DNA from: Paragorgia papillata
Taxonomy: Eukaryota > Cnidaria > Anthozoa > Scleralcyonacea > Coralliidae
Assembly: GCA_035771165.1 (NCBI GenBank)
Contig: JAWNZC010000285.1
Span: 1,279,501-1,343,500 of the forward strand
Length of the DNA stretch: 64,000 bases
Direction: 5' to 3'
Both the position numbers and the translations under genes were made by a program. Shown in pieces: positions 1 to 64,000 of the stretch; position 1 is the first letter of the stretch; each line of letters opens with the position of its first letter. The notes under the pieces were generated by a model. The model searched no databases. It was given only the letters and a program-made list of their open reading frames with translations, and was not told the origin of the DNA.

Positions 1-132
1 CCTGCACAGTGCGCACTTGGCAAGCTTCTGGCCGCCCATGCCCGCCCCTGAGTGCGCCCCTGAGATATCTTGTGCGCCCCTGCCCCGAGATTTTGCAGCT
101 TTTCCGCACCCGAGATCTCGGCGAAAAGTGCC

Positions 133-276
133 CTACTCTGCAGTCTGGTCTGTCGCAAGGGGCTCAAGATCGTTGTTAAACACTGCACCCTCTGCGTCAT
201 CCAAACCAACAAAATCAGAATAAAGTTCAGTTTCGCTTTCAGAGTTTCTAGAACTCGATTTGGAGGTTGAAGCCAT
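133..276 (-). other. Possible first exon or small ORF, acidic 47-residue N-terminus
   Basis: Reading the minus strand from an ATG at 276 gives a 47-residue peptide starting MASTSKSSSR and containing ELYSDFVGLDDAEG, ending at a TAG at 135-133. It is rich in Ser, Glu and Asp. This acidic style resembles the N-terminus of the P2X7-ballast-like gene at 28.2 kb, but there is no shared motif and no clear splice donor, so the similarity may be chance. The first 130 bases are GC-rich with repeated GCGCCCCTG words and differ from the AT-rich surroundings. Treat as an unassigned fragment. Confidence 0.2.
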
Positions 277-479
277 TTTTAACTACCAAGTATAAGAAAA
301 CTACAGTGTCGTCCTCTATAAAATAGCTGTGTATGTCTTGCTGGTGTTGAGTAGATGACGTCACAGAGTAATACCGCTGACTGATTTCGCGGACTCCAAA
401 AATGCAATGGCGGAGTGGTTTTATGCCAAATTATACGCACTTTTAATCGATGTTTATGCACTCAAATCAACCTTAAAGT

Positions 480-820
480 TGCTTTTACTCTTATATTAGT
501 ACACCTTCTAAGCATAAGAAGTGATTAAGCCGGAAAAATCGTTAACGATTTTCGGTCGTACTGCCACTTTAAATACCTGTGTCTTTGCATATGAATTAGA
601 ATCCTGACATATATTTGGACATGTCACTGGAGTATGATATTGACATACTCTATAACAGTATTTTATAGCAGTAGAACTTGTTATTAATTCATTCCCATAA
701 TTAATGTATTTTGATTCTCATCAGAATACTGCATAGAAATTTTATTAGGATTTAAAGGAATATTCATTAGCTAGACCATAGAATATTCACTTTTTTAGGG
801 TATCTTGCAGAATGTTATGG
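480..820. other. AT-rich intergenic stretch, nothing recognised
   Basis: No ORF, inverted repeat or family resemblance seen. The sequence grades into the palindromic repeat that follows. Confidence 0.5.
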
Positions 821-994
821 AATGTTCTATTTGATTGTATAGAATATTCTATAAGATCCTATAGGATATTCTATAAGATCCTATAGAATATCCTATGGAG
901 TATTCTATAGAATATGCCATTAAAAATTCGATAGAACATGTCCCAATTTCTAATAGAATATTCTATTGGATTCTATAGAATATTCTAGTGAATA
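821..994. repeat. Palindromic AT repeat, left part (interrupted by pogo-type element)
   Basis: Degenerate tandem units built from ATTCTATAGAATATTCTAT-like words, themselves near-palindromic. The same array resumes at 3433, including the shared phrase AACATGTCCCAATTTCTAAT on both sides (about 938-957 and 3512-3531). The array was therefore continuous before the transposon inserted. Confidence 0.8.
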
Positions 995-1477
995 CAGTAA
1001 AAACCTGCATAAAAGAACCACTATTTTTTGACGCCAGGCTGAAATGGTTCTTATATCATGGGTACTTAGTGAGAAATCAGGCCGAGTTGGTTCTTAACTG
1101 GTTCTTACTGTATTTCTAGTCAAAAACAATTGTTCCTGGTTTGGTGTTTTAAATGATTTGTTTCCTTAATTATTCACATAAATTGAACGTTAACATCCAA
1201 ATTGTATTTCATATTGCCAAACAATAATTTAATTTACTGTCATAACAATAAATATACTGCATATATATATATAAAATGAAAGGTTGAAAATGTACCTGAC
1301 ATGTCTAATCATATTCAAAACAAAGTTTTGTAAGCCTTTTTAAAAGTTACTGTCGTTAAACCTCTTAATGTACATGCAATACGTGTGAAGTAAATCAATC
1401 TGCATTATTTTACGAAATTAAGTTAATGTACTGTAATTTAACTGTAAATATAAACTGTAAATTTAACTTATCTTTAA

Positions 1478-2774
1478 CTAGATTTGGTAATTGTCTAGCC
1501 TTTGGGGGCAGATCTTATCGTCATCTGAACCATCAGCTGTTAGCAAACAGCCAGTTTTTTCAAACAATCTTCTAAAAAATTCTTTATTTTTACTTAGCTC
1601 CCTCCATGCCTCTGCTGTCCACTTTGTTATTAGGATCCTTCTTTCTCTAGCTGGAACTTTGTCATGCCATTTTTCTAGATTTTGGTCCTCCTCCAACCAC
1701 CTTTCCATTTCCGCAGCTATTTTTGCTTTCATCATTTTTCCACATCCTGCATCAACTGGCTGGATCTTGTCAGTATGATTTTCAGGAAGCATGTACACTG
1801 ATGCATTGATTTCATTTCTGGATGCTTGGTGAAATGCCTTGCTTTGCTGAAAACCAACATTATCTACAAAGATAACCTTTTCATCTTTTTCTTTTCCAAT
1901 CCCGGGGACAAGTGTTTTTTTGACCCACTGCATATTTACCTCTTCATCCATCCAGGCACATGGCTGGAAAAACACGTCAACTCCCTTGTCCTACTGTTCT
2001 TTCTCAAAGGTACTTAAATTTCCCTTTCCCCTGAATACGATAGCTGGCTTGACATTTTGTTCACCTTCTGCACGTATACAAAGTTGTAGGGTGGCCTGTC
2101 TTTTGTCCAAGCCAGATGATGGTTGTCACACCCATACCTGCTTGCTACCCAATGTAGCATAAAGTTGTTTCTTGCCCAATTACAAATGGAAGGGGCACCT
2201 GATCAATGTTATATCTATTCTTGGGTAGCCATCTTCCATACTTTGGATCAATAGAAGATTTGTTTCTTCTCCTTTGTGTATTTAAAGCTTTCCTCAAATC
2301 CCTGTGAAACCTCTGTATAGTAATCCTACCATCATCTGCAGAATCTTTCTTTTTGTTTGTTCGACGTCTGAGCACAATGCCGTGTATTTTCTTGAATCTC
2401 TGGAACCAGTTGCTACTGCCCTTAAACTTTTCTGCTGCCTCTTTACCATAGCACATTTCGATTTTAGATCTCATTGTTTTCCTAATCCAAAGTTTAGAAA
2501 CTTTACTGCCTGCTGCTCTACACAGTTTAAATTCTGCAAGCAGAAGTTTTGATGCCCGAGGATACTTTTCCGTATGTTTTGATCGATTAGCAGCAATTCT
2601 CCGCCTTCGTCTAACATCTCTTGTTCCGCCCGTGTTTTGCTTTCGTTTGTTGAGGGCTAGTTGTTCTTGTAATCGGTCTCTTTCTTTGTTCCATTTTATC
2701 ACTAGGCATTTGCTGACTCCTTTTTCCTTTGCAATGGCAGAAAATTTGCTCTTCGTTGTTTTGATTGAATCCAA
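1478..2774 (-). pseudogene. Pogo-type DDE transposase, frameshifted
   Basis: The N-terminal part (2774-2145) starts with a helix-turn-helix-like region (KFSAIAKEKGVSKCLVIKWN) and continues through a CENP-B-like second DNA-binding segment (WIRKTMRSKI...FKGSSNWFQRFKK) to the first catalytic Asp in YNIDQVPLPF. The C-terminal part (1975-1478) has the second Asp in VIFVDNVGFQ and the third in IQPVDAG. The two parts lie in different frames. Between them the minus strand reads GLDKRQATLQLCIRAEGEQN with a one-base shift near 2145 and in-frame stops, so this copy cannot make transposase. All three catalytic aspartates are still visible, suggesting fairly recent death. Confidence 0.88.
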
Positions 2775-3300
2775 ACGGTTAAGAGTTTGTATTTTAACAT
2801 GTCATGAAATTAAGTTAGATTCCTTACTTCTTGTCCTGGACATATTTTTGTCATTTGTTTTTACTGTTTATCTTATGGTTAATGCATATATATTACCAAA
2901 CAAGAACTGAGTGTACACCAAAGCTGAAAGCTCCAACCACATAACTTTAAGGGCCATCATGATGTAAGTTTTTTGAATACATTTATGCAAGTTGAATTAT
3001 GTTATGAATTGATTACTGTTTTGATAAAATAAATACATGCATGATGTGGTTGACATTCCTGCTAGCAAGATTACAGTATTTATGTTGTTTCTTCCTACTG
3101 TAATAATATACATTGTATTCTAATCAATCTACAGTATTACACTAATAATTGCTATTTAAAAGCCTCCGAATTTGAAAAAATGTATCCACGTTGAGTACTA
3201 AACAACAGATTATGTTTTTTGCATTTGCAATATTATTAAATAAAGTATGTACCTGCCTATACCTGCCCTTAGAACATGCTTTCTACTTCAGCTAAAGTAC
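2775..3300. other. Non-coding part of the pogo-type element
   Basis: AT-rich sequence upstream of the transposase start; presumably promoter and 5' untranslated region of the minus-strand gene. No further ORF recognised. Confidence 0.4.
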
Positions 3301-3432
3301 AAAAGTTAAGGTTTTTTAAGAACCAGTCTCATTTGTCAGCCTGAAGTGGTTCTTGTATTTTGGGTGCTTAATTGCCTAAATTTCAGGCTGTTGGTTCTTA
3401 ATCCACTGGTTCTTTTATGCGGGTTTTTACTG

Positions 3433-3605
3433 TATTTTATTGCATTCTATAGAACATTCCATTGAATATTCTATTGGATTCTATAGAATATTCTACTGAA
3501 TATTCTATAGAACATGTCCCAATTTCTAATAGACTATTCTGTTAGATTCTATTGAATATTCTATAGAATTATTCTGTTGAATATTCTATAGAACATTTTC
3601 GTAAG
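3433..3605. repeat. Palindromic AT repeat, right part
   Basis: Continuation of the ATTCTATAGAATATT array seen at 821-994, on the other side of the pogo-type insertion. Confidence 0.8.
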
Positions 3606-3664
3606 GTATTCACCGCCATTTGTCTGACGATCCATCTCGGCGGCTTGTTTGAATCACTCATCGT

Positions 3665-4418
3665 TTGATGCGTATGACCATTAAATCGATGTCCATCTAC
3701 ATACAGAAACTGATGTCAATATTTCGCATTGTAAAACGTTTTTCTCAGGTTTGTCCACCAATTTTGGTCACTGATATTATCACTAAAATTCGCTTTTTAA
3801 ATTCTAAACTTTATTCGTCTCTGAAAGACGTTAAGGCGTCCAAATTGTCTAAATTATTAGGACCTCGTTCTATTTCTCCTTACTGTACTAGTTCTGTCAA
3901 CGAAGATAATCTAGTTTTTACCATTCCGTCTGATTTACCCTTGTCTGACCCCAAGAGATCTGTTCTTGCGAAGGGTCTCAAGTTCGTTGCCAACTCTGGG
4001 CCCATTGATTTATTTTCAGTCAAAGAAGACACTGAAGCTTTTTTCCCGCCGTTTACGGCTAAAAGCCCATTTTCATAATCAGTCCTCCACCTCTAATAAG
4101 GATGTCTTTGAGGAAATCAACCCTAAAAAGTCTTCTTGGTCTCCACCTGAAGGTCAATTTTCGTCTCTTGATCTTTTTGTTCGACAGTGCCGCCATGAAA
4201 TTGACAAATTAAACCATTCACGCCCCAAAAGGGCTTCTAACCTCAACAAAGATGAACTTCTAGCTTTTCAATCATTGCGAAGTAGAAATGACGTCGTCAT
4301 CAAACCTGCGGACAAAGGTGGTGCCGTTGTTGTCTGGAGATCTGAATTTTATACCAAGTTAAATTCCGATTCCACCCCTACTCACCAAAAAACTGTCCAA
4401 ACTACCATGAATAGGTAA
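3665..4418 (+). pseudogene. Penelope-like retroelement, N-terminal reverse-transcriptase fragment
   Basis: Two overlapping frames give a continuous Penelope-like N-terminal region. Frame one has LGPRSISPYC...LVFTIPSDLPLSDPKRSVLAKGLKFV and SVKEDTEAFF. After one extra base in the run near 4040-4046, frame two continues RLRLKAHFHN...SSWSPPEGQFSSLDLFV...LKSLRSR-like...NDVVIKPADKGGAVVVWR. The phrase VIKPADKGGAVVVW is typical of the fingers region of Penelope-like reverse transcriptases. Straight after it about 15-20 residues appear deleted before FYTKLNSDSTPT. The catalytic palm and the GIY-YIG endonuclease are absent. It is a dead, internally deleted copy. Confidence 0.85.
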
Positions 4419-4730
4419 GTCGATAAGGTAAAATCGACAGTATGAATAGCAAATGTCTTTCGCATCTCATTGATTTGTTGTTGTTATTTTGCTTTGATTG
4501 GCTAATTTTTCGCATCTCATTAATTTGTTATTGTTATTTTTATCTGATTGGCTTATTTTTGGTCACATGATTATCTTTCTTATATAAGCTCGTTGTTTGT
4601 TTACACTCTTTACGTTTCTCTCTGACGGAGGGCCTTCGCTTGAAACGTTAGACTCCTATGTTCTCGGTATGTAGCATATCTAACCTTACTCTATTTCGAT
4701 ATTTTAGTAGAAATCCCTATCACCAAATGC
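4419..4730 (+). mobile_element. Penelope-like element terminal region
   Basis: Follows the reverse-transcriptase fragment directly. It contains TATATAAG near 4585 and then a stretch with CTGACGGAGGGCCTTCGC, GAAACGTTAGACTCCTA and TAACCTTACTC. The same stretch occurs on the opposite strand near 56.70-56.79 kb with few differences, so it is a repeated element end. The CGAAGG/CCTTCG arms form a short hairpin. Confidence 0.65.
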
Positions 4731-4734
4731 TATG

Positions 4735-5229
4735 ACACAACTCCAAAATATATAACCAATGTCAAACAAGAAACCCTTTTTTAGTTCAGACAATCAGTAA
4801 CAAAGGTGGGAGACCTCAAATAGAGTTTTTTTTAAATAAGATGTTATAATAATAAAATATTGCAGCAATTGAATATAACAAAATGTTGTAGTAATTGAAT
4901 GAGAAAGGAAGAAGAATGGTGGAATGAGAAGACTTTTTTCGAATTCCTATATGCAACATTGAATAGGGGGGAGGGGGTATCAAGAATAATATCGTGTAAG
5001 TGTCCCCATAATTATGTCACTGTCTGAAAATGCGTTTGCGTCTATGCCGAATGATTTTCACTTTAACACTTTGAGTTCTAAACACGACATATGTGTACAA
5101 AGTTAGGGAAAATGTTGTCGATCCGTACGAGTCGTTACGGGTCGTATGTTGCATTTACGCGTCGTTACGACCGGTAAAAAGTGTCATTATATATTCGGTG
5201 TGGCTAAGATAGGCCACGAAAATGTTATC
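4735..5229. other. No gene recognised
   Basis: AT-rich, with a G-rich run near 4970 and several CGTTACG/CGTACG words around 5120-5175. No ORF of interest. Confidence 0.4.
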
Positions 5230-5472
5230 GATCCGTATGATATACGCATTATATGATATATGCTTTGGGAATTATATTTAGAGCTTTAAATTGAGATTTT
5301 GAAAGGAGGAAATGATACATGATAATTGCCATTTCAGAATAATATTTAGGGTTTGAGGTTTTGAAAGAACAATGGAATGATTTAGGATAATTACATCGTC
5401 ATTATATGGTAATTGGCATTTGAGAATTATATTTAGGGATTTGAGGGTTTGAATAAACGAGGTAACGATATA
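5230..5472. repeat. ~70 bp tandem repeat, left part (interrupted)
   Basis: Degenerate units containing TGATAATTGGCATTTGAGAA, TATATTTAG and GAGGTTTTGAAAG. The array resumes at 10172-10370 on the other side of the large TA element. A complete unit junction at 10292-10320 (GATATATGATAATTGGCATT) matches the joined flanks exactly. Confidence 0.8.
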
Positions 5473-6043
5473 CCGTATTATAGGAAATTAACGCTCGGGT
5501 TAATGAAGGTATTTGAAATTAACGCGACTTAAATTAACGCGAATTGAAGTTGAAACAACTTCCGAATGAAGGAAATTAATGCGAAAAGGAGGTTTTCAAA
5601 ACGAAGGAAATTAACACAATTAACGCAACGCAGTTTGTGGTGACGACAGAAACATATTTTACTTTAACACTGATTGTAAAATTCATTAATAATTCATGAG
5701 ATTAAGAAGCAATCAAAACGCAGCATTCAAGTCACATGTATACCTCTGTAAATCCCAATACAACTCCTCTGTATGAAAGCACGGGGAGGGATTGAATAGA
5801 TAGCAGGGAAAGGCTGGGGTTGATGAATTATGAATTAGTAAATTGACTTTTGATAAAGATACTTCCTAATAAGTATTCATAACTTTCGATAAAGATCTGC
5901 AAGGATGTTCATACATATATGATCTAAACACAACAACAAACTAATAATTATTGCAATTCAACACCACTCTTTCTTTTTAATGTCATTCACGCACATTTCT
6001 ACAATTTCAAACACCACAACCCATTTTGTCCAGCTACAATTTC

Positions 6044-7539
6044 TCACTTTTTACCGTTAACAATGAAACTAAAAGTACAATTATTGAATACAGAGTTTGT
6101 ACAAATATTATCAACATTACTAGTGGTTGAACATTCAGCCGGCAAAGCAATGCTCGCCAACAAATCATCTGACACATCACATTTGCCAAAATCAAATGCT
6201 CGGAAATCTTCATATATAGCTGTAGCCGCACTTGCAACCGCATTACTATCAGCACTGATTGAGCGCTAGTTTCGTTGCCATTCGAGCTTCCTCTGTTAAT
6301 TACCGGCCCCAAAACTTCACTAACATTTTCAAGCTGGAGTTTAGTCGGATTTTCATAAACAAACAACGCATTCGATTTGTGGCCAGTCCTGTCCCTCACT
6401 AATTTCTCCTCAATACTATTTTGAAACAATCTGCACGCACACGTTACCCTTAAACAATGTGCTGTTCTGCGTGCCAAACCTCCCTTTTCGCACAATTTTA
6501 CCGGCAAGATTTTGTTTAACGTACATGCACCTACTGGACTTCCCTCGTATTCAAACCTACCAGACCTATTTGGCCGAAAGTAAAAACTTTCCATCACCTC
6601 GGCATGCATTTTGATTTTGCTAATGTAAAGTGAATAGATACTCACCAAACATGGACTATGCGTTTGCCCTATCTTATGGCAAATGTGTTCGATATATCGC
6701 GGTTTGTTTTGCAAATCCTTTAAACCCCCTTGAAACGTCTTACAGTGGCTTTCGTCGAAAACTATACTATTTTCTTTCACAACAATATTAGCAAGCCTAA
6801 GTAGCCTATGTTCCCCAGCCCGTAGGCCGAATATTTTACCGTTATAATAATAGACAGTATGCAACAACGACTCAGCTGAATGCAATCCTAGAAGACCCTT
6901 CTCCCATAGCTTGGTCTCTTCTTCTTCAGTAATTTCTGCTTTTGCATCCCTTTTACACGCTTGGCCTATTCCACATTTCGTCGCATCCTTCATCTCAGCA
7001 TCAAGAGCTTTTCGAAACAGCGTAAACCTTTACAAGAAATATCACCATCGATAAGAAACAAGAATAAATTATTCTCTATGTTAAATACGATACTATACAT
7101 TTAAAGAAGCGGAGACAGCATATACAGAAACACATGTGACTTACCTCTTATCAGCTTTGTCAAGAACACTGAACGCTTTCTCTCCTTTTACATCACTCAA
7201 GTACCGATTAAGACCACACACAACCAAATATAATGTCTTCGGAGGGTATCGCCCGCCATTTCGCTTCGCTACTTCACAAATAAACTTGCACAGCCAGAAG
7301 CCAACAGTACAGGCAGACATTTCTTCCAGTGCGACTGTTAAATCTTCCACGTTGTCCAAATCGACTCCATCCACGCCGTCTGTCTCAACACGCCCTATCT
7401 TATTTCCTCGGTGCTGCTGCCAGTCCTCGAACAATTTTACAGCCCATTTAGTGTTATACTGCGTGTTTTTCGGAACAGCTTCAGACAAGAAAGATCTCTC
7501 TTCCTCTACGCTTTTAGGAACACGAAAGCGACTAGACAT
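6044..7539 (-). pseudogene. Crypton-type tyrosine recombinase, two exons, C-terminal frameshift
   Basis: Exon 1 (7539-7145) encodes an N-terminal SAM-like helical region (SVEEERSFLSEAVPKNTQYN...). An intron of about 117 bp (7144-7028, GTAAGT to TTGTAAAG) leads to exon 2, which continues FTLFRKALDAEMKDATKCGI in frame. The catalytic domain shows the tyrosine-recombinase set: Arg in FGLRAGEHR, His and Arg in HCLRVTCA, His in TGHKSN and Tyr in FVYEN. Near 6262 the frame shifts by one base: the ORF ending at 6034 gives a spurious hydrophobic tail, while the neighbouring frame gives a natural acidic tail ending NNCTFSF...GKK and stopping at 6044. That tail matches the [10 protein letters not shown] ending of the second Crypton at 51.38 kb. 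The catalytic core is intact; only the tail is broken. Confidence 0.85.
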
Positions 7540-7724
7540 TCTCCAAAGCGAACCAACTTACTCGCAGTTCAACAGAATATAAATTAAATCACTTAAAATT
7601 CATACTGATCAAGTTCTCAACTCCTATGGGAAACGATTTTAATAATACCAGAATACGCGTGGTAGCATAATTAGTTTTCCGACATTCAGATAACAATTAT
7701 GCACATTCCTGTTATTCTTTCATT

Positions 7725-7755
<31 letters not shown>

Positions 7756-7913
7756 GTATGGGCATTTACAATGGCTCGCCTTCGGCTCGCCATTGTAAAT
7801 GCCCATACAGATCAGCCACTCATATTTTATCTATTACATATAAAAAACCTGAACAAAACAAATCTATACTGCATGTAAAGCCAGACTGGCGATTGCTTGA
7901 GAACCTTTAATAT
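7540..7913. other. Spacer between Crypton-type and pogo-type genes
   Basis: No ORF. Probably holds the promoter of the Crypton-type gene. It contains the strong palindrome listed separately. Confidence 0.5.
7751..7813. repeat. Perfect 24 bp-arm palindrome with CTTCG centre
   Basis: Arms 7751-7774 and 7790-7813 are perfect reverse complements (GATCTGTATGGGCATTTACA...), separated by a 15-base centre CTCGCCTTCGGCTCG. Similar palindromes with a GGCTTCGCC centre lie beside the other Crypton copies at 51.7 and 52.3 kb. It could be a recombinase site, a promoter hairpin or a terminator; none is shown. Confidence 0.85.
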
Positions 7914-9309
7914 CTAAATGTAGGGGTTAAGAGGAGAAATCTGGCCACTTCGACCATTATTTACAGCGTCTGAGATACCAGCCGATCTCCAGCCTGACAA
8001 AATTATGCTTTTTCCTTTCTCAGTTCCAAGCCATTCGTACACCTCCTTCATTAGTTTACCATGTCGAGGCTTCAAGGTTGACAACTTTAAGTCAATTTCG
8101 ATCGTTGTGACATCTTTCTCAGGGCTACCAAGCATTTCGCTTGTGATGCAGGATGTGAAATATTCACTGAACGCGCGTTTCTCCATCTTTTTAACAGCGC
8201 CATTTGTTGAGAGATCTAGCGGTTGGAGAAGTTGCATCATGTTTTTTAGGGACCATGACACTAATGATATTGAGCTCTTTCAGTCGGTCCTCAACAAGCT
8301 TCGTTGATTGAGCCCTAAAAGCATCCCAGATAAGAAGGGTTTTCCTATTCTCGTCCAGACTGAGTCTTGTCTTAGTTCGCTGCGTGTATGAATGAATGAC
8401 ATCATTTATCAAGCTCAGGGTTTCTTTCTCGTTGCTCCAATGTTTCTCGTTGTAGGACAAACAAAATCCTTCCGGGAAGTCCGTGTCAGGCAAAGACCGA
8501 GCCGTTTATCGTTTCCACCTTTCTTTGACACTGCTTTGTGTTGGTTTCTGCCATTCTTACATTCTCCGTTGGGACAAATTTCGAGGGCGTCTGGTCGACA
8601 TTAATTATCAGGTGATCTGGAATGCTGTGTATCGCCACTGCCTCTGCAATTTCATTCCGGAACTGCTGTCTTGTTTCCAGCCATAACGATCGGGTTATTA
8701 TGGGTCGAGAGGTAGTCGCCATTCTACGTGTAAAACCCATTCTAGTGTACAGGGATTGCACCCAGCAATTTGTGATGCGCAAATCTAAGAACTGGCCGTA
8801 TCTTGTAAGATCGCTCTTCATCAATCCCGTGAGAACACCATACAAAACATGTCTATTAATGGTTCCACCGGCAGTTCTCAAGTTAGTAAGAAATTACCGT
8901 AGTTTGAAACCCAACTCATCTGGTAATAAAAGAGGTCTCCCCCACTTAGTTCCGATTTTCACATGTTCTGGCAAAATTTGCGGCGTGTACTTTAGCTGAC
9001 ACCGGTACTTAACGAGTCAACCACGCAGAGTACTTTCTGTGAGCTTGGGAAATTCTTTCTTGAATCGAGACACGGATTTGTTGCGCCACACTGGTTGGCA
9101 TATTCGGGAATCTTACGTTTGTCTGCTTCTCCGTAGGTGATTCTTTTGCGCTTGTTGTTAATACTCGAAGCGACATTGATTTGCGATAGAACATTAGACT
9201 GCTCTTCACTGGAAAGTCCAGTTGTGTTAGTTGGTGGAAGGTGCGAACTTGTAGTCGAACTTAGATCAGAAACTCCTTCTTTCTGGAAATAGTGTAATAT
9301 GGAAGACAT
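7914..9309 (-). pseudogene. Pogo/Tigger-type DDE transposase, several frameshifts
   Basis: Four minus-strand ORFs line up head to tail as one protein. They are an N-terminal region (MSSILHYFQKEGVSD...) with helix-turn-helix-like sequence KRKIPEYANQ, then LTRYGQFLDLRITNCWVQSL and the first catalytic Asp in HLIINVDQTPSKFV. Next come TDFPEGFCLSYNEKHWSNEK and the second Asp in LLIWDAFRAQ, then the third acidic motif LQPLDLSTNGAVKKMEKRAF. At least three frameshifts (near 9000, 8490 and 8225) separate the pieces. The motif set and the TA flanks of the enclosing element agree. It is a different lineage from the pogo-type copy at 1.5-2.8 kb, to judge by its motifs. Confidence 0.88.
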
Positions 9310-9452
9310 TTATTTACCGATAAGCAGGAATACTGTTACACGCGACAATTTGCTCCGGTACTGTTACACGTGATAATATGCTCCGTAAACGGAAATACGT
9401 ATGACTACCAAAGAGACATCTGGACCTTGACCTCTGGTGCAGAGACATCAAA

Positions 9453-9931
9453 ATGGCTCAATCAGAACAGTCACTTCGTTTCACAACAGGATTATGTGGT
9501 TATCATGTCTACTCGACAAAAGATCACATTTAAAAGAGATCACAACAATGTTCATGATCGCTTTGCTGTATCAGGATTGGTATCTTTGTACCGGGAACAT
9601 TGGCTCCTGTTGTTGTTGGGCATGTACCAAGGGAATTGAGCCGTTATGTGTGGTATGCTTTGGAACAAGGTGCAAAATTTACGGGGGAAGTTATTTCAGT
9701 AAAGCAGAAAAGATCCCAATAGTTCAAGGAGGCCTTGAAATACCGATGACAGTGGTTGTCCAGTGGGAAAATTCAAGAGCTATGACAATTTTAAAAGAAA
9801 GGACAGAGGAGGTCTCGTATTCTGTCGAGAAAGATTATATTGATGACTCGAAAGATATTTTGGCCGAAATACAAGAAGCAGATGACGAGAATTGTTCTTC
9901 TGAAAGCAAAAACGAACTGGAGATATTGTAA
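9453..9931 (+). pseudogene. HIRAN-domain gene, frameshifted
   Basis: An ATG at 9453 opens MAQSEQSLRFTTGLCGYHVY. A neighbouring frame continues FKRDHNNVHDRFAV, the N-x-x-D-x-x-A-V motif of HIRAN domains. A third frame gives VVVGHVPRELSRYVWYALEQ, the conserved second half. The first frame then resumes with PIVQGGLEIPMTVVVQW and an acidic tail ending at 9931. At least two frameshifts and probably a short deletion near 9520 break the gene. HIRAN is a DNA-end-binding domain known from HLTF-type helicases; here it stands alone. It runs opposite to the two neighbouring genes and lies just inside the right inverted repeat, so it belongs to the same element. Confidence 0.75.
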
Positions 9932-10171
9932 ACGAGATACCCTTGCAAAAGATTAAAAAGAAAGAGAAAGCTATTGTTTCGTTGTTGTCAAATGTCTGAA
10001 CAGGATCCAGAATTTAGGGTTATATTAATAGAAATTAAGGTCGCGGAAATTAACGCTCCACTTAATTAAAGTCGCGGAAATTAACGCTCGCAAAAATTAA
10101 CACGACTTAAATTAACGGAAATTTTGGAAATTCGCGTTAATTTCATGGAGCGTTAATTTCCTATAATAAGG

Positions 10172-10370
10172 TATGATAATTGGCATTTGAGAATTATATT
10201 TAGTGCTTCGAGGTTTTGAAAGAACAAGGCAATGACATACGATAATTTGCATTTGAAAATGATAATTAGCACTTCGAGGTTTTGAATGAGGAAATGATAT
10301 ATGATAATTGGCATTTGAAAATGATAATTAGCGTTCTCAGGTTTTGAAAGGAGGCAATGATATGGTAATT
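10172..10370. repeat. ~70 bp tandem repeat, right part
   Basis: About three diverged units (TGATAATTGGCATTTGARAA ... GAGGTTTTGAAWG), continuing the array at 5230-5472. Confidence 0.8.
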
Positions 10371-10633
10371 GTAAAATTAAACGAGTCTTACCTGTAGGTT
10401 GAAGTTTGATTGAGATTCTACTAGTCATCCGTCCGGAACGAGGGAGTCGCATGAGAAGCGCAAGCTTGCGTAACTGATCGTCTTCAACGTGAAAGATCAC
10501 CGGGGGGGGGGGGCGGAGACATAAGAACTAATACCAACTAATTTATATGGCATGTGACTTCTTCGTCCTGGGAGGATGACTAGTAGAATCTCAATCAAAC
10601 TTCAACTTACAGGTAAGTCTCGTTTAATTTTAC
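10371..10633. mobile_element. Short inverted-repeat element with 60 bp arms
   Basis: Arms 10371-10430 and 10574-10633 are reverse complements with about two mismatches. The spacer contains a run of twelve G at 10501-10512. Each arm carries CTTACCTGTA / TACAGGTAAGT, a near-consensus 5' splice site pointing outward. No coding sequence; a MITE-like foldback is the simplest reading, but no target duplication was found. Confidence 0.65.
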
Positions 10634-10804
10634 AATTCTACTACGTCATCAGTCACGTCACTACGAGTCCCATGAGACTTCAAAGTCCTGTGATCATGAA
10701 CATAACTCAATTATGTGAACGTTAGCATAGAAAGTTCACAAGTATATGTAGTGAAACTGTAGTTTAGTGGAATATATCCTAAAACAGACCACAATAGTGA
10801 TTTA

Positions 10805-11478
10805 AGGTGGCTCCATACAGTTTCTTGAAAAAATGGAAAATACAAGTTTGAGAGTCCAAAACACGTACATAAACAATTCGGAAAAAGAATAAAACTAAAT
10901 GTTATGATTAAACAGTCTGACAATCAAAAACTGTTACCAAATAAATACCAAAAGTTGTTGCTATGGCAACAATGACGTTTCAAAATGGCTGCCAATTACC
11001 CTTCAAACTAATTTAATTCGAAAAACACTTTGGTGACCCCCAATTTTTTTTTCATTTAAACTTTTCTTGAAGTGTGAGTAATCAATAGGCCGATTTAAAA
11101 AAAATTCTGTAGAACGAATAATTTTTTTTTCGGAAAAATCATGTTTGTTAATTTTTTAAAAATTTCGTTTGCAGAATTTTTTTAAAATCGGCCTATTGAT
11201 TACTCATACTTCAAGGAAAGTTTTAATGAAAAAAATATTGGGGGTCACCAAAGTTTTTTCCGAATTAAATTATTTGAAGCGTAATTGGCAGCAATTTTGA
11301 AACGTCATTGTTGCCATAGCAACAACTGTTGGTATTTATTTGGTAACAGTTTTTGATTGTCAGACTGTTTAACTATGCATAACATTTAGTTTTATTCTTT
11401 TTCCAAATTGTTTATGCACGTGTTTTGGTCTCTCAAACTTGTATTTTCCATTTTTCTAGAAACTGTATGGAGCCACCT
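10805..11478. mobile_element. 674 bp foldback (near-palindromic) element with TA flanks
   Basis: Almost the whole element is one inverted repeat with arms of roughly 330 bp centred near 11140. The ends begin AGGTGGCTCCATACAGTTTC in both directions and are flanked by TA (10803-10804 and 11479-11480). The arms include CAACAATGACGTTTCAAAAT and GGTGACCCCCAA. There is no coding potential. TA duplication suggests mobilisation by a Tc1/mariner- or pogo-type transposase. Confidence 0.85.
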
Positions 11479-11889
11479 TAATATACAAACAAATTCAAAC
11501 TTTAAATTCATGTAATACATTGTAACAAAACAAACAACTATTTTTGTTCTGAATTCACCTTGTGATCTCTAAAACTTTGAGCCAAAATTTTCAACAACGA
11601 TTGTTTTATCATAAAATTTTGCGGAAGTGTTGGTGTTAGACCACCCAGCAGACTTAATGGTTTCTTCAATGGTTTATTCAATTCAAAAACAAAATAATAT
11701 AACTACAATGCACATTACCTGCAGATAGCAAGTTGCTAGTCGAGGCAGGCAATGACAAAACACGTAATAATATTTATCAAAGCACAAGGTAATATTTATC
11801 AAAGAACGAAGTCAAAAGTCTAGATTAGAATTGTACTGAAGGACTAGTTAATAATAATTATAGAAATTGTGGACACTTCCACGAAATTA
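11479..11889. other. No gene recognised
   Basis: AT-rich, no ORF and no clear repeat. Confidence 0.4.
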
Positions 11890-11897
11890 CATGGGAG

Positions 11898-12572
11898 CAA
11901 GCCTCGAAATAAGTGCCGGTCACCGGTCATTGACCGGTAAATTTTTTTAATACAATGTGTACAAGACAATTGCTTGTGTTTCGTTTGGGGAAAAGCGGAA
12001 GTCTCGCTTCTCAAAACACTGCAGGCATTGCGCCCACAGCCTACTATTTTAATGCTTGCAACTCAAATTACACTCGTGCGCGATACCTCGTGGCACAGAG
12101 GCTGAGCAGCAGTCTTCTGACCCTGCGGCAAACAATTGTTCTGTTTGTCAGTGTCCAAATACCAAATATTCGTGCGTAAATTGTGCGGTTACCATTTATA
12201 ATGTGTGTTCCATGCCTGCTAATGAAGATGATATTGGTTATATCGAAGAAAATTATCGGGTTGGGAAATGCCAAATCTGTCCAACGAGAAATGCGAGTCA
12301 ATATTCATCTGCGAAGTGTCAACTGCTGCCACCGACGAAAATGAAAACCAGGAACAAAACACAAGCGCAACTGAGTTCTTTTTTCCTAAAACCACCACTA
12401 AAACATAGTGAAATTGCTGTTTTTCATCTTTTTCCCGCCAAAGAAGTAAGCATTTTCTTGAGAATGAACCTGCACAAGTAGACTTAAAATAGGCGCAAAT
12501 GAAAAAAACAAAAGATGACCGGTAAAAAATATTCTGTGACCGGTATACTTTCAAGAATTATTTCGAGGCCTG
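11898..12572. mobile_element. 675 bp hAT-style element with exact 8 bp duplication
   Basis: Flanked by CATGGGAG on both sides (11890-11897 and 12573-12580). The ends read CAAGCCTCGAAATAA and, in reverse complement, CAGGCCTCGAAATAA. Copies of ACCGGTCA/TGACCGGT lie just inside each end. An 8 bp duplication with short terminal repeats starting CA is the hAT pattern. No transposase is present, so it depends on another element; it carries one cysteine-rich ORF. Confidence 0.85.
12056..12481 (+). CDS. Cysteine-rich ORF inside the hAT-style element, function unknown
   Basis: The 141-residue frame contains NCSVCQCPNTKYSCVNCAVT, then CSMPANED, then KCQIC: eight or so Cys in paired spacing of the kind that binds zinc. 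A basic and Gln/Thr-rich stretch follows. It fills most of the element, so it may be a remnant of the parent transposon's N-terminal zinc-binding region or a separate cargo gene. The ATG at 12056 is the first in frame but the true start is uncertain. I do not recognise a named family. Confidence 0.4.
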   Translation: MQLKLHSCAIPRGTEAEQQSSDPAANNCSVCQCPNTKYSCVNCAVTIYNVCSMPANEDDIGYIEENYRVGKCQICPTRNASQYSSAKCQLLPPTKMKTRNKTQAQLSSFFLKPPLKHSEIAVFHLFPAKEVSIFLRMNLHK

Positions 12573-12747
12573 CATGGGAGTATTCTCAATTACCATTTAT
12601 TCTATGAAAACTATTTTAAATACAGTGCTGGAAGTGCCAATATTAAAATTTCCCAAAGCCAACCAAGGGTTTTTTTTAGTGTTCATTTATTTATATTATT
12701 ATTTAGGCATTTTCCCAACTATTGTCGGCAATTCAAGATAATTATCT

Positions 12748-15626
12748 TCATTTTCTAGTAAGCAATTTTGCAAATTTTTTTAATGTATTTTTTGGCTCAT
12801 TTCGTACGTCTGTTGGAATACAATTCCAAATTAGTGGGGCAGTTCTCGAGAATGATCGTTTTAATATTTCAAGTCTAGAATAACTCATATAAAAATCGCC
12901 ATTGGAGGCTGATCTAGTATTGTAATTATACACACTTGTTACCCTCCAGCATAATTTTTTAATTTTATTTGGTGCCGTATCGTTTGATATATCATACATA
13001 ATATTAGCTGTTTCTTTAAAATATAACATGTGAACAGGAAGTATACCAGTGGGTGTGAACAAGGGAATAGCATGTTCTCAGTGCATGCTTTAGAAGGATT
13101 AACAGTTTATTTATAAATGATTTAGCAGCCCGTCCCCATGCAACTATACCATATGTAAGATAAGGATGAATAAGTACAAAATCTCTGAGTTTTGCAATAA
13201 TACCTACAGTTTTACTAATTTTTAAAGCAATATAAACGATACGTTACATAGTATAAACGAAACGAGACATATTAAGTCTCCAACTTAAATGAGCATCAAT
13301 AAGAACTCCAAGATATTTAAGATAATTTTTGCATTCATTTGATTTGTAGGTATTGGAGTCATTATCAAATAATTTGATTATAGGTTGGTAATTCATTCGT
13401 TTTTGGAAAGGACGGAAAATTACAAAATTAGATTTTTTAATGTTTATTGTCAGTCTGTTAGCAGTGAGCCAATTACACACATTTTTTATTTCTCTGTTCA
13501 CTACAGTTTCAAGTGTTTTTAAGCTTTTATGAGCATATAATAAATTGTTATCATCTGCAAAGAGGAAAAATCTTAATATACGAGATGACTTGCTCATGTC
13601 ATTTATATATACTAAAAAAGGAGAGGCCCAAGAACTGATCCTTGTGGAACACCACACAAAGTATTTTCCTTACCAGATGCATTGTTTTCAATTTGTGTAG
13701 TCTGTGATCGAACTTTGAGATAAGAGCGGAACTAATAATTTATTATGCCTCTTACACCATAGTGATGTAATTTACCTAGAAGTATATTGTGGTCAACGGT
13801 ATCGAATGCCTTTTTTAAATCGATAAATATAGCACAAGAGAACATCTGCTTGTCCATGTTATTCTGAATGTCGTTGATTATGTCTAAAATTGTATGTTGT
13901 GTAGAGTGTTTTTCACGAAAACCGTATTGGGAGTCGCAAAATGTGTTTATTTTTTGAAAATACGAATTGAGTCGTTTATAAGAGAGAGATATCGGACGAT
14001 AGTTATTCGATAGTTAGTCTCATCTTCTGATTTAAAAACTGGAATTATTTTAGCAATTTTTAGCTTTTTCGGGTATATACCTTGTTGGATAGAAATGTTA
14101 ATGATTTCAGATAGCACTTTACTCATATCTTTTTTGCACACTTTAGAACACGCACTGGACAAGAAAACAGACCAAGTGATTTATTAGATGGCATTGATAC
14201 TATTTCCAGTTCAATTTCAGTTGGTACCACTGGGATAAAGACAAAAGATCCTATCCTGATTCAACTGACTCACTATTATTATAAGTAGTCCGAATAATGT
14301 TTTTCAGAGTGTGGTAATTTTAGCGGCTAATCGAGACCCACATGTAGCAAAGTACTGATTAATAACATCAGCTATTCTAGGGGGTCATAGATTAAGTAGA
14401 GGTAGGCTTTGTTCAGATTGCATTAATTGTTTTTTTGTTTTTCATTTTACTCCCAATTAAGTCACGTATACCTGCCCATGTCTTTTTCATATTGGTCAAA
14501 TTTGAATAAAAAAAAGTAAGGTAATAGAGATACTAGCACATGTAAGTTTAAGAATTTCATTTCTATATATTTTATATTTTGAAGTATCATTAGAATGAAA
14601 AAGTTTGTTTTTAATTTTAATAGATTGTCTTATTCCTATTTATTTTTATTTTTGAGATAGGTCTAAGTGGAGCATGTTTATTAACTACTTTATTTAATTT
14701 ATAATAAAAAGTCGAGAATAATTTATCAGGATTGGTTGATGCATTATGAACAATAGAATTCCAATCAATTTGCGAGTTCATTTCTAAACGAAACTTTGGA
14801 AAAATGAGAATAATCACGGATTTTTTTTGGGTTTTTTTATATTATGTTTAATCGCGTGTGAATTCAAAATACAAAATTGGGAATACTGGTCGCTTAGATC
14901 AGAAACAATATTACCACTGTAGAGTAATTCATCAGGATTATTAATAAAAGTGTTATCAATCAGAGTCGCTGAATTTCCATAAACTCGTGTGGGTTTGTCT
15001 ATCCTTGGGATAAGAAAATAACTTTGCAAAGAGAGCAAGAAATTATGTGCATAATTACAATAGCCAATTTTGAGGATATCAATGTTAACATCACCAACAA
15101 TAATGAGGTGTTTGCCCATTGATGCATAAAATTCAAATGAGTAACCCGGTATATCATAGTTTATATGACTACCTATATCTGTGTCGGTAATTCTAGTTTC
15201 AGTCACTCCAATAATACTAAATACAAAGTCTAGCTCAATTAATAAATGAGTTTGTAAATTTTCCATATTTCGTTTTAAACTTCTAACGTTATTATGGAAT
15301 ATAGAGAAGCTAGAATTAATTATTGGATTTTCTAGTTTACCAGTAAATTTTTGAAAGCTCAGGGGAGAATAATATTGGCTTCGAATATGATTGTTCAAAG
15401 TATTATTGTCAGGGTTTATATCTAAATTAGTAGGTGTATTAAGACTAAATAAGTCAATATCATAAATACTAGGAAGTTTGTCTAAATATGTTTTAGCAAA
15501 AGAACAAGAAGGCTGACTATTATTAAATTGGCCATGGACATTAACTATGGCAATTCCAAAATAAGGCAATTCACGAAACATAGATTTGTTAATACTTGCT
15601 TCTCGATTATTCGGCATCGTGTACAT
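12748..15626 (-). pseudogene. Decayed LINE (Jockey-superfamily, CR1/L2-like) with endonuclease and reverse transcriptase pieces
   Basis: Order along the minus strand matches a non-LTR retrotransposon. The endonuclease (15626-14814) has SIFHNNVRSLKRNMENLQ and IIGVTETRI, then jumps by an internal deletion to HLIIVGDVNIDIL and TLIDNTFINN; the expected catalytic SDH reads SDQ. A linker follows at 14817-14617. The reverse transcriptase starts near 14162 with IKIAKIIPVFK-type sequence, and 13657-13244 has YINDMSKSS and FLFADDNNLLYAH (the FADD catalytic motif) followed by TINIKKSNFVIF. The C-terminal region (13062-12748) has RSASNGDFYM and APLIWNCIP. Many frameshifts and stops: long dead. Confidence 0.85.
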
Positions 15627-15667
15627 ATATTTGATAAAAATAAGTATAAATACTTAGCTCCTTAAAG

Positions 15668-17136
15668 TGCCCCTAACTCCAAATATTCTTTTTAAAAAAT
15701 CAAATTACTGTGGTTTGTTGAGTACCTCAGTCCAAAAAAATGTTGATTTAGATGAATTCTCGATTTTCTATGCCCTGTTGAAATGTCGAAAATCGCCGTC
15801 ATTTTGGTTCACGGCCGAGTTGCAAGCAAACTTTCAAAAGGCATGGAACTAGCACATTTATGACGTAGATTCCGGAACGCCCAGACTTGCTCGTTCACTT
15901 TAATGACCAGTATTTTGTTGGGATGTCTACTTTTCTCTATAATGAGAACAGGTACCTCCGTTTGATTTTTAATTTTTCTGATCATATAAACTAAATGAGA
16001 TGATACGAAGCTATATCTTTCAGGCGGTTATACGTCGCGAATGACAAATTTCTAATCTTAATACTATTGTATTTTGTATACATTGTCAGGTATATTAAAT
16101 ACTACCGCTCTGGCGCTTCTATGTCTACGGACTCTTTCTCTAGAACTAGGATAAGCCAAAAACATAAGATGTTCCTTCAAGTCTGCCGTGGTTTACTATC
16201 TGGAAAGCTGTGCGTGTAACGCTGAGGGAAAGCCGTGTGAGGTGTAGGGAATATCAAGCTGCGATTCTGCGGATATCAAAGCCGTGCGATAAGCGCCGAG
16301 AACGTTCGTCTATTGTCTATTGTCTATTGTTATGGTTTGTCTTCTCTTGCTTATTTATTATAATCTTTCATTAAATCTGATTCTACACTAGTTTATGCTT
16401 CTAAACTTTTATGTATATGTTAAAAACGTTCTTTAATAATTTTTAATAAAAATATGATGAAATTGGATATTTGTTTGTTTTCATTTGCGTGAATTCTTAT
16501 ACATTACTATTTATAGGTAGCGGTCTTTTCTTTGGAAAAACCATCTATGTTTCGGCGGTTTCTCCGTCTGTCAGATTTGTTACTTTGTTGATATCATAAC
16601 TATTGCTACAAGAATAGTATCCGATGTATAGTATATGTCTGTAAACTCTTGTAAGTAGCCCAATCCAAAGACAGTCAAGTCAGCTGAGAAACGTTCGGTG
16701 AAAAATATATACGAATTGATTTCGTACTTCAAAGCTGAAAGCGAACATTCTTTGAATAAAATATATTGGTCTCCGTGCTTCCAATATTCTTTTGGACATC
16801 TCACTGTCTTAAGCTTTTCACAAAATTGCCAGAAGACAGAACTCAGAAGCATATTTTTAACGTCTAACTGTGCGAAATAAGAATATCAAGTGATGGTATC
16901 TGTGACAACCGCTAATAATCGGGCATTCCGGAATCTACGTCATAAATGTGCTAGTTCCATGCCTTTTGAAACTTTGCTTGCAACTCGGCCGTGAACCAAA
17001 ATGGCGGCGATTTTCGACATTTCAACAGGGCATAGAAAATCGATAATTCATCCAAATCAAAAACTTTTTGGACTGAGGTACTCAAAAAACCACAGTAATT
17101 TGATTTTTTTAGAAAAAATATTTGGTGTTAGGGGCA
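15668..17136. mobile_element. 1.47 kb element with ~215 bp terminal inverted repeats, possibly TTAA-type
   Basis: Left arm 15668-15882 and right arm 16921-17136 are reverse complements with scattered differences, beginning TGCCCCTAACTCCAAATATT. On the left the sequence is TTAA-AGTGCCCC, the same TTAA-AGTGC start as the element at 48.29 kb. On the right the expected matching TTAA is missing, so that end is altered or the duplication is lost. The 1 kb interior has no convincing ORF. Probably a non-autonomous Kolobok-like element. Confidence 0.7.
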
Positions 17137-17149
17137 TGTGTTTCATCTG

Positions 17150-17875
17150 CCAAAGCTAGAAGCTCGTTTCTTTACTCTCACGATCTGCGATTTTTCTGCT
17201 TTCCATAGAAAAACAGAGCCATTCTTCGTCCAGCAGTACAGATAGCCGTTCTCCTTCTGAAATCCTTTCACTTGAAATAGCAAGGTCTGGAGGCGTGGAG
17301 TCACATGATCGTAAATTCTTAAATGTTCAACGGAAATATGCTGTGAAAATCATATATGTTCCGCTTTCACCTTTGAAGTTTCTCTTCTAAATGCCATTAC
17401 TTTATCTCTAGCCAGTCTACAAACGAACTTGCAAACAATGGCGTCGGGGCGGTCTGTAGCTCTTCGCGATGGCATAATTCTGTTGTCATTTCGGGATTCT
17501 CTCTTTCGGCTAGTAACGGCATACCAACAATTTTTTATGTTGAACTAATAGCTGTAGGCTTCCATCGCTTCAAAGTATTCTGCGACCTCATCACATCTTG
17601 TAGAGATTCGATTACTTTTAGAATTAATCTCCTTTAGTTCTTTTAATGCCTGGGCTTTAAAAGCTACCAAGTCATCATATTGCTTGCTGACAAAATCTAT
17701 TGTCTTGATTCTATCTGGGGTTAAAGGACCATCTTCTTCATTGGACACGGCGTCGTGTTCCTTCTTTCGTAGTTCGATTTCAAGTCGTTTGGCATGATCT
17801 TTTAGGCTTTTCAACTTCATTTTTTAGTGAAGTATTCTCCTTCTTAAGTGCTTTCGTTTTATCGCTCCCAGCCAT
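17150..17875 (-). pseudogene. L1/Tx1-like LINE ORF1 remnant
   Basis: On the minus strand an ATG at 17875 opens MAGSDKTKALKKENTSLKN; after a one-base shift this continues KSLKDHAKRLEIELRKKEHD and a long Lys/Glu coiled-coil segment to EYFEAMEAYS. Downstream frames give KIVGMPLLAERE-like sequence, then RPDAIVCKFVCRLARDKVMA and ISVEHLRIYDHVTPRLQTLL, the RNA-binding part typical of L1/Tx1 ORF1 proteins. At least three frameshifts and an internal deletion. No ORF2 follows. Confidence 0.65.
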
Positions 17876-17879
17876 CATA

Positions 17880-20670
17880 TGTTTAATATTTAGACGTAAA
17901 TTTTAACGAGCAGTCGAGAGCAGTAAAGATTGGTTTCTGGCTTAACATTGCCATTGCTTTGGGGATACCAACATTGGCCAATCCGGTATACGTATACTGG
18001 ATATTTTGCTTAACATGCATCCTATTACACTAAAAGGAGGAAATGTATAACATTTAAAAAAAACTCCATGATAAGGAGGAAGCATCAGTAGCTGAGGCCC
18101 GAGGTTCAGGTCTGTAAGAGACATACTTAGGAAATTTTATGTATAATTAGGTTCAACATGTTGGACCCGTTTGAAAACCATATGCCTTAAGGCATACAGT
18201 ACTGTGCTGTTTATATACAGTATATCCACAAGCATACTGCATATGGGTAACGTCACAGTGCTCGGAACAGGACCTGTGATTGGTTGTTCTTAATTGGTGG
18301 TCCCAAGTTGTTGCTGTGGCTAACCCTAACATTTATCCTACTCTAATCCCACCCTAATCCTAAACCTAATCTTAAACCTAACCGTTAACCTAATCCTTAT
18401 CCCAATTTAAATCATAACAACTTCATTTTTTCCTTTTTGTTCATAACAAGTGCAACTTCGATTTCTGTTTTAGGATGAACCAAAGAGACCAGCCGGCTCA
18501 ACAAGCAGCAAGCCTCAATGCTGAGGGAAAGCTGGGACATATTATTGAACATTTTATTTATTAGTTAGCGTACCCAGGGCCTTTTGCCTCTCTCTTTTTG
18601 CCTCTTTTGAACTGGTTCAAAAAAAATTAAACGATGAATAAAATTGCCCCACAACATATATATTAAAACAATCTCATTGGTGTTTCTTTGTTTGTCTTAG
18701 TTAACCACCAGTCAAGCTAACTTGGTAGCATTGAAGTATTTCAATGAAGTATTTCAATAACATTAGTTAGCCTTAAGTCTGACAAATTCAAGAAGGCAGT
18801 GAAAGGCGTGGGATTGGTTTCTTTCAAGGAACTGGGCAAGAAAACAAAGCAGCAACTTGCTGAGTTGCTTGGGTATTATCTTTTGGAGAAAAAATTGTTC
18901 AAAAAATTACTTGTCATCAATGTCTATCTTTAAGTGATTTACCGGTTGTTTAATTTATATATTTAAAAAATGGATCATTGTCCATGTGGACTTAATATGA
19001 TCATCATGCAACAAACTAACAGACTTCAATTCAGTTGCCTGTGTAGCTGGGGCTCCGTTTGGCGTAGGAGCATAGGTTGTGGGCAGTTTGGAAGTGAGTG
19101 AGGGAATGAGGGCAAAAGGAACGCCTGCTAAAATCTTATTCAAATAATTGTGACTTGTGCAGCCAAAAGCATCGGCTAAATTGTCATTGGTTCATTTAAG
19201 TATTATGCAATTTTTTTTTATCATTTAACTCTATTACATGTCTTTTGATTGGTTATTTTGCTAATTGCTAAGTAAACATGTTAATCATGCTAATGAGGTT
19301 TGTAGACAACTTTGAATAGGATTTTGGAAGGCGTTCCTTCACATCTCCCCTTTCCATACTGAATGCCAGCCATGCAGTCTATAAATTCAGTTAAACTTAC
19401 CGTACTACAGACAATTTTGATAATTAGGTAACATTTGTGAATTTAAAAAAGAATGAAAGATGAAAATTCTGATTATAATATTAATTACAAAATTGTGTAC
19501 ATACTATTTCTTTACTAAGAAAGAAATTATAGTTTCAGACTATATCCATGTTACAGTACTACGTTGTTAAATAACATTTAATAAAATAATGTTGGTATTT
19601 CAATAGTATTTCGGCCATGCTACTATATATCCATAGTGTTTCCATACTACTACAAATACATAAATGCAATAACCCCTCGCCCGCAGTTTACATGAATTTT
19701 TGTAAATATCCCCTGATTAGAAAACATTAATGCAACCCCCATTGCCCTCTTTTTTGTTGGGGGCCTGGAAATAGGCTACAGGCAGGTGTAAAAATTTTGT
19801 CAAAATATTAAGGTTATATTTTACAGTTCTTTTGTTCTATGTTTACAAAAAAACATCCCTGCAGCATCAGAAAACATTTTTCAAAAACATGCATTGAATT
19901 GATTGAAAACTACTCAAACAACTACCTGGCTGGCTGCCACGGCTATATTGATTGATGGCATTTCAAATTCCTTTAAGCTATTATTAAACAAAAACAATTT
20001 TTTATTTCGAAATCTGAAGTGCTGAAACTGTTTTCACCTACATGTTAATAAATATTTCCACAGCATTTGTACATTTTACAGAAGAAAAATTTATCCTTTT
20101 CCGAGTTTTATGCCAAATTATGGACAAGCTACGTTAAGTCACAAGTGGTTATACAATAAGAAAACCATTTAAACGAAGATATTAAAACGGCAGCCACAGA
20201 TAAATACAACAGGCAAGCAAACTGAAATGCAATGGATACGTTTAAAACACTTTAAGGACACACAAAAAATAAAACAAAATTAACAGTGATAGGATGTAAA
20301 CAGGGAAACTTGAACAGTTTTGCTACTAAATGTTCGTGATTACTGAGAGCGGCTGCTCTAAACTTTTTTACTTTTGTTTACTTCCGTAAACTTTTCGCCG
20401 GTCTTTATTTCTTCGTTGGTTTTCAAGTTTTACTATTACTTTTTGCTCCTTTAGAGTTTCGGTTTGACTCGGGTTTCCTTCTACTCAAGACGTTGTTTTG
20501 CTTTATGCGTAGACGTTGATTTGTTTCTGTTCTTTCAAAAGTGATATATACGTTTCCCAAAAACTCCTTTCTCAAGTCTTTTTGTCAAGAAAAAATTATG
20601 TTGATATTTCAAATCTTTTTTTCAAGAACTACATTGTTCCCAGTGCCCCACACAATCTTAACCACACATA
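17880..20670. other. 2.8 kb without a recognised gene
   Basis: Scattered short ORFs only. It holds a degenerate CCTAA-rich patch (listed separately) and, at 19600-19655, early sporadic copies of the words that form the satellite starting at 20671. A small minus-strand frame at 19143-18955 has no recognisable motif. Confidence 0.4.
18320..18404. repeat. Degenerate telomere-like CCTAA repeat
   Basis: Reads CTAACCCTAAC, then successive CCTAATCC, CCTAAAC and CCTAACC words with insertions. It is short and imperfect. Confidence 0.45.
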
Positions 20671-21198
20671 TTTCCATACTATATCCATAGTATTTCCATA
20701 CTATATCCATAGTATTTCCATACTATATCCATAGTATTTCCATACTATATCCATAGTATTTCCATACCATATCCATAGTATTTCCATACTATATCCATAG
20801 TATTTCCATACCATATCCATAGTATTTCATACCATATCCATAGCATTTCCATACCATATCCATAGTATTTCCATACTATATCCATAGTATTTCCATACTA
20901 TATCCATAGTATTTCCATACTATATCCATAGTATTTCCATACTATATCCATAGTATTTCCATACTATATCCATAGTATTTCCATACCATATCCATAGTAT
21001 TTCCATACCATATCCATAGTATTTCCATACCATATCCATAGTATTTCCATACTATATCCATAGTATTTCCATACTATATCCATAGTATTTCCATACTATA
21101 TCCATAGTATTTCCATACTATATCCATAGTATTTCCATACTATATCCATAGTATTTCCATACTATATCCATAGTATTTCCATACTATATCCATAGTAT
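20671..21198. repeat. 22 bp satellite, about 24 copies
   Basis: Tandem units TTTCCATACTATATCCATAG plus TA, each made of two related 11 bp halves (TTTCCATACTA and TATCCATAGTA). Variation is nearly limited to T/C at one site (CATACTA versus CATACCA). The array ends with an inverted half unit, CATAGTATGGAAATG. There are no unique spacers, so this is not CRISPR. Confidence 0.95.
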
Positions 21199-21237
21199 GG
21201 AAATGGCAATTAGTAGGGAAATTCAATTTCCAAGAAG

Positions 21238-21339
21238 AGTGTTTATATGGGAATATTTTCATCCCGGCATGCCGAGATCTCGGCTGTTTTGCCGGGATCT
21301 CGGCTAGCTGAGTTAACTCGGGTCCATATAAAAAGGCCC
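21238..21339. mobile_element. Short inverted-repeat element with GAGATCTCGGC motifs
   Basis: Starts GTGTTTATATGGG and ends CCATATAAAAAGGCCC, with CCGAGATCTCGGC and GCCGGGATCTCGGC inside. Word content is close to the element at 49790-50153 (GCTGTTTATATGAGAGGCGA, GAGATCTCG, CCATATAAAC), suggesting one MITE family. Confidence 0.5.
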
Positions 21340-21384
21340 TTAGTGGCTTTTTCTTTAAATCCCAGTACGAGTCTGTCTCTTATT

Positions 21385-21690
21385 AATTCCCATTAATGCG
21401 CCAATCTGGCATGACGAAGCACACTTGCGTAAGCGATTTACATAACTGTCCACCGTTTCTTCGTTACTTTCAACGCATGTTAAAGACAGATCTCTCGTAT
21501 ACTACGTTTCTTTTTGGCTTCAAATAAGATTCTAGTGCAATCAGACACAAGCTGATATAATTTCTTTCTTCTGTAGAAGTTTTAAATTCAGAAAAATCTT
21601 TAAACAATCTTTGCCCATAATTGATTGACAGGTAGGCCAGTTGCCACCTCGTAGTCTTCCCATGCTGGACCCATTACAAATACTGGAGAA
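21385..21690 (-). pseudogene. Ty3/gypsy-like gag fragment
   Basis: Minus-strand frames joined across small shifts give LCLIALESYLKPKRNVVYER followed by SNEETVDSYVNRLRKCASSC and QIGAL. The pattern of a strand of Pro-Lys-x-x-x-Val-x-Glu-Arg and then D-x-Y-V-x-x-L-R-x-x-A-x-x-C is typical of the capsid-like part of Ty3/gypsy gag. No protease, reverse transcriptase or LTR is present nearby. Confidence 0.55.
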
Positions 21691-21696
21691 ACAATA

Positions 21697-21956
21697 CGGT
21701 CCATCTAATTCGACAAAGGAAAACTGAATATTACAATAAAGCATCGACTAAAAATCTAAAAAATCCTTCAAAACTGTGGGAAATCTTAAAAGAGGTTACT
21801 CTTTCGAAAAGTAAAAAATCTCCTAATATGCTTATTATTGATAACATTGAATATTCTGAACCATTTGAGATTAGTGACATCTTCAACAACTATTTTAAAA
21901 ATGTTGTGGATGAATTAAAGAGCACAATGCCTAATGCTACATTCAATCAGCCTATT
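21697..21956 (+). pseudogene. LINE (CR1/L2-like), segment 1 of 3: linker between endonuclease and reverse transcriptase
   Basis: The plus frame reads LIRQRKTEYYNKASTKNLKN, then KLWEILKEVTLSKSKKSPNM and ISDIFNNYFKNVVDELKSTM, the usual region just before the reverse transcriptase of such LINEs. The element is 5'-truncated here (no endonuclease), as is common for LINE insertions. It resumes at 27711 after the E1/E2 elements, reading NPFIEEFVNSRIQKD in the same frame. Confidence 0.8.
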
Positions 21957-22610
21957 AACAATCCTGCAATGTCTGGCATAGGGCTTGAAACCACACCAAT
22001 AACTACAGTACCCGCACTAGCGAGCCTAACAAGGATACAGTAATGTAACTACGACCTTTGGAGGGTGTAGCTCCGTCGGAGAGGGTTTGCCCTAATAGCT
22101 GAGGAACAGTTTACAGGAACAGGCGATCCACCAAGACGGGTGCGGTCTTATAGGTAGAGCAGCTCCAGGCAAGCCTAAACTCCCAACTAACTTGTAGCAA
22201 TGTTGCCGAGAATTACTCTCTCCTAACAGAACTACTGTCACACATAAAGTGGAGAAGTAACTTACCAAATGATAATCAATGGTTCCGAAATTACCATACC
22301 GACCTGGACCTAAGAAAGCCACCAGGGGCCAACCAACAGAGAAAGGGCGAAAGCTGCATTTGAACAACCAACATCCAGGTGACCATCAATGACCGGAACC
22401 TGTACGCAAAGCCAGAAGCAAAGGCCCACGCCTGCAACATAGACAAGCAACAAACGGGCCCTTTCCAAAGCAGGTAGACAGGTACATAGCAAACAATGGC
22501 AAGCAACGAGCTGGACTTAAGAGCAGCTGAAGAGCCCAATAGACTTAAATTACACTACGCAAAAACCGAATAAGCCGGTACCGTAAAGCACAAGCTACAA
22601 CACATCACAG

Positions 22611-23110
22611 CACAATACAGCACACTACGGCACATTTTCTCGGAGTAGCCAAGAACACACCCTACAAACTAAGTTATCACCCAGAGTAGCCAGGGAACAG
22701 ACCAGATGTACTGGCGCGAAACACAAACTACCAACAGCTAAGCACAAACTACTACTAGTAATAACTACTACACAAAATGACAGCACACTACTGCACATTT
22801 TCTAGGAGTAGCCAAGAACACACCCTACATAAGTTATCACCCGGAGTAGCCAGGGAACAGACCAGGTGTACTGGCGCGAAACACACAAGCGCACCGCGAG
22901 GACCCGAGGACCCCCAACACGACTGTGCAACAGCGGGGGGCACAAATACAGACCCCCAACGTCATGTATGGCAAAGTTGCACAGTACGGACCCACACACA
23001 CTAGCAGCAGGCCAGAAGGCCACAGCTGAACTAGTATAGTAGACCCCCCACACGACTGTGCAACAGCAGGGGGCACAAATACAGACCCCCAACGTCATGT
23101 ATGGCAAAGT
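22611..23110. repeat. Stepwise tandem duplications inside E1
   Basis: A block containing GGAGTAGCCAAGAACACACC and GGGAACAGACCAG occurs at about 22635-22725 and again at 22804-22885. A second block containing CCCCCAACGTCATGTATGGC occurs at about 22950 and 23085. The two duplications lie next to each other. Confidence 0.8.
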
Positions 23111-23269
23111 TGCACAGTACGGACCCGCACAACGACATCGCCCAAACAGTTAAAGAGACCCCCACACAACAGGGCAATGGCAGGGGAGAACAAATACACT
23201 TCCCCAGAGACAGTACGGCAGCAGAAAGCACAAAACAGTCCCCACCGACTGTACGACAGCAGTAAAGCA

Positions 23270-23945
23270 TACCTACAGCCACCCGCAACTGTAGTATAGC
23301 AAAGTAGCACAAGGAGCTCCCCGCAACTGCAGCTGACAGCAACTTAGCACAACGCAGATACCCAGCAACAGTATGACCGCGAGGCCCCGTAGGACAAAGG
23401 CAGACACCCATGGTACAGGAGGACAAAGGCAGTCACCCAGGGTACCGTAGGACAAAGGGAGTCACCCAGGAAAGAGGAGGACAAACATGGCCTCTGCAAC
23501 TAAGGGATAGTATTAAATAGCCCCAACGCAAAGCGGAACCCCCCGCAACTGTAAGACAGCAAGGAGCACTAGCACAAATGCAGACCCCCCACCAGCAAGA
23601 AGAGTACAGCAAAGTAGCGCACAAGCAACCATGTAGCAACTGTACGACAGCAAGGTACATTAGCACAAATGCAATCCCCCCGCAACAATATGATAGCAAA
23701 GGTAGCAAACATGCGATCACCTAGCAAAGGCACGATAGCAAGGTACAAAGTACAAATGCAGTCCCCAGCAACAATATAAAAGTAAAGTAGCACACTGGCA
23801 ACCCCCAAGCAACTGTACGATAGCCAGGTACAATAGCCTAAATGCAGTCTCCCAGCAACAATATGATGGCAAAGTAGCATACAAGCAACCACCCAGCATC
23901 TGTATGATTGCAAAGTAGTGCAAATGCAGTACCCGGGGAACACAA
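23270..23945. repeat. Degenerate ~45-50 bp VNTR inside E1
   Basis: About a dozen diverged units with the order CCCGCAACTGTACGACAGCA, then AGGTACATTAGCACAAATGC, then AG and a C run. Units differ in length and sequence, so the array is old or was assembled by slippage. Confidence 0.75.
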
Positions 23946-24256
23946 ATACCATCCCCGCAACGATTGCAGGCACAAGGGTCACCAGCAGCAACACAAATCC
24001 TACTTGCACGACTGAGCGAGCTCAAGCCAAGGACTGGCAACGGCTCAACCACCTGGACGCCTTAACACGGGGTGGGTGGTAGCGAAGCGTCACGTACGGC
24101 AGTCAGTACACGAATGAGCTCTGAGCCACTACGCACATTAACTTAGCCAAGGGGTTCTACTGGGGGTATCAAATCCACTAGCCCCAAGGGACCTGTGGAA
24201 CAACAACATATACACATCGCATGATGTTAATTATTTTTATTTCATAAATCCATTTA

Positions 24257-27200
24257 ACAATCCTGCAATGTCTGGCATAGGGCTTGAAACCACACCAATA
24301 ACAAAAGTACCCGCACTAGCGAGCCTAACAAGGATACAGTAATGTAACTACGACCTTTGGAGGGTGTAGCTCCGTCGGAGAGGGTTTGCCCTAATAGCTC
24401 AGGAACAGTTTACAGGAACAGGCGATCCACCAAGACGGGTGCGGTCTTATAGGTAGAGCAGCTCCAGGCAAGCCTAAACTCCCAACTAACTTGTAGCAAT
24501 GTTGCCGAGAATTACCCTCTCCAACGACACACTCCAGCTATGCTGGAGAAGGGATTCGAGGCACGAACCCTGCCCAATGGCGTTTCTACCACCCAATAAC
24601 CTCGTGGTGAAACTGCAACACATGGAGAACTGCGAATGTAACGACGAGAGGCACTGTGGGACCAAGAGAGTCTTATCTGGGAAGCCCGCTACAGCATGGG
24701 TCAGATACAGCCGGCACCGCGACAAATATATGAGCAACGACACATGAGATGCAGCAGGAGAAAAAAAAAAGGGGGGGACACGACGTGGCACGGGCCAAGA
24801 GCTCGTTGAACACTTAGAACACATACAAGCAGCCCGAATGGCAAAGCACACAAGCACTAGCAATCCTAACCTATAAGCCACCCCCACAGGCATGGTAACT
24901 TAACCTACACCCAGGTAGAGTGACAATGGTAACCAATAACTCGGTACGTGCCTCAGCAGTAGCGTGCAACCTAAGAGACGATCAGCGGCAAACCGCAGAT
25001 GCAGAAGCTATGGACCCCCAAAGCGCATCAACATCGCAAGCGTAAGACCCATCATACACAGCGGCAGGTGGACCCAACAAAGCAGCACGACCAACAATGT
25101 AACACCTCAAGAGCCACCTCTAGCAAAAAGTGGAAGTAACTCTTAAGCTAAAACCCGGCGCGCGCCGCAATCAAGGTAACCTAAGACATGACACGCGCAG
25201 CAGCTCTAGGAACCACAGGTTCGTCACATGCACAACTACAGTAACCGAAGACAAGTGAGCGGAGCAACTATTGTAAAGACCGACACGGCGGGTGTGGTAG
25301 TAGTACCACAACCAATGTGAAAGACCGCTGTCGTGGTAACCTGAGGTACGCACAGCAGCAAGTGTGGCTTCAGAAAAACAAACAGCAGCAATGGACCCAG
25401 TGGTGGTGGGGTAAGTGAACCCACCTAAAACAGCAAGTGCAGCGGGATAACCTAAGACAAATCTGGTGCAGCAGCAAAACATACTATCTGGAACCACCAG
25501 GAACGGTGGCAAGCAGGGACTGAGACTGGCGAGGCGCAAGACTTGGCAACAAGAAACAGGGGGGGGGGCAATGGAAGCACCAGAAACACATCCGGTGTGG
25601 CAGCCAATTAACCCACAAGACATAACCCATAAGACATAACCGTGTATGATCTTTGATCTGGCCATGAAGAAAGGCTGGTAGTAAACCCCGCAGCAGTACA
25701 GCATCTAGACAAAACCAATTACGATCCGCCAAATTCCAGACCCTGTAGGAACCATGCAACAGTTAGCAGGCTGAAAGACGAAATGGGTGAGCCCAGTGTA
25801 ACACCCACTGTGGGACAGGGGCTAGCATGGCCCAACATCTCAACTCGCAGCCCAAGAGTGAGGGAAGGCCTACAACACGTGCGGGCTCATAATGCGGATA
25901 GGCCCAGAACAGGAGGGGAGAATTAGCAACTTCCCAGCATGACACCCCGACCCAGGACGCGTAGCCCACGAAAGCAGATAATAGCACAACAGCACAATCC
26001 TAGCACACAAGGCCGACGCCACAAGCAAGCAATCCCCAAGGCAAATAGACAAAAGGCGCCTGAATGGCCCAAAAAACAGCCTGAAAGCAAGGCCATAACA
26101 AGGCCTTCTTGCAGAAAGCGCTAGTATGCAGGTAGTATAGTAGGCAGGCAATCGGGCACTCTACAATATCAAGTCGAGCAGCAAAACGAGCCAGAAACAG
26201 AGCTGCCCTAAAGTGACGAGCAAACAATACAGAGTTTAATATAAAAGGTAACACAAAATTACAAAGACCGCGGTGTTGAGGAGATTAACATTGAAATAAG
26301 CAACCAGTGAGAAAAGCAACGTCGAAGAAAAAACAAATGCACTTGGACGTCTGGTATAACGTGGTTATGATCCCTGTCACACCCATAAGGAGGTCACTTG
26401 GCAGCATTGTTTAGGAACAAAGGACAGATATTCCAGTGGGATTTGCAGTCGGACGATGTCAAGCCCATAAAACAAAACAAAACATAACAGATAATTAGCC
26501 AAACAAATTTTGCACATAACATCACCGACCTATAATTCTTTGTTGCTGTGAGCTAAAGCAGTAAACCGCACAAAAGACAGCACAGAAAATATGGCCTTCT
26601 GTATAAAGCCAACTGTATTAACTCATACGAACATATACTAGACAAGTTAGACACGGTATCGAAAAGACAACATAATAAAGCATGCAGAGTACGATAACGC
26701 TAAGGAAGCCCTATAAAGGATTTACCAACTAATAGTACAGCAAATTGCCAGCGAAGAATAACTAGCCCCAGTGCGGACGGCAGTATAGAACAGGCCAGGC
26801 AATATTTAGATAAAATCGAACGACTCGACTCACCTGGTAATTTATCCCAAATTAGGGCGTCCAACGACTTGACAACACGTATGGCCTTTCGAACTTGTAC
26901 GCCAGAGCGGAACAGTACTGAGATCTGAACAGCTAGCATATGCTACGAGCCGGTCAAACCTACAAACGCTTAGCTCAGAAACACAAGCTGATTGAACTGC
27001 GCCGAGGACCAGAATAAACAGTCTCCTTCGAGAAGGCTATAGCTCAAAACGCAACGAACAAGCGGTAGGGGAAGTGCAAACAACACCACGGACCAAGTAG
27101 CGGTCTGTGAACAACAAAATTCTCCGGTACTAACTGTGGAGAGAACGAACAACTGAACACGCCACGGAACTGAAGACAAGCAAGCTAGCGGCAAAACAGC

Positions 27201-27709
27201 AGCATATAAAAATTGCAGCAAATCGATTAGACGCGACAAAAACTGATAATTTAAGCACAAACGTGGCAATGAGCCACAGCTAAAAACGTCTGAAAGCTAA
27301 GCTACAGCTAGTGTACAAACCATACAACCGGCATAAACCGCTCGGAGTGAAGAGCCAGTTGAGCCAAAGTCTACGGCAGCATATCAAGCGACGAAGCACG
27401 ACCAGCAAAGGGCAAGAAAACCTTAGTTTCATGGCAGCGTTTCCCACTTATCTGCCAACAACGCTGTGGACGGGTAAATAGCTGACGGTAGTCTTGGACC
27501 GAACCCGAGAAATTCGAGAAACAGCTAGACAAGCAGCCTTTTGGTAGCGAAGCGTCACGTACGGCAGTCAGTACACGAATGAGCTCTGAGCCACTACGCA
27601 CATTAACTTAGCCAGGGGTTCTACTGGGGGTATCAAATCCACTAGCCCCAAGGGACCTGTGGAACAACAACATATACACATCGCATGATGTTAATTATTT
27701 TTATTTCAT
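24257..27709. mobile_element. E2: second long non-coding element, 3.45 kb, flanked by 11 bp direct repeats
   Basis: Carries the same 5' module (24257-24522) and 3' module (27542-27709) as E1 but a different ~3.0 kb interior, again T-poor on the plus strand. AAATCCATTTA flanks it at 24246-24256 and 27710-27720 and looks like a target-site duplication; its length suits target-primed reverse transcription. E2 sits directly after E1 in the same orientation. No coding sequence recognised. Confidence 0.75.
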
Positions 27710-27865
27710 AAATCCATTTATAGAGGAATTTGTAAATTCGAGAATCCAAAAAGACACAAAATTCCAAATACCTACTATAACGGAACAAAAGGTCTTTGAA
27801 TATCTGAAAAGTATTGACACAACAAAAGCAAAAAGCCTAGATGATATAACCCCGTACCACCTTAA
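27710..27865 (+). pseudogene. LINE segment 2 of 3: start of reverse transcriptase
   Basis: Reads FIEEFVNSRIQKDTKFQIPT, then TEQKVFEYLKSIDTTKAKSL, DDITPYHL up to the TTAA at 27862-27865. This is the beginning of the reverse-transcriptase domain and continues in frame at 32335 once the Kolobok insertion is removed. Confidence 0.85.
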
Positions 27866-28168
27866 AGGGGAACTCCACCCCGGCAACATGTTTGCGTTAT
27901 ATTAAACTTAGTATGGCAAAGAACTTACCTTCCAAGTTTGACTGTTCATATTTGAATAGTTCGCCAGAAATTTGCCATCGGAGTTCGCAAAATACAAACA
28001 CTTCCATCGCCATTTTGTGCAAGATCTGTAGGCTCAGAAAGGGAAAGCGGAAGTACCCATGAGGCTGCTGTGACGTCATTGCGTGAAAGCGAAAAGCTCT
28101 TAATACACAGTTTATAAGAAAGTCTGTAAGATCTGTTTTATTATACTGTTTCTTTTACAACAAACCTA

Positions 28169-28992
28169 ATGGCAGCGGAGAGTATTCAACCTTACGCATT
28201 TGAGCCAATAAAACCAATTGTTGAGGAAAGTGATTCAGAAGAAAACAGTGGCGAATCTGATGAAATGGAGAGCGACAACGACCAGGTACGGACTGGAAAT
28301 ATTTCGTGGTGCAAGTGCAAAGCTTGTAGGCCAATGGACACAGAAAGAGAAAGTCTATGTTGTCAAGAGATGGCAGAACTTAATCAGAAACTTGATGGTA
28401 AGGGAGTGTGATAAAATTTGCGCCCCATATGGTAAAAAAAACTCGTTTATATGTTTTTGTTGTTTTATGTATTTTTTCAGAGGCAAGTGCTATCTGCATC
28501 ACGAATGTCCCATCATTCGACGTTGTGTGTAAACATCCCGATGTTTTACGAACTGCATTGGTTTGTATGCACGACGTTAGAAGCGATGCTTTACCGGAGC
28601 CTTTAGAAAACAGGTATTTATATGACATTAGCATGTTTATAATAACTTTCATTTACATGTAATATTATATGGAATAATATAACTAAATTGCACTTTGATA
28701 AATGTTCATATAAGATCTATTTAAACTTATATAATCTTAACTTACTTTTGTTTTATTTTTTAAGTTGTTGTCGATGTTTACATTGTTATATTTGTTCTGT
28801 GTAAAATTTAGAATTCTCCGATTGGCAGCATATCGGCAGTTCACTTAGTGGATACATACACGACTGGGGAAGGCTGTAAGGAAAGTTATTCCATCTTGTT
28901 CTGTGTGGTCGATTAGAGATGCATATCCTGAAGAAAATAACGGCTACACTGGCTTTCGAGACCCAGATGACGACGAATATTTTCCAGTGTAA
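28169..28992 (+). pseudogene. P2X7-ballast-like (P2RX7 C-terminal domain) gene, three exons, one nonsense codon
   Basis: Exon 1 (28169-28397) encodes an acidic N-terminus and ISWCKCKACRPMDTERESLC followed by CQEM, the cysteine cluster typical of the intracellular ballast domain of P2X7. Intron 1 is GTAAGG...TTTTTTCAG; exon 2 (28481-28613) gives EASAICITNVPSFDVVCKHP and continues to LVCMHDV. Intron 2 follows and exon 3 (28812-28992) gives LRLAAYRQFT, a TAG at 28846-28848, then WIHTRLGKAVRKVIPSCSVW and SIRDAYPEENNGYTGFRDPD. Apart from that stop the gene looks whole. There is no channel part, so this is a stand-alone ballast-domain protein. Cysteine spacing suggests zinc binding. It is convergent with the transposase. 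Confidence 0.8.
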
Positions 28993-29210
28993 AGTAAAGA
29001 ATCGTTTGTGATGCTCGTTTTTTATTTAAATACTTGTATAATACATTTGTATTTGAATTTGAATCAACTCAGTGAGGTGTTATAGTTTCTCTATTAAACG
29101 TTTCTCTAAGTTAGAATTTAAATTTATATATACAATATTCACATATCAACAGGTCAATAACATTCTACTTGCCAAATCTCGACTTGTGCCTGGCAATAAT
29201 AGTGTTTTTC

Positions 29211-32015
29211 TCAGGTCTTGGCATTGGAGCGATATTTTTCGGAATTTTGTCTGGTACTGTGATACCCGTGACTTTCCTGTCCTCCAACTTCAACATACAA
29301 CATGTCAAAAACATACTTGTATGATTTTTTCTTCTTCATAGGTTTTGCCACCCAGTTCTTGCGCCCTTTGGGAAACACCACCTTGTAACGTTCCTGTCCA
29401 CCGTGGCCATCTTTGTTGGATGTTACTGCCTGAGATCGATCAAGGTTAAAATTATGATCCATCGCTGCAAGTTGTGTTCTAGCAACCATTCCTCTGTATG
29501 GGAAATGCTGGCGCTTTGGAAGGTACTTCAGCATCAATGAATGGAAGACCTCTAATTCGCCAGTGTGGTGAAACTCTGTCATCTTTTGTAGATCCTTCAG
29601 GAACCTTTTATTGAAGACAACTTCTAGTAATACCTGGTGGCTAGGTGAGCCTGCCTTGATCCAGTCAGTGCTTTTCACTTCCTGCCTTGTGAGTCGGTGA
29701 TGGACACATTTCTTGAATTTCTTGCAACCACCCCAAGAATGCTTATTTGTCACGTGGTGTATTATTGATGTCCACTTTTCTATGAGAACAGTGGCGTCAC
29801 CTCCACAGTTTGCTGCACTCCACCACAAGTGATTGGAAATGGACTGAATCCAGTGGTTAAGATCTTCACATCCTTTAGTCTTTGCTTTCTTTGTAAGCTT
29901 CTTGACCACCCATTTTGCCAAGTGCCATGTATCATATTGGTGTTTTATTTTTGGATAGAGCTTCCTCATGTTGGAAGTAACTGTGGTGTGCTGGTCTGTT
30001 GCCAAGCATCGAATTTTGACCTTTTCACTGATCAAAGCGTTGAGGCATCTGTTGCAACCTTCTGGCTCCATAGCATTTGATGATGTTACCTCATTTACTT
30101 GGACTACCTGAGTATCAAGGATTCGTCCAGACGACTCTTCCATCATGCTATATGTTCCATACTTGGCATTGTGTCCTGGGCTATCTGCTCGACCATCTCC
30201 ACAAAGATCAATAGGACCAGATTTCTTCGCTTCATCAATGGCACTTTTCCGGTGAATTTTCTCCATGCATTATTTATAATTGGCCATAAGTATAGTTTCT
30301 GAATGTCATAAAATTTTGTTTCAGAAAGCAATGACATGCAAAACTGCTAATGTTGGAGTATGTGTTTCCACTGAAAAGAATTGCTGCAGATAGAATAAGG
30401 TTTCCTGCTGGCATTGCATTTATCAGTGGTTGTGAATCCCACTTTGAGCTGTGCCCATTGATGCATGAATACTTGACAGAAAGTAGGGAACCTACTTTCT
30501 GCTTTGTTGTACTTGTAATTGGTGCAGAACATTCTGGGCAAAGAGAAAATAATTTGTCAAGTTGACTCTCAAAAACCAAATACTTCTTAGTATTTATCAG
30601 CTCTTTTGCAACATCAATTTCATCTGAGGAATCTGAGTCTTCAGAAGTTGACATGCCACTTATAGTGAAGTCACTATCAGACTCTTCATCATTAATGTTT
30701 GTTGATGCTGGAGATTCTGGAAGCTCAGGGCATATAGCAGTGGGCATAAAGAGGGGATCTTCTGCTGGTTGATTCACTTGATCGGCAATTTGCTTTAGTC
30801 CCACAGAAACACTCAAACCATTGTCTGCTGGTATGTCCTCTGTTGTCATGTTCATTGATTCACTGCTGTACCCATCAAACTGAACAGCCTTGTCTGCAAG
30901 CACAGGTTGGTTAAATTTCAAAACATCTGTTTGAATCTCAACAGAAACAAGACATTTAACCCTGGTGTTACACTGTGTTCCTACGTTCAGTTTGAGTGGT
31001 ACTCTACAATTTTCTATGTTGTCTTCACAGGACAAGTCAGGTGGCTCAGACCTGGCTATCATAACATCCATATCTTTTTCTGGTTGTTGTATAAGTAGAA
31101 CTTGATGTGTGTTGGAAGTTGAAGTGAGTGTGTCTACTGTTTCTTGGATTTGGCTATTAGCTTCAACTGGGGTTTTCTCCTCTGGTTGAGTTGCTATATT
31201 TTCTTTGTTACACGTGAGAAGTTCTTCCAGCATCTAAACATACATAGATTAAAGGAGATTTTAGACAAAAAATTGAGATGATTTAAATGGAGATCATCAT
31301 ATTCAAAACATGCAACTATAATTTAATTGATGTACAATGACTATATCCTTGTTCATTAGAAATTAATTGAATTTTAAATTTCAAATTAGTATCTCAGTAT
31401 AAATATAATGTGGCGTGTCTTGTATTATGTTCGACGACGTACATTGTTTCAATTATATTTTAGAATCATCCTCAGAGAAACGTGATGTACTGAATTAAAT
31501 TGCTACTGGGCCAGAATGGACTTGCTTTTGATTAGGACCAAATTTTCCAGTCAGACCATCCCAGGCCTCAAACGGATCGTGTTCCATTTAACCGGAATGA
31601 CCGGTCTAACCGTGTAAATGGAAAGCCCCCTAAGACTTCCATTCCCCTGGCCTAAAGAAAACCAAACTTACTGTCTACTGACCTTGTATTTAGCTTGTTC
31701 CGCCAGTCTTACTTCACTATTTTTACGAGATTGCATCGGTGATCGCCGTGGAAATACAGTCGGTATTGCTCCGGTACGTAACCTACGCCGTTGTTTCTCG
31801 CCAGTAAGTTGTTCCATGAATGAAACCTCGAATGAATCTTCAGTAAAATGGTCTGAACAGACATACGAGTAAGCAACAGGACATGGATTGACACGAGGTA
31901 TTCTGTTTAGCCATATCTTTCGCGTTTTCTGATCTGATGGGATTCTGTGAAAACTTACACGACCACCACAGCGTTGACTACAATTTGTACATCCCGGAAC
32001 CATGCAATGAGGCAT
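29211..32015 (-). pseudogene. Kolobok transposase with N-terminal THAP domain, frameshifted
   Basis: Exon 1 encodes a full THAP zinc finger: MPHCMVPGCTN (C-x4-C), KIWLNRIPR, YVCSDHF (C-x2-H) and an AIPTVF box. The likely start is the ATG at 32015; an upstream in-frame ATG lies in the inverted repeat. An intron of about 449 bp (31682-31234, GTCAGT to GTTTAG) joins KYK to MLEELLTCNK in phase. The middle is acidic with CPECSAP and CINGHSSKWDS. Frameshifts near 30335 and 30250 break the region LSETKFYDIQKLYLWPIINN...IDEAKKSGPIDLCGDGRADS. The catalytic region follows: IRCLATDQHTTVTSNMRKLY, YDTWHLAKWV, and FHSLMLKYLPKR to the end. Two small shifts apart it is complete. Confidence 0.88.
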
Positions 32016-32334
32016 AACGTCGGAAACATGAATAGTTTTGAAATAAAATTGCAATGCGATTGAAACTATAATTATTTCGACTATTCGTATATTTCCCGCG
32101 AAACAATCTTCACGCAATGACGTCACAGCAGCCTCATGGGTACTTCCGTTGTCCCTTTCTGAGCCTACAGATCTTGCACAAAATGGCGATGGAAGTGTTT
32201 GTATTTTGCGAACTCCGATGGCAAATTTCTGGCGAACTATTCAAATATGAACAGTCAAACTTGGAAGGTAAGTTCTTTGCCATACTAAGTTTAATATAAC
32301 GCAAACATGTTGCCGGGGTGGAGTTCCCCTTTAA

Positions 32335-33867
32335 GCTAGCAGCTGAAGCAGTCACCCCTTCAATTACACACCTTTGCAATTTAAGCATAAAAACAGGACT
32401 TTTTCCCAACAAATGGAGGAAGGCCAAAGTAATACCAGGCCACAAAGGGGACCTAATAACATCTAGAGAAAATTTTAGACCACTGTCAATACTTTCTATA
32501 CTTTCAAAGATCGTAGAGAAACATGTCTTCTCCTCGTATTATCAATATCTAAATAGTCATAATCTGCTATCTGATTATCAGCATGGTTTTCGAAAAAACC
32601 ATTCATGTGAAACTATTCTTGCATTAATACATGAAAATCTAATCCGTAACATTGAAAAAGGAGAAATAAGTGCAATGATTTTACTTGATTTTTCGAAAGC
32701 ATTTGACATAGTTGATCATAAAATACTACTAAAGAAAATTTCTATGTACGGAATCACGGAATTAAGTTTACAATGGTTTCAAAGCTATGTTGAAAATCGG
32801 ATGCAACAAGTCAAATATAAAAATTCCCTGTCACAAACATTGAAAATTGAGAGTGGAGTTCCCCAAGGATCAATACTTGGACCTTTGCTATTCTTGATCT
32901 ATATTAATGATCTCCCTCTATCTTTAAAACAAACGTCACAATACTTGTTTGCTGACGATGTTACATTGTTAGCAAACTCTAGTAACACAAGTTACCTGAC
33001 TACAATTATAAACAATGAACTATTAGAAACCACAAATTGGGCAAACAATAACACAATGATATTAAATGGCAAAAAAACTAAATCAATGACAATATACTCC
33101 AAAAGAAAATACACTGATAATCCGAAAATGCAATATCAACTACAAAATAAAAATATAGAAGAAGTAAAGAGTGCAAACTAGCATTACTAGGTATTTACTT
33201 TGACTCACATTTACAATGGGAGCCACATGTTTCCTATATCCACAAAATAATATCAAGTCGATTATATTTATTGAAAAGAGTTAGAGATTATTTGCCGATT
33301 GAAGCACGAAAAACATATTATTCTGCATTAATCTATCCTCATTTATTATACTGCTCAACACTATGGGGCAATTGTTCAAATGAACTTTTGCATGACATAT
33401 TAAAACTTCAAAAGAGAGCAGCACGTATAATATATGGAGTATCTTATGATACATCATCAGTAAACCTATTTCAACAACTAAAATGGTTACCCATTTATAC
33501 CATTATCAAAATGAAAAAAATATTGTTTGTTTTTTGTGCACTAAAGAAAATGGCACCTATAGAGGTATCACTATTGTTCCAAAAGACTAATGGTGTAATT
33601 AATATTTCAACACGGTCTTCACAAACTGATATTAAAGTTGAAAAAGTAAAAACCGAAAAATCCAAATCTAAAATAACCTACAGCGGAGCTACTCTCTATA
33701 ATTCGCTTCCAATATACCTAAAAGAAATTGAAAATTATTCTTATGCCACATTCAAATATAAACTGAAAGAATTTTTTCTGACAATGGCTGATGAGGTTGA
33801 TCATCTAGAGGACCTTTCCTGCAACAACTGTAAACATGTTGTCCGATGTAATTGTAACTTGATGTAA
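32335..33867 (+). pseudogene. LINE segment 3 of 3: reverse transcriptase and C-terminus
   Basis: From the TTAA at 32331 the frame reads KLAAEAVTPSITHLCNLSIK, then FRPLSILSILSKIVEKHV, HGFRKNHSCETILALIHENL, MILLDFSKAFDIVDHKILLK, SGVPQGSILGPLLFLIYIND and YLFADDVTLLAN (FADD at about 32948-32959). A one-base shift near 33170 separates the palm from ALLGIYFDSHLQWEPHVSYI and the long C-terminal region with KLQKRAARIIYGVSY. It ends at 33867 in a Cys-rich tail CNNCKHVVRCNC. Motif order and the C-terminal half place it in the Jockey superfamily (CR1/L2-like). One frameshift only, so it is much younger than the LINE at 13-15 kb. Confidence 0.9.
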
Positions 33868-33986
33868 TTGCAACTTTTAAAAAAAACTGTAAATAGATTA
33901 GTTATTATTAGTTGTATATATTTTTGTGAGGGCCATCGTTGATAATACCCATGTTGGTAAGGATGTCACCCTTCTTTATTCAAATG

Positions 33987-34017
<31 letters not shown>
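33868..34017 (+). repeat. LINE 3' untranslated region ending in (TAA)n
   Basis: Follows the LINE stop codon and ends with about ten ATA/TAA triplets (33988-34017), a microsatellite tail typical of CR1/L2-type 3' ends. This marks the right edge of the LINE. Confidence 0.75.
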
Positions 34018-34461
34018 GTCTAAATAACTCCCAATTACTAAGCAGGTCTCCTTTGCAGTTCATCGGCGAGGGCATAGGAAAATTGGACGTGAACTTTAAC
34101 CCTGTTGTTGCTGCCGATTGTGAACTTTAACCCTGTTGTTGCTGCCGATTGTGAACTTTCTTGCCGAGCGAGACTCGCTCGTCGCCATATTAAATTATTC
34201 GTTTAATAGTTCGTTTAAAAGACTAAAACTTTGTCTTCCTTTCCTTTCTGTAGGATCTAATCGCCTGGTTTAACCCAGTAGGTGATTTCTTCTTTTTACA
34301 CCTGACACCATGTTTCGTGTTCTAATAGACTCGACACTGTATATAAGTATGCTTAAATAAATATCAAACAACCTTCTTATATGATCTATGATTATGTTAA
34401 TATACATGTAAATTACTTATACCGGAAGTCTCTCGTAACATACACCTCAAAAATCGCAAAA

Positions 34462-34513
34462 CCTCTCAAACCACGGTATTGGAATCGCAAAATTAATACC
34501 GTGGTTTGAGAGG
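34462..34513. repeat. Perfect 19 bp-arm hairpin A
   Basis: CCTCTCAAACCACGGTATT (34462-34480) and its exact reverse complement (34495-34513), with loop GGAATCGCAAAATT. Confidence 0.85.
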
Positions 34514-34905
34514 ATGCGAAAAATTCTGGGGTCAAATATCGCTATAGGTGCTCATAAACACGAATTATTTCGCTTTAAAATGCGTTGATAATGCATTTTT
34601 CGACTGTCCGAAAGCCCAAAGCTAGTCTTTTTGTCAGCTACTTATGTGTGGAGATTAACTGAGCACCATTTCTATCTGTAAAAGCAAGCAATACTCGAAT
34701 TCAAGCTCTTCTTGCTAAATCATATTAACAACATTAACATGGTAGTTGTTTCAGTGTTTGTAGCTTATTTAAAAGATTGGTATAGCTGCTAGTGCCAATC
34801 TAAAGTTAAGAGAACATTCTACAATTCATACTTTAGGAAATAAATCCAGTAAAGTGTTCTTAAAGGAGCGTAAAATACGCAAAATCATGTGTGCTTATAG
34901 ACAAC

Positions 34906-34947
34906 GAGCGCATGGTATTAGTTTTGCGATTCTAATACCATGGCTCG
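34906..34947. repeat. Hairpin B, related to hairpin A and inverted
   Basis: GAGCGCATGGTATTAG and CTAATACCATGGCTCG pair with one mismatch around the loop TTTTGCGATT. Read on the minus strand its loop is AATCGCAAAA, the same as in hairpin A, so the two hairpins are an inverted pair about 430 bp apart. Confidence 0.75.
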
Positions 34948-35049
34948 CTGATTTCTGGTAAATACTTTAACTTACCCCTATTATAGTGTATCATAATATA
35001 AACCTCAGTACTCCTTAAGTGTCTTTAGCCATGTTTTAGGCCCCTTAGC

Positions 35050-37080
35050 CACAGAATAAAGAACTGAGCAGAAGGTCCACTCGGGTTGGAACCTTTGAAG
35101 TTTTTGTCCCCGCGCTGGTTACCGAAAACCACTTCCGGAAAATCTCGCAGCCAGTAAACCTCAGCCAGTTCAACAATGAGTGCAATGGCGAAATACGGAG
35201 TTGGATCACTAAAATCGATATATTTCAAAAACTAGTCGCTCGATTTTTACGCTACAACCAGTAATAATAGAGGAAAGGTAGATGACAATATTTTTGCCAT
35301 TTAGAAGGTATGGGAAACATTTGAAAGTGAAAATTTACGGATTAAAACGAACTCGAACCGCCATTGTGTGAAGCTATTTAAAGCATTACCGTCTACTTTA
35401 AACTTGCATTTGCAAGCAAAAATAAGAGCAGACTATCTTTGAAAACAGTTTAAACGTTAAATATAAAGATTAAACTGCACATATTTCCTGTTATTTCTTG
35501 AATGGGATGAGTAATTTTGAAGAACGAAGCAATTCTATTAGTTGACGTTTTACAAGTAATACTTGAAAATAAGGCCAGCTGTTGTTTTATTTCATAGGGA
35601 TGCAACAAGTCAACAACATATATTTTTTTCATAACTCATGTTTAAATTACTGCTTGGTGTCACCACCTTTGAGTTTGATGTCATGTTGTTTGACATCAGT
35701 GTGGTGTATGTTTTAATAACCAATTCTGCAGTTAAAAAACTGAATGCAATGGATTTACAATGAATGAATATACAAAATGTCTATTAGAATATAATATATA
35801 TATAGACTCTTAAAGAGACTCTTAAAATTAAACCTGACTTTTTACAGGGAAAATAGAATTTCTCTGAATGACTTTGCTTGGTCATAATATGCAAAATTCA
35901 AAGTTAGTGCAAACTTGCTGTTGCACTGGTGCAGTTCAACAAGAAATTCAACCTCGAATGATAAAGTTTTTTTGTGCAATCACAAACACACAATCCCAAA
36001 TATTTATTTTCATATAGCAAAAAGTATTAAAATAATTTACACTGTAGTGAAAATCAAAGTACAGTATCAAACTGGTAAACTATAGATTTTTTTAGAAATA
36101 ATTTACAAGTGACCATCCAATAAACAAAATATTCCTCTAAAATTACTATTATACACCAGTCCTTGTTTTGATCTAAAATATATGATCATTCCTCTACCAT
36201 GAAACATTACAGCTTAGGTTAGCAACCCCAATCTTGGACTGAATTGCATATATTTCAGTACACTACTTTCAAGTTCAAGAAGATCAAGGGTATGAGATGA
36301 TATGAATATAAACAAGTTCAAGAAGAAGTACTGTATGCACGATTCAACTGTAATAAAAAATAAAACAAACATAAAAATCACAGCCACGCTTCCCAATATA
36401 AACATATTAAAGTTATCATTGCAGAACTATATAACTTTAGTTTTGAAAAGCGGGTTGTCTTTTAATATGGAATACCGGTGTCACGGTCTCAGCGATCCCC
36501 CAGTCTGAGTTATCCCCTAAGACCAACTGCGCAGTTATCCCCTGCTTTTCTTCATTGATATTGTCGTTTATCTAGCAAATTTCAGTGTCCAATTGCCCCA
36601 AATTCACCTAACAGAATTGCTTCGTTGTTCAGAGCTACTCGTCCAATTCAATAAATAACAATAACAAAAAGTGTGATTTCATCTTTGTACTCAATGTTTG
36701 AAATGTTTTCAAAGAGTTTCTACTATTTTTCTAGCCGTAAAGGCAAGTTGAAAGTCGACAAGAATGCTTTAGTGGCTCAATACTGTGGCGGTTTTAATTC
36801 CGTAAATTTTCACTTTCAGATGTTTTTCATACCTTCTAAACAGCAAAAATATTGTCACTTACCTTCTCTGAATCACTACTGGTTGTAGCGTGAAGATCGA
36901 GCGACTAGTTCGTGAGATATAGCGATTTTAGTGAAGCAACTCCGTATTTCGCCATTACACTCCTTGTTGACCTGGCTGAGGTTTACTGGCTGCGAGCTTC
37001 GCAGACCTCGCGCATGCGCACTGAAAAACGGCGACACTTTTACCCCCGAGTGGACCTTCTGCTCAGTTCTTTATTCTGTG
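35050..37080. mobile_element. 2.03 kb element with ~300 bp terminal inverted repeats inside CCTTAG repeat
   Basis: Ends begin CACAGAATAAAGAACTGAGC on both sides; CCTTAGC flanks both (35043-35049 and 37081-37087). The inverted repeats extend to about 35363 and from about 36785, with AACTCCGTATTTCGCCATT-type sequence and GTTTACTGGCTGCGAG in both. The interior has no recognisable ORF. The 7 bp flank could be a duplication (7-8 bp is seen for P and hAT elements), but the surroundings are rich in CCTTAG, so chance is possible. Confidence 0.75.
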
Positions 37081-37234
37081 CCTTAGCCCTCCTTGTGGTG
37101 TATGTCCCACAATGCTTGGGGGCACGACCACGAGGAGAGTCACCCAGACAGACCTCAGCTTGTAGTTGATACTTGTATTACTTGATAGTTATAACGTTGA
37201 TATTGTTTTAAATAAATCGGATACTCACGAACTT

Positions 37235-37425
37235 AACAATCCTTACCCCTCCTTAGACATCCTTAGCACTCTTTAGACATCCTTAGACCTCCTTAGACCT
37301 CCTTAGCCATCCTTAACCCTCCTTAGACATCCTTAGCCATCCTTAGCCCTCCTTAGACATCCTTAGCACTCCTTAGACATCCTTGAAACTTTATCTATAC
37401 ACGGAAAATTCATCAGGCAATTATT

Positions 37426-37468
<43 letters not shown>

Positions 37469-37835
37469 CTAAAGGTGAAATATTAAAACATAACTAACTA
37501 TATAAAAACAAACTATAAACTAACTATATTATTAAATTCTATTATAATTAATTAGTATCTACGCCTGCTTAGCCCTCTTTAGCCATCCTTAACCATCCTT
37601 AGACGTCCTTAGCCTTCCTTAGACATCCCTAATACTCCTTAGCCATCCTTAGCCCTCCTTAGACATCCTTAGGCCTCCTTGCCCATCCCTAGCCATCCTT
37701 AGCACTCCTTATACCTCCTTAGACATCGTGGCCTCCTTATACCTCCTTAGACATCCTTAGTCCTCATCAACCCTCCTTAGCCCTCCTAAGCACTCCTTAG
37801 GCCTCCTTAGACATCCTTAGCACTCCTTGGACATC
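37235..37835. repeat. 10 bp minisatellite CCTTAGNCNT
   Basis: Many copies of CCTTAGACAT, CCTTAGCCCT, CCTTAGCACT and CCTTAGCCAT in two blocks (37235-37390 and 37565-37835), separated by an AT-rich stretch with an (AT)n run at 37433-37458. Sporadic copies also occur left of 35043. Confidence 0.9.
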
Positions 37836-37849
37836 CTTTTTAAAATTGT

Positions 37850-40203
37850 TTAAATTTAAGACAGTTGTACTTACTGATTATTGGTAAAAAACTATATTTT
37901 AAAGTCCGTTTCCTGGCATCATGCCACCACCAATGCCACCTACATATGTTAACATTTTATTAATATAAAGGTAGAGCCCTTAGATGGCATTTCTAAGTGA
38001 ATGTTAAAATAATTGTTCAATGTGCAAAGATGGGCCCCTTTTTAATATATAGAAATTGAAAAGTGAACAGAGAAGGTTGATAAGAAAATTGCTAAATTGC
38101 GTTTTACTTTTCCAATTTGGAAAAAAAATCGCTAAACGGCATTTAACTTTTGCAATGGTGAGTGAGCCTCCTCGTATTCTATAGATTGCTCTGATGAAGG
38201 CATGAGTCAACAGGTCGAAAGCTCAGCGATATAATAAAAACGTGGTGTTTCCACAAATATCTCCTAAATAATGTAATAATTACTTATTCCTCACAATATT
38301 CACATATTTCCTATTCTTGTCATTGGGTTATTTTACTTACCCGTGAAACGTGTAGCCTCCGTTGCCGACGTCTTATGTGATTATGAAACGTGATCGATGA
38401 TTTTTTTAATCCGTGATTCGTGATCGTAAGGTTTCAAATCTTTTTACGTGCACGCGAAAGTAACATTTGATTTAAACGTGATTCGTGAATCGTCTGTTTT
38501 GCGTGAACATTTGTTTTAGGATTTATGGAATTTCTGCCAGGAATAACACCAGGCTTTCACTTGTTTAACACTCTGAAACCTGTCGATGACCTTTGGTATT
38601 TTACTGACGCTAGCTACTTCTAGACTATTTTGACTATTTTTCTCTGACTCTTCCCCACCTACCACTCCACCACTCTAACTCCAGACGATTGTACTCGTCA
38701 AATGGAAACCTTCAGGCTTCAGAGTGTTGACACAAAGATAATAAAAAGCGACGCCAGGCTTGCGCCTTTTTTTGCATTATCGCAGTGTTTATACAGACAT
38801 ATACAATCGGCTGCAAGGACACAAAGGAACCCTTCAACCTGCTGCATCCTGCTGAGATTGAAGTGAAAGACTTCGAGAGGGCGAAATATTATAAATCGGT
38901 CAGACGATGCTCAATATTAATCCGTGAATTTCTTTTCTATTTTTATGTGAATCGTGATTGCCTCGATTTTTGTGTGAACGTGAAAAGTCTAAATATGTTT
39001 ACGTGAATGCATTTTGTGAAGGGTATAGGGGACTCTCTTATTAATGACGTTGCACCATGTGGTTCATTCCCAATGTAATGTTATATGTTCAATGCTAGGC
39101 ATTAGCAGTCGATTATATGGAGCGGAATAGCCCGCCTTGTGTGTTTATTGAAAAAAAATCTGATAAACAGCCTCTAATCAAAATGTTAACACTGTTATTT
39201 TCAGTATTGCAGTGATTTACAGTAGGGCGGAAGATGCCCAATGTTGGGGGCAACTAAGTTTGAGCCCATCAGAAGCTTTATTCAATTTTTAGCCAGATCA
39301 AATACCAGGTCTGGTCACACTGACTATAGGCTAGGCAGTAGACACGACTCACAGGGTACTAACTTAGCTCCATACTGTCAGAAAAGTCTGGTTGAACTTC
39401 GCTGCTTAAAATTGTCTTGAGGACAACATGATGTAAATTGAAAATATTTTACCAAGTTTTCTATACTCAACTGAAGCTAAAATATAAGTTCCAGATGAAC
39501 AAGCCATTAACTCCATATACATTGAGTCCAAACTTTTGAATATTTCTGGGACAGGTCTAAATATTGCAACAGCATGGAAACCAATTGTAAACAAACAACT
39601 GCTGAAAATTAATAAAGAAATTGAAAATATTTTATTAAAGACATGCTCATGTGACACAAAAGGCTCGTTGTTACCTGTCAAAAATACATCACCAGAACGA
39701 TCGGCTCGCTGTATTGCAATTGTTAATTTTTATTATCAGTTGAAACAATCTCAGTCATATCAGTTAACAATATAATAAGTCTCCATTCAATAATATATTA
39801 CTGTATTCATAAAGGATATGTTTGCACGTTCATGTGCAAATACAACGATTCCGCTCTATATATTTGTACAGTACGTGATATCCACACGTAAATAGCGCCT
39901 AATCGAACTGTTGGGCAGTGCAAACAAAATGGTTCCAATAAACAAAAAACAAGTAGCACTTTATATCCTGGCAAAGAAACTTCACCAAACGCTATTTTTG
40001 AGCAACTGCTTTGGAAAGTGTTCGACGACCGCTGGTTCGACCAACCTCGTGAGCAAAACAAAATGGTGACCTTCGGCAAACTTTCGTTACTTTACGTAAC
40101 ATGTTCGTTAAACACGTGATTGCCACAAACAAACTAAATCAGAACATTTTCGATAGCAATACGTCTTCGGACTACGTCCGAGACGCAAAAACGTTTGTAA
40201 TTT

Positions 40204-40240
<37 letters not shown>

Positions 40241-42480
40241 ATAACTGATATTTTTGTTTTGTTAATGAACAAAACGAAACTATAAACAGAAACTAAACTT
40301 TAAAATCTCCATACGTAATAGCGTCCTGGTAAACGTTTTATACCATATTTATTCACTCGTCATTGCACGTATTGAATACCACACGTTCGTTTTATTAGAT
40401 CCTTTACAACTAGTGCTTCTTTGGTAGCTTTCTCCTTTTTGTCGATCTTTCAGTAACGGGCTTAAAATACTTGGAAAGGTCATCATCCGGTTTATCTACC
40501 AATTTTCTTGTCTTTCTTTCCTTCCTCGTTGTACTTTCGCTTGGATCTAGTTAAAATCACGAATTTCATGGTGAAATTGGTCTGAAATTTTAATGTACAC
40601 AGAAAGCATTCGGAATTATAAAGAATCACGAGTATAGATAAAAGCATGCACGTACCTTTATCAGCTAGCGCGACTGTTTTTTCCAGACGGTTGAGGAGCA
40701 GTTGTACCAATCACGCTCACCTGTGTTGCAGCGACGGTGTTTTCCTCTTCTGTTTTTGCATCTTCTACCATACATGTATAAAACATTAACATAAGGATAA
40801 CTCGCATAAAGCTGCGTTGCATATATGTATATATATATATGTATATATCAAATAGCTATATAAATTTGCACCGAGTGATTTGCGAATATATATGTTAGAA
40901 TCCCCCCCCCCCCAGTCTGTGGTATTCGAGCTCGAATTTACCACGACTAGATCGCATTCCACTCAGCGGAGGGGAATATGTTATTCCCCTCTGACAGACA
41001 TCAGAGAGGAATATGATGTAATTCCCCTTTCACACGGAATACAATCTCGGGTACCACGCGCGAACCCTAAACGGAGCTGTAAACATATGCAATGGAGGTC
41101 CAAGAAGACGTTTTGTGTTATGTATCATAATATTCAACGTTGTTTCGGTATGTCTCATTTATAGCCCTAATTAATCGAATTCCCCTCGCTCCCGGTCTGT
41201 AAATGATAAATATTATTTAGGGGTAATACACAAGTAAATTTCACGTATCAAAAGTTACATGGGTTGCAAGGTATATATAACCTACATATGTTTAAAGTGC
41301 CTATAACCTCTTCAGGGATTTTGCGAATTTGTACTACTTAGAGCATTCTGATAAGAAATGTAATATATCTTCTCAGTCAAAAACGTCATCTTCAAGGACT
41401 TTTTGCTGTCAAAGTAACCGGATGTGATGTCATAGCGGGAACGGATGTGATAGGCATGATGATGATGATGGCAATACCATAGGTTGCTATTGGAGGGTAC
41501 TTCACCCGCCTTATAAGTATGATAAATACTTGGTAATGTTGTAAAATTAATAAAATAATTAAGAAATTGAACTTACTTCAATGTGTGATATGATTTTATA
41601 CTCTCAAAACGCTCAGGTACATTAATGCCTGGGCCCAGCCTCCCTCGCGGTGTTAAATCAGAGAAAATAAACGAAAAATTATTTTATATTCATTGTTGCA
41701 ACAATGTGATTTTTTTTTACGTTTATGTCCTTCGTATAGATTTTAAGTTTTTCTTGCTACGTTTAACTTTGGTAACAGGAAGTCACGTGATCAGTTATAA
41801 GCCTAAATTTATAGTAAAAATAACGCATTTTGAAACGTGACCCGCAGGAATGGATAATCATTTCCCCACGATTTTCTTTTGGTACATATAGTAAATTCTA
41901 AGATTGGTCTTTAATGTTCAACCTTGAATCGATAGAATTTTACCACTGATCACTAAGATAATTGGGGTGAAATGAAAACATCGCTGTATTTCTAAGGAAT
42001 TTGTCCATTTAAAGCTATTTACGAAGTGTTAACCTTCCCGCCGAAGCCATTGAAGTTAAACTTTTAGAACCTAAATACCATTGTCGAATGCGCCATTTTT
42101 TACGCTTGAGCCGAGGTACTTCTTTCAGCGGTAGAACCCAGTGCCATGGCAACTATGCACGCGCAAAATGGCGATCAAAACAACTATAGCGCAGGGAAGC
42201 TAGTTTTCTTTGAAATGTGCATTTTGGAACTTATTATTTAAGTCTAGAAAGCCATACGTTTTACTACAAATAGAAAAATGTTCTAATTTGGAATCATGAT
42301 ATTTAGTTTTCTTCTGTAGTTTAAACGAAGTGCATATTTTTTATGCATCATTCTAGTGCACTATATAATGTTGTGTCGCCACTGCGGCACTCGTTCTAAC
42401 GTTTAGCTTTATAGAGGAAATATTGCAATATTATGTGGTCTGACGTACTTTGGCCTGTTATGTCTTAATGACGCAAAAAC
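37850..42480. other. 4.6 kb without a recognised gene
   Basis: Contains scattered CGTGAATCGTGATTCGTG-like words at 38380-38530 and 38920-39010, a (TTA)n run at 40206-40240, a run of C at 40903-40914 and short ORFs without motifs (for example 39681-39406 minus and 40710-40492 minus). A lone TTAAAGTGCCTATAACC at 41292 resembles the start of TTAA-type elements but no matching end was found. Host exons could hide here, but none can be supported. Confidence 0.4.
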
Positions 42481-42552
42481 GTGTCAGAATAATGCGCGTG
42501 ACCGCAATTTAGGCGCCAGATTCCTATTGCAAAAGTCTCGTCCTTTATCATC

Positions 42553-45500
42553 ATGGTTATTAGTCTCATTCACCCACATTCCTGTGGATTTGCTAAGACA
42601 GCAGTTTGGCAAGTCACAAAAGCGGTTGTTGCCAAAATTAAACGCAACGCGAACGAGACGCCAAAGGAGCATCAAGCGCGCAGTGTACAGGAGATATACA
42701 AGCGCTTCACGCATATGTTAACTGGAAATAAATTCGCAGTTGATCTCAAAACCTTCAGGAGAAAGCTACCAGATCTTTGCAAGAAGTTCAGTACTTGGAA
42801 TCCCCACAAAATGCAAGAGCGCCAACAATATTTAGAGGCCTTTTCTGCGGATAACTGGAAGAATCTGTCACCCGAACGAAAAGCTGAACACAGCTTCATG
42901 GATTGTCAAGGTTGCTTTCACAGGTATTCAGTCTTTCAGTCCTTCTTTCCTGTAACATCCAAGGAATTCAAAGGTTGTTTAAAGCAAAATCCAGTGGCTG
43001 TTGCTCAAGATATTGCTTCCACAATACGCGCAAATCCAATTCTAGTCAGTGCAACCAACGAGAATACCAACGTGCAGCTCAAGAAGTGTATGACGACCTG
43101 AATCCAGTGTTCGAAAGGACATACAATGTGCCCTTGGTGAAAACATTCACGACGCTTAAGGAGTTGAACATTCAAACAAAGCTGTCTAGAGCTGACAAGA
43201 AAAAAGAAATGAGAAATAATATGAGGAAAGCAGAGGCTTGTTTGGAAGAACAATGGAAGATCAGTAATGAGGTAAAGTGAATGTTGACATTTAATATTTA
43301 CCAGTCAAGTAATTAAACATATTTAATAAGTAATAAACAATATAAACAATAAAAATGTTTTAAAAATATACATAATAAAAAATAAATTTAAGCTAACCCT
43401 ATACAGCTAGCTAGTGCATGTGCGACAAAACATTTTCATATCACGATACTGTATACAGTATACATTAATTGTGTGTATACATAATATATACACACATACA
43501 TGTACACTGTCTAATATATAACACTATTTTTTAAAATTATGATATTATAGATGCCTTGGGAACCGTCAATCATTTAGAGCCAGTGAACGTCTTGCAATGG
43601 CATTTGAAAGCAAGGAAGAAGCAATTAAGACATCAAGCTCCAACAGTGGTAAATCAAAGAAAAACGCTGTTGGTAGATTTGACAAAACAACTTGGGACAA
43701 TGATGCATTGAAAAGAGAAGTACAGGGATATGATGACAACATACAAGTTAATTGGTCCAGCTTAGCTGTTAAGTATGCCATCACCAACGCAAAAGGAGAA
43801 AGAGCAAGAAATGGTGGGAAAATTGCTAAAGAGTATATGGAATCTGCTGGAGTTGACACCACTCACTTCAAAAGAAAATCAAATGGAGACCACGACTTTC
43901 CAAGGATCCGAAAGAAAAAGAGAAAGGGTGCAGGAGGTGAAATTAGCATTCCAACACCAAGTACAAATGAGGAACTAAAAAAACCAGCTAAAAACAAAAG
44001 TTCTGGAAGGGGAATACAGTGTTGGAGAATTGATTGTACCAAAAAATGTATATAATTATATAGGTAATTAGGTATATAATGTATACATAATTATATATTT
44101 ACAAGCATGGTATTGAGTGATAATTATGCATGAACATGCATTTAAATTATTTTTGTTGAAATATTTTGTAGTACGAGAAACATGTTCTGCAAGAAGATGG
44201 CAAAATTATAAAGAAAGTGTTTCATGTCCAAGGCCGTAAACATCCTCTACTGGAAATAAGCCAGAAACTACTTCACAAGCACGAGAAGCTGATGGGAAGC
44301 AGGGTGAACCAAGAATACATCCTGATGTCAAATGACGAGTTAACGCAGTGATTAAAAGCCATAAATGAGTACCAGGAAGGTGAAAGCATTGAAGACATGA
44401 AGAAAAGATTACAGAAAGTTGAGAGAATGTGTCATTTGAAAATATGGCATGACCAGTCCACCATTGCTAACACAGTCATCTGGTTTTTATGGTAGCTTGC
44501 ATATATGATTCTGCTGTGTTTTACAAAAATGATGAATATTATGCAAAATACCATAATGCTGACGTTCAAGCCTTGGTTGAAACTCCTGAAATTTACATTC
44601 TTGCTCGATGCAGTGGCACTGACTATGAGCAATTAGCTTATGTAGACACAAGGATTGAGTGCCTGCTGCATGAGCTAAGGCAAATTTATGAGGGAGACAC
44701 CAGGAGAGAAAAGGAGAAGCTCTTGGCTGAAGAGATGCACGGTGTGAAACGGGTACCAGCATTGTTGTATACAGCTCCAGCAGCAACTCTACAGTCAATC
44801 AATTGCCAAAGATATGAAACTTTGCCCTTAGCCTTTACATGACATTGGGAATCACATACATAACATGCTTACAGAATTACCACAACATCTCCCTGTCAAT
44901 GAAGCTACCCCTATTGATGAAATTGTTTCCCTTGTTGATAAGAATACTAAAAGAACATTTGACTATCGGTGCACCCTCATTAAAGTAGCTCATCATTCCA
45001 GAGGAAAAATCTCATCCAAAGCACAAGCCCTTCTCGATACACTAGTTGAAATACAAGCAATTGCCTACAACTCTGAAGACAACAGAGCACCAAAGCAAAT
45101 TCTACGCCTCCACAATCTGGCCCGGTATCACTCGATCCTGTGTAGAAACGTTATTGGGTTTAACTTGAAGAAATTAACAAGCCGGAAATTTTATGGTGGA
45201 TACTTCCACAACATTACATCTCATGCAGCTGTCCAAAACAGTATAATTAGTGGAAGGTCAAGTTATGTCGAAGAGCAAGAGCGGGTCTTTAACACTCTCG
45301 TGAGCATTTCTAAAACAACATCATCCTATCACCCAGACCAGATTGTGGGGAATGTTTTTATTAGAGTACAAGCTGAAGAAAAATTTAATTCCACAATGGC
45401 ATGCCATCACCAATCGTTACCAGCTAAACAACAATCTGAAGTTTCTAAGCTTTCAATGTCATTGCCATCATTTTCGAATACAACATTCTCCTTAGATTTT

Positions 45501-45567
45501 CTAAATGAGCATGGCAGTTCCTGGCAAGCTCATTTAGAGAAAATAAGTGATTACTTATTGGTTGGTG
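42553..45567 (+). pseudogene. Uncharacterised multi-exon protein, 5' part (interrupted at 45568)
   Basis: Successive plus-strand pieces form one large protein. The first block, 42553-43271, is Lys-rich with DLKTFRRKLPDLCKKFSTWN and, after a shift near 43050, REYQRAAQEVYDDLNPVFER; it ends at an AG|GTAAAG donor. The second, 43551-44055, has SERLAMAFESKEEAIKTSSS and FDKTTWDNDALKREVQGYDD. The third begins at 44172 after TTTTGTAG and reads EKHVLQEDGKIIKKVFHVQG then HLKIWHDQSTIA; it has a TGA at 44349-44351. Then FMVACIYDSAVFYKNDEYYA (44489 on) and 44865-45567 with LHNLARYHSILCRNVIGFNL and KLTSRKFYGGYFHNITSHA. The WHDxSTIA and later acidic SSYVEEQERVF motifs could be parts of a DDE-type catalytic site, but that is inference. 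I recall similar uncharacterised multi-copy proteins in cnidarians; no named family. Confidence 0.6.
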
Positions 45568-46340
45568 CAAGGGAGCACGTTAGAATGTGATACATCTTGT
45601 AAATAAACCTCGAAATAAATTTTATTTACCTAAGTTGTTGACGTTTTGTGCGAGTCGCGAGTTCGACAAAACCGCTGACATTATGAGCCCCGACGAGGGA
45701 GCCGAATACTCTCCGAAGATATGCGAGAAGGGGAGTGCAACTACCGAGATATCTTCCGACAATGCTCGTAGCACGTTGCTATGCACATAGTGTTGCTATG
45801 CACAATAATTATACGCGAATACCGAGACAACCAACGCGGAAAACCCGATCTTCGTGATATTCACAGCAAGACGTAAGTTGTTTTCGTTGAATGATTGATC
45901 AATTTGGACTCTGATGAGAAAACCGTTGGCTTTCATGAATAAATCATTTTGAATTTTTATTGTCAGAATCGCGGGTTTGTTTGTCAACGCTCCAGGATAA
46001 ACTTCCATTAGTGTATTTGGCTCGATCTTTATACGATCTACTGCTACGAGCATAAGGAGAAAAGCTGTTTCTAATCAGACTATTTTATTGGCTGAAAGCC
46101 ATCACATGCTCCAGAGGCGGATTAAGGGCACCTGAGGCCCCTGGCTGTTTTTCTGATTGGGCCCCCCAGGTCCCTTCTTGCACTGCACTGTAAATACATA
46201 AGGGTCCTTTACAAATTTCGAAACAAAACAACAAACGTAACATGTGTCACATGTCAGATAATAAAACTTTATTATTTATCTTTTCAGTGAAACTTCATTT
46301 AACTTATTTGAGAAGAGAAATTAATAGCATCAGATCAAAC

Positions 46341-46373
46341 AAATAAAATAAAATAAAATAAAATAAAATAAAA
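46341..46373. repeat. (AAAAT)n microsatellite
   Basis: Six or so AAATA units beside the C-terminal end of the hAT transposase. Confidence 0.8.
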
Positions 46374-48464
46374 GACATATGTGTATTGTTTATTGTTTAA
46401 ACTTAAATAACTTGCTTGCGAGCTTTCTTCCTAGCAAAATCATTGATAAGCTCTTCAAAATCAAGTGAATGCAAAATTTCATGTTCAATGCTCATGAGTG
46501 ACAGTTTGCTCACTCGCTCCTGACCCATAGTGCTCCGCAACTCGTTCTTTATGCGTTTCAACTTAGAGAAAGACCGCTCACCACTGCAATTGGAAGCCAT
46601 CATACAGAGGTAGATGCGAAGAGCGATGTTCACATTTGGAAATGTTTATATCCAATTATTGTTATTCAGCATTAAAGACATACAAAGTTCAGTGCTTTCT
46701 TGTTTTCTAGTAGCGATGGTGGTGTCTGTATTCATATCCGCAGAAACAGCTTTGTATCTGCTAAGAAACTGAACCAATTCAGAATCCAAACAATCTTCAA
46801 GATCCGGTTGGATATTCCTTCACCAGATTTGCTGCAGCAGCTTTGATTTCCACGGTAGGAAGATCCTCCAGCTGTGAGAGAAAGCCAAATTTGCAGCGCA
46901 CAACTTGATAGGCTTCTAAACGACGCCTTAATGCCATACACAACTGATCAAGATAGCGAAGAAAACTTCAACCTTGAACTTTTCTCTTGGAGGGAGCTCT
47001 ATATCATCGCCAGTACCCTCATCGAATTGGCGTTTCCTCTTCCGCTGACGCTTTCCAGCACCTTTGTAGATGTCGCTACTGCACTTCGTTTTGCATTTTT
47101 CTTCGAAACTATCAAACTCGGTTCGCTGGCACTCAACAAATTTGAGGAGTGATTCCAATAGACAAAGCGCCCAATTCAGTGACAGAACACTCTCTTGCAG
47201 TGATAAGCTTGTTTTCTGAAACTGCTGCATTATGGTGTCCCACACTTCGAGCAAAATCGCAGTTTCAAACTGTTGCAGTTTCTTTTGAAATCCCTCTGCT
47301 TCGATTCGACTGTCTGCTGGTTGCTCTTGATCATTGTAAATTTCTTCCAGCATCGCCACATTCTGATGGTATCCTTTGTTAATAGCATTAACAGCATCAT
47401 AACGTGCAGCCCATCGTGTATTAGTATACACCCAACCATTGTCTATTACAAATCCGGCTTTCTGATTGGCTACTCAACCGTTGTCTATTCGTGATGGACA
47501 ACCTTTGGGGAAAATGAAAACAAACCTGAAAAAATATGGCAGTAAACTCGCGTTTTGCAGACGTTTCGGAGGAATTTTTGGAGAGTTTGATAGAAAATTC
47601 TATCCCTGAGAAAACTAAAAACGCCACAAAATATGGCATGAAGATTTTTAATGGTAAGGAACGAAATAGAAACCGTATTTTATTAATAAATCTGCTTTTA
47701 CTTGCCACTCACGAGTGGATAAATAACACAACATTTTCGTCAGTTCGCACTAGAAAAACTGTATTTTTTAGAGTTTGTAGCACAGTCTAAATTCACTACA
47801 CCATTGGAACAAATGGCAAAAGACGAACTTTGTCAGTGCCTCCAAATATTTTATGCTGCTGCAAGACAAAGAGACGGTAGCGAATTTAAAGTTACGACGC
47901 TTCGCGGTATACGTTCAGCGATTGACCGGCATTTAAAACAGGCACCAAATAACAAGCCTTGGTCGATAATTGCTGACCCTGCATTTGAAAAAGCCAACAA
48001 AACCCTGAATGCTATTTGTAAGAAACAGACGAGGGAAGGAAAAGTCGGAGCAATTGTCCACAAAGCTGCAATCACGCCAGAACAACTGGAAAAATTGTAC
48101 GAAAGTGGCCAGCTTGGCAAAAGCGACTCGCAAAATCCTCGCCAGCTCATGCAAACAGCTTGGTTTTATATTACCTTCTATTTTGGTAAACAAGGCCATG
48201 AAAATCTAGGTAAACTTACCAAACAGATGCTGGCCCTTCGCTCAACAACACAAAGACGCCGATACTACGAGTTCCGTCGCGAAGCGTTAAAGTGCATATA
48301 CGAGAATTTTCATTTTTTTTCTAAAAATCGGCCGTATTGAGACGATTCTAACGATATAATAACACTCCTTCAACGGATGAAAACTGCCCGAGATATTTGG
48401 TTCTAAACATGGCGAAAATAGGTTTTTTCAAAACATGGCCGGGGAAAAGAGCCTGAGTCCGAAT

Positions 48465-48790
48465 AAGGCGGATGACGTCAAATCGGGACAAGCTGTATTT
48501 GCGACTACAGTTGTTTAGTATACAATTGAGGACGAAATACCTTCGCGGTGTGTTGTATTCGGATGTTTCAACAAGCCAGACCCTAAAAACGGTACAATAC
48601 TTCATAGGAAAGTTTCACGATGAAGATTTAATACCAGAAGCAATAGAATGATGCCAATGTTAGGATGTTACGTGCGAACGCAAAGATACAGTATGGCGCA
48701 CTGTATGGTCTAAGCATTTCAACTGGCCAGACGGTTTCTTCGAAAACATTGTTTTCAAGACAAGAGAAGCCCTATATCCCGTGGCTAAAA
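48465..48790 (+). pseudogene. THAP-domain remnant, left arm
   Basis: The plus frame through the left inverted repeat reads IPSRCVVFGCFNKPDPKNGT then ILHRKVS, the C-x4-C start of a THAP finger. After a stop and shift, WSKHFNWPDGFF appears where THAP proteins have C-x-x-H-F; the Cys is replaced by Trp. Degenerate beyond that. Confidence 0.65.
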
Positions 48791-48879
48791 AGGGCTGATA
48801 TATTAGAGAAACCTGCTACCCACCATATTTACTCGAGACAAACGCGAAGGAAAGCTTTGAATTGAGAGTCAAGCGTGAC

Positions 48880-49785
48880 AAGAGGAGTCAACGCAACATG
48901 AGCAATAATCAACAAATTCGTTGCATGTTTTTGATGCAATTATTTTAACAAACACGAACTCCAGGTAAAATAACTTTTTTAGATATTTAGAATTAGAAAG
49001 AAGTGCTGCTGAAAAACCACAACCTTGCAGATCTTCTGAATACATCGAGCATGAAAATATAATGAAAACAAAACAAGCATATGTCGTTATGTCGAACATC
49101 TTGTCAGCTGCCTTAATTCTCGCGTTTATACATGAACCACCGACTTTTTTCTCGAGCTTTACAGCTATTTACTGTGGTTGGTATGATTAGGGTTTTCTGC
49201 GTATTCGTATCTATAGAATAAAGCTACAGTTTGGAAGATCATTAAAATTGTATTCCTGATATGCCAATAAATATTATAATTTATCAATGGCACAAGTGTT
49301 TTACCTGTCGGTCCTGTCAGACCACAAATTAGCTAAAACATAAACAGACTCTGGAAATTACAGAAACGGAGATAAATACAGAGTTGCCTACGGATGAGGC
49401 TAGAGATGAATATGTTATAAAGGGCTTAAGTAAGGCCCAATTATCCTCAGCTGTACTGTAACAGATTTACGTAAAAGCTGTAAAGAGAAAAATATCAGTG
49501 GTCCCTGCGAGAAGACATGCAGCTGACTAGGTGCTTGGCAGGACGATATCAGACTGCTTGTTTTGTTTTGTTTTCATTAAATATTCAAGAGTAGATGTAT
49601 TTCAAGGGTATATGGAAGATTGTGATTTTTCAGTGGTATTTGACTCTTCTTCGTATTTCCTAAATATCTGAAAAGTTATTATACCGAGGGTCCATATTTG
49701 TGGAAAAAATGCATTAAATTACAATATACAACGGGTTTGTTGATTTCTCACTGTGTGACTCGGATCGCTCGCCCTGAAAGCGCTT
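48880..49785. other. Interior of the TTAA element, nothing recognised
   Basis: AT-rich, short frames only. Confidence 0.4.
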
Positions 49786-49789
49786 CTTG

Positions 49790-50153
49790 GGGGCTGTTTA
49801 TATGAGAGGCGAGTCAGCTCGGTAAGCGGGATAGCCCGGTGAGCGAGATAATTTCTGGCTCGCGTTTATATGAACGAATTTCATCCCGCCTACCGGGATC
49901 AGGGATGATTTTAGTCAAAACAATAGATGGCGTCGGCTCCCTTTGAAAAATCATCCCGGTAACCGAGATCTCGCCTCTTTCAATCTACTCTTTCAAGTGA
50001 AACTGGGCTAAGGCCCTAGTCGCTAACCGGGCTAGCCCGTTTGGCCATATAAACGCAGAGGAATTTTTAACAGGAAAATAACTACACAGTGAGATCTCGC
50101 TTACTGGGCCATCCCGCTTACTGGGCTGACTCGCCTCTCATATAAACAGCCCC
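49790..50153. mobile_element. Nest level 5: 364 bp inverted-repeat element (MITE)
   Basis: Begins GGGGCTGTTTATATGAGAGG and ends with its reverse complement; the repeat continues through CGAGTCAGC and AAGCGGGAT. The middle has CCGAGATCTCGCC and GGCTAGCCCG. It is GC-richer than the surrounding element. No certain target duplication was found. Confidence 0.7.
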
Positions 50154-50282
50154 TTTTGGTGGTCGTGTGGAGCAGATGCTGGTGGGTAGAACGTTACTAT
50201 AATACCATCCATTTCTATACACGAGATATAGAGCTTATCTTGTACTGGAAAACTACTCTTCCAGCGAAACCGACGTACTGGC

Positions 50283-50528
50283 TTACACTTTGTGTGCGTT
50301 TGCGCTTAACAAGTTAACGCAAAGTTGGCGTCTTTCTCTTGCCTCCAATCTTAAACCTTTAGTGTAAGCCTTCCTGTGAAGTGTTATACCATTCTCTGAG
50401 TTTATGCCATTAACCGGTTTGTTGAAACACTCGAATAAAACACACCGCGAAGGTATTTTGTCCGCAATTGTAAAATAAACAACTGTAGTCGAAATTACAG
50501 CTTGTCCCGATTTGACGTCATCAACCAT
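50283..50528 (-). pseudogene. THAP-domain remnant, right arm
   Basis: The minus frame from the right inverted repeat reads MVDDVKSGQAVIST...IPSRCVLFECFNKP then NGITLHRKAYTKGLRLEARE, again the N-terminal half of a THAP finger (C-x4-C). The C-x2-H half is missing. It is a diverged mirror copy of the left-arm remnant. Confidence 0.7.
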
Positions 50529-51692
50529 ACTCGTACTCAGACTCTTTTCTCCGGGCCATGTTTTGAAAAACTCGTGTTTGGAACCAAATATCTCGGGCAG
50601 TTTTCATCCGTTGAAGGAGTGTTATATATCGTTGGAATCGTCTCAATACAGCCGATTTTTAGAAAAAAAATGAAAATTCTCGTATATGCACTTTAATTTC
50701 AACCAAAAACCACCAAGGCGGTCTGATCGACAACATTGACGAAGCTGACGGCAAATTGTTTGAAGTTCCCAATTCACCTCGTTGTCCAGTTAAAACCGTA
50801 GAAAACTTCATGAAGCACCTTAATCCAAATCACGACGCTTTGTTTCAGCGGCCAAGAGAAATTTGTGCCAAGTTTCAAGTGGACAGTGATAAAATTTGGT
50901 TCTATAATTCCCCCCTTGGTATAAACACGCTCGGAAATCTACTCAAGACCATGTCGAAAGCCGCCGGGATAATCCCTCACCTAACAAATCATTGCATTCG
51001 AGCTACGTCTGTCACAGTTTTGTCCGACCACGACATAGAGGCTAGACACATCAAGGCTGTCACTGGTCACAAATCTGATCTCTCCATTCAGTCGTACAGC
51101 TCGAGGGCTTCTTTCCAGCAGAAGGAAAACATGTCGAATATTCTAAGTCGCTTCGTCTCGGGCGAGAGTATTCCTTCCATTCAGTCTAGTCGCTGCAGCT
51201 CTACTTACAGAAAGTCAGACCTTATGCAATCATCACCCGCAACGTCTTTGGCACTTGAAACAACTGATCAGGCTAACTCTGATGTCCAGCTTCGCATTGA
51301 AAACCAAGCCACAAATATCCAGATGCAAGCTCCCCAATCGTTCAATTTCCATGGCTGCACAGTGTCAATCTTTAACAACTAGTACATCAGTCAAGCACGA
51401 TCGTTTCCACTTTCCAGTTGAACTTTTGTTCCCTTGGTAGTCGTTTATTTTATAACTTTTAAGAAGAAATTCTTTCTTACGAATGTTTTATGGACATTTT
51501 TTAAAACAAAACGGTTTGCTTCTGACAGTTGATCCTTCGAGTATTAATACATAATCACGTGCTTACATGTCATGTGATGTCGTGTAAGTTCGCGCGTGCG
51601 TATAAAATTGAATTAAATTATTTTAAATATTACACGGTGTATGGATTATTTTCTCGAAATTAATATATCTAGGTACAGGGTGTATACTAAAA

Positions 51693-51775
51693 CAATTAGA
51701 CAACTCGTCCTCGTTGTCTATGAGTGAATAGTCAACTCAGGCTTCGCCTTCGTTGACTATTCACTCTTAGCATCA
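51693..51775. repeat. Palindrome at the 3' end of Crypton copy 1
   Basis: GAGTGAATAGTCAAC and GTTGACTATTCACTC are perfect 15 bp arms around TCAGGCTTCGCCTTC. It lies about 340 bp after the recombinase stop codon. Confidence 0.8.
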
Positions 51776-52423
51776 ACCAACTCTTGGTCTATTACAAATC
51801 CGGCTTTCTGATTGGTTGAGCTACCATTGTCTATTGGTGATAGACCATGGTAGCGTTATCCAATGATAAATAAACCTTCTTATAGCTGGAATACTCTTAT
51901 TCTAACCAATCAGAAGCCACGGCATATTCACGCCGCGAGAAAAACCTGGAAACTAGGCTAAAAAATCAAACATGGCGTCTGCTAAAATTTTTGTACGAGT
52001 GAAGAAAACATCGGGTCTAAAGTAATGAAAATATATTCAGTTTGACATTTTCGGATAAGAAAATGAATTCGCTTATGCCTATGGAGTATATCTACACCAA
52101 GTTTCAAGCAAAGTAGTTACAATCTTGTGTTTTGTGAGCGTTGTTTACCATACGCCATCGAACCGCTCTGCATTATGTATGGGGAGACTTTTGCAAACAA
52201 AAAGGTAAAACTATCTGAACATTTAGAACAATGTTTGATAAGACTTCTTTACGTTAAAGAAAAGTTGTTTATGGTTGATACTAAAACAATTAGACAACTC
52301 GTCCTTGTTTTCTATGAGCAGATAGTCAACTCGGCTTCGCCTCGTTAACTATCAGCTCACAGAAAACTCGGCCTCGTTGTCTAATTGTTAAATAGACAAC
52401 TCGGACTCATTGTCTAATTGTTA
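51776..52423 (+). mobile_element. Crypton copy 2, deletion derivative
   Basis: Repeats the 5' flank of copy 1 (ACAAATCCGGCTTTCTGATT), then an ATG at 51973 opens MASAKIFVRV, similar in position to the start of copy 1, followed after small shifts by unrelated or deleted sequence. It ends with the copy 1-type 3' phrase and a nested palindrome at 52285-52390. The catalytic domain is absent. Confidence 0.65.
52285..52390. repeat. Nested palindrome at the 3' end of Crypton copy 2
   Basis: Outer arms AACAATTAGACAACTCG and its near-complement TCGTTGTCTAATTGTT enclose inner arms around CTCGGCTTCGCCTCG. Word content matches the palindrome of copy 1. Confidence 0.7.
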
Positions 52424-53999
52424 ATTGGACAACGCTTTATGTACAGGTAAACCTGCCAGCTTCTCTCGGTGCTTTCGCCATCGGTACGTTCATGCTACGA
52501 GCCAGGCATACAGTCCTTGAAGAATGTAAAAAAACTCAACCGCACCAGAGCAACATTCAGCGGCCCTTGCACCTACTAGATTAAGTGAGTGAGCTGTACA
52601 TGGTACGTAATCTGCAAATGAACATCTTTCTCGGATAGTGCCTGAACGCCATTATAGTTTCCACTCATGTTTGCAGCGTTGTCATATGACTGTCCACGAC
52701 AGTCATTAATGTTTATGTCATTTTTTCCCAGAAACACAGCACCACGTTGGCCATTTCTGCTCCTGTATGAGCAAACATAGGGATAAATTCAACAAAACGT
52801 TCCACTGGGCCACTTGGCAGCACGTAGCGGATTATCACTGTTAGTTGGTGAACATGCATAATGTCAGGTGTTGAATCAATAGAAATTGAATAGTATTTTG
52901 CCGCCTTGATTTCACTGACAATAATAGACAGCACCTTCTGACCCATGAGCCCAATCACCTCCTCACAGATAGTCGAAGACAGATACGAGGTGTGACCACG
53001 CCCCTTGTTGGCGTGCTTGCGGATATGTTCAGTGAGGAATGTGTCATAGCTACTTAACAGTTCTAGAATACCAAGATAGTTGCCATTGCTAGATGAACCG
53101 ATCAGGTCATCCTTTCCACGAAATGCAAGGCCGCGTGCACAGAGAAACTGCACAACACTCACTATTCTTTGAAGCAGCTGCCTCCAGTATTCTTTTTCAG
53201 TTTCATAGTGCTTAACCAGATTGTCATCAATACATCCATCAGCTGCTTTCCTTGTACACAATGCCACCGTGGAATCTCGATGCTGCTGGGAGTTTTCATG
53301 AGGTGACCAGTTCCTGTCCATGTTTCCAATCATTGAAACGACTAGTAAACTGACTAATGTTGTTTGACATTAGTTCACATACAAAACAATAAACACGTCC
53401 ACTGACCCTCGAATAACATAACCAACTTCGATCAAGGTGTGCGTGTATGCACCCGAGTGAACAATGTCAATGAGCAGTGCCGTCGGTGTGTCTCACTCCT
53501 CAACTGTGTCGCAGATTCTTTGAAACCTTGATCTTTATGCTGGCACTCTCCATTTATGCTGGAACCACGCTTGATCCAGTAGTCCTGCATTTGCGTAGAA
53601 AGTTTTGCTGGGCAGGTTGCCAGATCGTTTGAGAGATCGCCCATGTCGAAGGCTTGTACTTGTACAGATTCACTTAGACTGCTTGATGTTGTTGTCGTTA
53701 GTTGTGGTGGTGTTGTTGTTGTTGACACCTCCAAATCTGCATCCGGATGAAGTATAGCATGTGCAGTTTCAACTGCATCTGCTGAAATTGATTGACTGGT
53801 ACTACTACCTACTTGTCCACCATCTCCATCATCTACTGGATTAGGGACACTTTGTGGAATCGGACTGAAGTAACTGCTCAATTTAGAAACTCCTTGTAAG
53901 CTTTGCTGCAATTTAATCTTTTCGTCCTTGCGCTTTTGTGCTCCAGATTTGTAGCAGTAGCTGTTTGACCTTTTATGACTGCTCATGCTGACTGCTGAG

Positions 54000-54780
54000 G
54001 CCCAAACTTAACTGGAAACAAAAATAACATTTTCCATAGATGACAACGATAACAGCAAAGACAGAGCACGTAATTGAATTTTCACCTTTCTTATCTATTA
54101 CATGTAAGGAAAAGTTTATGTAAATCAATGTTAATCAAGACAATTCTAATATCCGATTTAGCGCTACTAATTTTAATAGGTATGTAGCCATTTCTTTTGT
54201 CTTTTCTTCATGAATTATTGATCATGTTAAGTAAAAAAGTAATAAGTATACATACTTGTTCTGCTTCGCCTGAATAAAGACTTTGGTTATAAAGTTAATG
54301 AACTCTTCTGAAATCTGAATACGGACTTCCTCTTTCGGGTATTCGGGGGTTTCATGTGATTTCAATCCTGTCAAGTGTCAACCTCTGCCTTGCCGGCGCC
54401 GCCATTTCTATTTTCATGCGAGCTTTCAAGCATTTGGGAAACTGGAACCTAGTAAACTGTAAAAGTGTTTGAACTATGTCCCAACAAAATAGGGATGGAA
54501 ATGGAGTTAATAATAATGCTCATTCCGCAAAATGAAAATATTGTCATATACACAATAACAAAAAATATATAAAATTCAAATTCCGAACTCCCAGTGGAAG
54601 TTAAATTTAAACTAAAATAAATAAGAAAATATTTTTTATACTGAAATTTAGGTGTTGGCTATTTTTAGCTAAGATAGCTTTTTGATGTTTTCGAATTTTC
54701 AGTTTGTTTATACCACAGTAAATTACTTTTATTTGTAACATATTATTTTTTTAATAAAACTTCGGCGGCCCCGGCCACCC
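54000..54780. other. Non-coding 5' part of the level 2 hAT
   Basis: AT-rich sequence between the transposase start and the right terminal repeat; probably promoter. No ORF recognised. Confidence 0.4.
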
Positions 54781-55055
54781 CTAGGATCCGTGGGGCCGTG
54801 GGCCCCTGGCTGTAGCCCAGTCAGCCCCCCCTAATCCGCCACTGACGTGCTCGGTAGTTGCACTCCCCTTCTCTCTTCCCTTCCCGCTCCGCCTTCGCGT
54901 ATCTTTGGAAAGTATTCGGCTCGCTCGTCGGGGGTTCATATTGTCAGCGGTTTTGTCGAACTCGGCGACTCGCACAAAACGTCAACAACTTATGTAAGTG
55001 AAGTTTAGTTTATTTATAAGAACTATCACTTTCTAACGTGCTCCCTTGGTTGGTG

Positions 55056-56046
55056 AAGGAGTATGGCGGAAAAAAGATCATCAAGGCAACATAGAATTCT
55101 TTAATGGGCCTGGAGAAGAAGAGCAGCATCATTTTAGATCAAGCAACTTCAAAGAAGAGGAGCATTACCTGAAGAAATGTTGGCAGTTGGCAGGCTTGAG
55201 TGGAAATCTTTCTCTTCCTCCGCAAGTGTTAAGAATCCCTGATCAGAATGACAACATGGTTCTTGTACATGTCCCACCCAAACAAGTAGAGAGTGTAGCT
55301 GCAGGTGAAGATACAGAAAACCTTGAAGTTCATGAAGATGATGATCAAGCTGACCACACAGCCTCATTAGAAAATGTGCTTACTTTCACTGAAGTTGGAA
55401 ATGATACTGCTGTTGAAAATGGAACAGAACATACAAGGGATGGAGGTATAATGTTAACTTGATATTTTGATATATTAATTAATAATCAAACTTATCAAAC
55501 AAATTTTTGGCCATTAATTGGGTGGAAGGATGATGATCATGAACATGTGAATCACTTTCCTTGTTTAAAGTACAGCAATGTACATAGTACATGTACATGA
55601 AATTGAGATTAGCATTCTAACTGATTTTTATTTTATTTGTAACTTTCTAGGCACCTCTACTCAACCATCAGCTGATGAGATATTGCCAGCGAAATATTGC
55701 CAATAGTGAAATTAAGCACATTCCCCCCTCCCGGTTAAGTCAATCTACACAGGTGGTTTTGGGCTCAATAGCCGAGGTTGTACAATTTGACAAAGCTCGG
55801 CAAAAGCACAAACAGTTCCCTCAAGATAAAAGACATGTTTACATGGATAAAGTTGCCCGTATTCATTATATGATAAGTGCTGCAGAAGGAAAATTAAGAA
55901 CAGAAATTAAAGATTGGGAGATGAAACTCTATGCTGAACATGAGGAGCTACCGAACTCAGATAATATGGCTAAAGATCCAACAATTTCAGCTAAACTAAA
56001 CAAACCTCGCCATGCAAAGTCTCTTCTTAAAAAGTTCCGAAGCTAA
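55056..56046 (+). pseudogene. Uncharacterised multi-exon protein, 3' part
   Basis: Continues the gene broken at 45567. The frame resumes as EGVWRKKDHQGNIEFFNGPG, then HFRSSNFKEEEHYLKKCWQL and a Glu/Asp-rich tail to about 55445, where a splice donor is plausible. A final block at 55675-56046, after a TTTCTAG acceptor near 55650, reads IKHIPPSRLSQSTQVVLGSI and EVVQFDKARQKHKQF, ending KSLLKKFRS. The C-terminal half is charged and probably nuclear; no named domain seen. Confidence 0.55.
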
Positions 56047-56337
56047 GGGGCTGCACGGTTTACTGTACATGCATCACCTGAGTTAGCCTGGTGAATATTG
56101 TTGGGCTAATTTACGAAGCTGACTGCCCTGAACTAAACTAAACTAAATTTTATAAATTTACAAATATTTTCCTAAATTTCCTTGTAGCCAAGGAAAGAAT
56201 TTGTCAGTTTCGTGACACATTAGTTAGCTCAGTAAACCGGGCTAACTCAGCTAATATATGTACTGTAACTTGTCTGTAACTAGCCCAAAAGTTGGCTTAG
56301 TCAGAGGATATTTAGGCCCAAAAGGTGATGTTTACTT

Positions 56338-56497
56338 ACACGGGCCAATTGTTAGCGACGGTTTTTAACGCAACACGTTGTCATACTAAAATTTAGTTAA
56401 AAATTGTCCACAAATGATCGCATGTTTTAATACACACATCAATTTGGCGGCAAGATCACGCGTTAAAAATCGTTGCAAAAAATTGTCCTGTATAACA
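56338..56497. mobile_element. 160 bp inverted-repeat element
   Basis: ACGGGCCAATTGTTAGCGAC and GGTTTTTAACGC on the left pair with GCGTTAAAAATCGTTGCAAA and AAATTGTCCTGT on the right. There is no ORF and no clear duplication. Confidence 0.55.
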
Positions 56498-56689
56498 TCA
56501 CTTAAATAAACGGCCTCGCGATTTAAACGAATTACTGAATATTTAATAACGAATATTTAATAAGGCTACGTACCTTTTTAGTTTAAAACTGTTGAGTTGC
56601 CTGTCTTATGCACAGAAAGAGCTAATGTTTATAACGTCTTTAAAACCAGTTACATTAGAGTGAAAAGTAGCGTGCTGCGTAGGCAGTGT

Positions 56690-56880
56690 AGAAACAACAA
56701 TCGAAATATAGTAAGGTTAGATATACTGCCGAAACAGAGAACGTAGGAGTCTAACGTTTCGAGCGAAGGCCCTTCGTCAGAGAGTTCCATTATACGATTT
56801 TTTATATCTTTGTTAGAAACCAACAGTAACGTGAAGGCATCAATTGTTGATTGTTCTTTGAACAGCACTCTCCCCTAGTT
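56690..56880 (-). mobile_element. Penelope-like element end, minus strand
   Basis: Read on the minus strand it contains CTGACGAAGGGCCTTCGCTC, GAAACGTTAGACTCCTACGT and TAACCTTACTA, the same series of words as at 4620-4700. Only this end is present; no reverse transcriptase is nearby. Confidence 0.6.
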
Positions 56881-57250
56881 GCTGATCGACGCGATCGTGT
56901 ACACTAATGTAAATACTGTAGATATGATATAATCCGTAATATATATACTGTCTGTTTCATGAAAACACAAATAATATTCCAAAGAGCTTACTTCTCGTCT
57001 AATATATGGGAGGATTCTGAAACCATATTACGGCAGTTGACAGTTGCAAAGACCCAAAAACGTGAATTTTAAAAGCCCGAGCATTTCTTTACCCTTGGCA
57101 ACGTGCAGGCAATGTGCTCGATACAGAGCTCCTCGATCTATTGTAGGAATAATTAGCACAACAAATATGGTGAATGTGCCCAAATATGGAAGTATAATAA
57201 TACCGCGCTTAAGCCCGCGCAAATTTCAGAGCTTGTGCGATGTTGGCAAA

Positions 57251-57458
57251 CATGGCACGATCTATCGAAGGAAAACATTTGATGCGAAACTTGAGAAAGA
57301 AAAAGCAGAGGGGCAAAAGACGCGAGGATCAAAGAACGAACCGAACGTTGAAATATAACCCAGAGTTAGAAAATGCTTTGCACGCAGAACGAAATGCCAC
57401 GGAAAATCATAAGAAGGCCAAGCAGCTTGCTTCAAAATATTACACGTTGTGGAAGAAG
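57251..57458 (+). CDS. Basic N-terminal fragment of an unknown gene
   Basis: The frame, with ATGs at 57240 and 57255, reads MARSIEGKHLMRNLRKKKQR, then TLKYNPELENALHAERNATE and QLASKYYTLWKKG. It is Lys/Arg-rich and looks like a coiled coil. The reading frame then runs into a tRNA-like SINE, so the gene is truncated or an intron starts there. Preceding sequence (57010-57239) is GC-richer and promoter-like, but no specific element can be named. Confidence 0.4.
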
Positions 57459-57524
57459 GGCGCTCAACGGCCTTCGCGGCCCAGTCGGTTAGGGCGCTGG
57501 ACTAGTTTCCCAGGGTCATGGGTC
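57459..57524 (+). repeat. tRNA-like SINE, left part
   Basis: GGCCCAGTCGGTTAGGGCGC followed by TGGACTAG resembles a tRNA A-box region, and CATGGGT is the start of a T-arm. The other half (GGGTTCGATTGCCGG, a good B box) is at 61700 on the far side of the hAT insertion. Confidence 0.65.
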
Positions 57525-57909
57525 CAGGGCCGGATTAAGCTTGCGCGGGGCCCCTTGCCCTGCTGGAAGGGGTGTGTGTGTGTGGGGGGGGGGGGAGGGG
57601 TCGAGGTGGCACGCGTGGAAGGGTAAAATCGGCAGTTTCACTGGGCCAAACTTAGAGTCTCAGAGAGAATATATGAAGGTTAAATTTTGTTTGTTTTGTT
57701 CCTCGCGCCTTTTAAAGTCCCATGTGTGTGTGTTCATAAAAAATGAAAATACTCGTCAATACTCTTGTGTAAAACAAACAACTGCTAATTACTAATCTAT
57801 ACAATCCTACATAACGATAACAATAACAATATATACATACAGATTATATAAGGAAGAAACTACAGAATTAGCTAACATTTGTACTGAGTCAGTACCATAC
57901 TAATGCGTC

Positions 57910-60506
57910 TCAGTTTGTAGAGCCAGTAGAGGCCTTATAAGGATTATGCCTATGGGACTTCAGAAGTGCAAAATCATTAATTAATGATGAAACATCAATG
58001 TTGGGAAGAATCTCGCTTTCCACACTAAGCAGTGTAAGGCTGTTCAGCTGCGTCTGCGTCATACACAATCTAAGCTCGTCGTTTTATACGACGAAGTTTG
58101 GAAAACGATCGCTCACCGGAGCAGTTCGATATCATGAGGGACAGGTAAATGCGTAAGGCTATTCAAGTGTTCGGAAATACAATTTCCATATTGTTAGCCA
58201 CAATTAGCCTGAACATACGCAATTCCAGCGACTCCACATTCAATATGACGTCGTCGTCATCTTTAGTGACCACAGCCACAGGCTCATCGTCATCAAGGCT
58301 TGTCTCGGCCACACTTGGGACTGGGGAAGCAGCAGGCGCAACAGGAGAGGTGGCCGCATCCAACGATCTCTTAGCAATGTCCGTCTTCAGAAAAGCAGAA
58401 AACTGCAACAGCTCATCGGACAGACTGGCTTCAAGATCTGTAGGATATGCTTCGCGAAGCCGCTCTGCGTTTGAGACCACTTCATCATCTGGTGGTAGGT
58501 TCTTGAGCTTCCGCAGAAAACCAAATCGCGCAGCAATACCTGGGTATGCCCCTAGTCGCTTTTTTAGTTGTCAATGATCACCAGGAACGTGCCAGTATGG
58601 AACTTGTCGACTGGAGTCTGTGTTAATTCAGGAGCTGACCCTGGCTCATCGTAACGGTGATTTCGCTTGCGCACGCGTCTAACGTCTTGGTGTAATGGTC
58701 GCATTCACTGAGTTTCTTGCCTTTTGCTTCAACCTCTTCAAATCTTGTCCGCAGCTTACCAATAAATTCGATCAGGGACTCGTAGATTGCAACGGCAGTG
58801 TTCAGATACTGGTCGGCCGACTGCAGCACCTGACTGGTGCCGTGAAAACGATGCAAAATATGATGCCACACAGCTGCAAGTATGCCAGCCTTGAGGCGAT
58901 TCATATAGGAGGCTAGTCCACGAGATTCTTGTTGTGTCTGCTTTCTGCTCGATGTCAGCAGCGATTCCTTCCAATGCAGCATTGATTTCATCATAACCCT
59001 TCACTAAAGCTTTCGTAGCATCTGCGCACGCCCACCAACGAGTGTCAGACATGCGTTTGACTGTTGGCAGGCCTTTTATCACAAGTTTATCATGTAAAAG
59101 TTTCCAACGATACGTTGAAGCAACGGAAAATGAGTATAACCGTTGAATTAAATCGAAGAATCCAACGGCAAGCTGGCAACAGCCAGCTGCAGACTGACCC
59201 ACCAGGTTGAGGGAATGTGCAGCGCAAGGCACGTAATCAGCCATCTTACTTTGTTGCCGAATAATGGCCTGCACGCCATTATATTTCCCACTCATATTGC
59301 TCGCGTTGTCGTAAGACTGGCCTCGGCAGTCAGCAACATCAATGGCATTCGTTGCCCAAAAAACTGAGCAAGGTTTCCGCTGGCTCCTGTCCACTGTGAC
59401 CATGCATATGCAGGAAGGTTATAAATCTTTCGGCAGGACCTGATGGAAGAACATAGCGAAGAATGCAGGTGAGTTGATCAACGTGGGAAACATCGGGGGT
59501 TGAGTCTACAGAAACTGAGAAATACTTGGCCGACTTCAGTTCCGTAAAAATATGATCAAGCACGAGTTTCCCCATCAAATGGATGAATTCGTTGCATACT
59601 GTCTTAGACAGATAGGAAGTGTGACCCCGTCCTTTGTTTGCGTTCTGATTGATGTGCTGCGCTAGAAATGGGTCGAACTTGGCCAATAGCTCCAAAATAC
59701 CTAAGTAGTTACCGCTTGTGACTGAACAGATAACCTCGTCTGAGCCACGAAATGCTAAACCGCGCTCAGATAGGAAACAAATGGTTTCAGCCACCCGCTC
59801 TAGCACAGCATGCCAATAATCGCGCGTGTTGGCCTGTCTAACCAGCTCTGCATCAACACTTCAGTCCGCGTCGCTGCGCTCTAGCAGCTGAACCATGGCC
59901 TCCCGGTGCATTGAACTTCTCTCGTGCTGTGGAACCAATTGAGATGCGCGTTTCCAGTCTTTATATCCCCGCTTCCCAAACACTGATAAATCTGTCATCA
60001 GTTTACAGGAAAAACAGTAGTGCTTTCTCAGATGGCGAGTAACAGAGCCAGGTGCGAGGATGTTGCTGTTTTGTGAGCTGGTGCGTGTATGTGAACAAGC
60101 TTTCCTGGCACTGTCGATTGTATTTCTCTCCCTCAAATCTAGTACAAGATGCGCTGAAATCTGCATCCAGATTTTGGCACAGCCCACTCCCTTTCGCTGT
60201 CCAGTATTCTCTCATACACAACCCCAAATCATAAGAAAATGTATTTGAAAGATCAGGAACGGCAGGCATGTCAGGTGCCTCAGCCTCAGGATCATGCTCT
60301 TCAGCTTCTGACGTACCTGTTGCCGCACTCGGCGTGCTCGACAGTATCGACTCATCAGAAGCACCTTCCTGATGTTGCTGAGGTTGTACATCCGCAAGGG
60401 GTTGAAAGGGATCTGCATCCACTCTGGAGCCAGTACCGGTTTCACTATCAGCGCTGCTCTTAGGTTTGGAAAAAAACAGTTCAGAAATTTTTGGTGTTTT
60501 ACTCAA
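57910..60506 (-). pseudogene. hAT transposase (ZMYM1-like), frameshifted
   Basis: N-terminus 60506-60003: MSKTPKISELFFSKPKSSAD, then acidic and LCMREYWTAKG. A zinc-finger-like block at 60187-59861 has KHYCFSCKLMTDLSVFGKRG and SSMHREAM (Cys-Cys, His). The core 59806-59339 has ICFLSERGLAFRGSDEVICS, NANKGRGHTSYLSKTVCNEF and YFSVSVDSTPDVSHVDQLTC. Then 59403-58756 has CRGQSYDNASNMSGKYNGVQ, DYVPCAAHSLNLVGQSA and MSDTRWWACADA. The C-terminal dimerisation motif NCSGERSFSKLRRIK lies near 58110-58070, and a neighbouring frame ends at 57910. Order matches the first hAT. About five frameshifts. Confidence 0.88.
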
Positions 60507-60684
60507 ACTTTCAGTTTCCCGTGCGACTCGATCTTCCCTTGCCTTGCGTTAGCGGCCACCGCCACCTGTAGAGCTTATAGCTCTACTCTGGAAAGTCTGA
60601 TAAAAAAAATACAATAAATTAATCCCCTCGGGTCAGATACGGAAAATTATGTAACTGTATTACTGTAATTACGGTGTCATGGTG

Positions 60685-60711
60685 AATATATATATATATA
60701 TATATATATAT
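60685..60711. repeat. (AT)n microsatellite
   Basis: About 13 TA units, in the 5' non-coding part of the hAT. Confidence 0.9.
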
Positions 60712-60719
60712 TCCCGGCA

Positions 60720-61440
60720 ATGCCGGCATACGTCAAGTCGTCAACTGCTTAGTGCTCACCCAGCCTGAAAGCCTCACCATATGTTGCCCACTTGGCCATT
60801 TGTTCTTTTACCACCGCGAGGTAAATAATATAATTTATCCACATGTTTCATGTATAATAAAGCGCTTTATCATTATTTTTTACGTTCGGAAATCTATCAG
60901 TAGTCAGTAAACAGAATTATAGAATTGCCCGAAATATGGAACGTTACAAAGGTCACACAAGTTCTAAGGCTAACGGCTAAATGCTAATCGCCGTATTAAC
61001 GTATTTTGTATCTATTTAAAAATATTTCGTGTTTTAAATCCCGACGAGACGGCTTAATACAACCGGAAACCAAAAACTAACCCCAAAATAACGCATTTAA
61101 AAACTTACCTAGCTTTAGTAGTTTAGTCTGTCAGTTCAGTGGCTTGCTTTCTTGAAGTTTCCTTCGGATATGAATTCTGAATTGATTGCGATAAGGGTTG
61201 AATTCAAAGCGCACGATATTGTCGATTGTCGATATTGCTTGGTCACGTCTGAAACAGCGCGTTCTATGACTTGTTATCATAGTGAGCTGTCAGCATTAAC
61301 AATAATATCATGTAACAAGTTAAATATTATAATAATTAAAATTGTATTAGATTATAAAGCAAATAACGTGAGATAAACGTAACAATATTTACCTGTTGTG
61401 AACGCAATAAAGTGCCTTGTCGTTCTCCAGGAATTATAAC
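60720..61440. other. Non-coding 5' part of the second hAT
   Basis: AT-rich; short frames only. Nothing recognised. Confidence 0.4.
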
Positions 61441-61696
61441 CATTTTACAAACCGAAAATTTTATAGTGTAATTGCGAGCAGTGCGCGTCTGGCTTTCGTA
61501 ATTCCATTTTCGTTATAAAACCGCTTTGTGGGGCCCCGCGTTTTCTGGAGCCCCGCGCTTTCTGGCTCCGCGTTTTCTGGGGCCCCGCGTTTTCTGGCTC
61601 CGTGTTTTCTGGCCCCGCGTTTTCATTTTTTTTAGAAAGAGAGCGCGGGGCCCCCAGAAAGCGCGGGGCCCCTGCCATAGGGTTAATCCGGCACTG

Positions 61697-61745
61697 CGTG
61701 GGTTCGATTGCCGGTAGCTGCATTTTTCGCAACAGGTCTCGGTTA
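61697..61745 (+). repeat. tRNA-like SINE, right part
   Basis: GGGTTCGATTGCCGGTAGC contains a B-box-like GGTTCGATTGCC. With the left part it makes a tRNA-shaped head of about 80 bases, allowing for a long variable arm. Confidence 0.6.
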
Positions 61746-62361
61746 GGTCTTGGAAATAACCGACACTCGTAATATCACCCTCGTAATTTTTCTCTACATT
61801 TCATCGAGTGTAAATGCCAATATTAATCTTTAAAGAAATGAAAAGTCATTTGCTAGTAGGAAGAAAGAAACGGTAAGGGGATACACAGGCTACACTGTAT
61901 TGTTGTTTTTTAAACTTTGATTTTAGCAGTCAATTTAAAATGTCATATACCATATTTAGAGCATCACTGCCATCAGTAAATAATTTAGTACAAATATAAA
62001 AATTTTATTGTTCAGGTGGTGGGGGACTAACTGGAGTAATTTGATTGATCTCAATATACCTAATTGTTCACGTTTACCAACCAACTTAAAGGTATATATG
62101 TAGTTTTAAGTGAAATTCATTGGAAGACCACACTCCCACAATATATACACAATAGGAAATTATTACTGGCATTTTATACAAAATGGATGGGTATCCAGAG
62201 GTGTAGAGGGCCCTTGCTTTTCCGCTAATGCATTGTTTTTTCAGAATTGTATCTGAGATATATGTGGGGATTCCCCAGATAGCCAGATCCTATTGTGGTA
62301 AGAAATTAAGAATCAATACATACATGAGCTATAATGTAGATAGCTGCCCTGCTGGTAAAAA

Positions 62362-62690
62362 TCTGACAATATTTTGAGTAAAAATAAAACCATAAATGTA
62401 TACTGTATACAGCAATAGCGAAAACTTCAAAATTGTCAAGATGTCCATGTCTTTGGGCAGTGGGCTGTCAAGGTTTCATGTCTTTCGGCAGCTACTTTAA
62501 GCTTATACTGTGTAATTAATACAGTGCAGTGGTACATGACAATATTTTGAGTAAAAATAAAACCATAAATGTATATACAGCAATAGCGAGAACTTCAAAA
62601 TTGTCAAGATGTTCACGTCTTTGGGCAGTGGGCTGTCACGATTTTCATGTCTTTCGGCAGCTAGTTCAAGCTATGCTGTTAATTAACCCG
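62362..62690. repeat. Two-copy tandem duplication, ~170 bp unit
   Basis: TGACAATATTTTGAGTAAAA starts both units (about 62364 and 62537); both contain AACTTCAAAATTGTCAAGAT and CATGTCTTTCGGCAGCTA. Differences are few: small indels and base changes. Confidence 0.9.
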
Positions 62691-63647
62691 GGAAATAATA
62701 ATATATCATGATACGTCAAGTGAGGAAAAATATAACCATATACACATTTATGCATAGCAGTTAAGCAGTTGGCAGCTACAGTAGATCAAGCTTCACTGTG
62801 AAATAAATTTAAAACTAAAATGGTACATAAGGATGGAACAATAATTCAACTGAAATAAACCATACAATAGTCTACACAAAACCAGTGTATACTGGTATAT
62901 ACTTTAAGTTGTAATCTGTAAATTCTAATAATTCAGTAAATATTTAAATACAGACTACATACAGTACATGTTGTAATAATTACCAGTATATGTAATGACA
63001 AAAAGCACTTACATAAAATCCAAGAATATACAATATTAGCGAGAGGTTCTTTTTTGGATATGGCTTTTAATACTGTCCATCTCAATGTTTGTAAATAAAA
63101 TAGAAAAGGGAAACTGAATAAACATTTCAATCTTCGTGGGGACAGACCGTATAAGCGTTTGTCCTCACTGTTGTGTGTGGTTTTATTGTAGTATTTCCAT
63201 GAAAAAAATACTTCGCAAATGGAAATTTAAAGTATACTATATTACTACAATAATTATTAAAGGCAAATAATCGATATAAAATTATCAGTCGTTGGTTGGA
63301 TTGGAAATAGCACTATGCAATAGACAAATATACCAGAAAGAAGATTGTTTCCAACGGATAAAATATATTGCATACCTTAAAGAGATTTGAAGACTTCCTC
63401 CCAATGATTCGGCGTTTTTCACTCTACTGTATAGACAACAAATGCAACGAAAATACTGCTCGAACCGCTCCGGCACTCCTTTCAAGTATTACAAACTCCA
63501 TCTTGTTTCGGATATTCGCATAAAATGTCCCAAAAGCGACGACAAAAGCGCGTACGGAAACAAGGGAAACCGGGACCTAACTGATGTTGGTTATAAGTTC
63601 ATGTCCTAGATACAGCAATGAGGTGAAATGCACATTTAGTTCTCAAT

Positions 63648-63712
63648 TAGACATTTTATTTTATTTTATTTCATTTTATTTTATTTTATTTTATTTTATT
63701 TTATTTTATTTT
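63648..63712. repeat. (TTTTA)n microsatellite
   Basis: About 13 units of TTTTA/TTATT with one interruption. Confidence 0.95.
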
Positions 63713-63830
63713 ACAAGATTTGCCAGATAATACACACATACAAGCAATCAACAAATATAAAGCAAATAAATAGTGATATAAAGTAAATACAAAGGCAGGG
63801 ACTGACCAGAGAGATAAATCTCCAATAACG

Positions 63831-63965
63831 GGGTCCCAATAAATAAATAAGTAAATAAATAGATAAACAGACAGACAAACAAACAAACAAACAAACAAAC
63901 AAACAAACAAACAAACAAACAATAAATAAATGAATAATTGGATAAATAAATAAATGGATAAATAA
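63831..63965. repeat. (AAAC)n and (AAAT)n microsatellites
   Basis: AAATAAATAAGT, then AGACAGACAAAC and about 11 AAAC units, then AAAT units. The long minus-strand frames here (FVCLFVCLFV) are artefacts of the repeat. Confidence 0.95.
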
Positions 63966-64000
63966 AAGAGTAAATAAATATGTAAATAATAGGTAAAGAA

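Follow-up and report, generated by a model that had tools for sequence, protein, structure and literature searches.

A non-coding mobile element with split direct repeats and two unrelated T-poor interiors in Paragorgia papillata

The systems closest to the locus described here are found in the rare split-repeat class of retrotransposons and among the Helentrons. DIRS1 has a 3-bp circular junction that recombines with an identical genomic 3-bp sequence, and no target duplication is produced (PMC3266345). Ngaro is organized as A1-[ORFs]-B1A2B2, and isolated AB repeats also exist (PMC8547959). In trypanosomes, SIRE, the short form of VIPER, spans A2-B2, and its repeats enclose about 30 bp of sequence proper to SIRE (PMC6681497). 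Elements of the Helentron type have a 5' terminal T, insert upstream of T and carry hairpins at their ends as well as inverted repeats that are short and asymmetric (PMC8969392). In the literature consulted, which largely excluded subscription papers and repeat databases, no split-repeat element was seen that is non-coding and has a pair of long interiors; the nearest forms described there are SIRE and solo AB repeats. The extracts of PMC2632668 and PMC12477816 contain nothing on non-autonomous split-repeat elements.

A single non-coding mobile element of about 6,000 bases, with the order A1-int1-B1A2-int2-B2, is present on the plus strand of the window, the 64,000-nucleotide stretch of P. papillata DNA analysed here. 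The 5' module (M5) occurs as A1 (21958..22223) and A2 (24257..24522), which are 98.5% identical over 269 bp by BLAST, and the 3' module (M3) occurs as B1 (24077..24253) and B2 (27542..27717), which are 99.4% identical over 180 bp. The first interior, int1 (22224..24076), contains tandem units of 29 and 87 bp and a 90-bp repeat spaced 133 bp, and has no plus-strand match to the second, int2 (24523..27541), at 1e-5. The T content is 0.13 in int1 and 0.16 in int2, compared with 0.35 and 0.30 in two stretches of flanking DNA. TTA cores lie at the left (21955..21957) and right (27718..27720) insertion boundaries, and a third, circle-junction-like core (24254..24256) separates B1 from A2. The first-pass annotation, which had described two tandem elements (E1 and E2) with near-identical end modules around unrelated, T-poor and apparently non-coding interiors, was correct in this anatomy and in regarding the whole as a long mobile structure.

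Relatives were examined in 20 fetched loci and the window; the loci were chosen by their 5' module, so that the sample is blind to 5' truncation. The copies read comprise 13 complete dimers, four E1-only copies and two incomplete insertions (each present twice), and their units follow the order M5-int1-M3|M5-int2-M3. The 5' module has 40 scored genome matches of 348 candidates, and the exact M3|M5 junction, ATCCATTTAACAATCCTGCAATG, occurs at 47 places in 618 Mb, with none for the reversed control, so the locus is no local accident of assembly. Three insertions are present twice, although assembly duplication as the whole explanation was ruled out because the flanks differ. The B-TTA-A junction is found in 15 of 15 dimer loci shown, and the length of int2 between A2 and B2 is 2879-3072 bp in all 15 copies measured. 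Among the 40 M5 matches listed, 24 lack the junction, and all 23 of these that were read continue into int1; the other 16 have it, with int1 upstream in the 13 that were read upstream (three were not). A stand-alone E2 was absent from these 40 matches. The dimer is commoner than the monomer in the loci read, and all four monomers, at four sites, are E1.

The 17 int1 copies match int1 alone and the 15 int2 copies match int2 alone. The interiors were never swapped and their order is fixed; therefore they are not exchangeable, and E1 and E2 form one element. Two earlier proposals are not supported: that the interiors are exchanged like cassettes, and that E2 was inserted second beside E1, since the dimer recurs with an identical junction in the 13 complete copies. 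Among the copies read, each unit always has its own one interior, a pattern that the annotation itself had placed against its reading, and the dimer structure it had noticed does recur.

The ends of the insertions are well defined. All 19 loci shown have AAATCCAT, the end of M3, as their 3' terminus. At the left end, TT|A was found in all 19 loci (18 insertions). The right-end triplet of the 18 insertions is TTA in 10, differs from it at one position in seven and at two positions in one; for the TTA and one-mismatch counts, probabilities of about 1e-10 and 1e-9 were obtained under a simple background model of AT-rich sequence. The base next to the 3' module is T in 14 of 18, which would suit a Helentron but is not specific to one. 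The 11-bp direct repeat AAATCCATTTA, previously interpreted as a target duplication, is not one, because it is made up of the last bases of M3 and a triplet, TTA in 10 of the 18 insertions, and the flanks differ. Neither a poly-A nor a tail repeat was found at the ends shown, and a target duplication was absent at the two inferable empty sites, those of the window and of locus L049. In the window, the element interrupts LINE coding sequence, which extends on the plus strand from about 21704 to 21954 on the left (left limit approximate) and over 27718..27865 on the right, up to a second, unrelated insertion. When the left flank is joined to TTATAGAGG, the LINE reads in frame (...FNQPIIEEF...); an open frame by itself has a one-in-three likelihood of arising by chance. 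Alignments of LINE relatives run through the region, but the 13 shown contain gaps of 1-5 residues at or close to the site and so check its length only roughly. The L049 insertion lies in a satellite array whose length is kept across the site; the filled site reads TTA, whereas the 15 neighbouring array units have GTT (12), TTT (2), CTT (1) and TTA (0).

The two copies of each module within an element (A1 with A2, B1 with B2) are identical or nearly so, and the leftover differences are mostly private; in the window, A2 differs from A1 at four positions, none of which is common to any other aligned copy. Module variants common to several loci are, with few exceptions, carried by the two copies of a dimer together, in the manner of LTRs. 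Across 11 undamaged dimers, both copies carry 6 of the 21 locus-by-variant instances in M5 and 12 of the 24 in M3, including A22T (L038 and L049) and T138C (L038, L039, L042, L048 and L049); instances confined to one copy are changes of a single locus or fall at right-core positions. An exception is C17T, which is found in M3 of L034 and, in L036, in B1 but not in B2. None of 20,000 permutations came up to the true pairing, either for M5 (13 dimers) or for M3 (14 rows, with the single insertion L035/L036 entered twice). The mean pairwise divergence among 11 dimers is 0.8-1.0% for M5, 1.0-1.1% for M3, 2.7% for int1 and 3.6% for int2. The element has apparently been active recently.

No protein or known RNA class was recognized by the searches made, in agreement with the first-pass annotation. 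The four ORFs of at least 120 aa in the window copy, all on the minus strand, have no Pfam match, and the region has no Rfam match at E<=1 and no tRNA by ARAGORN. The longest open stretch in five copies examined is 252 aa; plus-strand open stretches reach 144 aa in other copies, the Pfam test having covered the four minus-strand ORFs. Degenerate coding interiors were rejected on the Pfam result and on the lack of 3-base periodicity in 366 variable int2 columns. Folding of both modules on both strands, which had been proposed as a search for conserved structure, gave a best z-score of -1.96 (3' module, minus strand), the rest ranging from -0.29 to 0.84. Three exact patterns had no match in viral contigs.

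The substitution pattern of the interiors is asymmetric, clearly in int2 and more weakly in int1. In int2, T>A changes number 37 over 408 T columns, against 13 A>T changes over 871 A columns (p=1.2e-9); the corresponding numbers for int1 are 12 over 150 and 12 over 473 (p=0.007). The asymmetry is absent from int1 singletons (p=0.5) and from module singletons, though these are few (20 in M5 and 4 in M3). Added up, T is lost 80 times and gained 64 times in int2, against 25 losses and 41 gains in int1, so that it is near balance and not falling. A long Pol III transcript avoiding T-runs was rejected as the cause of the T-poverty because such runs occur at roughly the frequency expected from base composition (int1, TTT 6 seen and 4.0 expected, TTTT 2 and 0.52; int2, TTT 16 and 12.1, TTTT 1 and 1.91). 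The low T content is most readily interpreted as a balance point, presumably set by strand-specific errors in the element's own replication.

The element is probably a non-autonomous tyrosine-recombinase retrotransposon with split direct repeats. As in Ngaro/PAT-like elements of the DIRS order, it has the layout A1...B1A2...B2 (A1 at the 5' end, B1 abutting A2, B2 at the 3' end, in the 13 complete copies), paired repeats that are alike, a 3-bp junction core, solo A-B forms and, at the two inferable sites, no target duplication. It could only be a non-autonomous member of this order because no gene for reverse transcriptase/RNase H or tyrosine recombinase was found; gag was not found either. 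It also departs from the Ngaro/VIPER scheme in its two long, unrelated, T-poor interiors, with about 3 kb of int2 between A2 and B2. The E1 monomers resemble SIRE, which is non-autonomous and bounded by A and B repeats; however, E1 has about 2 kb between its repeats and E2 about 3 kb, against the 30 bp or so of SIRE, and here dimers outnumber monomers in the loci read. Under the split-repeat reading, a non-coding transcript would be reverse-transcribed by enzymes supplied in trans by a helper element, and the internal B1A2 junction would serve as a template regenerating both ends. The product would be a DNA circle closed through B-TTA-A, and a tyrosine recombinase, also supplied in trans, would recombine its 3-bp core, TTA, with an identical or similar triplet of AT-rich target DNA without duplication. 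Several observations stand against this reading, among them the lack of an enzyme gene, the distance from A2 to B2, the uneven occurrence of C17T and the neighbouring array units at L049, none of which reads TTA. The E1-only copies at four sites lack the internal B1A2 template, and two of them (L032 and L045) have in common an M3 variant, T101C, that occurs in no dimer, as if monomers could move themselves. Simple recombination between repeats should also give E2 monomers, and only E1 monomers (four) were seen.

The E1-only monomers are accommodated by a non-autonomous rolling-circle transposon of the Helentron (Helitron2) type, in which M5 would be the start and M3 the terminator, so that a stop at the first M3 would give the E1 monomer and read-through the dimer. 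This is unlikely. The lack of target duplication, the AT-rich sites and a hairpin with a 5-bp stem near the 3' end are in keeping with it, but it does not by itself explain the same variants in both M5 or both M3 copies of a dimer. The right triplet, TTA or near it, is more specific than one T, and the only perfect hairpin with a stem of at least 6 in the window's M3-M5 join spans the junction, with none in the 5' module. The four ORFs tested gave no Rep-helicase.

A DNA-based tyrosine-recombinase element, similar to Cryptons or integrons, is still less probable. E1 and E2 would then be separate circular cassettes joined at att-like ends (ATCCAT-TTA-ACAATCC), the dimer becoming the moving unit afterwards; the 3' end of E1 would be an att-like site for entry of an E2 circle. 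E1 monomers do occur, and the window contains two tyrosine-recombinase-type ORFs (DUF3504, and Phage_integrase just below the cut-off), which are unlinked to the element. The lack of a stand-alone E2 among the 40 M5 matches listed argues against such cassettes, as does the substitution asymmetry, which points to an intermediate that is single-stranded or made of RNA.

SVA elements are composite, non-coding and repeat-bearing, and have a poly-A and a target duplication. The present element is likewise composite, non-coding and repeat-bearing, but the analogy drawn with SVA by the first-pass annotation is not supported, given the lack of a poly-A at the ends shown and of a target duplication, the fixed interiors and the split repeats. 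A LINE-mobilised composite of this kind is very improbable: ordinary gene conversion is able to homogenise direct repeats and the element does sit in a LINE, but the tail and target duplication are lacking and the ends are defined, with a TTA core.

The split-repeat retrotransposon reading may tentatively be extended to a protein-free, two-segment element that travels in circular form by way of its own B-TTA-A junction and renews its four modules pairwise at each move. Such an element might carry, always in one order, a pair of unrelated non-coding RNAs, and its interiors might be kept T-poor by a strand-specific error spectrum in which T is least stable; its E1 half might be mobile alone as well. 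Relative to its class, the element is an unusual variant, with two unrelated non-coding interiors, fixed order and strand-biased composition. With dimers and monomers at high identity, the family allows tests of split-repeat copying, of the need for the internal B1A2 junction in movement, and of the T-poor strand as a possible record of the error spectrum with which a retrotransposon replicates.

Two tandem units, E1 and E2, occupy window 21957-27709, where the first-pass annotation had placed them, and each consists of a 5' module (M5), an interior (int1 or int2) and a 3' module (M3). By BLAST, the M5 pair is 98.5% identical and the M3 pair 99.4%, and int1 and int2 are unrelated, with no plus-strand match. 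The reported T-poverty of the plus strand was also recovered in int1 (T = 0.13) and int2 (0.16): two stretches of flanking sequence have T = 0.35 and 0.30, and M5 and M3 (0.20-0.26) are not T-poor. None of the four ORFs of at least 120 aa inside the element matched Pfam, an Rfam search of the element region returned nothing at E ≤ 1, a tRNA search of the element found none, and folding of M5 and M3 gave nothing strongly unusual. TGTTAA and TTAACA, separated by a 23-bp loop, form an inverted repeat (24225-24259) that straddles the M3|M5 junction; the pair may bind a recombinase or have arisen by chance.

From 348 candidates, 40 M5 matches were scored in the genome, many as same-strand pairs 2.2-2.8 kb apart. 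Twenty loci of 10 kb each were compared with the window, making 21. Thirteen carry complete dimers (the window, L031, L033, L037, L038, L039, L042, L043, L044, L046, L047, L048 and L049), although that of L044 has its final module interrupted by about 370 bp and that of L046 has 10- and 12-base deletions in its second modules. E1 monomers were found at L032, L034, L041 and L045. Within the stretch read, the dimer at L035 and L036 is missing the 5' part of its E1, and the E1 at L040 and L050 has no 3' module. Each of these two pairs is one insertion present in the assembly twice, as is the L045 insertion (with L051/L053; judged by a shared right flank and by 99.2% identity over 481 bp), so that the 21 loci represent 19 independent insertions. 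The three twice-present insertions, with near-identical surroundings, are uncollapsed haplotypes or recent duplications and thus inflate the copy counts.

The earlier suggestion of exchangeable, cassette-like interiors finds no support, as 17 int1 and 15 int2 copies match their own kind over 96-100% of their length and never the other kind. The exact M3|M5 junction occurs at 47 places in the 618-Mb assembly (reversed control, 0). Among the 40 M5 places listed, 16 coincide with such a junction and 24 do not. The next sequence is int1 in all 23 of the junction-free places that were read (the other lies on C265), and int1 lies upstream in all 13 of the junction-bearing places that were read (the others lie on C75, C176 and C265), so no stand-alone E2 was seen among the M5 places listed.

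Units begin with TTA-ACAATCC, with a base change there in one copy (L047), and end in ATCCAT. The left triplet is TTA in 18/18 insertions; on the right, 10 of the 18 have TTA, seven a triplet with one base different and one a triplet with two. The 11-bp repeat AAATCCATTTA, previously taken as a target duplication, is really the M3 end plus the right triplet, because the unit ends in M3 followed by a TTA-like triplet. Joining the window flanks with a single TTA yields an open frame of the interrupted host LINE (chance expectation, one in three); 13 LINE relatives align across the site, and gaps of 1 to 5 residues within or close to it make this length check rough. The L049 insertion lies in a satellite array whose length is unchanged across the filled site, which reads TTA; at this position 12 of 15 neighbouring units have GTT, two TTT and one CTT. 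Both sites at which the target can be inferred, the window LINE and the L049 array, therefore speak against target duplication.

The relatives of the host LINE include an octocoral protein match (P0032), which together with the LINE itself and other transposon genes suggests an animal genome. The LINE carries a second insertion (27862-32334) with 227-bp terminal inverted repeats (99% identical), a THAP-domain ORF and an apparent TTAA target duplication (CACC-TTAA-AGGGGAAC ... GTTCCCCT-TTAA-GCTAGC), which resembles a Kolobok-type DNA transposon. Upstream of the LINE fragment is an array of 24 copies of a 22-bp unit, 98% matching (20669-21198).

The paired modules evolve together. A22T is present in both modules of dimers L038 and L049, and T138C in both modules of L038, L039, L042, L048 and L049; several single-locus variants, among them A22C (L039), A22G and T88A (L042) and T185A (L037), are also in both. 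In the 11 undamaged dimers, 6/21 locus-by-variant instances in M5 and 12/24 in M3 occur in both copies, and the one-copy instances are single-locus changes or fall at right-core positions. Outside these dimers, C17T occurs in M3 of L034 and in the first but not the second M3 of L036. The true module pairing was unmatched in 20,000 permutations (the M3 set of 14 rows counts one insertion, L035/L036, twice). Divergence between dimers is about 1% in the modules and 2.7-3.6% in the interiors. This behaviour resembles that of LTRs, and should fit split direct repeats whose two ends would be regenerated at every move from the internal B1A2 segment (A, M5; B, M3).

Substitutions were counted as minor bases against the column majority in gap-free surroundings. 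In int2, the count was 37 for T>A across 408 T columns and 13 for A>T across 871 A columns (p = 1.2e-9); T>C/A>G (p = 0.007) and C>A/G>T (p = 0.003) are more weakly asymmetric, and the remaining three pairs show no asymmetry. The corresponding int1 counts are 12/150 and 12/473 (p = 0.007), with no asymmetry in the other substitution pairs or in int1 singletons alone; module singletons are very few. A non-reversible model beats GTR for int2 (AIC 15069.9 vs 15099.9) and estimates a T frequency of 0.158 (observed, 0.159). With summed T losses/gains of 80/64 in int2 and 25/41 in int1, T is near balance in the interiors, not falling. Avoidance of T-runs was not seen there. Once an element is inserted, mutation in the genome should affect both strands almost equally, so we interpret the asymmetry as the error spectrum left by a replication step specific to one strand; as its cause we infer polymerase error over editing, transcription-linked mutation or selection.

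Excerpts of published accounts describe split-repeat elements of the DIRS order as A1-internal-B1-A2-B2 (PMC4157794, PMC8969392, PMC9210276). DIRS1 elements have a 3-bp circular junction and integrate at an identical genomic 3-bp sequence with no target duplication, and NTT stands at the start and end of 23/28 annotated elements (excerpts of PMC3266345). Ngaro leaves isolated AB repeats (excerpt of PMC8547959), and VIPER, for which target duplication is given as absent, has a short non-autonomous A-B derivative, SIRE (excerpts of PMC6681497, PMC12278014). E1+E2 shares with these elements the repeats, their identity, the core and, at two sites, the lack of duplication, but differs in that B2 does not lie close behind A2 and no enzyme gene was found. 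We therefore take E1+E2 to work in the manner of split-repeat elements and to be probably a relative of the non-autonomous kind. ORFs matching DUF3504 and, just below the curated cut-off, Phage_integrase lie at 6034-6993 (-) and 50756-51382 (+); judged by these matches they are tyrosine-recombinase-type genes, and they do not adjoin the element.

Against the split-repeat reading stand the E1 monomers, which lack the B1A2 template yet occur at four sites; no E2 monomer is among them. One M3 variant, T101C, is common to the monomers L032 and L045, which lie at different sites, and is absent from every dimer read; this hints at a mobile monomer lineage. A non-autonomous Helentron, a rolling-circle element with M5 as start and M3 as terminator, accounts better for E1-only monomers; the paired modules and triplet core, however, are better explained by split repeats. 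The loose SVA analogy drawn earlier is unsupported. The best reading is that E1+E2 is a new, apparently recently active variant of the split-repeat type.
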